From positions 204,988 to 244,975 of the forward strand of contig NZ_LN611424.1 in assembly GCF_000821245.2 (NCBI RefSeq): a DNA stretch of 39,988 nucleotides. Reading direction: 5' to 3'. Each line of letters opens with the position of its first letter. The stretch's first letter is position 1. Of the stretch, positions 1-39,988 are shown in pieces. The stretch is from Virgibacillus senegalensis. GTDB lineage: Bacteria > Bacillota > Bacilli > Bacillales > Amphibacillaceae. The position numbers were made by a program, and so were the translations under genes. A model generated the notes under the pieces. It worked only from the letters and a program-made list of their open reading frames with translations, was not told where the DNA came from and ran no database searches.

Positions 1-290
1 TAGACGTCGATCACACTTTCCTGACAGCAGATTCCGTATTGTTCGACGCGGTGTACGCAGCGGGCGGCGAGGAGAACAAAGCCTTTTATAAACAGGCTGC
101 CTACTTCGTTATGGAAGCATTCTCGCATTATAAAACAATTGGAGCTACCCACGAAGGCAGAAAGCTTCTGGAAGCAAATGGAATGGAAGATAGTCCGGGA
201 GTGGTTTCAGGTAAAGATACAACCGGGTTTGCCGAGCGGCTCCGCCAAGCGACCGCAAAACATCGCCATTGGGACAGAGAGATTTTATAA
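1..290 (+). CDS. katE: Large-subunit catalase, C-terminal end (5' part outside window)
   Basis: An open frame enters from the left edge (codon phase from base 3: DVDHTFLTADSVLFDAVYAA) and stops at TAA 288-290. This is the C-terminal flavodoxin/DJ-1-like extension of large clade II catalases, which decompose hydrogen peroxide in the cytosol. The family-typical ending is visible: a DAVYAAGG strand, an IGATHEG segment, NGMEDSPGVV and the terminal HRHWDREIL. The catalytic haem domain lies upstream, outside the window. The first in-frame TTG (39) is not a start, because the family sequence continues upstream of it. A palindromic terminator follows directly. This copy joins the true upstream gene; two further 3' fragments lie at 2441 and 4856. 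One base (G at 170, C in both other copies) marks it. Confidence 0.9.
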   Translation, partial: DVDHTFLTADSVLFDAVYAAGGEENKAFYKQAAYFVMEAFSHYKTIGATHEGRKLLEANGMEDSPGVVSGKDTTGFAERLRQATAKHRHWDREIL

Positions 291-301
291 GGTGACAGCG
301 A

Positions 302-325
302 CCTGGAGGGGAATTCCCCTCCAGG
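302..325. terminator. Bidirectional terminator between katE and transporter 3' ends
   Basis: Perfect palindrome with 10-bp arms (CCTGGAGGGG / CCCCTCCAGG) around AATT, followed by TTAATTAA. It sits between the catalase stop and the convergent transporter stop. The same hairpin recurs at 2717-2740 and 5120-5143. Confidence 0.75.
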
Positions 326-475
326 TTAATTAATGTTGGACAGCTTTGTTTCTGTTTTTTCTTTTCGTGCGGCGCCGCTGTTCAAACTGTGCAGCACCAT
401 CCCGCCAATGACGAGAAATACCCCCAAAAGGGAGAGCGGGCTGGGCATTGCGGCATGAAGAAAGATTATTTCCCC
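326..475 (-). pseudogene. Truncated 3' end of EmrE-type transporter (unit 1)
   Basis: Encodes the last residues of the transporter that is intact at 5144 (GEIIFLHAAMPSPLSLLGVF to the KLSNIN end). At 475/476 the sequence switches to unrelated DNA, so an apparent 70-aa frame (326-538) starts with residues that do not belong to the family. It contains one membrane helix at most and lacks the other helices. It is a relic carried by the repeat unit and I infer it is non-functional. Confidence 0.8.
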
Positions 476-524
476 TTCCGAACGACATAAAAGTGCTTCG
501 TCTACATTAGAACTTTGAATAGTC

Positions 525-620
525 TTAAATAGCCTCAAAAATGTGACCGATCAATCTGCCTATTCCTCTTACTAACCAAACCACCAACCTTCCGGTCAAC
601 ATGAAAATTTCCGGATCCAT
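525..620 (-). CDS. Possible 31-aa amphipathic peptide (unit 1)
   Basis: A minus-strand ATG (618-620) opens 31 codons ending in TAA (525-527). The product begins MDPEIFMLTGRL and ends GRLIGHIFEAI. It alternates hydrophobic residues with Arg/Gly, as an amphipathic helix would. It is the first reading frame beyond the transporter break point and points toward the truncated transporter. No strong ribosome site is visible upstream, and I recognise no family. It could be the C-terminal remnant of a longer decayed gene. It is the kind of peptide gene that ORF finders skip, so I list it with low confidence. Confidence 0.3.
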   Translation of the reverse strand: MDPEIFMLTGRLVVWLVRGIGRLIGHIFEAI

Positions 621-837
621 GTTAATAATTCCCAGACATCGGATTTCTCAAATTTTCTCCTCAATCATTAACCCCTCCGTGCCCTTTTAAACCTTGGTTA
701 ACTAAAGAATGCTCCAAGCATTAAACGTAATAAGGCTATTTAATTCCGATGGTACTTTTGCTCTAAGGACATGAGCAACAGATTCAAATTGGCTGTACGA
801 AAGGTCTTAGGAAACCTGTCATTATGGTCGATCTTAA

Positions 838-1080
838 GAAGAGTTCAATGACAGGCAACGCTTGTATTTAGGAAGATATTTAAAACTATTGGAGGAGCTT
901 CGGATTGCCCGTAAGCTGAATGAGGTATTTCACCGCTAGATTTATGAGAAACGAAAGTTGTGGGACAAACTGGTTACTACGGAGGATCTCCTTCTAATTT
1001 CAAAGGGTCTATCGCCTATAAAAGCTCTTCCTTACCACTTTGCTTCACCTGTAACGTTGGTATATTCAATGTTCGCATAG
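838..1080 (+). pseudogene. Decayed reading frame of unknown family (unit 1)
   Basis: One frame stays protein-like across a single internal TAG (937-939). Before it reads a helical, charged segment (YLKLLEELRIARKLNEVFHR); after it comes IYEKRKLWDKLVTTEDLLL and then a Pro/Ser-rich end, stopping at TAG 1078-1080. There is no credible start and the flanks are broken in all frames. The composition suggests the remnant of a real, probably helical protein, but I recognise no family. Much of 541-1380 appears to be similar decay, with no intact gene. Confidence 0.35.
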
Positions 1081-1384
1081 TAAGTTGTTTTGCGCTTGTG
1101 TATTGCAATGGATCATTAATAGATTAACAACTAAAGGAAAGTTATCAAACGGATCGCCTCGGGTTCCCTGCGATATTTTGTACCTATTCTCTCGGCCAAG
1201 GTCTTACTAGGAAAACCAGATCATCTTCCGAAATGGGAGGCGGTTCGTTTACATTTCCCTATTATTCTTTTATTTGATTCTCTTCTAGTTCATTCAGGCT
1301 TCAGCAATAAGCACTGTTTTAGCATGTGAATAATGTCGATAATTAGATTTTTGTGGGTTTTATTGGTAAATATGGTAGAAACCG

Positions 1385-1413
1385 TTGACACCTATACCTA
1401 AACTAAATAGTAT
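1385..1413 (+). promoter_or_regulatory. SigA-type promoter of the secreted-protein gene (unit 1)
   Basis: Perfect -35 TTGACA (1385-1390), 17-bp spacer, -10 TAGTAT (1408-1413). It lies about 30 bp before the start codon, with an AGGAGG ribosome site between them. A good -35, correct spacing and a strong RBS suggest substantial expression. Confidence 0.65.
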
Positions 1414-1443
1414 TAAGATAAATTTGAGAGAGGAGGAAAATAT

Positions 1444-1848
1444 ATGAAAAAAATGAAGTTTTTATTTACTTTTGCTATAGTACTGGTTAGCTTAATGGGA
1501 TTTAGTACTATAGAAACCAATGCTGCTCCTACTGCTAATGCATCGATTTCCACTTTTGATGCTGGTGGTGATACGGGGGTAAGAGGAAGTGGTGGATTTA
1601 ATGGAGGAAGAGCAGATGAAGTGGATAAAGTCTATTATAGGTTTCAACTATATAGAAATGGCATAGGTAAAGGTAGCAAATCCGGTTACTCTGATTCCTC
1701 TACTTATTCAGCAAGTATAACCAATTATGAATATTCAAACACCGCAGCATTATGGAAAATGGTTTCTTTCGGAACAGCTTATTATAACTATGGTGGAAAT
1801 GATTCCGATCAAGAAAGTGTTGAAAAGTATGTACGTGCATATCACTAA
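1444..1848 (+). CDS. Secreted 134-aa protein, candidate bacteriocin-like toxin (unit 1)
   Basis: ATG 1444 follows GAGAGGAGGAAAATAT. Residues 1-28 form a classical Sec signal peptide: KKMK basic start, hydrophobic core, and a cut probable after ETNA. The roughly 106-residue mature part has no Cys. It is rich in Gly, Ser, Tyr and Asn, with a GSGGFNGG patch, a DKVYYRFQLYRNG segment and a C-terminal TAYYNYGGND motif. It has its own promoter, and a lipoprotein gene lies downstream beyond a hairpin. I cannot assign a family. The second half distantly recalls the YSATVxN...W...YYNF pattern of lactococcin-972-type bacteriocins, but this is weak. A secreted toxin or other small extracellular protein is the inference; an identical copy exists at 3859. 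Confidence 0.75.
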   Translation: MKKMKFLFTFAIVLVSLMGFSTIETNAAPTANASISTFDAGGDTGVRGSGGFNGGRADEVDKVYYRFQLYRNGIGKGSKSGYSDSSTYSASITNYEYSNTAALWKMVSFGTAYYNYGGNDSDQESVEKYVRAYH

Positions 1849-1853
1849 TCACT

Positions 1854-1902
1854 AACTCTTAAATAAGAAGGTAGCCTAAGGCTACCTTCTTATTTAAGAG
1901 TT
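1854..1902. terminator. 49-bp palindrome after the secreted-protein gene (unit 1)
   Basis: A perfect inverted repeat: two 24-bp arms around a single A. The GC core (GAAGGTAGCC / GGCTACCTTC) is flanked by AAATAA on the left and TTATTT on the right, as in a bidirectional intrinsic terminator. It starts 5 bp after the secreted-protein stop and separates it from the lipoprotein gene. Confidence 0.7.
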
Positions 1903-1959
1903 AAATGACAAGGATATCTTAAGTTCTTAATAAAATCGATATACGAGGTGAATAGATAG

Positions 1960-2421
1960 ATGAAAAAATTAGTGTTCATTTTACTAATACTTTTTTATGT
2001 TACGGGTTGTTCCGCCAATTCAATGGAAGTATCAGAAGAAAAAGATGTAGATACCAACGAGATAGATTTTGATATTTATATGTCGATACTAAAAAACGAG
2101 GTAAAATCTGATTTTGAATTAACTAATAATATGAGTTTGAAAGGATATAGTACATTTTTGTATGATGAACTAGAATACGATGAGAAAAGTTTTAATATTT
2201 TATTTGAAGATGGGGAAGAAGGGGATGTAATACCGGTTGCATTTATCGATGGTAATAAGGGGATTTTGGTAAGAAAAAAGTATTATGGTGATAACCAGGT
2301 ATATAATATAAACTTTAATATTAAAAATGATAAGTGGGAAATAATAGATGATGAGATTGTAAAAAGTGACTTGGTGATCACAGAAGATTACTTATTAGCA
2401 CTATATGAAAAGGATTTATAA
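1960..2421 (+). CDS. 153-aa lipoprotein, candidate immunity protein (unit 1)
   Basis: ATG 1960 is preceded by GAGGTGAATAGATAG. The N-terminus is a type II signal peptide ending in the lipobox FYVTGC (Cys17), so the mature protein should be anchored to the outer face of the membrane. The mature part is strongly acidic (EVSEEKDVDTNE, EDGEEGD), with a beta-rich centre (GNKGILVRKKYYGDN) and no recognisable domain. It lies 111 bp after the secreted protein, with the palindromic hairpin between them, so it may depend on readthrough or a weak own promoter. Surface lipoproteins beside secreted peptides often act as immunity factors, and that is my inference here. Base composition is far more AT-rich than in the surrounding housekeeping genes. 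Confidence 0.75.
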   Translation: MKKLVFILLILFYVTGCSANSMEVSEEKDVDTNEIDFDIYMSILKNEVKSDFELTNNMSLKGYSTFLYDELEYDEKSFNILFEDGEEGDVIPVAFIDGNKGILVRKKYYGDNQVYNINFNIKNDKWEIIDDEIVKSDLVITEDYLLALYEKDL

Positions 2422-2440
2422 AAGATAAGTTGCATTTTTA

Positions 2441-2705
2441 AGCAGATTCCGTATTGTTCGACGCGGTGTACGCAGCGGGCGGCGAGGAGAACAAAGCCTT
2501 TTATAAACAGGCTGCCTACTTCGTTATGGAAGCATTCTCGCATTATAAAACAATTGGAGCTACCCACGAAGGCAGAAAGCTTCTCGAAGCAAATGGAATG
2601 GAAGATAGTCCGGGAGTGGTTTCAGGTAAAGATACAACCGGGTTTGCCGAGCGGCTCCGCCAAGCGACCGCAAAACATCGCCATTGGGACAGAGAGATTT
2701 TATAA
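2441..2705 (+). pseudogene. katE 3'-end fragment (between units)
   Basis: Copy of the last roughly 265 bp of the catalase gene, beginning abruptly after the lipoprotein region (TTTTTA joined to AGCAGATTCC). It lacks the catalytic domain and any start signal. The reading frame still matches the first copy to its end. Confidence 0.85.
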
Positions 2706-2716
2706 GGTGACAGCGA

Positions 2717-2740
2717 CCTGGAGGGGAATTCCCCTCCAGG
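2717..2740. terminator. Terminator copy in unit 2
   Basis: Same CCTGGAGGGG-AATT-CCCCTCCAGG palindrome as at 302-325. Confidence 0.65.
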
Positions 2741-2890
2741 TTAATTAATGTTGGACAGCTTTGTTTCTGTTTTTTCTTTTCGTGCGGCGCCGCTGTTCAA
2801 ACTGTGCAGCACCATCCCGCCAATGACGAGAAATACCCCCAAAAGGGAGAGCGGGCTGGGCATTGCGGCATGAAGAAAGATTATTTCCCC
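2741..2890 (-). pseudogene. Truncated 3' end of EmrE-type transporter (unit 2)
   Basis: Second copy of the relic at 326-475, with the same break point (2890/2891) and the same differences from the intact gene at 5144. Confidence 0.8.
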
Positions 2891-2939
2891 TTCCGAACGA
2901 CATAAAAGTGCTTCGTCTACATTAGAACTTTGAATAGTC

Positions 2940-3035
2940 TTAAATAGCCTCAAAAATGTGACCGATCAATCTGCCTATTCCTCTTACTAACCAAACCACC
3001 AACCTTCCGGTCAACATGAAAATTTCCGGATCCAT
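2940..3035 (-). CDS. Possible 31-aa amphipathic peptide (unit 2)
   Basis: Identical second copy of the 31-codon frame at 525-620. Whether it is translated is unknown. Confidence 0.3.
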   Translation of the reverse strand: MDPEIFMLTGRLVVWLVRGIGRLIGHIFEAI

Positions 3036-3252
3036 GTTAATAATTCCCAGACATCGGATTTCTCAAATTTTCTCCTCAATCATTAACCCCTCCGTGCCCT
3101 TTTAAACCTTGGTTAACTAAAGAATGCTCCAAGCATTAAACGTAATAAGGCTATTTAATTCCGATGGTACTTTTGCTCTAAGGACATGAGCAACAGATTC
3201 AAATTGGCTGTACGAAAGGTCTTAGGAAACCTGTCATTATGGTCGATCTTAA

Positions 3253-3495
3253 GAAGAGTTCAATGACAGGCAACGCTTGTATTTAGGAAGATATTTAAAA
3301 CTATTGGAGGAGCTTCGGATTGCCCGTAAGCTGAATGAGGTATTTCACCGCTAGATTTATGAGAAACGAAAGTTGTGGGACAAACTGGTTACTACGGAGG
3401 ATCTCCTTCTAATTTCAAAGGGTCTATCGCCTATAAAAGCTCTTCCTTACCACTTTGCTTCACCTGTAACGTTGGTATATTCAATGTTCGCATAG
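3253..3495 (+). pseudogene. Decayed reading frame of unknown family (unit 2)
   Basis: Second copy of the frame at 838-1080, with the same internal TAG (3352-3354). The decay therefore predates the duplication. Confidence 0.35.
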
Positions 3496-3799
3496 TAAGT
3501 TGTTTTGCGCTTGTGTATTGCAATGGATCATTAATAGATTAACAACTAAAGGAAAGTTATCAAACGGATCGCCTCGGGTTCCCTGCGATATTTTGTACCT
3601 ATTCTCTCGGCCAAGGTCTTACTAGGAAAACCAGATCATCTTCCGAAATGGGAGGCGGTTCGTTTACATTTCCCTATTATTCTTTTATTTGATTCTCTTC
3701 TAGTTCATTCAGGCTTCAGCAATAAGCACTGTTTTAGCATGTGAATAATGTCGATAATTAGATTTTTGTGGGTTTTATTGGTAAATATGGTAGAAACCG

Positions 3800-3828
3800 T
3801 TGACACCTATACCTAAACTAAATAGTAT
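3800..3828 (+). promoter_or_regulatory. SigA-type promoter of the secreted-protein gene (unit 2)
   Basis: Identical copy of the TTGACA-17-TAGTAT promoter at 1385-1413. Confidence 0.65.
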
Positions 3829-3858
3829 TAAGATAAATTTGAGAGAGGAGGAAAATAT

Positions 3859-4263
3859 ATGAAAAAAATGAAGTTTTTATTTACTTTTGCTATAGTACTG
3901 GTTAGCTTAATGGGATTTAGTACTATAGAAACCAATGCTGCTCCTACTGCTAATGCATCGATTTCCACTTTTGATGCTGGTGGTGATACGGGGGTAAGAG
4001 GAAGTGGTGGATTTAATGGAGGAAGAGCAGATGAAGTGGATAAAGTCTATTATAGGTTTCAACTATATAGAAATGGCATAGGTAAAGGTAGCAAATCCGG
4101 TTACTCTGATTCCTCTACTTATTCAGCAAGTATAACCAATTATGAATATTCAAACACCGCAGCATTATGGAAAATGGTTTCTTTCGGAACAGCTTATTAT
4201 AACTATGGTGGAAATGATTCCGATCAAGAAAGTGTTGAAAAGTATGTACGTGCATATCACTAA
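3859..4263 (+). CDS. Secreted 134-aa protein, candidate bacteriocin-like toxin (unit 2)
   Basis: Protein identical to the product of 1444-1848, with the same promoter, ribosome site and downstream hairpin. The signal peptide and mature part are intact, so both copies look expressible. The doubling should raise dosage. The identity of the two copies points to very recent amplification. Function is not recognised. Confidence 0.75.
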   Translation: MKKMKFLFTFAIVLVSLMGFSTIETNAAPTANASISTFDAGGDTGVRGSGGFNGGRADEVDKVYYRFQLYRNGIGKGSKSGYSDSSTYSASITNYEYSNTAALWKMVSFGTAYYNYGGNDSDQESVEKYVRAYH

Positions 4264-4268
4264 TCACT

Positions 4269-4317
4269 AACTCTTAAATAAGAAGGTAGCCTAAGGCTAC
4301 CTTCTTATTTAAGAGTT
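4269..4317. terminator. 49-bp palindrome after the secreted-protein gene (unit 2)
   Basis: Identical copy of the perfect 24-1-24 inverted repeat at 1854-1902. Confidence 0.7.
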
Positions 4318-4374
4318 AAATGACAAGGATATCTTAAGTTCTTAATAAAATCGATATACGAGGTGAATAGATAG

Positions 4375-4836
4375 ATGAAAAAATTAGTGTTCATTTTACT
4401 AATACTTTTTTATGTTACGGGTTGTTCCGCCAATTCAATGGAAGTATCAGAAGAAAAAGATGTAGATACCAACGAGATAGATTTTGATATTTATATGTCG
4501 ATACTAAAAAACGAGGTAAAATCTGATTTTGAATTAACTAATAATATGAGTTTGAAAGGATATAGTACATTTTTGTATGATGAACTAGAATACGATGAGA
4601 AAAGTTTTAATATTTTATTTGAAGATGGGGAAGAAGGGGATGTAATACCGGTTGCATTTATCGATGGTAATAAGGGGATTTTGGTAAGAAAAAAGTATTA
4701 TGGTGATAACCAGGTATATAATATAAACTTTAATATTAAAAATGATAAGTGGGAAATAATAGATGATGAGATTGTAAAAAGTGACTTGGTGATCACAGAA
4801 GATTACTTATTAGCACTATATGAAAAGGATTTATAA
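4375..4836 (+). CDS. 153-aa lipoprotein, candidate immunity protein (unit 2)
   Basis: Protein identical to the product of 1960-2421, with an intact lipobox (VTGC) and ribosome site. It ends 19 bp before the third katE fragment. The same inference applies: a surface lipoprotein possibly paired with the secreted protein upstream. Confidence 0.75.
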   Translation: MKKLVFILLILFYVTGCSANSMEVSEEKDVDTNEIDFDIYMSILKNEVKSDFELTNNMSLKGYSTFLYDELEYDEKSFNILFEDGEEGDVIPVAFIDGNKGILVRKKYYGDNQVYNINFNIKNDKWEIIDDEIVKSDLVITEDYLLALYEKDL

Positions 4837-4855
4837 AAGATAAGTTGCATTTTTA

Positions 4856-5107
4856 AGCAGATTCCGTATTGTTCGACGCGGTGTACGCAGCGGGCGGCGA
4901 GGAGAACAAAGCCTTTTATAAACAGGCTGCCTACTTCGTTATGGAAGCATTCTCGCATTATAAAACAATTGGAGCTACCCACGAAGGCAGAAAGCTTCTC
5001 GAAGCAAATGGAATGGAAGATAGTCCGGGAGTGGTACAACCGGGTTTGCCGAGCGGCTCCGCCAAGCGACCGCAAAACATCGCCATTGGGACAGAGAGAT
5101 TTTATAA
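4856..5107 (+). pseudogene. katE 3'-end fragment with 13-bp deletion (right boundary)
   Basis: Third copy of the catalase tail. A 13-bp deletion after GTGGT (about 5035) shifts the frame, so the HRHWDREIL ending is lost and the frame runs on to 5147. The original stop is at 5105-5107 but out of frame. Its flanking transporter is intact, so this is the side where the chromosome resumes. Confidence 0.85.
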
Positions 5108-5119
5108 GGCTGACAGCGA

Positions 5120-5143
5120 CCTGGAGGGGAATTCCCCTCCAGG
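5120..5143. terminator. Terminator of the intact transporter gene
   Basis: Third copy of the 10-bp-arm palindrome, directly abutting the transporter stop codon (5144-5146) on the minus strand. Confidence 0.7.
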
Positions 5144-6100
5144 TTAATTAATGTTGGACAGCTTTGTTTCTGTTTTTTCTTTTCGTGGGGCGCCGCTGTT
5201 CAAACTGTGCAGCACCATCCCGCCAATGACGAGAAATACCCCCAAAAGGGAGAGCGGACTCGGCATTGCGGCATGAAGGAAGATTATTTCCCCGATCAAG
5301 GCAAAAACCACTTCTCCTGACTGGGTAGCCTCGACACCAGCCAATTTTTGCGTATCGTGCTTAACAAGGTTGGTAGCATAGAAGAACAATCCGGTTGCAA
5401 TCACGCCGGAAGAGACAGCGACAATAAATGTCTGCCCAAGCTGGCTGGAAGAGGGAGCGCCATGTGCGATCGCACCATATACGGACAAAATCAGCCAAAA
5501 CGGCATACTGGCGATGGTCATGCCGAGAATGCGTTGAAAGGTATGGAGGTCACTTCCTACGATTTGCATCATTTTCCGATTTCCTAAAGGATAACTAAAG
5601 GCGGAAATAATTAACGGGATCGTACATAACCAAATACTTGCCAGCGGTACAGATGAAGCATGCTCCATCTGCATGAGGATGACGCCACCTAAAATGATGG
5701 CGGAAATAAACACGCTTTTTAAAGGGATTGATTGTTTTAATTCCTGTTCTTTATTAAGGAATGGGACGAGCAGGGAGCCTGCAATGATCGTCAGTTGAAA
5801 AGTCGCGGCAACGAGCCAGCCCGGACCGTAAACGGTGGCAAAGGCGATTGGTGCATAAAACAAGCCAAATCCGACAGAGCTCCAAACAACCCAGGAAATG
5901 GGATGATTTTTTAAGTGTATCAGCACTGGCTTGATTTTTCTTTGGAAACCAACGATGGCAAGCAGTATGGGCAGCATAAAGAAAAAACGCAAAGAAGCGC
6001 TCCACACCCAGCTACCACCTTCCAGCTCCATCGACCGGTTCAGGATAAAGGTAACAGAAAAAAATAAAGCAGCTAAAAGTCCGATCATCAACACCCGCAT
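5144..6100 (-). CDS. EmrE-type drug/metabolite transporter (DMT superfamily)
   Basis: A 318-aa polytopic membrane protein with about ten helices in two repeats, of the multidrug resistance efflux transporter (EmrE, PF13536) branch of the DMT superfamily. Visible family features are the N-terminal helix with FILNRSMELEGG, a GLFYAPIAFATVYGPGW segment, and a C-terminal repeat with GVEATQSGEVVFALIGEIIF. The ATG at 6098-6100 is chosen because GGAGG lies 8 nt upstream. The longer frame to 6163 has no RBS and adds a non-membrane tail. The substrate is unknown; export of a small molecule is the family role. It converges on katE. Its 3' end is the segment copied into the tandem units. Confidence 0.85.
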   Translation of the reverse strand: MRVLMIGLLAALFFSVTFILNRSMELEGGSWVWSASLRFFFMLPILLAIVGFQRKIKPVLIHLKNHPISWVVWSSVGFGLFYAPIAFATVYGPGWLVAATFQLTIIAGSLLVPFLNKEQELKQSIPLKSVFISAIILGGVILMQMEHASSVPLASIWLCTIPLIISAFSYPLGNRKMMQIVGSDLHTFQRILGMTIASMPFWLILSVYGAIAHGAPSSSQLGQTFIVAVSSGVIATGLFFYATNLVKHDTQKLAGVEATQSGEVVFALIGEIIFLHAAMPSPLSLLGVFLVIGGMVLHSLNSGAPRKEKTETKLSNIN

Positions 6101-6315
6101 GTACATAACCTCCAGTATTTCATTGGATATGCGAACCATTTTACTATAGTTTCGGGTATCCATGTTACTTTCTTTTCACCTATATAGAAGGGGAATGAAA
6201 ATAATCATCGCACTGACGTTTGCACGAGCTTCTGCTTCCGAAAGTCGAAAGGTTTCCTGTAAACAACTGATTTTGTACACTGAGAGAAGACGTGTAAGCA
6301 GGAAAGGATGGTATC

Positions 6316-6864
6316 GTGGAAAAAGGAGTACAGCCAAACTATTTGGAAGTCGTCGAAATCAAAGAGGTCGGAGAGGGAATGCGAGTATGCATTGATTTTA
6401 TCGATGCACTAAAGCTGGACGAAGGACTGTACATCGGCAATACTGGTCATGGCTATTTGAAGGTTCTTTCCGAAAACAGGCAGTCGGAAGGGTATCCTCC
6501 ACGTCCGTTTCGGATCAATGGTGGGGGATTTCATCAGTATGTATACCAGGAAGATGCCAGTAAGTATTTACAGGAAATAGAGTCTGGAGAAGCACTGACT
6601 GTTAGCAGCCGTCAAGAGAACCGGGCCATATCGATCGGCCGCGTGAAAATAGAAAAACGTCCGCTTCTGCGTATTACTTGCCAGCGTGATGGAATGATTG
6701 TATCTGCTACCTTGCAGTCCTCCACCAGTGTTTATGTGGAGGAAGCCGAAAAAGGTGTGGTTTCGGTTAGGAATCTGAAGACGGGAGACAGAATTGCCGG
6801 AAAAATAGATCAGCCGGGAAGACACCTGGGGAAAAAAATCGACGAATTCATAGAGGAACGGTAA
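6316..6864 (+). CDS. Stand-alone C-terminal half of 3-dehydroquinate synthase II
   Basis: A GTG start at 6316 follows AGGAAAGGATGG. The 182-aa product matches only the C-terminal half of the archaeal-type 3-dehydroquinate synthase II family (PF01959, normally about 330-380 aa). Matching segments are GMRVCIDFIDALK, YPPRPFRINGGGFHQYV, ISIGRVKIEKRPLL, LKTGDRI, and the closing GRHLGKKIDEFIEER. The full enzymes convert an ADTH intermediate to dehydroquinate using NAD. The N-terminal half is absent and no remnant of it is visible upstream (6101-6315). It therefore probably does something else, or works with a separate partner. It lies 53 bp before manR on the same strand and may be cotranscribed with it. 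Confidence 0.8.
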   Translation: MEKGVQPNYLEVVEIKEVGEGMRVCIDFIDALKLDEGLYIGNTGHGYLKVLSENRQSEGYPPRPFRINGGGFHQYVYQEDASKYLQEIESGEALTVSSRQENRAISIGRVKIEKRPLLRITCQRDGMIVSATLQSSTSVYVEEAEKGVVSVRNLKTGDRIAGKIDQPGRHLGKKIDEFIEER

Positions 6865-6917
6865 TATGGGCAATAGAAGAGAAAAGGATAAATAGCTATT
6901 CCGTTTAAGGATACGTT

Positions 6918-8900
6918 ATGACATGTGATAGGGTGAACAAAATGAATGATCGACAACACGAGTTATTACGGTTTCTGCTGACACGAAACGATAACTATAT
7001 TCAGGTAGAAACATTGGCTAAGCATTTCCAATGCTCGGAGAAAACGATACGTAATGATTTAAAGCGGCTGGATCGCTTCCTGGTGGATTATTCCCAGGGA
7101 CGTCTAGACAAAAAGCCTGGTTTAGGAATTTATATAAAAATCGAGGGACCGGATAAATCCAGGCTTTTCGACCAATTGCAATCGCTGAAGCCAATGGATG
7201 AACGTAAGTCCGATGGCGACCGCAGGATGGAAATGGCTTACGAATTGTTGACCAGTACCAAGCCGATTACCACCGGAGCGCTTGCTGATAAATATTTTTT
7301 AAACAAAGCTGCGATTCGGAAAGACTTGGATAAAATCCGCGAGTGGCTGAGCAAAATGAATATTACGGTCATTTCCAAACAAAAGGTAGGGCATATCGTT
7401 CAAGGTAAAGAGAAAAACATTCGTCTTGCTCTCTCTGAGTTGACAAGGCTCGGCAGCCAGGAGCCAATGCCGATTGCTGAATTTATGAAAACCAAGTTTG
7501 CCGATGCTGATATCCGGTTGATAAAAAAGGAACTGGATGAACTACAAGTAAGACATCAGCTTTCCTTTACGGATGATACATTTGATCGGCTGACGATTCA
7601 TGTTCTCGTTATGATTAAACGTGTAAAAACGAGACAACCGATAGGTATCTCGGCCAAAGAGAAGCAGATGCTGCAGGATAAAGAAGAGCTTCGATGGGCT
7701 GTCGAGTTTCTTGAGAAAATTGCCGATGTATTTGCGGTCCGGTTTCCGGAAGATGAGATTTATTATCTCGCTTTTCATATTCTCGGTGCAAAACTGCGTT
7801 ACCAAATCCTACCCGGCAACCATCCTGATTCTACTTGGATCAGCCAGGTCCCGCTGATGAACGACCTGGTAAATAAGCTGACAGCACGCATGGCGGAAGT
7901 GACGATGATTGATTTTACCGATGATGACCAGTTGAAAGAAGGTCTCATCCTTCATTTATCTTCTACTGTAAACCGGATTACTTACGGGTTGCCTGTTAAA
8001 AATCCGATGCTGCAGGACATAAAACAGATGTACCCCTATATGTTTGATATGGTGATTTATATTTTAGAGGATATCAACGAACAGTTTGATTTTTCTCTGC
8101 CGGAAGAGGAGGCTGCCTATCTGACGATTCATTTTCAAACGTCGATCGAGCGGCTGCGTAACCAGCAGGTAAATAGGCTCCGAGCCATTGTCGTATGCCA
8201 TATGGGAGTGGGGGTATCCCAGTTGCTGAGGACAAAGCTGGAAGGGAAGTTCCCGGAAGTTGAAGTCATCGATAGTGTTGCGAAGTATAACGTAAAACAG
8301 TATCTCGCCGACCATCCGGTTGATTTTATCGTATCCACTGTACCAGTAGAAGAAACGGACATTCCGGCAATTCAAATATCCCCACTGATGGAAGCGCATG
8401 AAATGGATAAGCTTGCTTCTTTTATCGGTCAGCTGCAGTCCGGTTCCGGACAAAAGCAAGCGATAACATCATCGGGTTCCCATCTTGCAGAATTGATGGA
8501 TTACTCTCTGGTGTCTTTGCAACTAGAGCGGGAACACCGTTATGAAGTGATTGAACTGTTGGCCAATCAATTGTTCGAGCAAGGCATTGTCGATAAGAAG
8601 TATGCACACAGAGCAATCAACCGGGAACAGCTGTCTGATACGAATATTGGAGCAGGCATTGCCATTCCGCACGGCAGTCCGGATTTGATTAAATCCCCGG
8701 CAATTGCTGTGGCCACCTTACAAGAGCCATTGGAATGGGGTGAAGGCAAGGTTTCACTCGTGTTTATGCTGGCAGTGCCGAATGATCATCCTAACGTACG
8801 GGAAATTTTTAAAGAATTGTCGGATCTCACGGAGCAGCCAGGAAAAGTGGAACGACTAATTAAGGAAACCGATAAGCAGCAATTTATCAGCCGTTTATAA
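6918..8900 (+). CDS. manR: PRD-containing PTS regulator (ManR/MtlR type activator)
   Basis: 660 aa with the full architecture of ManR/MtlR/LicR activators. There are two N-terminal helix-turn-helix domains (about 10-65 and 95-150). Two PTS regulation domains follow (about 190-410), with conserved His in TIHVLV, AFHILG, LHLSS and TIHFQ. Next is an EIIB-like domain with CHMGVGVSQ (Cys about 427), then an EIIA-like domain with GIAIPHGS (His about 585). Phosphorylation of these residues by HPr and EII couples activity to sugar supply. The start may be ATG 6918 (AAGGATACGTT upstream) or ATG 6942. The adjacent PTS permease is the likely target, matching the B. subtilis manR-manP arrangement. The sugar (mannose, fructose or another) is not proven by sequence. 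Confidence 0.85.
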   Translation: MTCDRVNKMNDRQHELLRFLLTRNDNYIQVETLAKHFQCSEKTIRNDLKRLDRFLVDYSQGRLDKKPGLGIYIKIEGPDKSRLFDQLQSLKPMDERKSDGDRRMEMAYELLTSTKPITTGALADKYFLNKAAIRKDLDKIREWLSKMNITVISKQKVGHIVQGKEKNIRLALSELTRLGSQEPMPIAEFMKTKFADADIRLIKKELDELQVRHQLSFTDDTFDRLTIHVLVMIKRVKTRQPIGISAKEKQMLQDKEELRWAVEFLEKIADVFAVRFPEDEIYYLAFHILGAKLRYQILPGNHPDSTWISQVPLMNDLVNKLTARMAEVTMIDFTDDDQLKEGLILHLSSTVNRITYGLPVKNPMLQDIKQMYPYMFDMVIYILEDINEQFDFSLPEEEAAYLTIHFQTSIERLRNQQVNRLRAIVVCHMGVGVSQLLRTKLEGKFPEVEVIDSVAKYNVKQYLADHPVDFIVSTVPVEETDIPAIQISPLMEAHEMDKLASFIGQLQSGSGQKQAITSSGSHLAELMDYSLVSLQLEREHRYEVIELLANQLFEQGIVDKKYAHRAINREQLSDTNIGAGIAIPHGSPDLIKSPAIAVATLQEPLEWGEGKVSLVFMLAVPNDHPNVREIFKELSDLTEQPGKVERLIKETDKQQFISRL

Positions 8901-8947
8901 AACGATTATAAAAACCAATTTTTCCGGAGCAGTGGAAAAAATCGAAA

Positions 8948-8976
8948 CTTTTGGCCCAGGCAATATGGGGTATAGT
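8948..8976 (+). promoter_or_regulatory. Probable manP promoter
   Basis: -10 TATAGT (8971-8976), 17-bp spacer and a poor -35 (CTTTTG, 8948-8953). A weak -35 fits a promoter that needs an activator, here the PRD regulator encoded just upstream. Confidence 0.5.
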
Positions 8977-8978
8977 GA

Positions 8979-8994
8979 ATGTAAGCGATTACGA
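8979..8994 (+). promoter_or_regulatory. CcpA cre site at the manP promoter
   Basis: ATGTAAGCGATTACGA matches the cre consensus WTGNNARCGNWWWCAW at 15 of 16 positions. It lies directly after the -10 box, around the expected transcription start, where bound CcpA would block initiation. Glucose repression of manP follows as an inference. Confidence 0.8.
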
Positions 8995-9011
8995 AGTTAG
9001 GAGGAATCAGG

Positions 9012-10997
9012 ATGAAATTGTTAGCGATTACTTCCTGCCCCAATGGGATAGCCCATACTTATATGGCAGCAGAAAATCTGCAAAAAGCAGCCGACGAATT
9101 GGGCGTAGAGATAAAAGTTGAAACACAAGGTTCTATTGGAGTGGAAAATGAATTTACCGAACAAGAAATAGAAGAAGCAGACGGCATCATTATCGCTGCT
9201 GACAAAACAGTAGAAAAGGATCGGTTCTCCGGTAAAAAGCTGTTGGTAGTTGGTGTCCAGGAAGGGATACGACAACCAAAGCAGCTAATCAATAAAGTGA
9301 TCAGCGGAGGTGTACCTGTATATCAGGGACAGGGGGAATCTCCAAGTGAAGCGAATCGTCCGAAAAAGAAGGAGAAGGAAAATCCGGTATATCGTCATTT
9401 GATGAATGGTGTTTCCTACATGATTCCATTCATTGTAGTCGGCGGTCTTTTGATTGCAATCGCTTTATCGCTGGGCGGACAACAAACACCTGAAGGGATC
9501 CAAATACCAGAAGGCTCGTTTTGGAAAACAATTGAAAGCATCGGAGGCGCATCGTTTACCTTTATGGTGCCAATTTTGGCCGGTTTTATCGCCTTCAGTA
9601 TCGCTGATCGTCCCGGTCTTGCCCCTGGTATTATCGGCGGCTACATTGCTGCTAACGGAAGCTTCTATAATAGTGAAGCGGGGGCTGGTTTTCTAGGTGG
9701 TATCATTGCTGGTTTCCTGGCAGGATATGTGGCCTTGTGGATTAAAAAGTTAAAAGTGCCGAAAGCAGTGCAGCCGATTATGCCGATTATCATCATTCCG
9801 GTCTTTTCATCACTCATTGTTGGCTTGGCATTCGTATTTTTCATTGGTGGACCGGTAGCACAAGTATTTGAATCCTTGACCACCTGGTTGGCGGGTATGC
9901 AGGGAACCAGTTCCATCCTGTTAGCGTTAATTTTAGGAGCAATGATTTCATTCGATATGGGCGGGCCGGTAAATAAAGTAGCATTCTTATTTGGTTCAGC
10001 AATGATTGGGGAAGGCAATTATGAAATAATGGGGCCCATTGCGGCAGCGATTGCCATTCCGCCAATCGGACTTGGCCTTGCTACCTTCCTATTTAAACGG
10101 AAGTTCCAAAAAAACGAAATCGAAACAGGGAAGGCTTCCTTTACCATGGGCTTGTTTGGCATAACCGAAGGAGCGATTCCGTTTGCCGCCCAAGACCCAT
10201 TGCGTGTCATTCCAAGTATTATGGTCGGATCCATGACTGGTTCGGTTATCGCGATGTTAGGAAATGTCGGTGACCGGGTGGCACATGGCGGACCGATTGT
10301 CGGTGTCCTGGGTGCTGTGGACAATGTCATCATGTTTTTCATTGCGATAATTGTCGGTGCCTTCGTTACGGCATTGATGGTCAAGTTGATAAAGAAAGAC
10401 GTTCAGGATGGACATGTAACAGATGGCTCGGAGCCCAATGTTTATGAAGAAGATGCTAGCGAACAATTAGCCACGGACAACCTTACACCAGCAGAAACAG
10501 CTGGGAAGCAACAGCAAACAGGTTCGTCACAAGAGGAAATCAATAAACTGACGGATATTACGAGTCCCGCGTTGATCGATATTGATTTGCAGGGAAACAC
10601 GCAGGATGAAGTCTTGGATGAACTAATCAATAAGTTGGATGCCAATGGACTGTTGACGTCCCCGCAAGCTTTTAAACAGAAAATCATCGAGCGGGAACAG
10701 GAAAGTACAACCGGAATTGGCATGAATATTGCCATACCGCACGGAAAATCAAATGCCGTAAAGCGTCCAAGTGTCGTATTTGGCAGAAAGCCGGACGGAG
10801 TCGACTGGAACAGTATGGATGGCACTGCAGCCAAACTGATTTTCCTGATTGCCGTGCCGGAAGAAGCCGAGGGCAATGCGCATTTGAAAATATTGCAGAT
10901 GCTATCCCGTAAGTTGATGGATGAAAGTTTCCGGGAACAGCTGTTGCAAGTGCAAACAAAGGAAGAAGCTTATAAGCTGCTTGAGCAAGTACAATGA
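9012..10997 (+). CDS. manP: PTS fructose/mannose-type transporter, EIIBCA
   Basis: A 661-aa single-chain PTS permease with domain order B-C-A. EIIB (about 1-100) has the phosphorylation Cys in ITSCPNGIAHTYMA (Cys9). EIIC (about 125-470) has around ten membrane helices and the GITEGAIPFAAQDPLR signature. A Gln/Glu-rich linker (about 475-510) leads to EIIA (about 515-661) with the active His in IAIPHGKSN (His577). It imports and phosphorylates a hexose. The B-C-A order and length match B. subtilis ManP rather than FruA (A-B-C), and the upstream manR-like gene agrees. The ribosome site is GTTAGGAGGAATCAGG. No manA isomerase gene follows, unlike in B. subtilis, so substrate naming is tentative. 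Confidence 0.85.
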   Translation: MKLLAITSCPNGIAHTYMAAENLQKAADELGVEIKVETQGSIGVENEFTEQEIEEADGIIIAADKTVEKDRFSGKKLLVVGVQEGIRQPKQLINKVISGGVPVYQGQGESPSEANRPKKKEKENPVYRHLMNGVSYMIPFIVVGGLLIAIALSLGGQQTPEGIQIPEGSFWKTIESIGGASFTFMVPILAGFIAFSIADRPGLAPGIIGGYIAANGSFYNSEAGAGFLGGIIAGFLAGYVALWIKKLKVPKAVQPIMPIIIIPVFSSLIVGLAFVFFIGGPVAQVFESLTTWLAGMQGTSSILLALILGAMISFDMGGPVNKVAFLFGSAMIGEGNYEIMGPIAAAIAIPPIGLGLATFLFKRKFQKNEIETGKASFTMGLFGITEGAIPFAAQDPLRVIPSIMVGSMTGSVIAMLGNVGDRVAHGGPIVGVLGAVDNVIMFFIAIIVGAFVTALMVKLIKKDVQDGHVTDGSEPNVYEEDASEQLATDNLTPAETAGKQQQTGSSQEEINKLTDITSPALIDIDLQGNTQDEVLDELINKLDANGLLTSPQAFKQKIIEREQESTTGIGMNIAIPHGKSNAVKRPSVVFGRKPDGVDWNSMDGTAAKLIFLIAVPEEAEGNAHLKILQMLSRKLMDESFREQLLQVQTKEEAYKLLEQVQ

Positions 10998-11067
10998 GGT
11001 AATGCTCAAACCGAATACTAAAGCTATTAATTTTTAGTATGATAAAAAACAATACAAACAGAAGGAA

Positions 11068-11100
11068 ACACGCTTGGAAATGAACCCGAGCGTGTTTTTT
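11068..11100 (+). terminator. Terminator after manP
   Basis: Stem AACACGCT / AGCGTGTT with a 13-nt loop, followed by a run of Ts (11095-11100), about 70 bp after the manP stop. Confidence 0.75.
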
Positions 11101-11171
11101 GCTTACTAAATAAATGCCTACTAACTTTGGATGACTTCCTTCCATCCTTATCGGAGTGCTTTTCTCGCTGT

Positions 11172-11276
11172 GGAAATACCCTACGCTTTCCACGGGCGGC
11201 TGGTGAGCTTCCTCGAGCTAAAGCTCTGCGGGATCTCACCGAGGCAACTCCTCCCGCAGGGGTCTCAGGTATTTCC
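11172..11276 (+). repeat. Bacillaceae-type structured intergenic repeat, copy A
   Basis: A 105-bp GC-rich element. Its ends are inverted (GGAAATACC ... GGTATTTCC) and its core reads CGCTTTCCACGGGCGGCTGG ... CTCCCGCAGGGGTCTC. Related copies lie at 11399-11511 (opposite strand) and 31534-31698. Apparent Arg/Ala-rich ORFs across it are artefacts of the repeat. Confidence 0.75.
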
Positions 11277-11398
11277 TCCGCTAAAAGTTTGTGTATTGTA
11301 TGCAATTAAGCTATCGAAACCTGTTGTTTACGTTTTGATTCCGTTTCAATTGCCCTAGAAAACCAGAGTAATATAATAAGGACCGATGGATCAGCATA

Positions 11399-11511
11399 GG
11401 CAGCATACGGAGATTCCAGCGGGACCAGCACGCGTCCGAAGATCCCGCAAGAAGCGGGGTGTGCTTCTGATGAAGCTGAGGCCGTGCCCGCGGAAAGCGA
11501 AGAATGTTGCC
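11399..11511 (-). repeat. Structured intergenic repeat, copy B
   Basis: On the minus strand it reads CGCTTTCCGCGGGCACGGCC ... TGCGGGATCTTCGG ... TCCCGCTGGAATCTCCG, a variant of copies A and C. Its outer arms are a different inverted pair (GGCAACAT / ATGCTGCC, 7 of 8 pairing). Confidence 0.65.
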
Positions 11512-11550
11512 GTAACGGTTGATTACCACTTTATTTCAAACCGAGAAAAA

Positions 11551-11580
11551 AACGTGAAGAAATAGGAATCCTTCACGTTT
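11551..11580. terminator. Terminator of the chemoreceptor gene
   Basis: AACGTGAAG ... CTTCACGTT stem, with A-run on the left and T-run on the right, so it can work in both directions. It lies just past the minus-strand chemoreceptor stop. Confidence 0.75.
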
Positions 11581-11604
11581 TTCACTTGTTTATGGGCAAT
11601 CTCT

Positions 11605-13626
11605 TTATGCCTTATATTTAGTTGTCTGTTCCTCTAATTCTTCTGCCAGTCTGGACAGCTCACCTGCATTTTCGGAAACTTCCTCCATTGCACTGGTCGA
11701 TTGCTGAGCAGAGGCTGATGCCTGTTCAATGCCTGCTGCCGATTCCTCTGAGACCGCTGCAATTTCCTGGATCGATTCATTCATGCTGTTGCTGTTTTCG
11801 GCAATGTCCCGCAGGTTAGCGGAAATATGCTGAATGCTTTCTACCATCTTTCTCACTGATTGATCAATTTCCTGGAATGTCTCACCGGTCTCCTCGATTT
11901 GCCGTGATCCTTCATCGACTTCCTTATAGCCAGCTTCAAGGGAATCTGCCACGCTGCTGGACTCATGCTGGATATTGCCGACAATTTCGGTAATGTCCCC
12001 GACAGAGTTGGAAACCTGTTCAGCTAGCTTACGCACTTCGTTGGCCACGACGGCAAAGCCCTTGCCATGCTCTCCGGCGCGAGCTGCTTCAATGGCTGCA
12101 TTCAATGATAACAAATTCGTTTGTTCTGCTATATCGTTAATCACATTGATCAATTTGGAAATCTGCTGTGATTGAGCATCCAATCCCTGTACTTTTGCTA
12201 CAGCTTCTTTGACAATCCCTTCAATGTTTTTCATCTGGGTAACCGATTTTTCCATCATGGAGCTTCCATTTTTGGTCATCTGAAGTACGTCATCCGATGT
12301 GCCGGCAATTTGCTCCCCACCTTCGTGGGCCTGATTTATTTTTGCCAGGAAGTCCGTCATCATTTCCGACAATTCCGTAGAGCTATTTGCCTGTGTCTCG
12401 GCCCCGGAAGTCAGTTCCTGCATCGTAGAAGCAATTTGCCGGCTTCCTTCCTTCACTTCGTCCGCCGCTCTGGTCAACTGTGAGCTTTGGTCGGAAACCG
12501 CAGTAGTAGCCCCGGTCACATTGCGGATAATCGAGCGAAGGCTCTCTTTCATTTGATTAATCGATTGGGAAAGCTGTCCGACTTCATTGCTGCTATCGTG
12601 CGTTAAGTCAACGGATAAATCTCCCTCTTCCACCGTCTTCATTTTTTCCTGTAACGTTTTAATCGGACGGGTAATCCTTCCGGCGATGATCCAGGTTAGA
12701 AGAGCGGACAATACCAAAACAACCAAAATGCTAATAGCAATCGGTATCAGAATCGGCTGGGATTTTTTCGCCAGTTCAGATTTGTCCACGGTGCCGATAA
12801 TAATCCAGTTCAACCGGTCATTCAAGGTGAACCCAGCTGCTTTTTCGGCTCCTTCCCAGGAATAATCAACTGCTCCGGAAGGGCTGTTTTGATCAATGAT
12901 CTGTTGATAAAACGATTCTTCTGACACGTCCTCTCCGATATATGCTTCATCTGGATGCACGACGAATGTACCCGATTGGTCCATGATAGCTGCATAACCG
13001 GAATCCCCTATTTCTACGGCATTGATCATGTCCAGAACGGTCTGCATATTGATATCAAGCGACAAAACACCAACAGTCCCAGACTCCGCTTCGACCGCTT
13101 TTGCCGTACTGACGATTAAATCTCCGGTATCAGCATCAATATATGGCTCTGTCCAAATGACTTCGCCGATGTTTTCTGTCGCATTCTGGTACCAGGGCCG
13201 CGTTCTGGGGTCATAGTCATCATCCAGGTTCAATTCAGGGGAGGTCAGCATTTCCCCTTCTTGTTCGGTGCCGAGGTAAGCAACAGATATGGCGTCACTG
13301 GAAGAAGAAATATTTGTTAAGGAGTCCATCAGGTCACTGCGCTGCTCATCAAAATGGGTAAATTCATTTTGCTCGGCATAATGGTTAATAATCTGTTCCT
13401 GCCCCTGGAAAAAGCTTTCGAAGGATTCATTTAAAACGTTCGTTTGGCTTTCAATACTGTTGGAAAGTTCATTAGTGGTAAGAGAGGCACTGAAGGTGTA
13501 GCTTATATAGCCGATACCCGCACCAGCCGCCAATATCAGGGTGATTAGCGGAATCAAGATTTGTCGCTGTAGTGTTTTTGAAAAGAAATTCCCCTTGTTT
13601 TTCTGCTTTTTTGTCGATGTTGTCAT
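11605..13626 (-). CDS. Methyl-accepting chemotaxis protein with dCACHE sensor
   Basis: 673 aa. A first membrane helix (about 15-40) and a second (about 285-310) bracket an extracellular dCACHE-type sensor with the family segments [11 protein letters not shown] and [23 protein letters not shown] domain follows (about 308-362), then a long coiled-coil signalling domain with the conserved tip [20 protein letters not shown]. It resembles B. subtilis McpA/McpB/TlpA. The ligand is unknown, although dCACHE receptors often bind amino acids. ATG 13626 is chosen because AAAGGAGG lies 7 nt upstream; the longer frame (to 13674) has no such site. A SigD-type promoter lies upstream. Confidence 0.9.
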
Positions 13627-13718
13627 AAAATTGCCTCCTTTGTCTGCTTGTGTCTGGTTTGCTCCTTTCTCCAAAACATTTCGTCTCGAGTAGGTATAAA
13701 GCAGCAGTTCTTGTTTTT

Positions 13719-13746
13719 ATATCGTCAAAATATTCATAATTATTTA
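13719..13746 (-). promoter_or_regulatory. SigD (motility sigma) promoter of the chemoreceptor
   Basis: Read on the minus strand: TAAA, 16-nt spacer, GACGATAT, against the SigD consensus TAAA-N15-GCCGATAT (7 of 8 in the -10). It lies about 95 bp before the start codon, as expected for a chemotaxis gene. Confidence 0.6.
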
Positions 13747-13792
13747 TACTTAATAGAAAGAATTATTAGATTTTTGATAGAAGGGTTGCTTG

Positions 13793-14701
13793 ATGTTGAT
13801 GAAAGAGAGGATGCCATTCCTGCTTGTCATAGGAGCAGCGATACTATGGGGGACTACAGGGACAGCCCAGACATTTGCACCTGAAACGGCCCATCCGGTG
13901 GCTGTGGGTGCTATCCGACTTGCTGTCGGAGGCGGGACGCTTTTATTGTTACTGCTGGTATTTGGGTGGGAGATCCGTTTATGGAAGGGAATAGCATGGC
14001 GGCAGGCTTTGCCGGCCATGATCAGTATGGCTTGTTACCAGCCGCTGTTTTTTTCGGCAGTGACAATGACTGGTGTGGCTGTCGGAACAGTGACAGCGAT
14101 TGGCAGCGCCCCGGTTTTGGCAGGGCTTCTGGAACTGGTGATTTATCGAAAACGGCAAACAATGCGTTGGGGGATAGCGACGCTGATGGCAGTTGCCGGA
14201 TGTCTTTTATTGTTTGCCAATACTGGCACGGTGACTGTCCGGCCAGTGGGAGTACTGCTTGCGCTTGGTGCCGGCTTGTCATTTGCCATTTACTCTCTGG
14301 CAAGTAAACAGTTAATGGAAACACACTCCGCCTTGTCCATTACGGCGCTTGTCTTTATGGGCAGTGCATTGCTGCTGGCTCCGCTGCTTTTTATCATGGA
14401 TATGACATGGCTGAAGGAATGGCAGGGTGCTTTAGTAGGGCTTCATCTCGGTGTTGCAGCGACTAGTGCCGCCTACCTTCTGTTTTCTCTCGGTCTCAGG
14501 AGGATCCGATCTTCCACTGCCGTTACCTTGTCCCTGGCAGAGCCGTTGACAGCAGCTATGCTTGGTGTATTTTTGGTCGGGGAGACGCTGACCGGTTTAT
14601 CCTGGCTAGGTATGTTGATTCTTTTAAGCGGCATGGTAGTCTTAACGAGTGAGGGGGAAGCAATTCGACAGAACGGGAAGTTGAAGGAAAACGAATCGTA
14701 G
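13793..14701 (+). CDS. EamA/RhaT-type drug/metabolite exporter
   Basis: About 302 aa with ten predicted membrane helices in two EamA repeats. The first repeat starts ILWGTTGTAQTFAPE and contains GAIRLAVGGG; the second contains FAIYSLASKQLM and SLAEPLTAAMLGVFLVGE. These are typical of cytoplasmic-membrane exporters of metabolites or amino-acid derivatives. The start is ATG 13793, 7 nt after GAAGGG. The gene converges on the YetF-like gene, the two stops being only 3 bp apart. The substrate cannot be told. Confidence 0.85.
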   Translation: MLMKERMPFLLVIGAAILWGTTGTAQTFAPETAHPVAVGAIRLAVGGGTLLLLLLVFGWEIRLWKGIAWRQALPAMISMACYQPLFFSAVTMTGVAVGTVTAIGSAPVLAGLLELVIYRKRQTMRWGIATLMAVAGCLLLFANTGTVTVRPVGVLLALGAGLSFAIYSLASKQLMETHSALSITALVFMGSALLLAPLLFIMDMTWLKEWQGALVGLHLGVAATSAAYLLFSLGLRRIRSSTAVTLSLAEPLTAAMLGVFLVGETLTGLSWLGMLILLSGMVVLTSEGEAIRQNGKLKENES

Positions 14702-14704
14702 AAG

Positions 14705-15430
14705 CTAATGATGGATGGGCGGCAAGTCGTCAGACGATTCATCCTTCAAGGAAACATGCAGTCGTAATTGATGATCGATGGTCGCGAGAAAAATGGTATC
14801 CAATCCATGGATGTTTTGAGCGGATAGCTGGTTCAGCAGCCAGTTCTGGTCGACATGGAATTGTTCCAGAACAGAATGGTAGACGGTTCCTTCGATGACG
14901 ACAGGATAAGCGATGCTCGCTGCTTGTTTCGGAATGGCCATGTCTTCCCGTGTTACAACACTTTTTTGAGGTTTTTTCAGTAAACTAAGCGAACCGTTCG
15001 CCTCGATGACAGCCGTTTCCACTTCAGAAATATCAAAGACATCCTTTTCCCGCAGCATCTGTAAGATATTGTCGATTGAGTAATGTATTTTTTTCATGTT
15101 TCCTCGTAAAAGCTTCCCGTTCTGTATGACAACAGTCGGTTCGAAGGTTACAAGTTTGCCGAATTTACGGCTCGATAATTTCCACCTGGCTACGAGACGC
15201 TGCAGCAAGGCAATTCCTATAATGGCTACAGCTGTAGGTAAATGGTCGATTCCGGGATCTGCAATATCTGCTCCAACGACTGCACCGATGGTCAATACGA
15301 TTAAAAAGTCAAAGACCGGAAGCTCACCAATTGCCCGTTTTCCCATAAATAATGTAATAAGTAACAGCAAAGGCAGGATCGTGACAATTCGGAAAAGGAC
15401 AAGTGCGGCATCTTTCAAAAATTCAGCCAT
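14705..15430 (-). CDS. YetF/DUF421 family membrane protein
   Basis: 241 aa. Three N-terminal membrane helices (LVLFRIVTILPLLLLITLFM, LIVLTIGAVVGADIA, and a third near TAVAIIGIALLQRL) precede a cytosolic DUF421 domain. Visible family elements are the GKRAIGELPVFDFLIVLTIG start, the FEPTVVIQNGKLLRGNMKK strand pair and the LREKDVFDISEVETAVIEANG motif. Bacillus YetF-type proteins of this family have been linked to spore or envelope traits, but the molecular role is not settled. The start ATG 15430 has AAAGGTGTG upstream. Confidence 0.85.
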   Translation of the reverse strand: MAEFLKDAALVLFRIVTILPLLLLITLFMGKRAIGELPVFDFLIVLTIGAVVGADIADPGIDHLPTAVAIIGIALLQRLVARWKLSSRKFGKLVTFEPTVVIQNGKLLRGNMKKIHYSIDNILQMLREKDVFDISEVETAVIEANGSLSLLKKPQKSVVTREDMAIPKQAASIAYPVVIEGTVYHSVLEQFHVDQNWLLNQLSAQNIHGLDTIFLATIDHQLRLHVSLKDESSDDLPPIHH

Positions 15431-15585
15431 ATTCTATTCACACCTTTTTTTAGAGTCCAGGTGGTAGTTACATTTCCTTATTGATGCCGATTTTATGCAG
15501 GAAGAGGGCCTTTGACTTTATCGCTGACACAAGGTAATGCAAAATAGAAGAAAAGCAATTCAGCTGAAACTCAGGAGGGACAAGG

Positions 15586-17076
15586 ATGGAGACATATACC
15601 CAATATGATGCCGTCGGGCTGGCGGAACTGATTAAACAAAAACAGGTGAAACCGAAGGAACTGCTGGAAGCAGCTTATCAACGACTGGAAGCAGTGAATC
15701 CGGAATTGAATGCTGTCATCCGTTCCCGCAAAGAAAAGGCATTTCAAGAAGCAGAGCAGGTTGATATCAATGCCCAGCCATTTGCCGGGGTGCCGATGGC
15801 ATTGAAGGATATTTCGCAGGCAATCACGGGGGAGCCTTTGACCGCAGGTTCTCGCTTGCTGCAGAACAATATTGCCAAACAAGATTCCCATTTGGTGGCA
15901 CGCCTTCGAAAAGCCGGTTTTTTATTTATTGGACAAACCAATACCCCGGAATTCGGTCTGAAAAATATTTCCGAACCAGAAATATACGGAGCAACCAAGA
16001 ATCCGTGGAATAAAAACCATTCCTCTGGCGGTTCCAGCGGTGGATCCGCGGCTGCAGTGGCATCTGGCATTGTGCCGGTTGCCGGTGCCAGTGACGGGGG
16101 CGGATCAATCCGGATACCCGCTTCCTTTACTGGCCTTTTCGGTTTGAAGCCAACCAGGGGGAGGACACCGGTCGGTCCGGGCAACGGACGACAATGGCAA
16201 GGAGCATCGATCGATTTTGCGCTGACGCGTTCTGTCCGGGATGGAGCAGCGCTGTTGGACCTGTTACAGACCTTTCAGCAGGAAGCGGCATTCCATATCC
16301 CCTTGTATGACGGCAATTACCAGAAGGATATGCAGCTGCCGATAAGAAACAGATACCGAATTGCTTATACGACGGCTTCGCCGGTTGGAACTCCTGTGAG
16401 TAAGGATGCAGAGACGGCTGTACATAAAGTTGTTCGTTGGCTCGAGGAACAGGGTCATGTCGTAGAAGAAACTGAACCCTCAATTGACGGTGTCAGGCTG
16501 ATGGAAAATTACTATATCATGAACAGTGGAGAAATTTCCGCTATGATGACCGGGTTGGAAAAAGCGTTCGGCCGGGAAATGACATTCGAAGATATGGAAA
16601 TCGTCTCATGGGTCTTATACCGGGCTGGTCAAAACGTGACGGCGGCGGAGTATTCCCGGAGCCTGGCAGAATGGGATGCAGCTGCAGCCGCCATGGCTGA
16701 TTTTCACCAAACGTATGATTTTTATATTACGCCTGCAAATGCCCATCCTGCACCGGAAAATGGAGAACTTACGCATACCGTTAAGGAATTTGAGCAGTTG
16801 TTAAAGGTTGATAGTGTCAGTAAACAGCACCAACAGCAAATCGTTTATGAAATGTTTGAGCCGAGCTTAACGTATACACCGCATACCCAACTGGCCAATC
16901 TTACCGGACAGCCGGCGATGACCGTGCCGGTTCATTTGGCAGACAGCGGCTTGCCGATGGGCGTCCAATTTATTGCCCCAAAAGGATGGGAAATCCGCTT
17001 GCTGCAAATAGCCGGCCAACTGGAGAAAACGGAAATGTGGCTGGATACGAAAGCGACTAAAAATAATCAACGATGA
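15586..17076 (+). CDS. Amidase-signature family hydrolase
   Basis: 496 aa, full-length amidase-signature enzyme. The Ser-cisSer-Lys triad is present: Lys about 74 in MALKDIS, the Gly/Ser loop HSSGGSSGGSAAAVASG, and the nucleophile Ser about 174 in DGGGSIRIPAS. The C-terminal LTGQPAMTVPVHLADSGLPM segment is also family-typical. It hydrolyses a carboxamide of unknown identity in the cytosol. No GatB/GatC neighbours or tRNA-binding context are present, so it is not the GatA subunit. Ribosome site AGGAGGGACAAGG precedes ATG 15586. The gene after it encodes a 32-aa peptide. Confidence 0.9.
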   Translation: METYTQYDAVGLAELIKQKQVKPKELLEAAYQRLEAVNPELNAVIRSRKEKAFQEAEQVDINAQPFAGVPMALKDISQAITGEPLTAGSRLLQNNIAKQDSHLVARLRKAGFLFIGQTNTPEFGLKNISEPEIYGATKNPWNKNHSSGGSSGGSAAAVASGIVPVAGASDGGGSIRIPASFTGLFGLKPTRGRTPVGPGNGRQWQGASIDFALTRSVRDGAALLDLLQTFQQEAAFHIPLYDGNYQKDMQLPIRNRYRIAYTTASPVGTPVSKDAETAVHKVVRWLEEQGHVVEETEPSIDGVRLMENYYIMNSGEISAMMTGLEKAFGREMTFEDMEIVSWVLYRAGQNVTAAEYSRSLAEWDAAAAAMADFHQTYDFYITPANAHPAPENGELTHTVKEFEQLLKVDSVSKQHQQQIVYEMFEPSLTYTPHTQLANLTGQPAMTVPVHLADSGLPMGVQFIAPKGWEIRLLQIAGQLEKTEMWLDTKATKNNQR

Positions 17077-17140
17077 TGATCTCTGTTTAGGATCCTCTTA
17101 AAAAAGGAAAACTAACAACTAAAACAAAGGAGGATCACTT

Positions 17141-17239
17141 ATGGGGAAATGGATTAAAAGATTGATTAAATGGGGACCGATTATTTATCCGCTCATCCGG
17201 AAGTTTAGGAACAATCGCCGTAATGCCGGCCGTTATTAG
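17141..17239 (+). CDS. 32-aa cationic amphipathic peptide
   Basis: A near-perfect ribosome site (AAAGGAGGATCACTT) precedes ATG 17141, opening 32 codons to TAG 17237-17239. The product begins MGKWIKRLIKWGPIIYPLIR and ends in a basic tail (KFRNNRRNAGRY). About a third of residues are Arg/Lys and there is no acidic residue. It could be a membrane-associated peptide, a toxin-like peptide, or a small basic spore or nucleic-acid-binding protein. It is 64 bp after the amidase and may be cotranscribed. The strong RBS makes it convincing as a gene; the function is unknown. Confidence 0.7.
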   Translation: MGKWIKRLIKWGPIIYPLIRKFRNNRRNAGRY

Positions 17240-17268
17240 TAATCTACACCCATTATTAAAAGTGAAAA

Positions 17269-17289
17269 GCACCGCTTTTCGTGCGGTGC
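17269..17289 (-). terminator. Hairpin, T-run on the minus strand
   Basis: GCACCGC / GCGGTGC stem with a 7-nt loop. Read on the minus strand it is followed by TTTTCACTTTTAAT, so it can terminate the HesB-like transcript. It also sits 30 bp after the 32-aa peptide gene, but has no T-run on that side. Confidence 0.5.
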
Positions 17290-17402
17290 CCAGACTGCCG
17301 GGGAACTTCCCAACATTTGTTTAAGTAAGAAGAATTTCCGGTAAAAAACAAAGCCGGATTGTTCTAAAGGATGCAAAAGTCCGTGACTTTTGCCTGCTCT
17401 TT

Positions 17403-17705
17403 TTAATTTGCAGGTCCACTCGGTACAAATACAAACTCAACTTCATCGTATTTCCGTTTATATTTAATGTGGAAATCGTGGCCTTCAAAATACCAGGCAT
17501 CCGATTCTTCCACATAAAAGGTGATGCCTGATGCCTCGGTGGAAAAAGCGGGGTTATTGGGCTGCTCGATGGACAGGGCAAGGGAAAATCCTCTATGGAC
17601 TCCGCCGTGTCCTCCATATCTAGCATAAAAACGTACAGCTGCACCTTCGGCCAAATCCAACTCATTTATGTACCATTTTGCTGCGGGTTGTGTAATGGAA
17701 ATCAT
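17403..17705 (-). CDS. HesB-like (YneR-type) protein
   Basis: About 100 aa; ATG 17705 has AAGGAGG 6 nt upstream and gives MISITQPAAKWYINELDL. It matches the short HesB-like proteins of Bacillus such as YneR, with VRFYARYGGHGGVHRGFSLAL, ITFYVEESDAWYF and GHDFHIKYK. The three conserved Cys of true A-type Fe-S scaffold proteins are missing; this subfamily has none. A direct Fe-S carrier role is therefore unlikely and the function is open. A small hairpin (about 17376-17396) follows the stop. Confidence 0.8.
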   Translation of the reverse strand: MISITQPAAKWYINELDLAEGAAVRFYARYGGHGGVHRGFSLALSIEQPNNPAFSTEASGITFYVEESDAWYFEGHDFHIKYKRKYDEVEFVFVPSGPAN

Positions 17706-17790
17706 GTTGAGCCTCCTTGTCCCTTTTACTATACCAAAAAGCATTCGACTTCACTATATACACGGTATTTGGACAAAAAATAGACAAAGA

Positions 17791-17814
17791 AAAGCCGGCT
17801 TTATCGCCGGCTTT
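17791..17814. terminator. Terminator of inhA
   Basis: AAAGCCGGC / GCCGGCTTT stem with a 6-nt loop, T-rich on both sides, 8 bp past the minus-strand inhA stop. Confidence 0.8.
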
Positions 17815-17821
17815 TCACCTT

Positions 17822-20179
17822 TTATTTATAAATCAATACGTTTCCGACTGTTCCATCGTTGCTCTCACCGATTACACGGAATTTCAGGCCTTGAGTCGGG
17901 ACGTTTCGGCCTGCATCCAGCAATCCAGGATTGCTGTAATCTGCACTGTCATCAAACAGTGGATTCCGTTTCGTGTGGTTATCTTTCAATGTTACGCCGA
18001 GTGTTTCCGTATAATCAAGGAACATTTTGCTCGACTTGTTTAAGCTGAAAGCAGCGTCATTCAATTGATAACGTGTGTCGGCAACCAAACCATCGCTCCA
18101 GTAATTCGCATGTTGATCGGCATCGACTACGCCAAGGTAACCTTCGCCTGGATGGTCTCCGGTCCAGTTTTCACTATAGGAGTTATCGACATACCAGACC
18201 ATGAGTCCTTCGTCATAGCTCATCAGGCTGGCGCCTCGGCGGATGTGGGCAAGTCCTTCATCCACCCCATTATGGGATCTCCACTCTAACAGGTAATAGT
18301 TTTCAGAATAAAACTTTCCTTCATCCTTCGCAAAGCCGTCCAACGTAAATGGAGATTCTCCTTCGGCATCATCTTCTACGACAGCAGTTCCATCTACAGT
18401 GATAGCAATGTCATCGACATAGAAACCTGGCTGGGCGACAGCAACATCTGTCCAGTAATTGAATTCGAGTTCCACTTCCTGGCCTGCATAGCTGGATAGG
18501 TCGAAGCTGGCATCCGTCCAGCCATCAGAATTGCCGGTAATACCGTATCCTGGGTTCTGGTCATACGGATCTTCGGTTGTCGTGATATTCCCTTCGATTG
18601 TTTCACCGTTTACTTTTACAGAAGCATAGTCCCAATCAGTCTCGATGTCATACCAAGTTTTGAAGTTCAATTCGGCATTGGAAGCACCGGTTAAATCGAC
18701 TGTCATTGTCATCGAGTTATCCAGGTTATTGCCGCTTCCGCTGAAGTATTCGTATTGACCGCTAGCCGGCTGGTTAACTTCTGTTTCTTTATCCGGAAGA
18801 TTGATTCTTACAGCATCGTTGTTCGTACCTTTTGTAACCCCTTCGTCGAGCAAGATGCTCGTCCCATTGCTGTCAATGTCGTGGGCATCTAAAGTGGTTC
18901 CGGTCAGCCAATTGCCGCCATGTTCAGCTTGCAAGTATTCCTTCGCATAAGGGCTGAAACCACTAGGTTCAGTACCAGGAATAGCACCTGCCCAGCTTCC
19001 GCTCGCCATGATCGACCAGTAAGAAACGGCTTCCCCTGCACCTGTATATTGGGTGTCATATTCATCCGGCAAACCTAAATCATGGCCGTATTCATGGGCG
19101 AATACTCCGGCAGCGCCGTCCTCTGGTTCAATTGTATAGTCATAGGCTCCCAAAAGACCTCCAAAGCGAGGGCTGTCCGAGCTTGCGCCGGGGACTGCAA
19201 CCAATTGGCCCATGTTCCAACGGTGTGACCAGATGGCATCTGCTCCAAGGTTACCGCCACCTGCTTCTTCTCCAACGCCTGCATGGATTACCATCAAGTG
19301 GTCGATGATGCCGTCCGGCTCGTCATAAACTCCGTCTCCGTCATAATCATCGCGATCCCATTGATCATATTCAGATAAGTCAATGTTAGGATCTTCCGCA
19401 GCCTTGCTCAATGCTTCGAAAACCAATTCACGCGGGCGTGCATCGCTGCCGTCTGGTGTTGGATAATTTCCGCCATAGTAAGCTGCTTCATGGTCAGCAG
19501 TGTACCAGCCGGCAACTGTACCATCTACTGTATAACTTCCGCCGGACTGCTGTTCATAGTATTGTTTCATGGATACGAGATTTTCCCCATTTGGTCCTTC
19601 GTAACCATTTTCCCCAAAAATCATATCCTGGAAATGATCATGGGTATAATCCTCATAGAACATGTCTGTTTCATCTTCCGTGATCGAGCTTTTTTCATAA
19701 TCCGGAAAATCGATTGCAAGGACAAGTACTTTGTCTTCCCGGACAGAGCCGTCATACGTCTCTTCTTCGACACTGTCCACTTTATTTTTCTTGGCGTTGC
19801 CAAGTTTGTTTCCTTTTCCATTTTTTAGCGAATTATTGTGATTGCCCTCATTTAAGCCATTTTTGTTTTTCACTTCGGGGGCAGAACTTTCATCTTTAGG
19901 TGCACCTTTGGCCTTTGCCTTCAAGTAACGGTTAAGTGCTTCCTGGGCTTCTTTAGCCGTAGCATCTTCAGCTATTTTTCCTTCCTCTTTCAACATCTCG
20001 ATCAACTTCTCATCATTGGCAATTCCCAAATCAACCGGCGACCCAACTTGGGCGGTAGGAACCTGCGGACTTAATGATTCTGCCTGAGCCCGTTGGACTG
20101 GTGAAAGCGCACCTATGGTCAAGGTACTCAACCCTAAAGCAACGGCCATAGCAGTAGAAGCAATTTTCCGTTTCTCCAA
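17822..20179 (-). CDS. inhA: Secreted immune inhibitor A-type metalloprotease (peptidase M6)
   Basis: 785 aa. A Sec signal peptide (KRKIAST basic start, hydrophobic core, AQA cleavage near residue 34) is followed by a propeptide. The M6 catalytic domain carries the zinc motif HEYGHDLGLPDEYD (near residue 363) and an SYWSIMASGSW turn. C-terminal beta domains include MAM/jelly-roll-like segments (FNYWTDVAVAQPGFYVDD) and SEGYLGVVDAD-type repeats. Family members degrade host antimicrobial peptides and matrix proteins, and also act as general extracellular proteases. A TTG start at 20179 is chosen: it alone is in frame, and GAGGGGGAG lies 6-7 nt upstream. An out-of-frame ATG sits 5 nt before it. 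It is transcribed alone with its own terminator. Confidence 0.9.
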   Translation of the reverse strand: MEKRKIASTAMAVALGLSTLTIGALSPVQRAQAESLSPQVPTAQVGSPVDLGIANDEKLIEMLKEEGKIAEDATAKEAQEALNRYLKAKAKGAPKDESSAPEVKNKNGLNEGNHNNSLKNGKGNKLGNAKKNKVDSVEEETYDGSVREDKVLVLAIDFPDYEKSSITEDETDMFYEDYTHDHFQDMIFGENGYEGPNGENLVSMKQYYEQQSGGSYTVDGTVAGWYTADHEAAYYGGNYPTPDGSDARPRELVFEALSKAAEDPNIDLSEYDQWDRDDYDGDGVYDEPDGIIDHLMVIHAGVGEEAGGGNLGADAIWSHRWNMGQLVAVPGASSDSPRFGGLLGAYDYTIEPEDGAAGVFAHEYGHDLGLPDEYDTQYTGAGEAVSYWSIMASGSWAGAIPGTEPSGFSPYAKEYLQAEHGGNWLTGTTLDAHDIDSNGTSILLDEGVTKGTNNDAVRINLPDKETEVNQPASGQYEYFSGSGNNLDNSMTMTVDLTGASNAELNFKTWYDIETDWDYASVKVNGETIEGNITTTEDPYDQNPGYGITGNSDGWTDASFDLSSYAGQEVELEFNYWTDVAVAQPGFYVDDIAITVDGTAVVEDDAEGESPFTLDGFAKDEGKFYSENYYLLEWRSHNGVDEGLAHIRRGASLMSYDEGLMVWYVDNSYSENWTGDHPGEGYLGVVDADQHANYWSDGLVADTRYQLNDAAFSLNKSSKMFLDYTETLGVTLKDNHTKRNPLFDDSADYSNPGLLDAGRNVPTQGLKFRVIGESNDGTVGNVLIYK

Positions 20180-20493
20180 ACATAACTCCCCCTCTAAATT
20201 TTCTGAATATTTACAATCTATAAAGTACCATAAAATACTAGTGGATTACTATAAATATCTTATAGATTTCTATAAAATGGTAATATCTACCCGCAGGTTG
20301 CTTCATATGCTAGGAAAATAGTTGTGTAATGAAGGGAAAACAACTGTCATGCCCGATTTTTAGGAATGTCGAATTAATGGGCGCAAATTCCTAAATTCGG
20401 AGGACTTCGAGGGTTCGTGTACTAGAAAATAATTTCTCCTAAATAGCTTTTCTATAAAATTATCCTTCTTAAGATTTCGGCTTTTTATCTCTC
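20180..20493. other. Intergenic region between inhA and the ABC exporter
   Basis: No gene seen. On the inhA side, CTATAAA occurs three times in the same orientation (20218, 20249, 20270), 31 and 21 bp apart. These overlap short dyads such as TTATAGATTTCTATAA, a possible operator area. Further right, TTTAGGAAT (20359-20367) and ATTCCTAAA (20387-20395) form a 9-bp inverted repeat with a 19-nt loop and no T-run. Confidence 0.4.
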
Positions 20494-20522
20494 TTGCTTA
20501 ATAGCTAGTAAAAGCATATAAT
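20494..20522 (+). promoter_or_regulatory. SigA promoter of the ABC exporter gene
   Basis: -35 TTGCTT (20494-20499), exactly 17 bp, perfect -10 TATAAT (20517-20522). The leader is about 30 nt and carries the ribosome site AAAGGAAGTG. Confidence 0.75.
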
Positions 20523-20560
20523 CCGTATAGACTTATTGACATTAAAGGAAGTGCTTTTAC

Positions 20561-22267
20561 TTGATTTCGCGTTTTTTCTCTTATTATCTACCACACCGGA
20601 AATTGTTCATCATTGATTTTTCCTGTGCGGTAATTGTTGCTCTTCTGGAGCTGGCGTTTCCGCTTGCCGTCCAGTGGTTTATCGATAGCCTGCTGCCTAC
20701 TCATAACTGGCAGGCAATTGTCTGGGTCAGTGTCGGACTGCTTGCTCTGTATGTTTTAAGCACATTTCTTCAGTATATCGTCAACTACTGGGGTCACATG
20801 CTCGGCATCAACATCGAAACCGACATGCGCCGGCAGTTGTTTCAGCACGTCCAAAAGCAATCTTTTCGATTTTTCGACAATACCAAAACCGGCCATATCA
20901 TGAGCCGAATTACGAATGACTTGTTCGATATTGGCGAGCTTGCCCATCATGGACCGGAGGATCTGTTCATCTCTGTCATGACTTTTGCCGGTGCGTTTCT
21001 GATCATGTTCACGGTAAATGTCAAGCTGGCGATCATTATTTTGATTGTTGTGCCATTTTTGATCTGGCTCATTTCTTACTGTAACTTAAAAATGAACGAT
21101 GCTTGGAAAAACATGTACGGGGAAATCGCTGAAGTCAATGCCAGGGTCGAGGACAGCGTTTCCGGCGTGCGAGTCGTCCAGTCGTTTACCAATGAGGACT
21201 ACGAAATCGGCCGTTTTAATACAGATAATCAGAATTTCCGCAAAGCGAAACTGCGTTCTTACAAAGTAATGTCCTACGGAACATCCGGCATTTATATGAT
21301 GACGCGTTTCATCACCCTTGTGGTTCTTGTGGTAGGAGCATGGCTCAGTTTTACCGGGGAGCTTTCCTATGGACAGCTGGTCGGTTTCGTACTATATGTA
21401 AATGTCCTGTTTAAGCCAATTGATAAGGTAAGTGCGCTGATGGAATTGTATCCGAAAGGAATGGCCGGCTTTAAAAGGTTTATCGATTTAATCGACACGG
21501 TACCGGAGGTTCAGGATAAACAGGGGGCCAAAGCAATCAGCGGGCTGAAAGGGGGAATTCGGTTTGAGGATGTTTCGTTTAGCTATGAGCATTCCAAGCA
21601 AGTATTGAATCATATTGACCTTGCCATACCGGCTGGGGAAACGGTAGCTTTTGTCGGCCCTTCAGGTGCAGGGAAAACGACAATATGTTCACTGATTCCG
21701 CGTTTTTATGATGTGGATGAAGGACGGATTACGGTAGATGGCATGGATCTCCGTGATGTGACCAAACAATCCTTGCGGAACCAGATTGGTATTGTCCAGC
21801 AGGATGTGTTTTTGTTTACCGGCACTTTAAAGGAAAATATCGCATACGGCAAGCTGGATGCCACAGACGAAGAGATTGAAGCGGCTGCTCGCAAAGCGCA
21901 TCTGCAATCATTTGTCGAATCGTTGCCGTTAGGATATGAAACACCTGTCGGGGAACGTGGATTAAAGCTTTCTGGTGGTCAGAAACAACGGATCGCGATT
22001 GCCAGGATGTTCTTGAAAAATCCGCCGATCCTTATCTTGGATGAGGCTACATCCGCCCTTGATACGGAGACGGAGAAGATTATTCAGCAGGCACTGAATG
22101 AGCTTGCAGAAGACAGGACAACCTTGATTATTGCCCATCGTTTGGCTACCATACGGAATGCCGACCGAATCGTCGTTGTGACGGAGAATGGAATTGAAGA
22201 AGAAGGCAGCCATGATGCATTAATGGCAAAAGGCGGCGTTTTTGCCAGCCTCAACAAGCATGGTTAA
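20561..22267 (+). CDS. ABC exporter, fused membrane and ATPase domains (YwjA-like)
   Basis: 568 aa half-transporter that should act as a dimer. Six membrane helices span residues 1-305, with an FDNTKTGHIMSRITNDL coupling-helix region. The ATPase domain (about 330-568) has Walker A GPSGAGKTT, signature LSGGQKQR, Walker B ILILDEATSALD and switch IIAHRL, so it is catalytically complete. It resembles B. subtilis YwjA and lipid or drug exporters of the MsbA/LmrA group. The substrate is unknown. The start is TTG 20561, at the right distance from GGAAG. It is a single-gene unit with its own promoter and terminator. Confidence 0.85.
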   Translation: MISRFFSYYLPHRKLFIIDFSCAVIVALLELAFPLAVQWFIDSLLPTHNWQAIVWVSVGLLALYVLSTFLQYIVNYWGHMLGINIETDMRRQLFQHVQKQSFRFFDNTKTGHIMSRITNDLFDIGELAHHGPEDLFISVMTFAGAFLIMFTVNVKLAIIILIVVPFLIWLISYCNLKMNDAWKNMYGEIAEVNARVEDSVSGVRVVQSFTNEDYEIGRFNTDNQNFRKAKLRSYKVMSYGTSGIYMMTRFITLVVLVVGAWLSFTGELSYGQLVGFVLYVNVLFKPIDKVSALMELYPKGMAGFKRFIDLIDTVPEVQDKQGAKAISGLKGGIRFEDVSFSYEHSKQVLNHIDLAIPAGETVAFVGPSGAGKTTICSLIPRFYDVDEGRITVDGMDLRDVTKQSLRNQIGIVQQDVFLFTGTLKENIAYGKLDATDEEIEAAARKAHLQSFVESLPLGYETPVGERGLKLSGGQKQRIAIARMFLKNPPILILDEATSALDTETEKIIQQALNELAEDRTTLIIAHRLATIRNADRIVVVTENGIEEEGSHDALMAKGGVFASLNKHG

Positions 22268-22274
22268 ATGGAAG

Positions 22275-22303
22275 AAGGCCCTGGAATCTGGGGCCTTTTT
22301 TCT
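22275..22303 (+). terminator. Terminator after the ABC exporter
   Basis: AAGGCCC / GGGCCTT stem, 9-nt loop, then a run of six Ts. Confidence 0.85.
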
Positions 22304-22343
22304 TTGCCAATCGAACCTTTAATCTTTTCATATCCATGCTAGG

Positions 22344-22360
22344 TGTGAGGTTTTATCACA
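22344..22360 (+). promoter_or_regulatory. TnrA box 1 (distal)
   Basis: TGTGAGGTTTTATCACA fits the TnrA/GlnR consensus TGTNA-N7-TNACA at every defined base. Its centre is about 83 bp before the predicted transcription start of tnrA. Confidence 0.8.
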
Positions 22361-22376
22361 CGCTTCATTTAAACTT

Positions 22377-22393
22377 TGTCAGATTATCTTACA
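22377..22393 (+). promoter_or_regulatory. TnrA box 2 (proximal, activating position)
   Basis: TGTCAGATTATCTTACA also fits TGTNA-N7-TNACA perfectly. Its centre (22385) is about 50 bp before the predicted start, the spacing known for TnrA-activated promoters, and exactly 33 bp from box 1. Confidence 0.85.
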
Positions 22394-22422
22394 TAGACGT
22401 AGGAATACCTCCTGCTGCCATG

Positions 22423-22428
22423 TATAAT
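22423..22428 (+). promoter_or_regulatory. tnrA -10 box without a good -35
   Basis: Perfect TATAAT; the -35 position (22400-22405) reads TAGGAA. The missing -35 fits activation by TnrA itself from box 2. Confidence 0.65.
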
Positions 22429-22471
22429 CGGAAATAAGATGTTGACGAATCTAATTAGCGGCGGTGAGTGA

Positions 22472-22810
22472 ATGGAACAGGACACATCTTATAAAGAAAG
22501 AAAAGTGATCACTATCGGTGTGGTCAGTGAATTGACAGGCCTGTCCGAAAGGCAGATTCGCTATTATGAAGAGCGCAAATTGATTTTTCCGGAACGGTCG
22601 CACAAAGGGAACAGAAAGTATTCTTTTGCAGATGTGGAGCAATTGATCGATATAGCTAATAAGCGGGAAGAGGGCGTGCAAACATACGAAATCAGGCAGG
22701 ATATGTTGAAGGAAAAACGCAAGGAAGAGGATAGAAAGATACGCAAAGAAATGATGCGCGGCCAGATAAATGCTCGGTTCGGTGTACAAAAGGATGGGGG
22801 AAGGAATTGA
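22472..22810 (+). CDS. tnrA: Nitrogen-limitation regulator TnrA (MerR family)
   Basis: 112 aa, the usual TnrA length. The N-terminal winged HTH (ITIGVVSELTGLSERQIRYY, ERSHKGNRKYSFADVEQL) is close to B. subtilis TnrA. The short C-terminal tail (MMRGQINARFG) corresponds to the segment that binds feedback-inhibited glutamine synthetase and thereby shuts TnrA off. GlnR is the alternative, but no glnA follows, the tail is TnrA-like and the gene stands alone behind TnrA boxes, as in autoregulated tnrA. It controls genes for use of poor nitrogen sources. The next genes downstream look like such a pathway. Confidence 0.9.
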   Translation: MEQDTSYKERKVITIGVVSELTGLSERQIRYYEERKLIFPERSHKGNRKYSFADVEQLIDIANKREEGVQTYEIRQDMLKEKRKEEDRKIRKEMMRGQINARFGVQKDGGRN

Positions 22811-22907
22811 ATTGCTAGAAGCCCGCCTTCATTATAGAATCAATATTAACAGAATATTTTAATAATACAGTAATCGGTTAATTGATTCTTTGAGGCGGGG
22901 TGATGCA

Positions 22908-24569
22908 ATGGGGTTAACGGCATATGACATTGTGAATTTGCCAGTGATGGGAACCTCGGCGGTTAAAACAGGAGAAGATCTGCTTGGCTGGAAGCAGGTA
23001 GAATGGATTTCGGTGATTGAAGGTCCGGTAGAGAATTTTGTCCGGAAAAACGAATTCGTTTTAAGTACTGGAATTGGTTGTGAAGAACAACCGGAAAAAC
23101 TCGAACGGTTTGTCCTGGATGTAATCAAATCCGGTGCTTCCATGTTGGGGATTGCAACGGGCAGGTATGTGTTCAACATCCCGGATCGAATCCTTTCGCT
23201 GGCAGCAAACCATCAATTTATCATTTTGGAAATGCCGTGGGAAGTCCGTTTTGGAGATGTCCTGCAAAGTGTGCTGCAGGAAATCAACAAGCAAAAACAA
23301 AGACAAAGGCATCAGGCGGAAGAGGTCAGGAAACAATTGATTGGCAGCGTATTGCTTGATGAAGGGTTGGAAGCGATAACCGAAATCGTCTATCAACATA
23401 TTCAAGTGCCCGTCGCTGTCCTGTATGAAACGGGAAGTGTCCGTTGTCAGTGTGGCTTTGCCGAGGAGGAGGTCCTGTTTGAGCATGCCGAATCCGATCA
23501 GCAAAATCGTTTTTCTACACCGATTGGAATTGTCGACGACCATCCTCTGTATCACCATCTGGAACCCGGAGTAATCAACGGACGGCCGTGTTACCGTCTT
23601 GCGATACAAAATAATCATAAAGTACAGGGGTATCTACTGTTTCAGCCGGAAATCGGTCAACAGCTGAATTGGTTCCTGATGAATGTGTTGGAACATGCTT
23701 TGACGGCATATGCCCTTCATTTTGCCAAAGAGGACGCCGTGGAAATGGCAGAAATCCGGTTGAAGGATAACTATGTTCTCGATTTAGCCAAAAGCGATAA
23801 TCCTGTTTCGGGGCCGTTGATTGCAAAAGCGGGATTGCTTGGTTATGATTTATCCTTACCATACACTTGCCTTGTCGGAAAAATCTCTTATAAAAATCAG
23901 GTCGGTTTTCACAATGACGGACCGAAAAATTCTTCGCTGCAAAGCTTGAATTTTAACCTGCAGAAAGAAATCATCAATGCAGGAACTGTGTTGAAAAAGC
24001 GAACGATGGCCACTTTTGAAAATGGGGAAGCGATTATTTACCTCGAAGATGATCAAGCTTTTTATTACAAAGCAGCCAATCAGTTTTTGGATATTATCGA
24101 AAGACGGTTGTTTGAGTTTTTACCAATTTCCGGTATCACTTGGGGCATTGCCAAACATGATCAAGGCATTTTCTGTTTCCGGGAAAGCTACCAGGAGGCC
24201 AAAACCGCGCTGGAAATCGGACAAAAACAACACGGTCCGGGGGGAAGAACTTTTTTTGAAGATACGAGAATCAACCGGTTATTAATGCGTTTTGCGGATG
24301 ATGGAGCGATAGCAGATATAGTCGAACAAATTGTCTTCCCGCTAGTCGAATATGATAAAAAAAGAAAGACTGATTTAATCCGGACTTTTCTTGCGTACAA
24401 TCAGCATAAAGGGAATGTCAGTCAGGCAGCGCGTACTTTGAACTTACACAGGCAATCCTTGCTTCACCGGCTGCGCAATATCGAATCATTGACACAGCTG
24501 TCTCTGGTGGATCCGGATGACTTGTTTTTGCTGGAACTGAGTGTGCGGATATGGATGATGAAAAAATAG
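22908..24569 (+). CDS. PucR-family transcriptional regulator
   Basis: About 553 aa. An N-terminal PucR domain (LTAYDIVNLPVMG, ENFVRKNEFVLSTGIG, ILEMPWEVRFGDV) is followed by a middle GGDEF-like region. The C-terminal helix-turn-helix reads AYNQHKGNVSQAARTLNLHR and ends in LLHRLRNIESL. PucR proteins switch on purine, amino-acid or ectoine catabolic genes in response to their substrate. ATG 22908 is preferred over the in-frame TTG 22890 because GAGGCGGGGTG would overlap the latter. It lies 98 bp after tnrA and directly before the three-gene catabolic operon, which is its probable target. A terminator separates the two. Confidence 0.85.
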   Translation: MGLTAYDIVNLPVMGTSAVKTGEDLLGWKQVEWISVIEGPVENFVRKNEFVLSTGIGCEEQPEKLERFVLDVIKSGASMLGIATGRYVFNIPDRILSLAANHQFIILEMPWEVRFGDVLQSVLQEINKQKQRQRHQAEEVRKQLIGSVLLDEGLEAITEIVYQHIQVPVAVLYETGSVRCQCGFAEEEVLFEHAESDQQNRFSTPIGIVDDHPLYHHLEPGVINGRPCYRLAIQNNHKVQGYLLFQPEIGQQLNWFLMNVLEHALTAYALHFAKEDAVEMAEIRLKDNYVLDLAKSDNPVSGPLIAKAGLLGYDLSLPYTCLVGKISYKNQVGFHNDGPKNSSLQSLNFNLQKEIINAGTVLKKRTMATFENGEAIIYLEDDQAFYYKAANQFLDIIERRLFEFLPISGITWGIAKHDQGIFCFRESYQEAKTALEIGQKQHGPGGRTFFEDTRINRLLMRFADDGAIADIVEQIVFPLVEYDKKRKTDLIRTFLAYNQHKGNVSQAARTLNLHRQSLLHRLRNIESLTQLSLVDPDDLFLLELSVRIWMMKK

Positions 24570-24584
24570 AAGATTGTACCCGAG

Positions 24585-24607
24585 CCTTCCACAATGGAAG
24601 GTTTTTT
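24585..24607 (+). terminator. Terminator after the PucR gene
   Basis: CCTTCCA / TGGAAGG stem with a 3-nt loop followed by TTTTTT. Confidence 0.85.
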
Positions 24608-24676
24608 CTATGGAAATGGAACGTGCACCATCCCGTTTGATTTGGGCTATATAAGTCCTTGGCATGTGTCAGGTTG

Positions 24677-24682
24677 TATAAT
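24677..24682 (+). promoter_or_regulatory. Candidate -10 of the catabolic operon
   Basis: Perfect TATAAT about 100 bp before the M24 gene, with no recognisable -35 at 16-18 bp. This is compatible with dependence on an activator such as the upstream PucR protein. Confidence 0.35.
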
Positions 24683-24781
24683 CGGGAGCTTTTCAAAATC
24701 ATACACCCTGCACATCGCAGCCTGCCACTCGGATGAATTATCATAATAGTATGAAAATAATCATTTTGAGGAGGGGTAGGA

Positions 24782-25990
24782 TTGCTTCCCTTTGATATCC
24801 TGGAGTATCAGAAACGGCTGTCAGAAACGAAACGGCAAATGGAAGCACAAGGCATCGAGGTATTGCTCGTCACCGATCCGGCTAACATGAATTATTTATC
24901 CGGTTACGATGCCTGGTCTTTTTATGTTCACCAAATGCTCGTAATCATTTTGGACCAGCCCCAACCGTTATGGATAGGAAGGCATATGGATGCAGCTGGC
25001 GCCAAATCCGGAACCTGGATTTATGATGAAAATATCATCGATTACCCGGATTACTATGTTCATTCCACAACCCATCATCCGATGAAATTTATCGCAGAGA
25101 TTCTGAAGCAAATCGGACAGGGGAACCGACGAATCGGTGTAGAAATGGATAACTATTATTTCACGGCCAAGGCTTTTGCCCAGTTGGTCAGCCGCTTGCC
25201 GGACGCAGTTTTTCAAGATGCCGATCTGCTGGTCAACCATATTCGGTTAATCAAATCAGAGCAAGAAATCGAATATATGCGGAGAGCTGGAAAAATCGCA
25301 GAACAGGCAATGAATAAAGGGATAGACACAATCAAACCAGGCGGAAGGCAGTGCGATACCGCTGCTGAGCTGTACTATCATATGGTTGCAGGTACGGAAC
25401 AATTCGGCGGGGATTATCCGGCAATAGTGCCTTTTCTTCCGACAGGAGAGAATACGGCCGTTCCTCATCTGACATGGTCGGATGATGCGTTTCAGGAGGG
25501 TGAAACGGTCAGTATTGAAATCGCTGGATGTTACAAGCGATACCATGTTCCATTGGCGCGGACCGTAGCGGTAGGAAAACCAAACGACAAAATCCTGACA
25601 ATGGCGGCATATGTTACAGAAGGGTTGAATGAAGTCCTGCAGAAAACAGCACCCGGCATGACCTGCGAGGAAGTCCATGATATCTGGAAGCAATCGATAC
25701 AACGGCACGGCATTACCAAGGAAGCCAGACTCGGCTATTCGGTCGGGTTGAATTATCCTCCTGACTGGGGAGAGCATACGGCGAGCCTTCGAAGTGGCGA
25801 CCGTACCGTTTTACAGCCTAACATGACGTTCCATCTGATACCGGCGTTATGGTTCCATAATTACGGAGTAGAGATTAGCGAGACGATACGAGTGACGGAA
25901 AATGGCTGTGAAACGTTTACCAACTATCCAAGGGAAGTAATCATTCGGGATCCTTTGTTTCTGAACCCATCCGATGGAAAAATCAGCTGA
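24782..25990 (+). CDS. doeA: M24/creatinase-family hydrolase, ectoine hydrolase (DoeA/EutD) type
   Basis: 402 aa with the creatinase/prolidase fold: an N-terminal domain (1-155; NMNYLSGYDAWSFYVHQM) and a C-terminal pita-bread domain. The C-terminal stretch LGYSVGLNYPPDWGEHTASL, then TVLQPNMTFHLIP and GVEISETIRVTENG, matches ectoine hydrolase DoeA closely. DoeA opens the ectoine ring to N-acetyl-diaminobutyrate. The metal-binding Asp pair of true aminopeptidases is replaced (VSIEIAGCYKRYHVPLAR), as in metal-independent creatinases. The His in AVPHLTWS is kept. A TTG start at 24782 is chosen, 5-6 nt after GAGGAGGGG. It is first in an operon with a PLP enzyme and an amidohydrolase. The exact substrate is inferred, not proven. 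Confidence 0.75.
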   Translation: MLPFDILEYQKRLSETKRQMEAQGIEVLLVTDPANMNYLSGYDAWSFYVHQMLVIILDQPQPLWIGRHMDAAGAKSGTWIYDENIIDYPDYYVHSTTHHPMKFIAEILKQIGQGNRRIGVEMDNYYFTAKAFAQLVSRLPDAVFQDADLLVNHIRLIKSEQEIEYMRRAGKIAEQAMNKGIDTIKPGGRQCDTAAELYYHMVAGTEQFGGDYPAIVPFLPTGENTAVPHLTWSDDAFQEGETVSIEIAGCYKRYHVPLARTVAVGKPNDKILTMAAYVTEGLNEVLQKTAPGMTCEEVHDIWKQSIQRHGITKEARLGYSVGLNYPPDWGEHTASLRSGDRTVLQPNMTFHLIPALWFHNYGVEISETIRVTENGCETFTNYPREVIIRDPLFLNPSDGKIS

Positions 25991-26020
25991 AAAGTGGAAA
26001 AACCTAAAGGAGGAATTGTG

Positions 26021-27220
26021 ATGACTGAAGCTAGAAAAGGGACACAGGCTATTTGGGCTGGGGAGCGGGATTCGCTGGCCTTTGGGGCAACGCAAGTACC
26101 TGTCGTCCACAGTGTATCGTTTGGATACGATGATATGGATGAATGGTATGAAGTGGCAGTGGGCAATAAGCCGGGACACATTTATGGTCGGAACACGAAT
26201 CCAACGGTGCAGGCTTTCGAGGAAAAAATCCGTTGTTTGGAAAACGCGGAGGCGGCTACCAGCTTTTCGACCGGGATGGCTGCTATCAGCAATACGCTGG
26301 GGACCTTCCTTCAGCCCGGTGACAGAGTGGTTTCCATCAAAGATACCTACGGTGGCACCAATAAAATATTCACTGAATTCCTGCCCCGCCAGCAAGTAGA
26401 GGTGATTCTCTGCGAAACGGGTAACCACGATGCCATCGAGAACGAGATAGCGAAAGGCTGCAACGTGCTTTACTTGGAAACGCCGACGAATCCGACGGTG
26501 AAGATAACCGATATAAAAAGAATGGCAGAGGCGGGGAAAAGAGCCGGTGCACTGGTAATCGTCGATAATACCTTTGCGACGCCTATCAATCAGCAGCCGT
26601 TACAGCTTGGAGCTGACTTGGTGATCCATAGTGCGACCAAATTCCTCGGCGGCCATGCGGATGCGCTCGGCGGTGCACTCTGTGGCAGCAAGGAATTGGT
26701 CGAACAAGTTTATCACTACCGGGAAATAAACGGCGCTACTTTAGATCCGATGGCGGCCTATCTGCTGCTTCGCGGAATGAAAACATTGAAGCTGCGGGTG
26801 GAAAGACAATGTGAAAATGCCCTGGCTGTCGCCAAGTACTTGCAAACAAAGGAGTTGGTTGAGTCTGTTTACTATCCGGGGCTGGATGATCATCCAGGAC
26901 ATGAGATCGCTTCCCGGCAAATGGAAGGATATGGGGGGATGCTCAGTTTCGCGGTGAAAGGCGGTGTGGAAACAGTGCGGCATTTGCTGCCAAAGTTGAA
27001 GTACGCCAATCGGGCGGCCAACCTTGGATCGGTGGAAACGATCGTGGGACCTTCCCGAACGACCAGCCATGTCGAGTGTACCCCGGAAGAACGAGCGGCG
27101 ATGGGTATACCGGAAGGGTTGATCCGCTATTCTGCAGGGATCGAGGATATTGAAGATTTACTGGAAGACTTGGAACAGGCCATTCAATCGTTGCCGAAAG
27201 ATGTGCTGGTGAACAGCTGA
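26021..27220 (+). CDS. Cystathionine gamma-synthase/lyase-family PLP enzyme
   Basis: About 399 aa, full length for the Cys/Met-metabolism PLP family. Visible are the YGRNTNPTVQAFEEKIRCLE cofactor-contact region, TSFSTGMAAI, and the Asp of IVDNTFATP. The PLP-binding Lys lies in HSATKFLGGHAD, and the C-terminal SLGSVETIVGPSRTTSH-like segment reads NLGSVETIVGPSRTTSHVEC. Family reactions are gamma-replacement and beta- or gamma-elimination on homoserine esters, methionine or cystathionine. ATG 26021 has AAAGGAGG 7 nt upstream; a longer frame (25994) would start without an RBS. Position between an ectoine-hydrolase-like gene and an M20D gene suggests a catabolic elimination rather than methionine synthesis. 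Confidence 0.85.
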   Translation: MTEARKGTQAIWAGERDSLAFGATQVPVVHSVSFGYDDMDEWYEVAVGNKPGHIYGRNTNPTVQAFEEKIRCLENAEAATSFSTGMAAISNTLGTFLQPGDRVVSIKDTYGGTNKIFTEFLPRQQVEVILCETGNHDAIENEIAKGCNVLYLETPTNPTVKITDIKRMAEAGKRAGALVIVDNTFATPINQQPLQLGADLVIHSATKFLGGHADALGGALCGSKELVEQVYHYREINGATLDPMAAYLLLRGMKTLKLRVERQCENALAVAKYLQTKELVESVYYPGLDDHPGHEIASRQMEGYGGMLSFAVKGGVETVRHLLPKLKYANRAANLGSVETIVGPSRTTSHVECTPEERAAMGIPEGLIRYSAGIEDIEDLLEDLEQAIQSLPKDVLVNS

Positions 27221-27236
27221 GGGAGAGGTGGAACGA

Positions 27237-28436
27237 TTGTCCGGTAACGAGCAAAACCTGAAAAAGAGAGCGGCAGGGATAAAGGAGAGTCTGATCGGCT
27301 GGCGGCGCCACCTCCATCAATTCCCTGAATTAAGTTTCCAGGAGGAAGAGACGAGTGCTTTCATAGCCACGTGTTTGGAACAGCTGCATGGAATCGAGAT
27401 ACAAAAGGGGATTGCTGGTCATGGGATTATAGCCGTTTTAAGGAATGGGGATGGGCCGGTCATCGCCTTGCGTGCAGATATGGATGCATTGCCTATTCAG
27501 GAATCAACCGGTCTTCCTTTTGCTTCGAAGCGGGACGGAGTGATGCATGCGTGTGGACACGATGCACACACTGCCATCCTGCTCGGTGTTGCCCGGTTGC
27601 TGGCGGAAGACTATCAATCCGGAGTGCTGCCTAACGGAACCATCAAGTTTCTTTTCCAGCCTGCGGAGGAAGATACCGATGAATTTGGGTTGACCGGAGC
27701 ACCTTATTTTCTGCAAGCGGGCGTGCTCGATGATGTGGAAGCAGCACTTGCCCTGCACATGTGTCCATGGCGAAAAACAGGGGAATTGCAAGTGCATTCC
27801 GGTCCGAGCATGGCGAGTGTTGATAATTTTAAATTGACGATTAAGGGGGATGGAGGACACGCCGGTTATCCACACCAGACAATCGATCCGATATGGATAG
27901 CTACCCATGTACTGCAAGGGATCTATGGGTTGACAGGCCGAAGAGTAGACCCGCTTGGCGTTGCTGCGTTAAGTGTGGGCGGGATCAATGGTGGAACAGC
28001 TTTAAATGTCATTCCCGACCAGGTCACTATCAAAGGGACAGTCAGAGCTTATACAGAAAAGGTACGGCAGCAGCTGATCGAAGAGTTGGAAGCAGTGGCT
28101 GCTACAGCCCGTCTGTTTGGCGGCTCTTACCAGCTGACAATCGAGAAAGGGGAACCTGCACTAGTCAATGATCCGGCTTTGGTGGCGTTATATAAGGAAA
28201 CAGCCCGGTCACTTTTTCCTGCAATGGGCATTTATGAAGCGCCATTTGGGATGGGGGGGGAAGATTTCAGCCACATTGCGGAAAAATTGCCTGCTGCGAT
28301 GGCGTTCCTTGGTTGTGGGTGGGAGGATCAGGACAGCCACCCGCTCCACAGTCCCCTATTCGAGGTAAATGAAGAGGTACTTCCAATCGGTGTCGCGTTA
28401 CTAACCGGAGCGGCTCGTAGATTGCTGCAACAGTGA
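27237..28436 (+). CDS. M20D-family amidohydrolase (N-acyl amino acid deacylase type)
   Basis: About 399 aa, two-domain M20D metallohydrolase. Metal ligands are visible: Cys and His in HACGHDAHTA, Glu in FQPAEED, His in LALHMCPW and the C-terminal His in HPLHSPLFEVNE. The dimerisation or lid domain lies at about 185-300 (GDGGHAGYPHQTIDP). Family members remove acyl groups from amino acids (hippurate, N-acetyl-diaminopimelate, N-acetyl-cysteine). In this operon, deacetylation of N-acetyl-diaminobutyrate would fit, but this is inference. TTG 27237 is the likely start, 8 nt after GGGAGAGG; the GTG at 27228 lies inside that site. It is 16 bp after the PLP gene and ends at the operon terminator. 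Confidence 0.85.
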   Translation: MSGNEQNLKKRAAGIKESLIGWRRHLHQFPELSFQEEETSAFIATCLEQLHGIEIQKGIAGHGIIAVLRNGDGPVIALRADMDALPIQESTGLPFASKRDGVMHACGHDAHTAILLGVARLLAEDYQSGVLPNGTIKFLFQPAEEDTDEFGLTGAPYFLQAGVLDDVEAALALHMCPWRKTGELQVHSGPSMASVDNFKLTIKGDGGHAGYPHQTIDPIWIATHVLQGIYGLTGRRVDPLGVAALSVGGINGGTALNVIPDQVTIKGTVRAYTEKVRQQLIEELEAVAATARLFGGSYQLTIEKGEPALVNDPALVALYKETARSLFPAMGIYEAPFGMGGEDFSHIAEKLPAAMAFLGCGWEDQDSHPLHSPLFEVNEEVLPIGVALLTGAARRLLQQ

Positions 28437-28458
28437 CTATTTAAAAATTCGAAAAGAA

Positions 28459-28512
28459 AACCGAACGAATTCGAATGCTTAGAATTTCGAATCATCGTTC
28501 GGTTGTTTCTTT
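28459..28512 (+). terminator. Operon terminator after the M20D gene
   Basis: Long two-part hairpin: outer arms AACCGAACGA (28459-28468) / TCGTTCGGTT (28495-28504), inner ATTCGAA / TTCGAAT, followed by GTTTCTTT. Confidence 0.8.
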
Positions 28513-28534
28513 GTGGACAGCCCGTTTCCATCCT

Positions 28535-28672
28535 TTAGCTGTTCTGAACCCTGCGCAGTAATTCATGGGCTTTTTCTCCGGCAAGTGCCGCTAAGTCTTC
28601 CCATGTTTCATCCCGTTGTAAATCAAGTTCGACGATTTTTTTTGCCAAATCTACTGCTTCCTGATTAATCAT
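28535..28672 (-). CDS. 45-aa acidic small protein, coupled to the FbpA-like gene
   Basis: ATG (28670-28672) opens 45 codons ending in TAA (28535-28537). The product starts MINQEAVDLAKKIVELDLQR and ends AGEKAHELLRRVQNS: helical and mildly acidic, with no signal or membrane segment. AAAGGAG lies 9 nt upstream, and the start overlaps the end of the FbpA-like gene by 8 bp, so translation is probably coupled. It is too acidic for FbpB, the usual partner. I do not recognise a family. Confidence 0.65.
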   Translation of the reverse strand: MINQEAVDLAKKIVELDLQRDETWEDLAALAGEKAHELLRRVQNS

Positions 28673-28880
28673 GGATCGATGCTCCTTTTTGCATGGTTTT
28701 TTTCTCAGAGGCTTTCTGAGTCAACCGGAAAACTGCTGCAACGTCCGCGTATTCATCCGCCAATTCACTGATCGTTTTTTGATAGATTTCCCTGTCGTGG
28801 ATGCTGACAATCCCTTCGACTACCAACTGTTGGATTACTGCCTGTTTCTGCTTGTTGACCGCTTCTCTCAAAAAGGCCAT
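28665..28880 (-). CDS. FbpA-like small protein (Fur-regulated basic protein A family)
   Basis: 71 aa. The core LREAVNKQKQAVIQQLVVEG followed by IVSIHDREIYQKTISELADEY matches the FbpA family (PF13076), whose hallmark is a short helix and a DRQLYELTLSELE-like motif. In B. subtilis the Fbp proteins assist the small RNA FsrA in the iron-sparing response. The start ATG 28880 has GGAGGAG 7 nt upstream. I do not see a clear Fur box, so iron control is not shown here. The gene overlaps the 45-aa gene that follows. Confidence 0.7.
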   Translation of the reverse strand: MAFLREAVNKQKQAVIQQLVVEGIVSIHDREIYQKTISELADEYADVAAVFRLTQKASEKKTMQKGASIHD

Positions 28881-28911
28881 TCCAACGCTCCTCCGTCGTG
28901 AATTTATCCCT

Positions 28912-28940
28912 ATTTTAAAAGATGCTTAGCACATTGACAG
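28912..28940 (-). promoter_or_regulatory. Possible promoter of the FbpA-like pair
   Basis: On the minus strand: CTGTCA (28935-28940), 17-bp spacer, TAAAAT (28912-28917). Confidence 0.45.
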
Positions 28941-29096
28941 TAGTTAAGTGAGAAAATCTAACATGGTTTTTGCTCTTGGGCATGTAGGAAGCGATTCTTT
29001 CTGGTTGAGGGGGGCAGAAGGCCAAGCCATGCTTCATGATTTTCTGGTTTGCCCGTGATAAGATGAGGAGAAAGATACGATAAGGGAGTCTTACCA

Positions 29097-30473
29097 TTGA
29101 GCAGACAACAAGATTTCACGGAAGGTAATATAGTAAAACAGATGCTGGTATTTTCGGCTCCGATTATTTTTACCAATCTGCTGCAGGTTTCGTATCAATT
29201 CACGGACAGCTTATGGGTAGGGAATCTGCTGGGTGGAAATGCCCTTGGAGCAGTTGCTGTTTCCAGTACGGTCATCTTTACTATCTTATCTTTTATTATT
29301 GGAATAAATAATGCCACGTTGACGATATTGTCGCAACAGAAAGGGAAGGACAATCAGGAAGGATTGAAACGGTACCTGAATGCTTTCGTAGTTGTGCTTA
29401 CGGCGATGGCAGTAGTTCTTGGAATAGTGGGTTTCAGCTGGGCAGGAGCGATTCTTCGTTTGCTGGGAACCCCGGAAGCCATGATGGAAGATGCCATTAC
29501 GTATTTGCGGATAAATGCGTTAGGTATCCTGTTTTTACTGGGCTACAACTTTATTGGAACGGTGCTGCGCGCCATTGGGGACAGCCGGACGCCGCTTCGG
29601 TTTGTCATGATTGCCGTTGTTCTCAATATCTTTTTGGATCCCTTACTGATCAGCGGATTTGGATTAGGAGTGAATGGGGCTGCTTATGCGACGATTCTTT
29701 CCCAGGGTAGCGCCTTTGTATATGGAATTTATTATGTACTGAAGCATCAACTAGTACCGTTCTCCGTCCCCAAGCTGCCAAAACGTGAAGAAGTTTTGTT
29801 GATTTTGAACCTTGGTGTACCATCCGGCTTGCAGATGTCTGTCATTTCGGCGGGAGTAGCGGCGATCATGAGTGTCGTTACTTCTCATGGAGAAGCGGTG
29901 GTCGCCGGTTTCAGTGCCGCACAGCGGCTGGACAGTGTCATCATGCTTCCTGCCCAGGCTTTGGGAACTGCGGTCAACAGCATGGCCGGTCAAAACATCG
30001 GTGTACGCAAATGGGACCGGGTAGGCAAAATCACCAAATATGGGCTGCTTTACAACCTGGCGATCATGCTTGTGCTGGCTTTAATATTGGTGTTGCTGGC
30101 TGAAGTTGCTATCAAACTGTTTATTCAGGAGTCGGAGCCGGTCCAATTTGGCAGCGAGTATTTGCGGATCGTTGCATTCTTTTATCCTTTTTTGGGAATC
30201 AATTTTATCTTGAACGGAACCGTGCGTGCGGCTGGAGCAATGTACCAGGTGCTGATTTTGAATATTATTTCTTTCTGGGTATTGCGTTACCCATTGACCT
30301 ACCTTTGTTCAAGTATTTGGGGAGAAACAGGTATTGCCTTAGGTATGGGTATCAGCTTTGTGATCAGCAGTCTCTTTGCGTTCCTTTACTATCGTTATGG
30401 GAAATGGCGGGAGAAAAAATTGTTCCAGGACAAGGAAAGTGGCAGCTTGGAAAAGAAACAGGATGAAAATTGA
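29097..30473 (+). CDS. MATE-family multidrug efflux transporter
   Basis: 458 aa with twelve predicted membrane helices in two MatE halves. The first starts FTEGNIVKQMLVFSAPIIFTN with the LLQVSYQFTDSLWVGNLLGG segment; the second contains AAQRLDSVIMLPAQALGTAV and SMAGQNIGVRKWDR. These are family signatures of Na+- or H+-coupled drug exporters. The TTG start at 29097 lies 8 nt after AAGGGAG, and no ATG precedes the first helix. The gene converges on an Mta-like MerR gene, which may or may not control it. A Lys/Glu-rich tail ends the protein. Confidence 0.9.
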   Translation: MSRQQDFTEGNIVKQMLVFSAPIIFTNLLQVSYQFTDSLWVGNLLGGNALGAVAVSSTVIFTILSFIIGINNATLTILSQQKGKDNQEGLKRYLNAFVVVLTAMAVVLGIVGFSWAGAILRLLGTPEAMMEDAITYLRINALGILFLLGYNFIGTVLRAIGDSRTPLRFVMIAVVLNIFLDPLLISGFGLGVNGAAYATILSQGSAFVYGIYYVLKHQLVPFSVPKLPKREEVLLILNLGVPSGLQMSVISAGVAAIMSVVTSHGEAVVAGFSAAQRLDSVIMLPAQALGTAVNSMAGQNIGVRKWDRVGKITKYGLLYNLAIMLVLALILVLLAEVAIKLFIQESEPVQFGSEYLRIVAFFYPFLGINFILNGTVRAAGAMYQVLILNIISFWVLRYPLTYLCSSIWGETGIALGMGISFVISSLFAFLYYRYGKWREKKLFQDKESGSLEKKQDEN

Positions 30474-30590
30474 GCAAGCACCACTTCTGGATAGGGACAC
30501 GGGCAAGCTTGTCAAAGGTGCGGTTTTCGGTACTCGATTGCAAGGGTGTCGTGAATCCGTGACCTTATTCTTTTCAGTTTTTTGGATTGT

Positions 30591-30606
30591 TGATTCACGT
30601 GAAACA
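30591..30606. promoter_or_regulatory. parS-like Spo0J (ParB) binding site
   Basis: TGATTCACGTGAAACA matches the Bacillus parS consensus TGTTTCACGTGAAACA at 15 of 16 positions, keeping the TTCACGTGAA core. It lies in non-coding DNA between the MATE gene and its terminator. Confidence 0.65.
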
Positions 30607-30644
30607 TGTAAAGAAATGTTGTTTTTTGGATAATAATGGGCAAA

Positions 30645-30674
30645 CCAGACACCACCATGGGTGTCTGGGTTTTT
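30645..30674 (+). terminator. Terminator downstream of the MATE gene
   Basis: Perfect 9-bp stem CCAGACACC / GGTGTCTGG, 6-nt loop, then GTTTTT. It lies about 170 bp past the MATE stop. Confidence 0.8.
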
Positions 30675-30679
30675 AAACA

Positions 30680-31426
30680 TCACGAATGGTAATTATCCGC
30701 GAAAATTGCCATGGCATCCCGCATGAAGCTTGCCAGGCCGGAACCGAATTGGTCAATATTTTTCGTGAACCGCTCATCATCGACATACATTTGTCCAAGC
30801 CCCTTGAAGGCTTCTGGGGAATAGCTGCCCATTTTGTTCAACAAACGGAACCATTCCGCAATGGCAGTCTGCACCTCAGTCGAAGCAGGGTCTTTGTGGC
30901 GCAAACCGGCAAGGTTACGGTAGATTCGGTTCATTTCTTCCCCTAATGTCTGCTGCTCTTCTTTCGTCATCCTCCCGATTTTTTGATTCGAGTCATCGAC
31001 AGCCTTATCTCCCCACCTGTCTCTTGCTTCTTGCTCATACGGGTTGCGGCTGAAATCAAACCCGGCAAATTTCTCTTCGTTCGTCATTTCGATCTCTCCT
31101 TTTGCCGATTGAATTGTCTGTTCGACCAATGCAATCATATTATCGAGCCGGCGCCTTTTTTCCAGCAGCATGCTATGCTGGGTTTCCAAGGCTTCCTGGC
31201 GGTTGAAGGAAGGGTCGTTTATTATTTCGCTGATCCGTTTTAACGGAAATCCGAGTTCCTTGTAAAAGAGAATTTGCTGAAGCCGTTCCAAATCGTTATC
31301 AGAATAGATTCTATATCCTCCGGATGATGTGTCTGCAGGAGTCAGCAATCCGATTTCATCATAATGATGGAGTGTGCGCACACTGATACCGACTAAATCG
31401 GCGACTTGTTTCACTGTCATTCCCAT
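30680..31426 (-). CDS. MerR-family regulator with TipAS domain (Mta-like)
   Basis: 248 aa. The N-terminal MerR winged HTH (MTVKQVADLVGISVRTLHHY, GYRIYSDNDLERLQQI) leads through a long dimerisation helix (70-110). The C-terminal TipAS drug-binding domain is helical and carries the EQEARDRWGDKAVDDSNQKI signature. It resembles B. subtilis Mta, an activator of multidrug exporter genes, and S. lividans TipAL. The start ATG 31426 has GGAGG 8 nt upstream. Its own promoter has the 19-bp spacer expected for MerR control. The convergent MATE gene is a neighbour but has no visible MerR-type promoter. Confidence 0.85.
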   Translation of the reverse strand: MGMTVKQVADLVGISVRTLHHYDEIGLLTPADTSSGGYRIYSDNDLERLQQILFYKELGFPLKRISEIINDPSFNRQEALETQHSMLLEKRRRLDNMIALVEQTIQSAKGEIEMTNEEKFAGFDFSRNPYEQEARDRWGDKAVDDSNQKIGRMTKEEQQTLGEEMNRIYRNLAGLRHKDPASTEVQTAIAEWFRLLNKMGSYSPEAFKGLGQMYVDDERFTKNIDQFGSGLASFMRDAMAIFADNYHS

Positions 31427-31450
31427 GATAGGAACCTCCCTTCATTTATA

Positions 31451-31481
31451 ACGATAAGCTATCACGTAACGTGAGAGTCAA
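31451..31481 (-). promoter_or_regulatory. MerR-type promoter/operator of the Mta-like gene
   Basis: On the minus strand: TTGACT (31476-31481), a 19-bp spacer holding CTCACGTTACGTGATAG, then TATCGT (31451-31456). The over-long spacer with a dyad (TCACGT-TACGTGA) is the hallmark of MerR activation, so the gene is probably autoregulated. Confidence 0.75.
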
Positions 31482-31533
31482 ATCTTTTTTCATTTTTTAT
31501 CTTTCAAAAAGATAAACGCTGACTTTACGCTGC

Positions 31534-31698
31534 GGAAATAAACTACGCTTTCCGCGGGCGGCTGGTAAGCTTCCTCGAGCTTGCGCTCTCCGGGGTCTTA
31601 CCGAGGCCTTTCCTCCCGCAGGACAAGGAACGCTTCGGCAGCGAGACATCGCACGAAGGAAATCGGTTTGTATTTTCGAGGAGTCTTCGTTTATTTCC
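31534..31698 (+). repeat. Structured intergenic repeat, copy C (with internal insertion)
   Basis: Ends GGAAATAAAC (31534-31543) and GTTTATTTCC (31689-31698) form a perfect 10-bp inverted pair. The core CGCTTTCCGCGGGCGGCTGG ... CTCCCGCAGG matches copy A, and about 60 extra bases lie before the AGGAGTCTTCG end. Confidence 0.75.
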
Positions 31699-31843
31699 TT
31701 CGCTGATCGTGAAATCAATTGTAAAATACTATATAGCTTAATGAGTACCTGGGTCTGCAAACAAAAGAAAAAGGAACTCAGTGAGTTGCCTGCTATGGAT
31801 AAACTGTAGTCCGTTGTCGTTGTTTTTGGGTGGTGTTTGCTCT

Positions 31844-31849
31844 TATAAT
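31844..31849 (+). promoter_or_regulatory. -10 box of the threonine/serine exporter pair
   Basis: Perfect TATAAT; a partial -35 (TTGTTT) lies 18 bp upstream. Transcription would start about 30 bp before the first gene. Confidence 0.45.
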
Positions 31850-31882
31850 ACCTATATAAAATGATTACGGAGAAGATGGCTA

Positions 31883-32635
31883 ATGGATGTAAAATCAACA
31901 CCGCCGAGTATCACCAGTGTTTGCCTGCTGGCGGGAAAAATCATGCTGCAGAGCGGGGCTGAAACACACCGCGTAGAAGATACCATGCAACGGATCGCGG
32001 CTTCATTCGGTAAGACAGCTTCCCAAAGCTATGTAACGCCTACGGGGATTATTTTTTCGATAAACGGAACCGATCCAACGAATTTCATGCGAATATCCGA
32101 ACGCTCGACTGACTTGCATAAGATTGCCGATGTCAACAGTATATCGCGACAGGTGACAAACGGCGAGCTTTCCATGGCTGAAGCCAATGAACAGTTAAAA
32201 CAAATCGATCAGGACAGTTATAGCTTTTCGCTCTTTTTCCAAATAATTGCCGCTGCACTCGTAAGCGGATGCTTTGCGATTATGTTCGATGGCAGCTGGC
32301 TTGATTTCATACCGGCGATGTTGGCGGGTGCAGCCGGTTATCTGGCCATGGAAAGATTTCATGAGTGGGTGGAGATCCGGTTTTTCGCAGAGTTTTTAGC
32401 CTCATTAATAATCGGTTTGCTGTCCCTACTGTTTATTCAGCTTCAGCTTGGTGCCGAAATGGATAAGATTATTATCGGTGCGGTAATGCCGCTCGTACCA
32501 GGACTGTTGATAACCAATGCTGTCCGCGATTTGATGGCCGGGCATCTCGTAGCTGGTTTATCAAAGGGGGCAGAGGCACTGCTTACAGCATGTGCAATCG
32601 GTGCTGGGATCGCTGTCGGGATTTCATTTGTTTGA
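31883..32635 (+). CDS. Threonine/serine exporter, ThrE N-terminal half (YjjP-like)
   Basis: 250 aa. A cytosolic N-terminal region has the DUF1212 signature (LLAGKIMLQSGAETHRVEDT, SYVTPTGIIFSI). Five membrane helices follow from about residue 115 (FFQIIAAALVSGCFAIMF ... GAVMPLVPGLLITNAVRDLM ... LTACAIGAGIAVGISFV). It corresponds to the N-terminal half of Corynebacterium ThrE, or E. coli YjjP, which works with a YjjB-like partner. That partner is the next gene, 18 bp downstream, so the two form one exporter. ATG 31883 follows GGAGAAGA. Confidence 0.85.
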   Translation: MDVKSTPPSITSVCLLAGKIMLQSGAETHRVEDTMQRIAASFGKTASQSYVTPTGIIFSINGTDPTNFMRISERSTDLHKIADVNSISRQVTNGELSMAEANEQLKQIDQDSYSFSLFFQIIAAALVSGCFAIMFDGSWLDFIPAMLAGAAGYLAMERFHEWVEIRFFAEFLASLIIGLLSLLFIQLQLGAEMDKIIIGAVMPLVPGLLITNAVRDLMAGHLVAGLSKGAEALLTACAIGAGIAVGISFV

Positions 32636-32653
32636 TAGAAAGGTTTGAATCAT

Positions 32654-33094
32654 ATGGGAGAACAACTGATCACCAGCTTTATAGCAGCCGCAGGCTTTGG
32701 CGTGCTTTTTAATGCACCGCGAAATACATTGATTCAATGCGGAGTAGTCGGGATGCTCGGATGGATACTGTATTATGGCTTGGCTGCAGAGGGGACTGAT
32801 GCGGTGCCGGCAACGCTCGCAGGCGCTTTTTTGGTCGGAGGATTGAGTCAAGTATGTGCAAAATATTATAAAACACCGGTCATCATTTTTAATGTTTCTG
32901 GTATTATCCCTTTAGTGCCGGGTGGTCTGGCTTATGACGCAATGCGCAACTTTGTGGTAAATGATTATAATGCCGCCGTCCAGCTTGCTGCAAAAGCAGG
33001 TCTTATTTCCGGTGCGATTGCCATCGGACTCGTTTTTTCCGAAGTAGTCAACCAGGTGATTAAAAAAACAGGTAAGAAGCGGATAATGAAGTAA
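32654..33094 (+). CDS. Threonine/serine exporter, ThrE C-terminal half (YjjB-like)
   Basis: About 146 aa with four membrane helices (ThrE_2/DUF3815). Family markers are FGVLFNAPRNTLIQCGVVG and FNVSGIIPLVPGGLAYDAM, which mirrors the VPGLLITNAVRD motif of its partner. ATG 32654 is chosen over the in-frame TTG 32645, because the AAAGG site would abut the TTG. It completes the split exporter with the preceding gene. A basic C-terminal tail (KKTGKKRIMK) is cytosolic by the positive-inside rule. Confidence 0.85.
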   Translation: MGEQLITSFIAAAGFGVLFNAPRNTLIQCGVVGMLGWILYYGLAAEGTDAVPATLAGAFLVGGLSQVCAKYYKTPVIIFNVSGIIPLVPGGLAYDAMRNFVVNDYNAAVQLAAKAGLISGAIAIGLVFSEVVNQVIKKTGKKRIMK

Positions 33095-33187
33095 TTAGCA
33101 GGAAGGGAAGAGCATAATCCGTTCTAGCATTTCCCGATGTTTTTTAATCTTGATAAGTTAAAATAGGTGCATGGAACATAAATGATT

Positions 33188-33213
33188 AAGGGATCTCAAG
33201 AAGGTCCCTTTTC
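33188..33213 (+). terminator. Terminator after the exporter pair
   Basis: AAGGGA / TCCCTT stem with an 11-nt loop, followed by TTCTTAT. It is also only about 50 bp before the next start codon, so it may act as an attenuator for that gene. Confidence 0.5.
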
Positions 33214-33260
33214 TTATAGTTAAATATGAAACAAACATGGCATGGAAAGAGGGGGAAATC

Positions 33261-34163
33261 ATGGAATTCATCGGAGTCCTGATCCCGATTTTTGGTGTAT
33301 TTTTGTTGGGGTTTATCGGACAAAAAGTATGGAGGTTTGAATTAAAGCCCATATCGACTATCGCAATTTATCTAATGTCGCCCTTTTTAGCATTTCGGAC
33401 GTTCTATCAAAACGACATAACGCTGGACTACGTTTATTTGAGCATCTATTTAGTTGTGTTATGCGCTTTATCCATCGGGTTTTGCTATATCCTTGCTTTC
33501 TTCAATCGATGGGACAAAAACATGACAAGCGGCTTCATTCTTGCTTCTGCGTTTATGAATAATGGGAACTACGGCGCCCCGTTGATTTTATTGATTTTCG
33601 GGGAGGAAGGCTTTCGGTATGCCGTCATTCTGATGGTCCTGCAGCAGCTGATCATGTGTACGGCTGGTATTTATTATGCTGCCAAAGGAAGCGAGAGCGG
33701 GGAACAGGCATTTTCTCCCTTAAAGGAAGTAGTCAAAGTCCCGATTGTGTATGGTGCCGTACTAGGCCTGTTATTCAATTGGATGCAATTAAATATAGGA
33801 GACCAAGTGATGTCTGCAGTCAGTATGGTAGCAGATGCGACAATTCCGACGGTCATGATCGTTCTAGGCATGCAGCTTGCCAATATTTCGTTAAAACAAT
33901 TGGCTTACGGTAAATTGGCAGCATCGCTTTCCATCAAGTTGCTTCTTGCTCCGGTTATTGCTTTCACAATTGCTTTCTTTTTACCTGTCGACGACATGGT
34001 CAAAGCCATCATGATTTTGACTGCTGCTACCCCAACAGCCGCAAATACGACGATTTACGCCCTGCAGTTTCAGACAAAGCCTGGATTTGTATCCAGCGCT
34101 ACATTGCTTAGTACATTGCTTAGCATTGTCACGATTCCGTTGCTGATGCTGCTAGTACTTTGA
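33261..34163 (+). CDS. AEC (auxin efflux carrier) family transporter
   Basis: About 300 aa with ten predicted helices of the AEC/BASS fold. Typical features are FIGVLIPIFGVFLLGFIGQK at the start, the broken helix SAFMNNGNYGAPLIL, and the second crossover region AATPTAANTTIYALQF. Bacterial AEC proteins carry malate, malonate or other carboxylates; the substrate here is unknown. ATG 33261 follows GAGGGGGAAATC; the longer frame (33237) has no RBS. Confidence 0.85.
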   Translation: MEFIGVLIPIFGVFLLGFIGQKVWRFELKPISTIAIYLMSPFLAFRTFYQNDITLDYVYLSIYLVVLCALSIGFCYILAFFNRWDKNMTSGFILASAFMNNGNYGAPLILLIFGEEGFRYAVILMVLQQLIMCTAGIYYAAKGSESGEQAFSPLKEVVKVPIVYGAVLGLLFNWMQLNIGDQVMSAVSMVADATIPTVMIVLGMQLANISLKQLAYGKLAASLSIKLLLAPVIAFTIAFFLPVDDMVKAIMILTAATPTAANTTIYALQFQTKPGFVSSATLLSTLLSIVTIPLLMLLVL

Positions 34164-34258
34164 TCCACTTATACAAGCGTTGACTCGGACCTGTTAAAAA
34201 CTTACAGCCGTTAAAAAGCAGCTTTCTGTTTACACTACGGAGTGACAACGGAGGTGGA

Positions 34259-35158
34259 ATGGTGGTTTATGACTGCATCATTATTGGCGGAGGTATAGCG
34301 GGGCTGCAGGCGTCGATTCAATTGGGGCGTTATCGAGACAAGGTGCTGGTAATCGATGCCGAAGATGGACGTTCCAGCCTTTGCCGCTGTTACCACAACA
34401 TTCTGGGATGGCCGGAAGGGATAAGCGGTGCTACATTGCGCCGGACCGGGAGGCGGCAGGCAGAAGCACTGGGTATTGAATTTGTCGAAGAAACGGTGGA
34501 GAAGGCATCAAAACAAGCAGAATCTTTTTGTGTGGCAACCGAAGAAAATGTCTATCAATCACACACCCTCCTGATTGCTACCGGCATCAAGGATCATTTG
34601 CCGGCATTTGATGCGTTAATTCCCTGTCTCGGCATAAGCGTTTATATATGCCCTGATTGTGATGGGTTTGAAGTGCTGGATAAGGAAGTGATCGTCATCG
34701 GGTCCGGAAAGGCTGGAGCGGGAATGGCACTTGCTTTGACAAATTGGAGCAATCAAATTCACCTGATCAATCATGGCCAACAGCTGATTGATGAAGAAAT
34801 GCAAAGCAAGCTCAATGAATACGGTATTCAAACGTTCACCGAGCAAATTGCTGAGATTGAGGCGGAAGGAGATCAATTCAGAGGTGTGAAGCTGCTTGAC
34901 GGAAGTTCTCTGGAGGCGAACCATGCTTTTGTGGCAATGGGTGGAAACGAAGTTCGTTCCCAGCTTGCTGAGCAGCTAGGCGTTGAGCTTTATAAAAACA
35001 AGCACATTCTCGTGGACCCACGTACCAAAATGACAAATGTGGAGAATGTGTTTGCTGCCGGTGATATCGTCGCCCATTCGGAACAAGTGACGATTGCGAT
35101 GGGAGATGGCATGCAGGCAGCCATTTGGATCCATAAAAAAATAAAGCAACAGCACTGA
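34259..35158 (+). CDS. Thioredoxin-reductase-like NAD(P)/FAD flavoprotein
   Basis: 299 aa, the short form of the family. An FAD-binding Rossmann motif opens the protein (CIIIGGGIAGLQASIQLG). The NAD(P)-binding motif is VIVIGSGKAGAGMALAL, preceded by a redox pair in ICPDCDGFEV (CPDC), and the second FAD motif VENVFAAGDI closes it. True thioredoxin reductases carry CATC or similar, so the partner may be different (a thioredoxin-like, glutaredoxin-like or bacillithiol system). It is not trxB with confidence. ATG 34259 follows ACGGAGGTGGA. It is a single-gene unit ended by a terminator. Confidence 0.8.
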   Translation: MVVYDCIIIGGGIAGLQASIQLGRYRDKVLVIDAEDGRSSLCRCYHNILGWPEGISGATLRRTGRRQAEALGIEFVEETVEKASKQAESFCVATEENVYQSHTLLIATGIKDHLPAFDALIPCLGISVYICPDCDGFEVLDKEVIVIGSGKAGAGMALALTNWSNQIHLINHGQQLIDEEMQSKLNEYGIQTFTEQIAEIEAEGDQFRGVKLLDGSSLEANHAFVAMGGNEVRSQLAEQLGVELYKNKHILVDPRTKMTNVENVFAAGDIVAHSEQVTIAMGDGMQAAIWIHKKIKQQH

Positions 35159-35206
35159 AAAAGGCTGTCCCACAAGTAAAAAGCTTATGGGGCAACCTTT
35201 TTTCTA
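35157..35206 (+). terminator. Terminator after the flavoprotein gene
   Basis: An imperfect long stem (AAAAAGGCTGTCCC paired with GGGGCAACCTTTTTT), with the T-run forming part of the 3' arm. Confidence 0.5.
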
Positions 35207-35289
35207 TAGACTCTGTTAAAGTTTAATGTTGGTAATGATAGAAAAATGGTACTTTCATAAAATAGGTTGTGATTTTATTAGAAATACGG

Positions 35290-35460
35290 TCACTTTTGAG
35301 GTTTAGGCAAGAAAAATGAGCTGCCACCCATTAAAAGCCCACCCAAAATAGCAAGTATTGTACCGATTACAACCCAATGGGTCATTAAAAGAGTCGATAA
35401 ATATATTCCTAATAGTAATAAGAATAACCCAGCAAAAAATAATGTTTTTACTTTTTTCAT
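35290..35460 (-). CDS. 56-aa two-helix membrane protein
   Basis: ATG (35458-35460) opens 56 codons to TGA (35290-35292). The product has a basic start (MKKVK) and two membrane helices (FFAGLFLLLLGIYL and WVVIGTILAILGGLLMGGSS), then ends LPKPQK. AAGGGCGGA lies upstream. A different frame across the same DNA (35303-35497) is a shadow. The family is not recognised. It is the first gene of the AT-rich islet, codirectional with the 118-aa membrane protein 64 bp upstream, and may form a unit with it. Confidence 0.7.
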   Translation of the reverse strand: MKKVKTLFFAGLFLLLLGIYLSTLLMTHWVVIGTILAILGGLLMGGSSFFLPKPQK

Positions 35461-35524
35461 TAATTGTTATCCGCCCTTCAAACCATTTATGCCGCAATGT
35501 AATTTCAAATTTAAGTATTTCACC

Positions 35525-35881
35525 CTATACTTGAATAAGGATAATAAATATATAAAAAAATAAAGCACCGCCTAATATCCATATCATTTCTAAGCGTATA
35601 AAAGAATTCGATACACTTCGATTTTTTATTTCAGCAATAATCTTGGCAACATTTAGATTGATCGGCAAAAAATACATAGAAAAAAGGAGTCCCCCTGCAA
35701 GAGAAATACTAAAATGAGTAATTGCCGTATTAGATGTTAGTTCTACTATGAAAATCCCAATTATAAAAATAGGAACACCAATCCATAAATAGAAAGTAAG
35801 TACTAATAAAACCAACGCCATTAAGATCAACATAAAGTTTCTTTTAAGCACATTTGTATAGGTTTGGAAATACAAACTCAT
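35525..35881 (-). CDS. 118-aa membrane protein of unknown function
   Basis: ATG 35881 has AGGGGAAG 6 nt upstream. Three to four membrane helices (about 13-33, 33-52, 60-80, 97-117; for example FMLILMALVLLVLTFYLWIG) leave almost no soluble part apart from a short charged loop (NVAKIIAEIKNRSV). No motif is recognised. The codon and base usage are clearly more AT-rich than in the flanking metabolic genes. I infer transfer of the 35.2-37.2 kb stretch. Confidence 0.65.
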   Translation of the reverse strand: MSLYFQTYTNVLKRNFMLILMALVLLVLTFYLWIGVPIFIIGIFIVELTSNTAITHFSISLAGGLLFSMYFLPINLNVAKIIAEIKNRSVSNSFIRLEMIWILGGALFFYIFIILIQV

Positions 35882-36163
35882 AATAATCTTCCCCTGTTCT
35901 TTGTTTAACTATTGCTACCCGTTAGTTTAAATACAATATTTCACAAACATGCTTATTTTTTAAATGTTTTTATCCAATTTCAGCTCCGTTATAACCCATC
36001 AGAAATTCTAAAAATAACTCTTTTATCTGGTTGAAAACACTCCGATTTTACTTCGTGAATATATTTTCTTTGATAAACATAAACCACTAACCAAACAACT
36101 CTTCACAAACTACCTTAGGGCAAAGAAAATGGATCAAATTTGTTGTAACAAGATATTTTCCTA
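35882..36163. other. AT-rich intergenic stretch
   Basis: 282 bp between the 118-aa gene and the MerR gene 3' end. I see no gene, hairpin or repeat worth naming. Confidence 0.4.
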
Positions 36164-36520
36164 TTATATTAGGTCCCTTATTTTTTCTATTTCATTTTCT
36201 AACGTCTTTCTTCTTTTACATAAATCTTCTTCTTCGTTTCGAAGCCTATTTAAATGACCAGTAAGTTGTCCAAACACCTGATTAATCAGTTCTTTGTCAC
36301 CACAGTTATATGCTTCCTTTAAATTAAATATTATTTGAATTTCCCTTAGTGTTAGACCATATTCCTTTAATTCCTTGACCACTTGAAAATTCAAGACTTC
36401 TTTTTCACCATATTCTTTATTATTATTTATCCACTTTGGATTAATAAATTTTAAGTCTTCATAATGACGAACAGTGTCCTTTGTTGTATTGAGTAAATTT
36501 ACGAACTCTCCAATTTTCAA
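36164..36520 (-). CDS. MerR-family transcriptional regulator (118 aa)
   Basis: A TTG start (36520) is chosen because AAAGGGATGG lies 6 nt upstream and the protein then begins MKIGEFVNLLNTTKDTVRHY, the canonical MerR opening. The longer frame (to 36568) would start inside the operator palindrome. The winged HTH (about 1-70) is followed by a coiled coil (LTGHLNRLRNEEEDLCKRRK) and a short C-terminus. There is no metal-binding Cys cluster typical of MerR or CueR. It diverges from a small membrane protein gene whose promoter contains a perfect palindrome. The regulator probably controls that gene and itself. Confidence 0.75.
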   Translation of the reverse strand: MKIGEFVNLLNTTKDTVRHYEDLKFINPKWINNNKEYGEKEVLNFQVVKELKEYGLTLREIQIIFNLKEAYNCGDKELINQVFGQLTGHLNRLRNEEEDLCKRRKTLENEIEKIRDLI

Positions 36521-36547
36521 ATCTGACCATCCCTTTCCCAAAAAACA

Positions 36548-36578
36548 TTGACATGGGGTTAACCCCATATATTTTAAT
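36548..36578 (+). promoter_or_regulatory. MerR-type promoter with perfect palindromic operator
   Basis: -35 TTGACA (36548-36553), a 19-bp spacer and TTTAAT (36573-36578). The spacer is occupied by the perfect palindrome ATGGGGTTAACCCCAT (36553-36568). It drives the 107-aa membrane protein gene and overlaps the 5' leader of the divergent MerR gene. Confidence 0.75.
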
Positions 36579-36611
36579 AATCTTATAACATTTTTTATTG
36601 GAGGTATTTCG

Positions 36612-36935
36612 ATGACTTTTTTGTTTTGGATTAGTACTGCCCTTACAGTTATTTACGGATTTCTTACTTTGGTAAGTGGAGCCTTTCAATTTAAAGCAAG
36701 AAAAATACCAAGGTGGTCTGCATTAGTTTTAATAATACTAGGTGGCGTTATCTTGACTTCTACCTTATTCATTCTAAATAATCCAAAAGTTATCATAATT
36801 ATAATCCTTTGTTTTTTGTTAATGCACACTATTGCAATAGTAAATGGAATTCATTTGCATGGAAAAATTAATATCAAACATCATATTATTCGATTTTCTT
36901 TTTCAATTGTTATTATCATCTTATTTATTATCTAA
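36612..36935 (+). CDS. 107-aa membrane protein controlled by the divergent MerR regulator
   Basis: ATG 36612 follows TTGGAGGTATTTCG. Four membrane helices are predicted (FLFWISTALTVIYGFLTLV; WSALVLIILGGVILTSTLFI; VIIIIILCFLLMHTIAIVNG; IIRFSFSIVIIILFII), joined by short basic loops. It is the sole gene downstream of the palindromic MerR-type promoter, so it is the likely effector of that regulator. A small drug or signal-responsive membrane protein is plausible. The family is not recognised. Confidence 0.7.
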   Translation: MTFLFWISTALTVIYGFLTLVSGAFQFKARKIPRWSALVLIILGGVILTSTLFILNNPKVIIIIILCFLLMHTIAIVNGIHLHGKINIKHHIIRFSFSIVIIILFII

Positions 36936-37238
36936 TCCAATTTACATCTCCTTTATTTTATTCTTTTTTAACCTGCCTCGTTAGTTGAATAAAGAAATAA
37001 CCTTCATGCAGTAAACTTAGGTAATCCAAGTGTATCATAGTTTCCTCATTTGGAAGTAAATCCCTTTTTATTTTATTGGACCTCATTACTTGTGATGAAT
37101 GCTCTCTAATACTCGAACTGGGCAGGTAATTATTTAAGTGCTTTGTTGACCTATCATCCATCCTTCCATTCTTCGTGGGTATTCCGAAGTTCCCCTGCGC
37201 TTTCCACTTCACCACCACCAAACCCATAAACAGAAAAA
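36936..37238. other. Intergenic region before the cellobiose operon
   Basis: 303 bp with no gene I can support. A minus-strand frame (36958-37269, 103 aa) exists but has no RBS, and its start would lie in the operator region of the downstream operon. Confidence 0.4.
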
Positions 37239-37254
37239 TTGTAAGCGCATAATC
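37239..37254 (+). promoter_or_regulatory. cre-like site 1 of the cellobiose operon
   Basis: TTGTAAGCGCATAATC matches the CcpA cre consensus at 13 of 16 positions, including the central AAGCG. It is weaker than the site at 37290. Confidence 0.4.
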
Positions 37255-37255
37255 A

Positions 37256-37275
37256 TTTCCGTTGTGCAACGGAAA
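37256..37275. promoter_or_regulatory. Perfect palindrome, probable operator
   Basis: TTTCCGTTGTGCAACGGAAA: 9-bp arms around TG, just upstream of the promoter and between the two cre-like sites. It is probably bound by a dimeric regulator of the operon that is not encoded in the window. Confidence 0.55.
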
Positions 37276-37284
37276 AACAATGTG

Positions 37285-37313
37285 TGTTCATGAAAGCGCT
37301 TGTAAAATACAAT
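37285..37313 (+). promoter_or_regulatory. Promoter of the cellobiose PTS operon
   Basis: -35 TGTTCA (37285-37290), 17-bp spacer, -10 TACAAT (37308-37313), about 44 bp before the EIIB start codon. Confidence 0.5.
37290..37305 (+). promoter_or_regulatory. cre site 2 overlapping the promoter
   Basis: ATGAAAGCGCTTGTAA fits the cre consensus at 14 of 16 positions, with the AAGCGCTT core. It fills the -35/-10 spacer, so CcpA binding would exclude RNA polymerase. Confidence 0.75.
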
Positions 37314-37356
37314 AAAGGCAGATACAAAATAACCAACATCTTAGGAGGAATTATAG

Positions 37357-37665
37357 ATGAAACGTATATTGCTCGCATGTTCAGCAGGAATGTCCACTAG
37401 CTTATTGGTATCGAAAATGAAAGAAGCAGCAGAGGCAAAAGGAATCGAAGCTGAAATTTGGGCTGTTGCACAGGATAAAGCACCGAAAGAAATGGAGCGT
37501 GCCGATGTTCTGTTGATCGGGCCGCAAATGCGTTTTATGAAAAAGAAATTTTCGAAAACAGCAGAAGAAGTCGGGATTCCGCTCGATGTCATCGATCCTA
37601 TGTCCTACGGCAGAGTCGATGGAGAAGCTGTTTTGAATAAAGCATTGGAATTAATGGGTGAATAA
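37357..37665 (+). CDS. celA: PTS cellobiose/beta-glucoside-specific EIIB (Lac family)
   Basis: 102 aa, the normal length. The phosphorylation Cys is in [15 protein letters not shown] (Cys8), with the following GMSTSLL loop typical of lactose/cellobiose-family EIIB. The C-terminal half ([27 protein letters not shown]) is also family-like. It transfers phosphate from EIIA to the sugar at EIIC. ATG 37357 follows TTAGGAGGAATTATAG. It is first gene of a B-C-A-hydrolase operon, equivalent to B. subtilis licB or gmuB. A stem-loop separates it from EIIC. Confidence 0.9.
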
Positions 37666-37680
37666 CAGCTTAATTAGATT

Positions 37681-37740
37681 AAAGCGGAGCCCGTTTGAAT
37701 CAGCTAAGCATAAAGCGTTTAGCTGCAGGCAGGCCGCTTT
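37681..37740 (+). other. Intercistronic stem-loop between EIIB and EIIC
   Basis: Nested pairing: outer AAAGCGG (37681-37687) / CCGCTTT (37734-37740), inner CAGCTAA (37701-37707) / TTAGCTG (37719-37725). No T-run follows, so an mRNA-processing or stability element is likelier than a terminator. Confidence 0.5.
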
Positions 37741-37760
37741 GAAAAAAAGGGGAGAGTAAT

Positions 37761-39092
37761 ATGAACAAATTCATGGAGGTTTTAGAAAATATTCTGATGC
37801 CGATAGCGGATAAATTAAATAACAACCGTTATCTGACTGCATTGCGAAATGGTTTCATGGTCGCTTTGCCGTTCATCATTTTCGGTTCCATTTTCGTTGT
37901 CATTGCCAATTTTCCTTTCCTGGACCGTTGGATAAGTGATAGCGCCTATGAAGCATATCAAGCTGCCTTAGGGCCAGCATCTGCTTCCACCCTAAGTATT
38001 ATGGGCTTGTTCGTTATTTTGGGGATTGGCTATAAGTTGACGGAACACTATGGGGGCGAGTCGATTTATGGTGGCGCGGTTGCCCTGGCATCCTTTTTGA
38101 TTCTTACGCCACAGGTCATCGAGTTTGAAGTAAATGAAACAATTGAACAGGTAGGCGGAGTTATTCCGACAGCCAGCTTGGGAGCAGAAGGAATGTTCCT
38201 TGGTATCTTCACTGCTTTCATTGCAGCAGAATTGTACCGGTTCTTCGTAGAAAAAGATTGGACAATCAAAATGCCGGCCGGCGTACCGGAAGCGGTATCC
38301 CGTTCCTTCAGTGCGCTTATTCCGATTACATTGACCTTGTCCACTTTCCTGGTTGTCAGAATTATTTTCAGTTACACACCATTCGATACGGTGCAAAATT
38401 TCATTTATACCTTGATCCAAGAACCGCTGACAGCACTTGGAAGCGGACTACCGGCTACATTAGTGGCGGTACTGTTGATCCAGTTGTTCTGGTTCTTCGG
38501 CTTACACGGTCAGATTATCGTAAACTCTGTTTTTGATCCAATTTGGTACGCGTTGAACAACCAAAACCTGGATGCCTTCAATGCCGGCCAGGAACTTCCG
38601 AACATTGTCACCAAACAGTTTATCGATACCTTTATTGTTGGAATCGGCGGTTCCGGCATGACCTTGGCAGTTATCCTCGGAATCTTCCTGATCGGTCGAA
38701 GCCGACAATTAAAAGAGTTAGGTAAATTGGGAGCTCCAGCAGGAATATTCAATGTAAACGAGCCGGTGATATTCGGGCTTCCAATCATTATGAATCCATT
38801 GATTATTATCCCTTGGCTGATCGCACCAGTTATCGTTACGTTCATCACTTATTATGCAATGGCTTCCGGTTTGGTACCTTATCCAAATGGCGTTATTGTA
38901 CCATGGACAACGCCGACCGTGTTGAGCGGATTCCTGGCGACGGGAAACAGCTGGCAAGGCGGGGCATTGCAGTTGTTCAACATTGCTGTCGTGTTTGTCA
39001 TTTGGTGGCCGTTCCTGAAAATCATGGATAAACAATATTACGAAAATGAACGTTCTGCTGAAGACCAGCGAAATGAAAGTGTCAACATGTAA
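37761..39092 (+). CDS. celB: PTS cellobiose/beta-glucoside-specific EIIC (Lac family)
   Basis: 443 aa, full length, with ten or so membrane segments. Visible family features are the start MEVLENILMPIADKLNNNRY, the ALRNGFMVALPFIIFGS helix, the substrate-site region WFFGLHGQIIVNSVFDPIWY and the NVNEPVIFGLPIIMNPL motif. It forms the sugar channel for cellobiose or related beta-glucosides. ATG 37761 follows AAAGGGGAGAG. It lies 95 bp after EIIB, with the stem-loop between, and 34 bp before EIIA. Confidence 0.9.
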   Translation: MNKFMEVLENILMPIADKLNNNRYLTALRNGFMVALPFIIFGSIFVVIANFPFLDRWISDSAYEAYQAALGPASASTLSIMGLFVILGIGYKLTEHYGGESIYGGAVALASFLILTPQVIEFEVNETIEQVGGVIPTASLGAEGMFLGIFTAFIAAELYRFFVEKDWTIKMPAGVPEAVSRSFSALIPITLTLSTFLVVRIIFSYTPFDTVQNFIYTLIQEPLTALGSGLPATLVAVLLIQLFWFFGLHGQIIVNSVFDPIWYALNNQNLDAFNAGQELPNIVTKQFIDTFIVGIGGSGMTLAVILGIFLIGRSRQLKELGKLGAPAGIFNVNEPVIFGLPIIMNPLIIIPWLIAPVIVTFITYYAMASGLVPYPNGVIVPWTTPTVLSGFLATGNSWQGGALQLFNIAVVFVIWWPFLKIMDKQYYENERSAEDQRNESVNM

Positions 39093-39126
39093 ATCATTAA
39101 CTTGAGACTTAAAGGTGGAATAACCG

Positions 39127-39432
39127 ATGGATAACATAACAGAAATCGCATTTCAAATCATCTTGTATGCAGGAAATGGTAAATCGAGTGCCATGGAAGC
39201 TATTCAGGAAGCCAAAGAAGGGAATTTTGCCGAAGCCGACCGCCTCATCGAAGAAGCTGGTGAGGAGCTGGGCAAAGCGCACGGTTATCAAACTAAATTG
39301 CTTCAAGCGGAAGCAAGTGGGGAGGGGGCTTCTGTGAATGTGATTCTCATCCATTCACAGGACCACCTGATGACTTCCATGACAGTTAGGGATTTAGCCG
39401 TAGAAATCATCGAAATCTATCGAAACAAGTAG
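39127..39432 (+). CDS. celC: PTS cellobiose/beta-glucoside-specific EIIA (Lac family)
   Basis: 101 aa, all-helical. The phosphorylated His is in VILIHSQDHLMTSMTVRDL, with the first-helix element AFQIILYAGNGKSSAMEAI. It accepts phosphate from HPr and passes it to the EIIB encoded two genes upstream. AAAGGTGG lies before ATG 39127. It is equivalent to LicA/CelC/GmuA. Confidence 0.9.
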   Translation: MDNITEIAFQIILYAGNGKSSAMEAIQEAKEGNFAEADRLIEEAGEELGKAHGYQTKLLQAEASGEGASVNVILIHSQDHLMTSMTVRDLAVEIIEIYRNK

Positions 39433-39447
39433 CAGGAGGTAATCAAC

Positions 39448-39988
39448 ATGGCTGTTCAATATAAATTTCCAGAAGGGTTCTGGTGGGGAAGTGCTACATC
39501 TGCAACACAGATTGAAGGAGCGGCAAAGGAAGGCGGCAAAGGCAGGAATATATGGGACGAATGGTACGACAAAGAGCCAAACCGTTTTTTTGAAGGGGTA
39601 GGACCCCAGACGACTTCTGACTTTTACCACCGATACAAGGAAGATGTCCAGCTGATGAAGCAAATCGGCCATAATACATTCCGCCTATCGATTTCATGGT
39701 CCCGTCTTATCCCTGGTGGCCGAGGAGAAGTGAACCAGGAAGCAGTAACTTTTTATAACAACGTAATTGATGAATTGATTGCCAATGATATTGAACCGTT
39801 TGTCAATCTGTATCATTTTGACATGCCGTTGGAGCTGCAAAATGAAGGAGGTTGGGAAAGCAGGGATGTAGTAGATGCGTATGAAGCATATGCTAAGCAA
39901 GCATTTCGTCTGTTTGGCGACCGCGTCAAGAAGTGGTTTACATTCAATGAACCAATCGTGCCGGTTGAAGGCGGCTATCTATACGACT
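39448..39988 (+). CDS. GH1 6-phospho-beta-glucosidase, N-terminal part (cut by window end)
   Basis: ATG 39448 follows AGCAGGAGGTAATCAAC, 15 bp after EIIA; about 180 codons are inside the window and the frame is open at the edge. It starts VQYKFPEGFWWGSATSATQIEGA, the classic GH1 opening, followed by NTFRLSISWSRLIPGG and YHFDMPLELQNEGGW. It reaches the acid/base Glu in WFTFNEPIV. The nucleophile ITENG motif lies beyond the window. Following a complete cellobiose PTS, it should cleave the imported 6-phospho-beta-glucoside inside the cell. GH1 rather than GH4 distinguishes it from B. subtilis LicH. Confidence 0.9.
   Translation, partial: MAVQYKFPEGFWWGSATSATQIEGAAKEGGKGRNIWDEWYDKEPNRFFEGVGPQTTSDFYHRYKEDVQLMKQIGHNTFRLSISWSRLIPGGRGEVNQEAVTFYNNVIDELIANDIEPFVNLYHFDMPLELQNEGGWESRDVVDAYEAYAKQAFRLFGDRVKKWFTFNEPIVPVEGGYLYD

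Follow-up and report, generated by a model that had tools for sequence, protein, structure and literature searches.

Introduction

Unconventional circularizable structures (UCS), in the accounts drawn on here, are segments without a recombinase gene whose long direct repeats act outside transposition, yielding a circle and an empty site that each retain one repeat; the cargo that these accounts describe consists of antibiotic resistance genes (PMC7843796, PMC8401462, PMC9241890). The csa1 lipoprotein array of Staphylococcus aureus, a tandem of surface-protein genes, is reported to expand and contract by host recombination, giving rise to mixed populations, and its driver is held to be the likeness of the genes themselves (PMC7360770). 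The microcin H47 island, with a size of 13 kb, is described as having extensive imperfect direct repeats, no recombinase of its own and hybrid repeats after excision, with exchange also taking place in a background deficient in homologous recombination (PMC3191183). Merodiploids arising by transformation are given as ~100 to 900 kb in size and as formed at repeats elsewhere in the chromosome (PMC3784515).

Here we analyze a tandem array beside katE in a stretch of 39,988 nucleotides from Virgibacillus senegalensis (henceforth the window; Table 1). A sequence-only reading had put the array forward as a candidate for an undescribed mobile or amplifiable module; the label of an undescribed mobile module is too strong, since recombinase-free excision via long direct repeats is already known.

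Results

The repeat array beside katE

The window holds two direct repeats of 2,415 bp in tandem (26-2440 and 2441-4855) and then a partial third copy, an arrangement that far exceeds chance expectation. The two units differ solely at one base, and their unique parts, of 1,965 bp each (476-2440 and 2891-4855), are identical. The segment shared by all copies measures 450 bp in the first two and 438 bp in the third, which differs from the second by a 13-bp deletion, a 1-bp insertion and four substitutions. With gaps counted, the copies of this segment are 96 to 99.8% identical, so that extensive direct repeats lie at both ends of the unit. In all this the sequence-only reading is borne out: it had described two near-identical repeats with a partial third, a 450-bp flanking segment and a one-base difference. 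The full-length katE lies to the left of an N join, on another contig (L006:6662-8788).

Table 1. Features of the katE array and its surroundings, in window coordinates
Feature	Position	Strand	Remarks
katE 3' end	1..290	+	long catalase, C-terminal domain; Pfam Catalase_C, E=1.1e-16
Direct repeat copy A1	26..475	none	katE 3' end and truncated transporter 3' end; haplotype G / no deletion
Difference between units 1 and 2	170..170	none	G in A0, A1; C in A2, A3
Relic of rlmN-katE intergenic DNA	476..724	none	79-80% to own copy at L006:6144-6406
Decayed transposase relic	~765-1175	+	colinear with intact transposase genes that occur in multiple copies in the rest of the genome
Promoter-like site TTGACA-17-TAGTAT	1385..1413	+	pattern match, before gene 1
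Gene 1 (family A1)	1444..1848	+	134 aa; signal peptide by eye; predicted beta-sandwich
51-nt palindrome	1853..1903	none	between gene 1 and gene 2
Gene 2 (family A2)	1960..2421	+	153-aa lipoprotein; conserved alpha+beta domain; LPAM_1 lipobox above cut-off
Direct repeat copy A2	2441..2890	none	haplotype C / no deletion
Unique part, second copy	2891..4855	none	relics and both genes (3859-4263, 4375-4836); same as 476-2440
Direct repeat copy A3	4856..5293	none	haplotype C / 13-bp deletion; runs into intact transporter gene
Intact transporter gene	5144..6163	-	Pfam EmrE family (there: putative multidrug efflux transporter), E=3.6e-107

The two cargo genes

Each unit carries two intact genes, for a secreted protein and a lipoprotein; profile searches returned no recombinase match for either of them, and beyond them the list of open reading frames of the unit holds short unassigned frames only. 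The palindrome between the two genes is perhaps a terminator or an attenuator. Sites matching the promoter pattern number 10 in the region, below the shuffled mean of 14.8. Searches found no relatives of gene 1 in plasmids or viral contigs, and none of gene 2 in plasmids, phages or viral contigs. A lactococcin 972-like bacteriocin was considered for gene 1 and is not supported by profiles: neither Pfam (at E<=10) nor NCBIfam (at E<=1), collections that presumably hold a profile of this kind, yielded a family. The secreted protein and the lipoprotein probably work together and are possibly a bacteriocin-like protein and its protector. The domains of both are sometimes fused in one protein among their relatives, which speaks rather against a simple toxin-immunity pair.

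Old relics between fresh repeats

The intergenic relic inside the unit, which takes its name from the rlmN gene upstream of katE (the name being our reading of the protein), was also compared with three species of the same genus, to which it is 67-73% identical over the whole aligned segment and 69-77% in local matches. The transposase relic, which we take to be of the ISL3 type, had no match in a profile search. Accordingly, the earlier statement that no transposase or recombinase is visible stands as regards an intact recombinase gene and needs qualifying as regards the transposase, of which this decayed relic is left. Repeats of the native type and those of the unit type are separated by four or five substitutions and two indels in ~440 bp, that is, they are 96% identical with gaps counted and ~99% by substitutions, whereas the relic differs by 20-21%. 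The amplification had been called recent or still under way; this holds for the repeats but not for the unit, whose non-repeated relic is old (79-80% identity).

Related loci in other genomes

In a genome of another genus (G798), a related gene pair lies between near-identical repeats of host genes (193 bp, 3 mismatches; locus L107, which contains no Ns), beside a decayed relic of the neighboring phnC/phnD-like genes with 82-87% identity. In a tree, this relic clusters with the genome's own copy at a support of 0.98, its branch being the longer one, and part of its divergence may be older than the decay, as the third-position excess in the phnD-like part would have it. The 3 loci examined from this genus all lack the pair and show the plain gene order; G145, a fourth genome, matched only weakly and stands outside that count. 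In the genus of the window, 3 of the 4 other genomes have the katE locus without the insert, and the remaining one, G002, gave no match at all. Two further genomes (G276, G224) encode gene 2 with a small secreted neighbor, such long repeats being absent there. In both the katE unit and G798, the repeats are ~98-99% identical by substitutions and the relics 79-87%, a contrast implying that the repeats have been refreshed by recombination.

An empty locus in the same assembly and four haplotypes

Within its scaffold the window makes up one contig, with single-N joins on both sides (C6:204987 and 244976). To the left of the left N, in the same assembly, there is an uninterrupted katE-transporter locus without the insert (A0), the last 1,503 bp of which match window positions 4856-6358 with one mismatch. 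It adjoins the N join and has one repeat, with a hybrid haplotype fitting excision. By contig sequence alone, 0 and 2 units are both present in one assembly, which suggests that empty and amplified states coexist, presumably in one culture, as far as the assembled contigs can be relied upon. The right end of the window shares an overlap of 1,207 identical bp with the following contig. Both flanks were visible for 12 N runs across 18 stretches (300,841 bases); all 12 have repeated flanks, 11 of them with a stretch of at least 76 bp at an identity of at least 98%. With the array at a contig end and such flanks at the joins, the copy number in the assembly is not trustworthy; it may be in error, as may even A0 or A2. 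In a whole-genome search, the insert was found in the array of the window only, with no separate circular contig bearing it.

Two differences lying 36 bp apart, namely a G/C base and the presence or absence of the 13-bp deletion, occur in every one of their four possible combinations among copies A0-A3 of the shared segment. G occurs on the katE-side copies (A0, A1) and C on the insert-side copies (A2, A3), across 144 identical bp; the deletion occurs on the transporter-side copies (A0, A3) and is absent from the insert-side copies (A1, A2). This pattern supports a reading of the four haplotypes as two parents and the two reciprocal products of one crossover. The mosaic also supports an empty chromosome and a circle (or a unit of the array) as the likely partners, with integration and collapse both compatible, and thereby lends weight to the Campbell-type integration proposed in the earlier reading. 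As phase is kept over 144 bp, the sequence data should also keep it over 36 bp. The odds of a single crossover landing in that interval are ~8% (35 of 450), which counts against the explanation that we favor.

Discussion

What the sequences show directly, namely repeats, a locus lacking the insert within one and the same assembly, four haplotypes, relics older than the repeats and a comparable case in G798, is best explained if the unit is an amplifiable segment without a recombinase that is driven by host recombination, a reading that we hold to be probable. It would have originated when host DNA reaching from upstream of katE to the end of the transporter gene was copied in tandem, and the middle of this copy would then have been replaced by a now-dead IS and the two-gene module. 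The 450-bp repeats would recombine through host homologous recombination, presumably with RecA, so as to gain or lose units; the other outcome would be an empty site and a 2,415-bp circle, which could re-enter by one crossover.

The most serious competitor, if still an improbable one, is that the chromosome carries just a single unit, flanked by two shared segments, and that the empty and two-unit paths are wrong walks through a collapsed repeat. The assembly is a draft in which overlapping contigs remain unmerged where Ns join them, the array lies at the end of a contig, and two identical stretches of 1,965 bp are difficult to resolve from short reads; however, this would require chimeras within 36 bp, when phase is kept over 144 bp on one side and over ~260 bp on the other in all four copies. 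The scaffold as written could also be taken literally, with the katE-transporter locus and the array side by side in the chromosome as a real, fixed larger duplication in which nothing moves. This we judge very improbable, for the join consists of a single N whose flank is repeated, as at the 11 other N runs viewed (10 of 11 at an identity of at least 98%), and the window also overlaps the following contig at its right end, over 1,207 identical bp.

Natural transformation might have delivered the array on a linear donor fragment through two crossovers and with no circle, and it is described as yielding tandem copies in which intact alleles stand alongside cassette-bearing ones (PMC3784515). 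This route would take two crossovers, independent of each other, within one 36-bp interval, where one reciprocal crossover explains both mosaics, and we deem such an arrival quite unlikely. The transposase relic might be thought to betray a dedicated mobile element that moves the unit by means of an integrase, transposase or replication protein in cis. But that relic is broken, the unit otherwise consists of two genes and short unassigned frames, and neither gene has relatives in the plasmid and viral sets named above, making this explanation extremely improbable.

Beyond the favored reading, of an amplifiable segment driven by host recombination, lies a bolder one that we consider unlikely: the gene pair might be carried by small parasites that form a class of their own, devoid of a recombination gene, and that repeatedly settle next to an intact host locus as a partial copy of it. 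Such a unit would be old, with its host-derived repeats kept fresh by host recombination, and would move or multiply as a non-replicating circle that returns by homology; if so, the katE end would be switched between two forms by excision and re-entry.

The locus offers a searchable signature, in the form of long near-identical host-gene repeats that enclose cargo and an old, decayed relic. The contrast in age between repeat and relic separates a unit maintained by recombination from a one-off duplication, with reads not needed for this, and the locus also brings out a secreted-protein/lipoprotein pair that has no existing name.

Set against the systems described above, as far as their cited accounts extend, the katE unit resembles UCS in having no recombinase gene (its transposase relic being broken) and long direct repeats at both ends. 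It differs from them in that its repeats derive from the flanking genes of the host itself, its units stand in tandem, its cargo is a secreted protein/lipoprotein pair and its circle is a postulated one. With the csa1 gene accordion it shares a tandem of near-identical units with surface or secreted cargo, a variable number of units being suggested here by the assembly; unlike csa1, the repeat is a separate piece of neighboring host genes and the empty site a complete ordinary locus. Like the microcin H47 island, the unit has long imperfect direct repeats, hybrid repeats and no recombinase of its own; unlike that 13-kb island, it measures 2.4 kb and is tandem, by a mechanism that is here proposed from sequence. 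As in transformation merodiploids, a host locus stands in tandem as intact and cassette-carrying copies, though on the scale of a 2.4-kb unit. Overall, the katE unit probably works like a UCS or a gene accordion driven by host recombination.

Array and assembly setting

As the sequence-only reading had claimed, the array comprises two 2,415-bp direct repeats (26-2440 and 2441-4855), which differ at a single base at position 170 of the window, and a partial third copy that runs up to 5293. Each unit combines a 450-bp shared segment, made up of the 3' ends of katE and of a transporter gene, with a 1,965-bp unique part that is identical in units 1 and 2. This unit is best accounted for as a recombinase-free segment that is kept and multiplied by host recombination.

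Features inside the repeated unit, in window coordinates
Feature	Position	Basis or remark
rlmN-katE intergenic relic	476-724	alignment to own copy and same-genus species
Transposase relic (presumably ISL3-type)	765-1175	intact copies elsewhere in the genome
Gene 1	1444-1848	
51-nt palindrome	1853-1903	between gene 1 and gene 2
Gene 2	1960-2421	

The window, which spans G000:C6:204988-244975, is bounded by single Ns, one base directly before and one directly after it. Left of the left N lie, in order, rlmN (named from a reading of its protein), a complete katE, a fourth copy of the shared segment (A0; A1 to A3 are those in the window), a complete transporter gene and 43 bp of the start of the next gene; the insert is absent from this katE-transporter locus. 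The final 1,503 bp before this N match window positions 4856-6358 with one mismatch, and at its right end the window shares an overlap of 1,207 identical bp with the following contig. Of the N runs in 18 surveyed stretches (300,841 bases), 12 could be seen with the sequence on both sides, and at all 12 the flanks were repeated, over at least 76 bp at 98% identity or more at 11 of them; one further run is truncated where its stretch ends, and three short contigs consist of N throughout. Some of these runs fall within natural repeats, such as what resembles ribosomal RNA. The repeated flanks, together with the 1,207-bp overlap, suggest that at many of these joins overlapping contigs were left unmerged. 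The two contigs that overlap at the left join differ in allele: one is empty, the other has two units.

On the same contig, N-run flanks (stretches L048, L054, L056, L057 and L058 of G000:C6) and the right end of the window show mutual repeats of up to 1,241 identical bp, and genes counted near such joins are perhaps duplicated on paper only. In addition, L056 (G000:C6:900000-919999) has two N joins that are surrounded, at about 1,900-13,800, by a series of mutually similar repeats (78-100% identity), resembling related genes arrayed in tandem. Beyond the array, a 182-aa protein (window 6316-6864) matches the C-terminal half alone of 3-dehydroquinate synthase II.

Probable recombination among the shared segments

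The copies are distinguished by the base-170 site and a 13-bp deletion, with 36 bp between them: A0 has G and the deletion, A1 G without it, A2 C without it, and A3 C with it. Across 144 identical bp, G is found in both katE-side copies and C in both insert-side copies, while the deletion tracks the transporter side and its absence the insert side. Read from these sites, the four haplotypes comprise two putative parental forms plus both reciprocal outcomes of a single crossover or collapse, in either direction. The partners of a single crossover would be the empty chromosome (A0) and a putative circle or unit (A2). The deletion is derived, because three related species retain those 13 bp; in A0 it shifts the katE frame, replacing about the last 27 residues with about 36 others (L006:8497-8788, the stretch left of the N, against window 26-290), whereas the array-side copy A1 provides a katE end without the frame shift.

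The intergenic relic is 79% identical to the genome's own rlmN-katE copy (80% over 228 columns) and 67-73% identical to those of three same-genus species, whereas the native and unit types of the shared segment are separated by two indels and four or five substitutions over about 440 bp. Had the repeats aged like the relic, the probability of 5 substitutions in 437 positions would be 5.9e-35 at 20% divergence and 2.5e-14 at 10%, under the generous assumption that a coding repeat ages as fast as an intergenic relic. With so few substitutions set against the relic's divergence, the repeats have been exchanged later than the relic arose, via repeated recombination or one recent entry.

A parallel case in another genus of the family

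Both genes have relatives in this other genus (G798), on a stretch without Ns; they match at 53% identity for gene 1 and at 58 of 146 residues for gene 2. There, intact phnE-, phnC- and phnD-like genes (names from a reading of the genes) are followed by 193 bp that repeat the beginning of an ABC-transporter gene, a decayed phnC/phnD-like relic, gene 2, gene 1 and the intact ABC gene. Between the 193-bp repeats there are 3 mismatches, for which the probability is 5.7e-10 under the relic's 14.4% divergence and 5e-4 under 7%. Pieces of the relic match the intact genes at 82-87%, with indels; on the gene strand each of the three frames is interrupted by 23-32 stops, and the longest stretch free of them is 90 codons. 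Mismatches at codon positions 1/2/3 number 25/17/28 in the phnC-like part and 23/23/56 in the phnD-like part; because the latter still has a third-position excess, its divergence may be partly older than the decay. The relic clusters with the genome's own intact copy (support 0.98), its branch being the longer one (0.138 vs 0.054). In all three examined genomes of this genus (G289, G116 and G007) the gene pair is absent and the gene order plain.

The gene pair

Counting the source genome itself, relatives of gene 1 occur in 2 of 397 genomes of the order (single-protein search) and 2 of 159 of the family (profile search), and those of gene 2 in 31 of 398 of the class (profile search). In G276 and G224 a gene 2 relative lies beside small secreted ORFs, which align to gene 1 at just 18-26%. 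These ORFs had been included in the gene 1 profile (profile A1); a recheck profile of the window and G798 sequences alone matched one of the two G276 ORFs at E=1e-5 and the other weakly at 0.051, and gave no match to the G224 ORF at E<=10. It also matched three longer proteins over their N-terminal half (L077, 4.3e-5; L076, 7.7e-4; L081, 0.0026; E among 381 ORFs); the C-terminal half of each matches gene 2. Such fusion of both domains points to the two products probably acting together. The gene 2-type domain is also joined to DUF3888 in 2 of 10 proteins scanned. The long-repeat architecture is seen at two of the four loci with both flanks covered (G000, G798, G276 and G224). In a further genome, G135, gene 2 is open but a stop lies inside gene 1.

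Between the window and G798 the dN/dS values of the two genes are 0.37/1.34 and 0.52/1.82, with dN far under dS; the latter is close to saturation. Structure prediction gives a beta-sandwich fold and an alpha+beta domain, and our guess is that the pair constitutes a secreted protein and its lipoprotein partner, perhaps bacteriocin-like.

Judged by eye, two unrelated genomes have ECF-sigma-factor-like and membrane regulator-like genes in the neighbourhood of their gene 2 relatives (L033/L042 of G224 and L040 of G135). Likewise by eye, the gene 2-type domain ends proteins resembling membrane-anchored anti-sigma factors on four stretches (L076, 2442-3062; L077, 1285-1947; L093; L094).

Comparison with known systems

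Tandem copies made by transformation (PMC3784515) are one known route that could apply to the first entry of the module into the host locus. The array's segment is much like the unconventional circularizable structures (PMC7843796, PMC8401462, PMC9241890), with the circle here being putative, and much like gene accordions (PMC7360770), and the microcin H47 island (PMC3191183) offers a further parallel.
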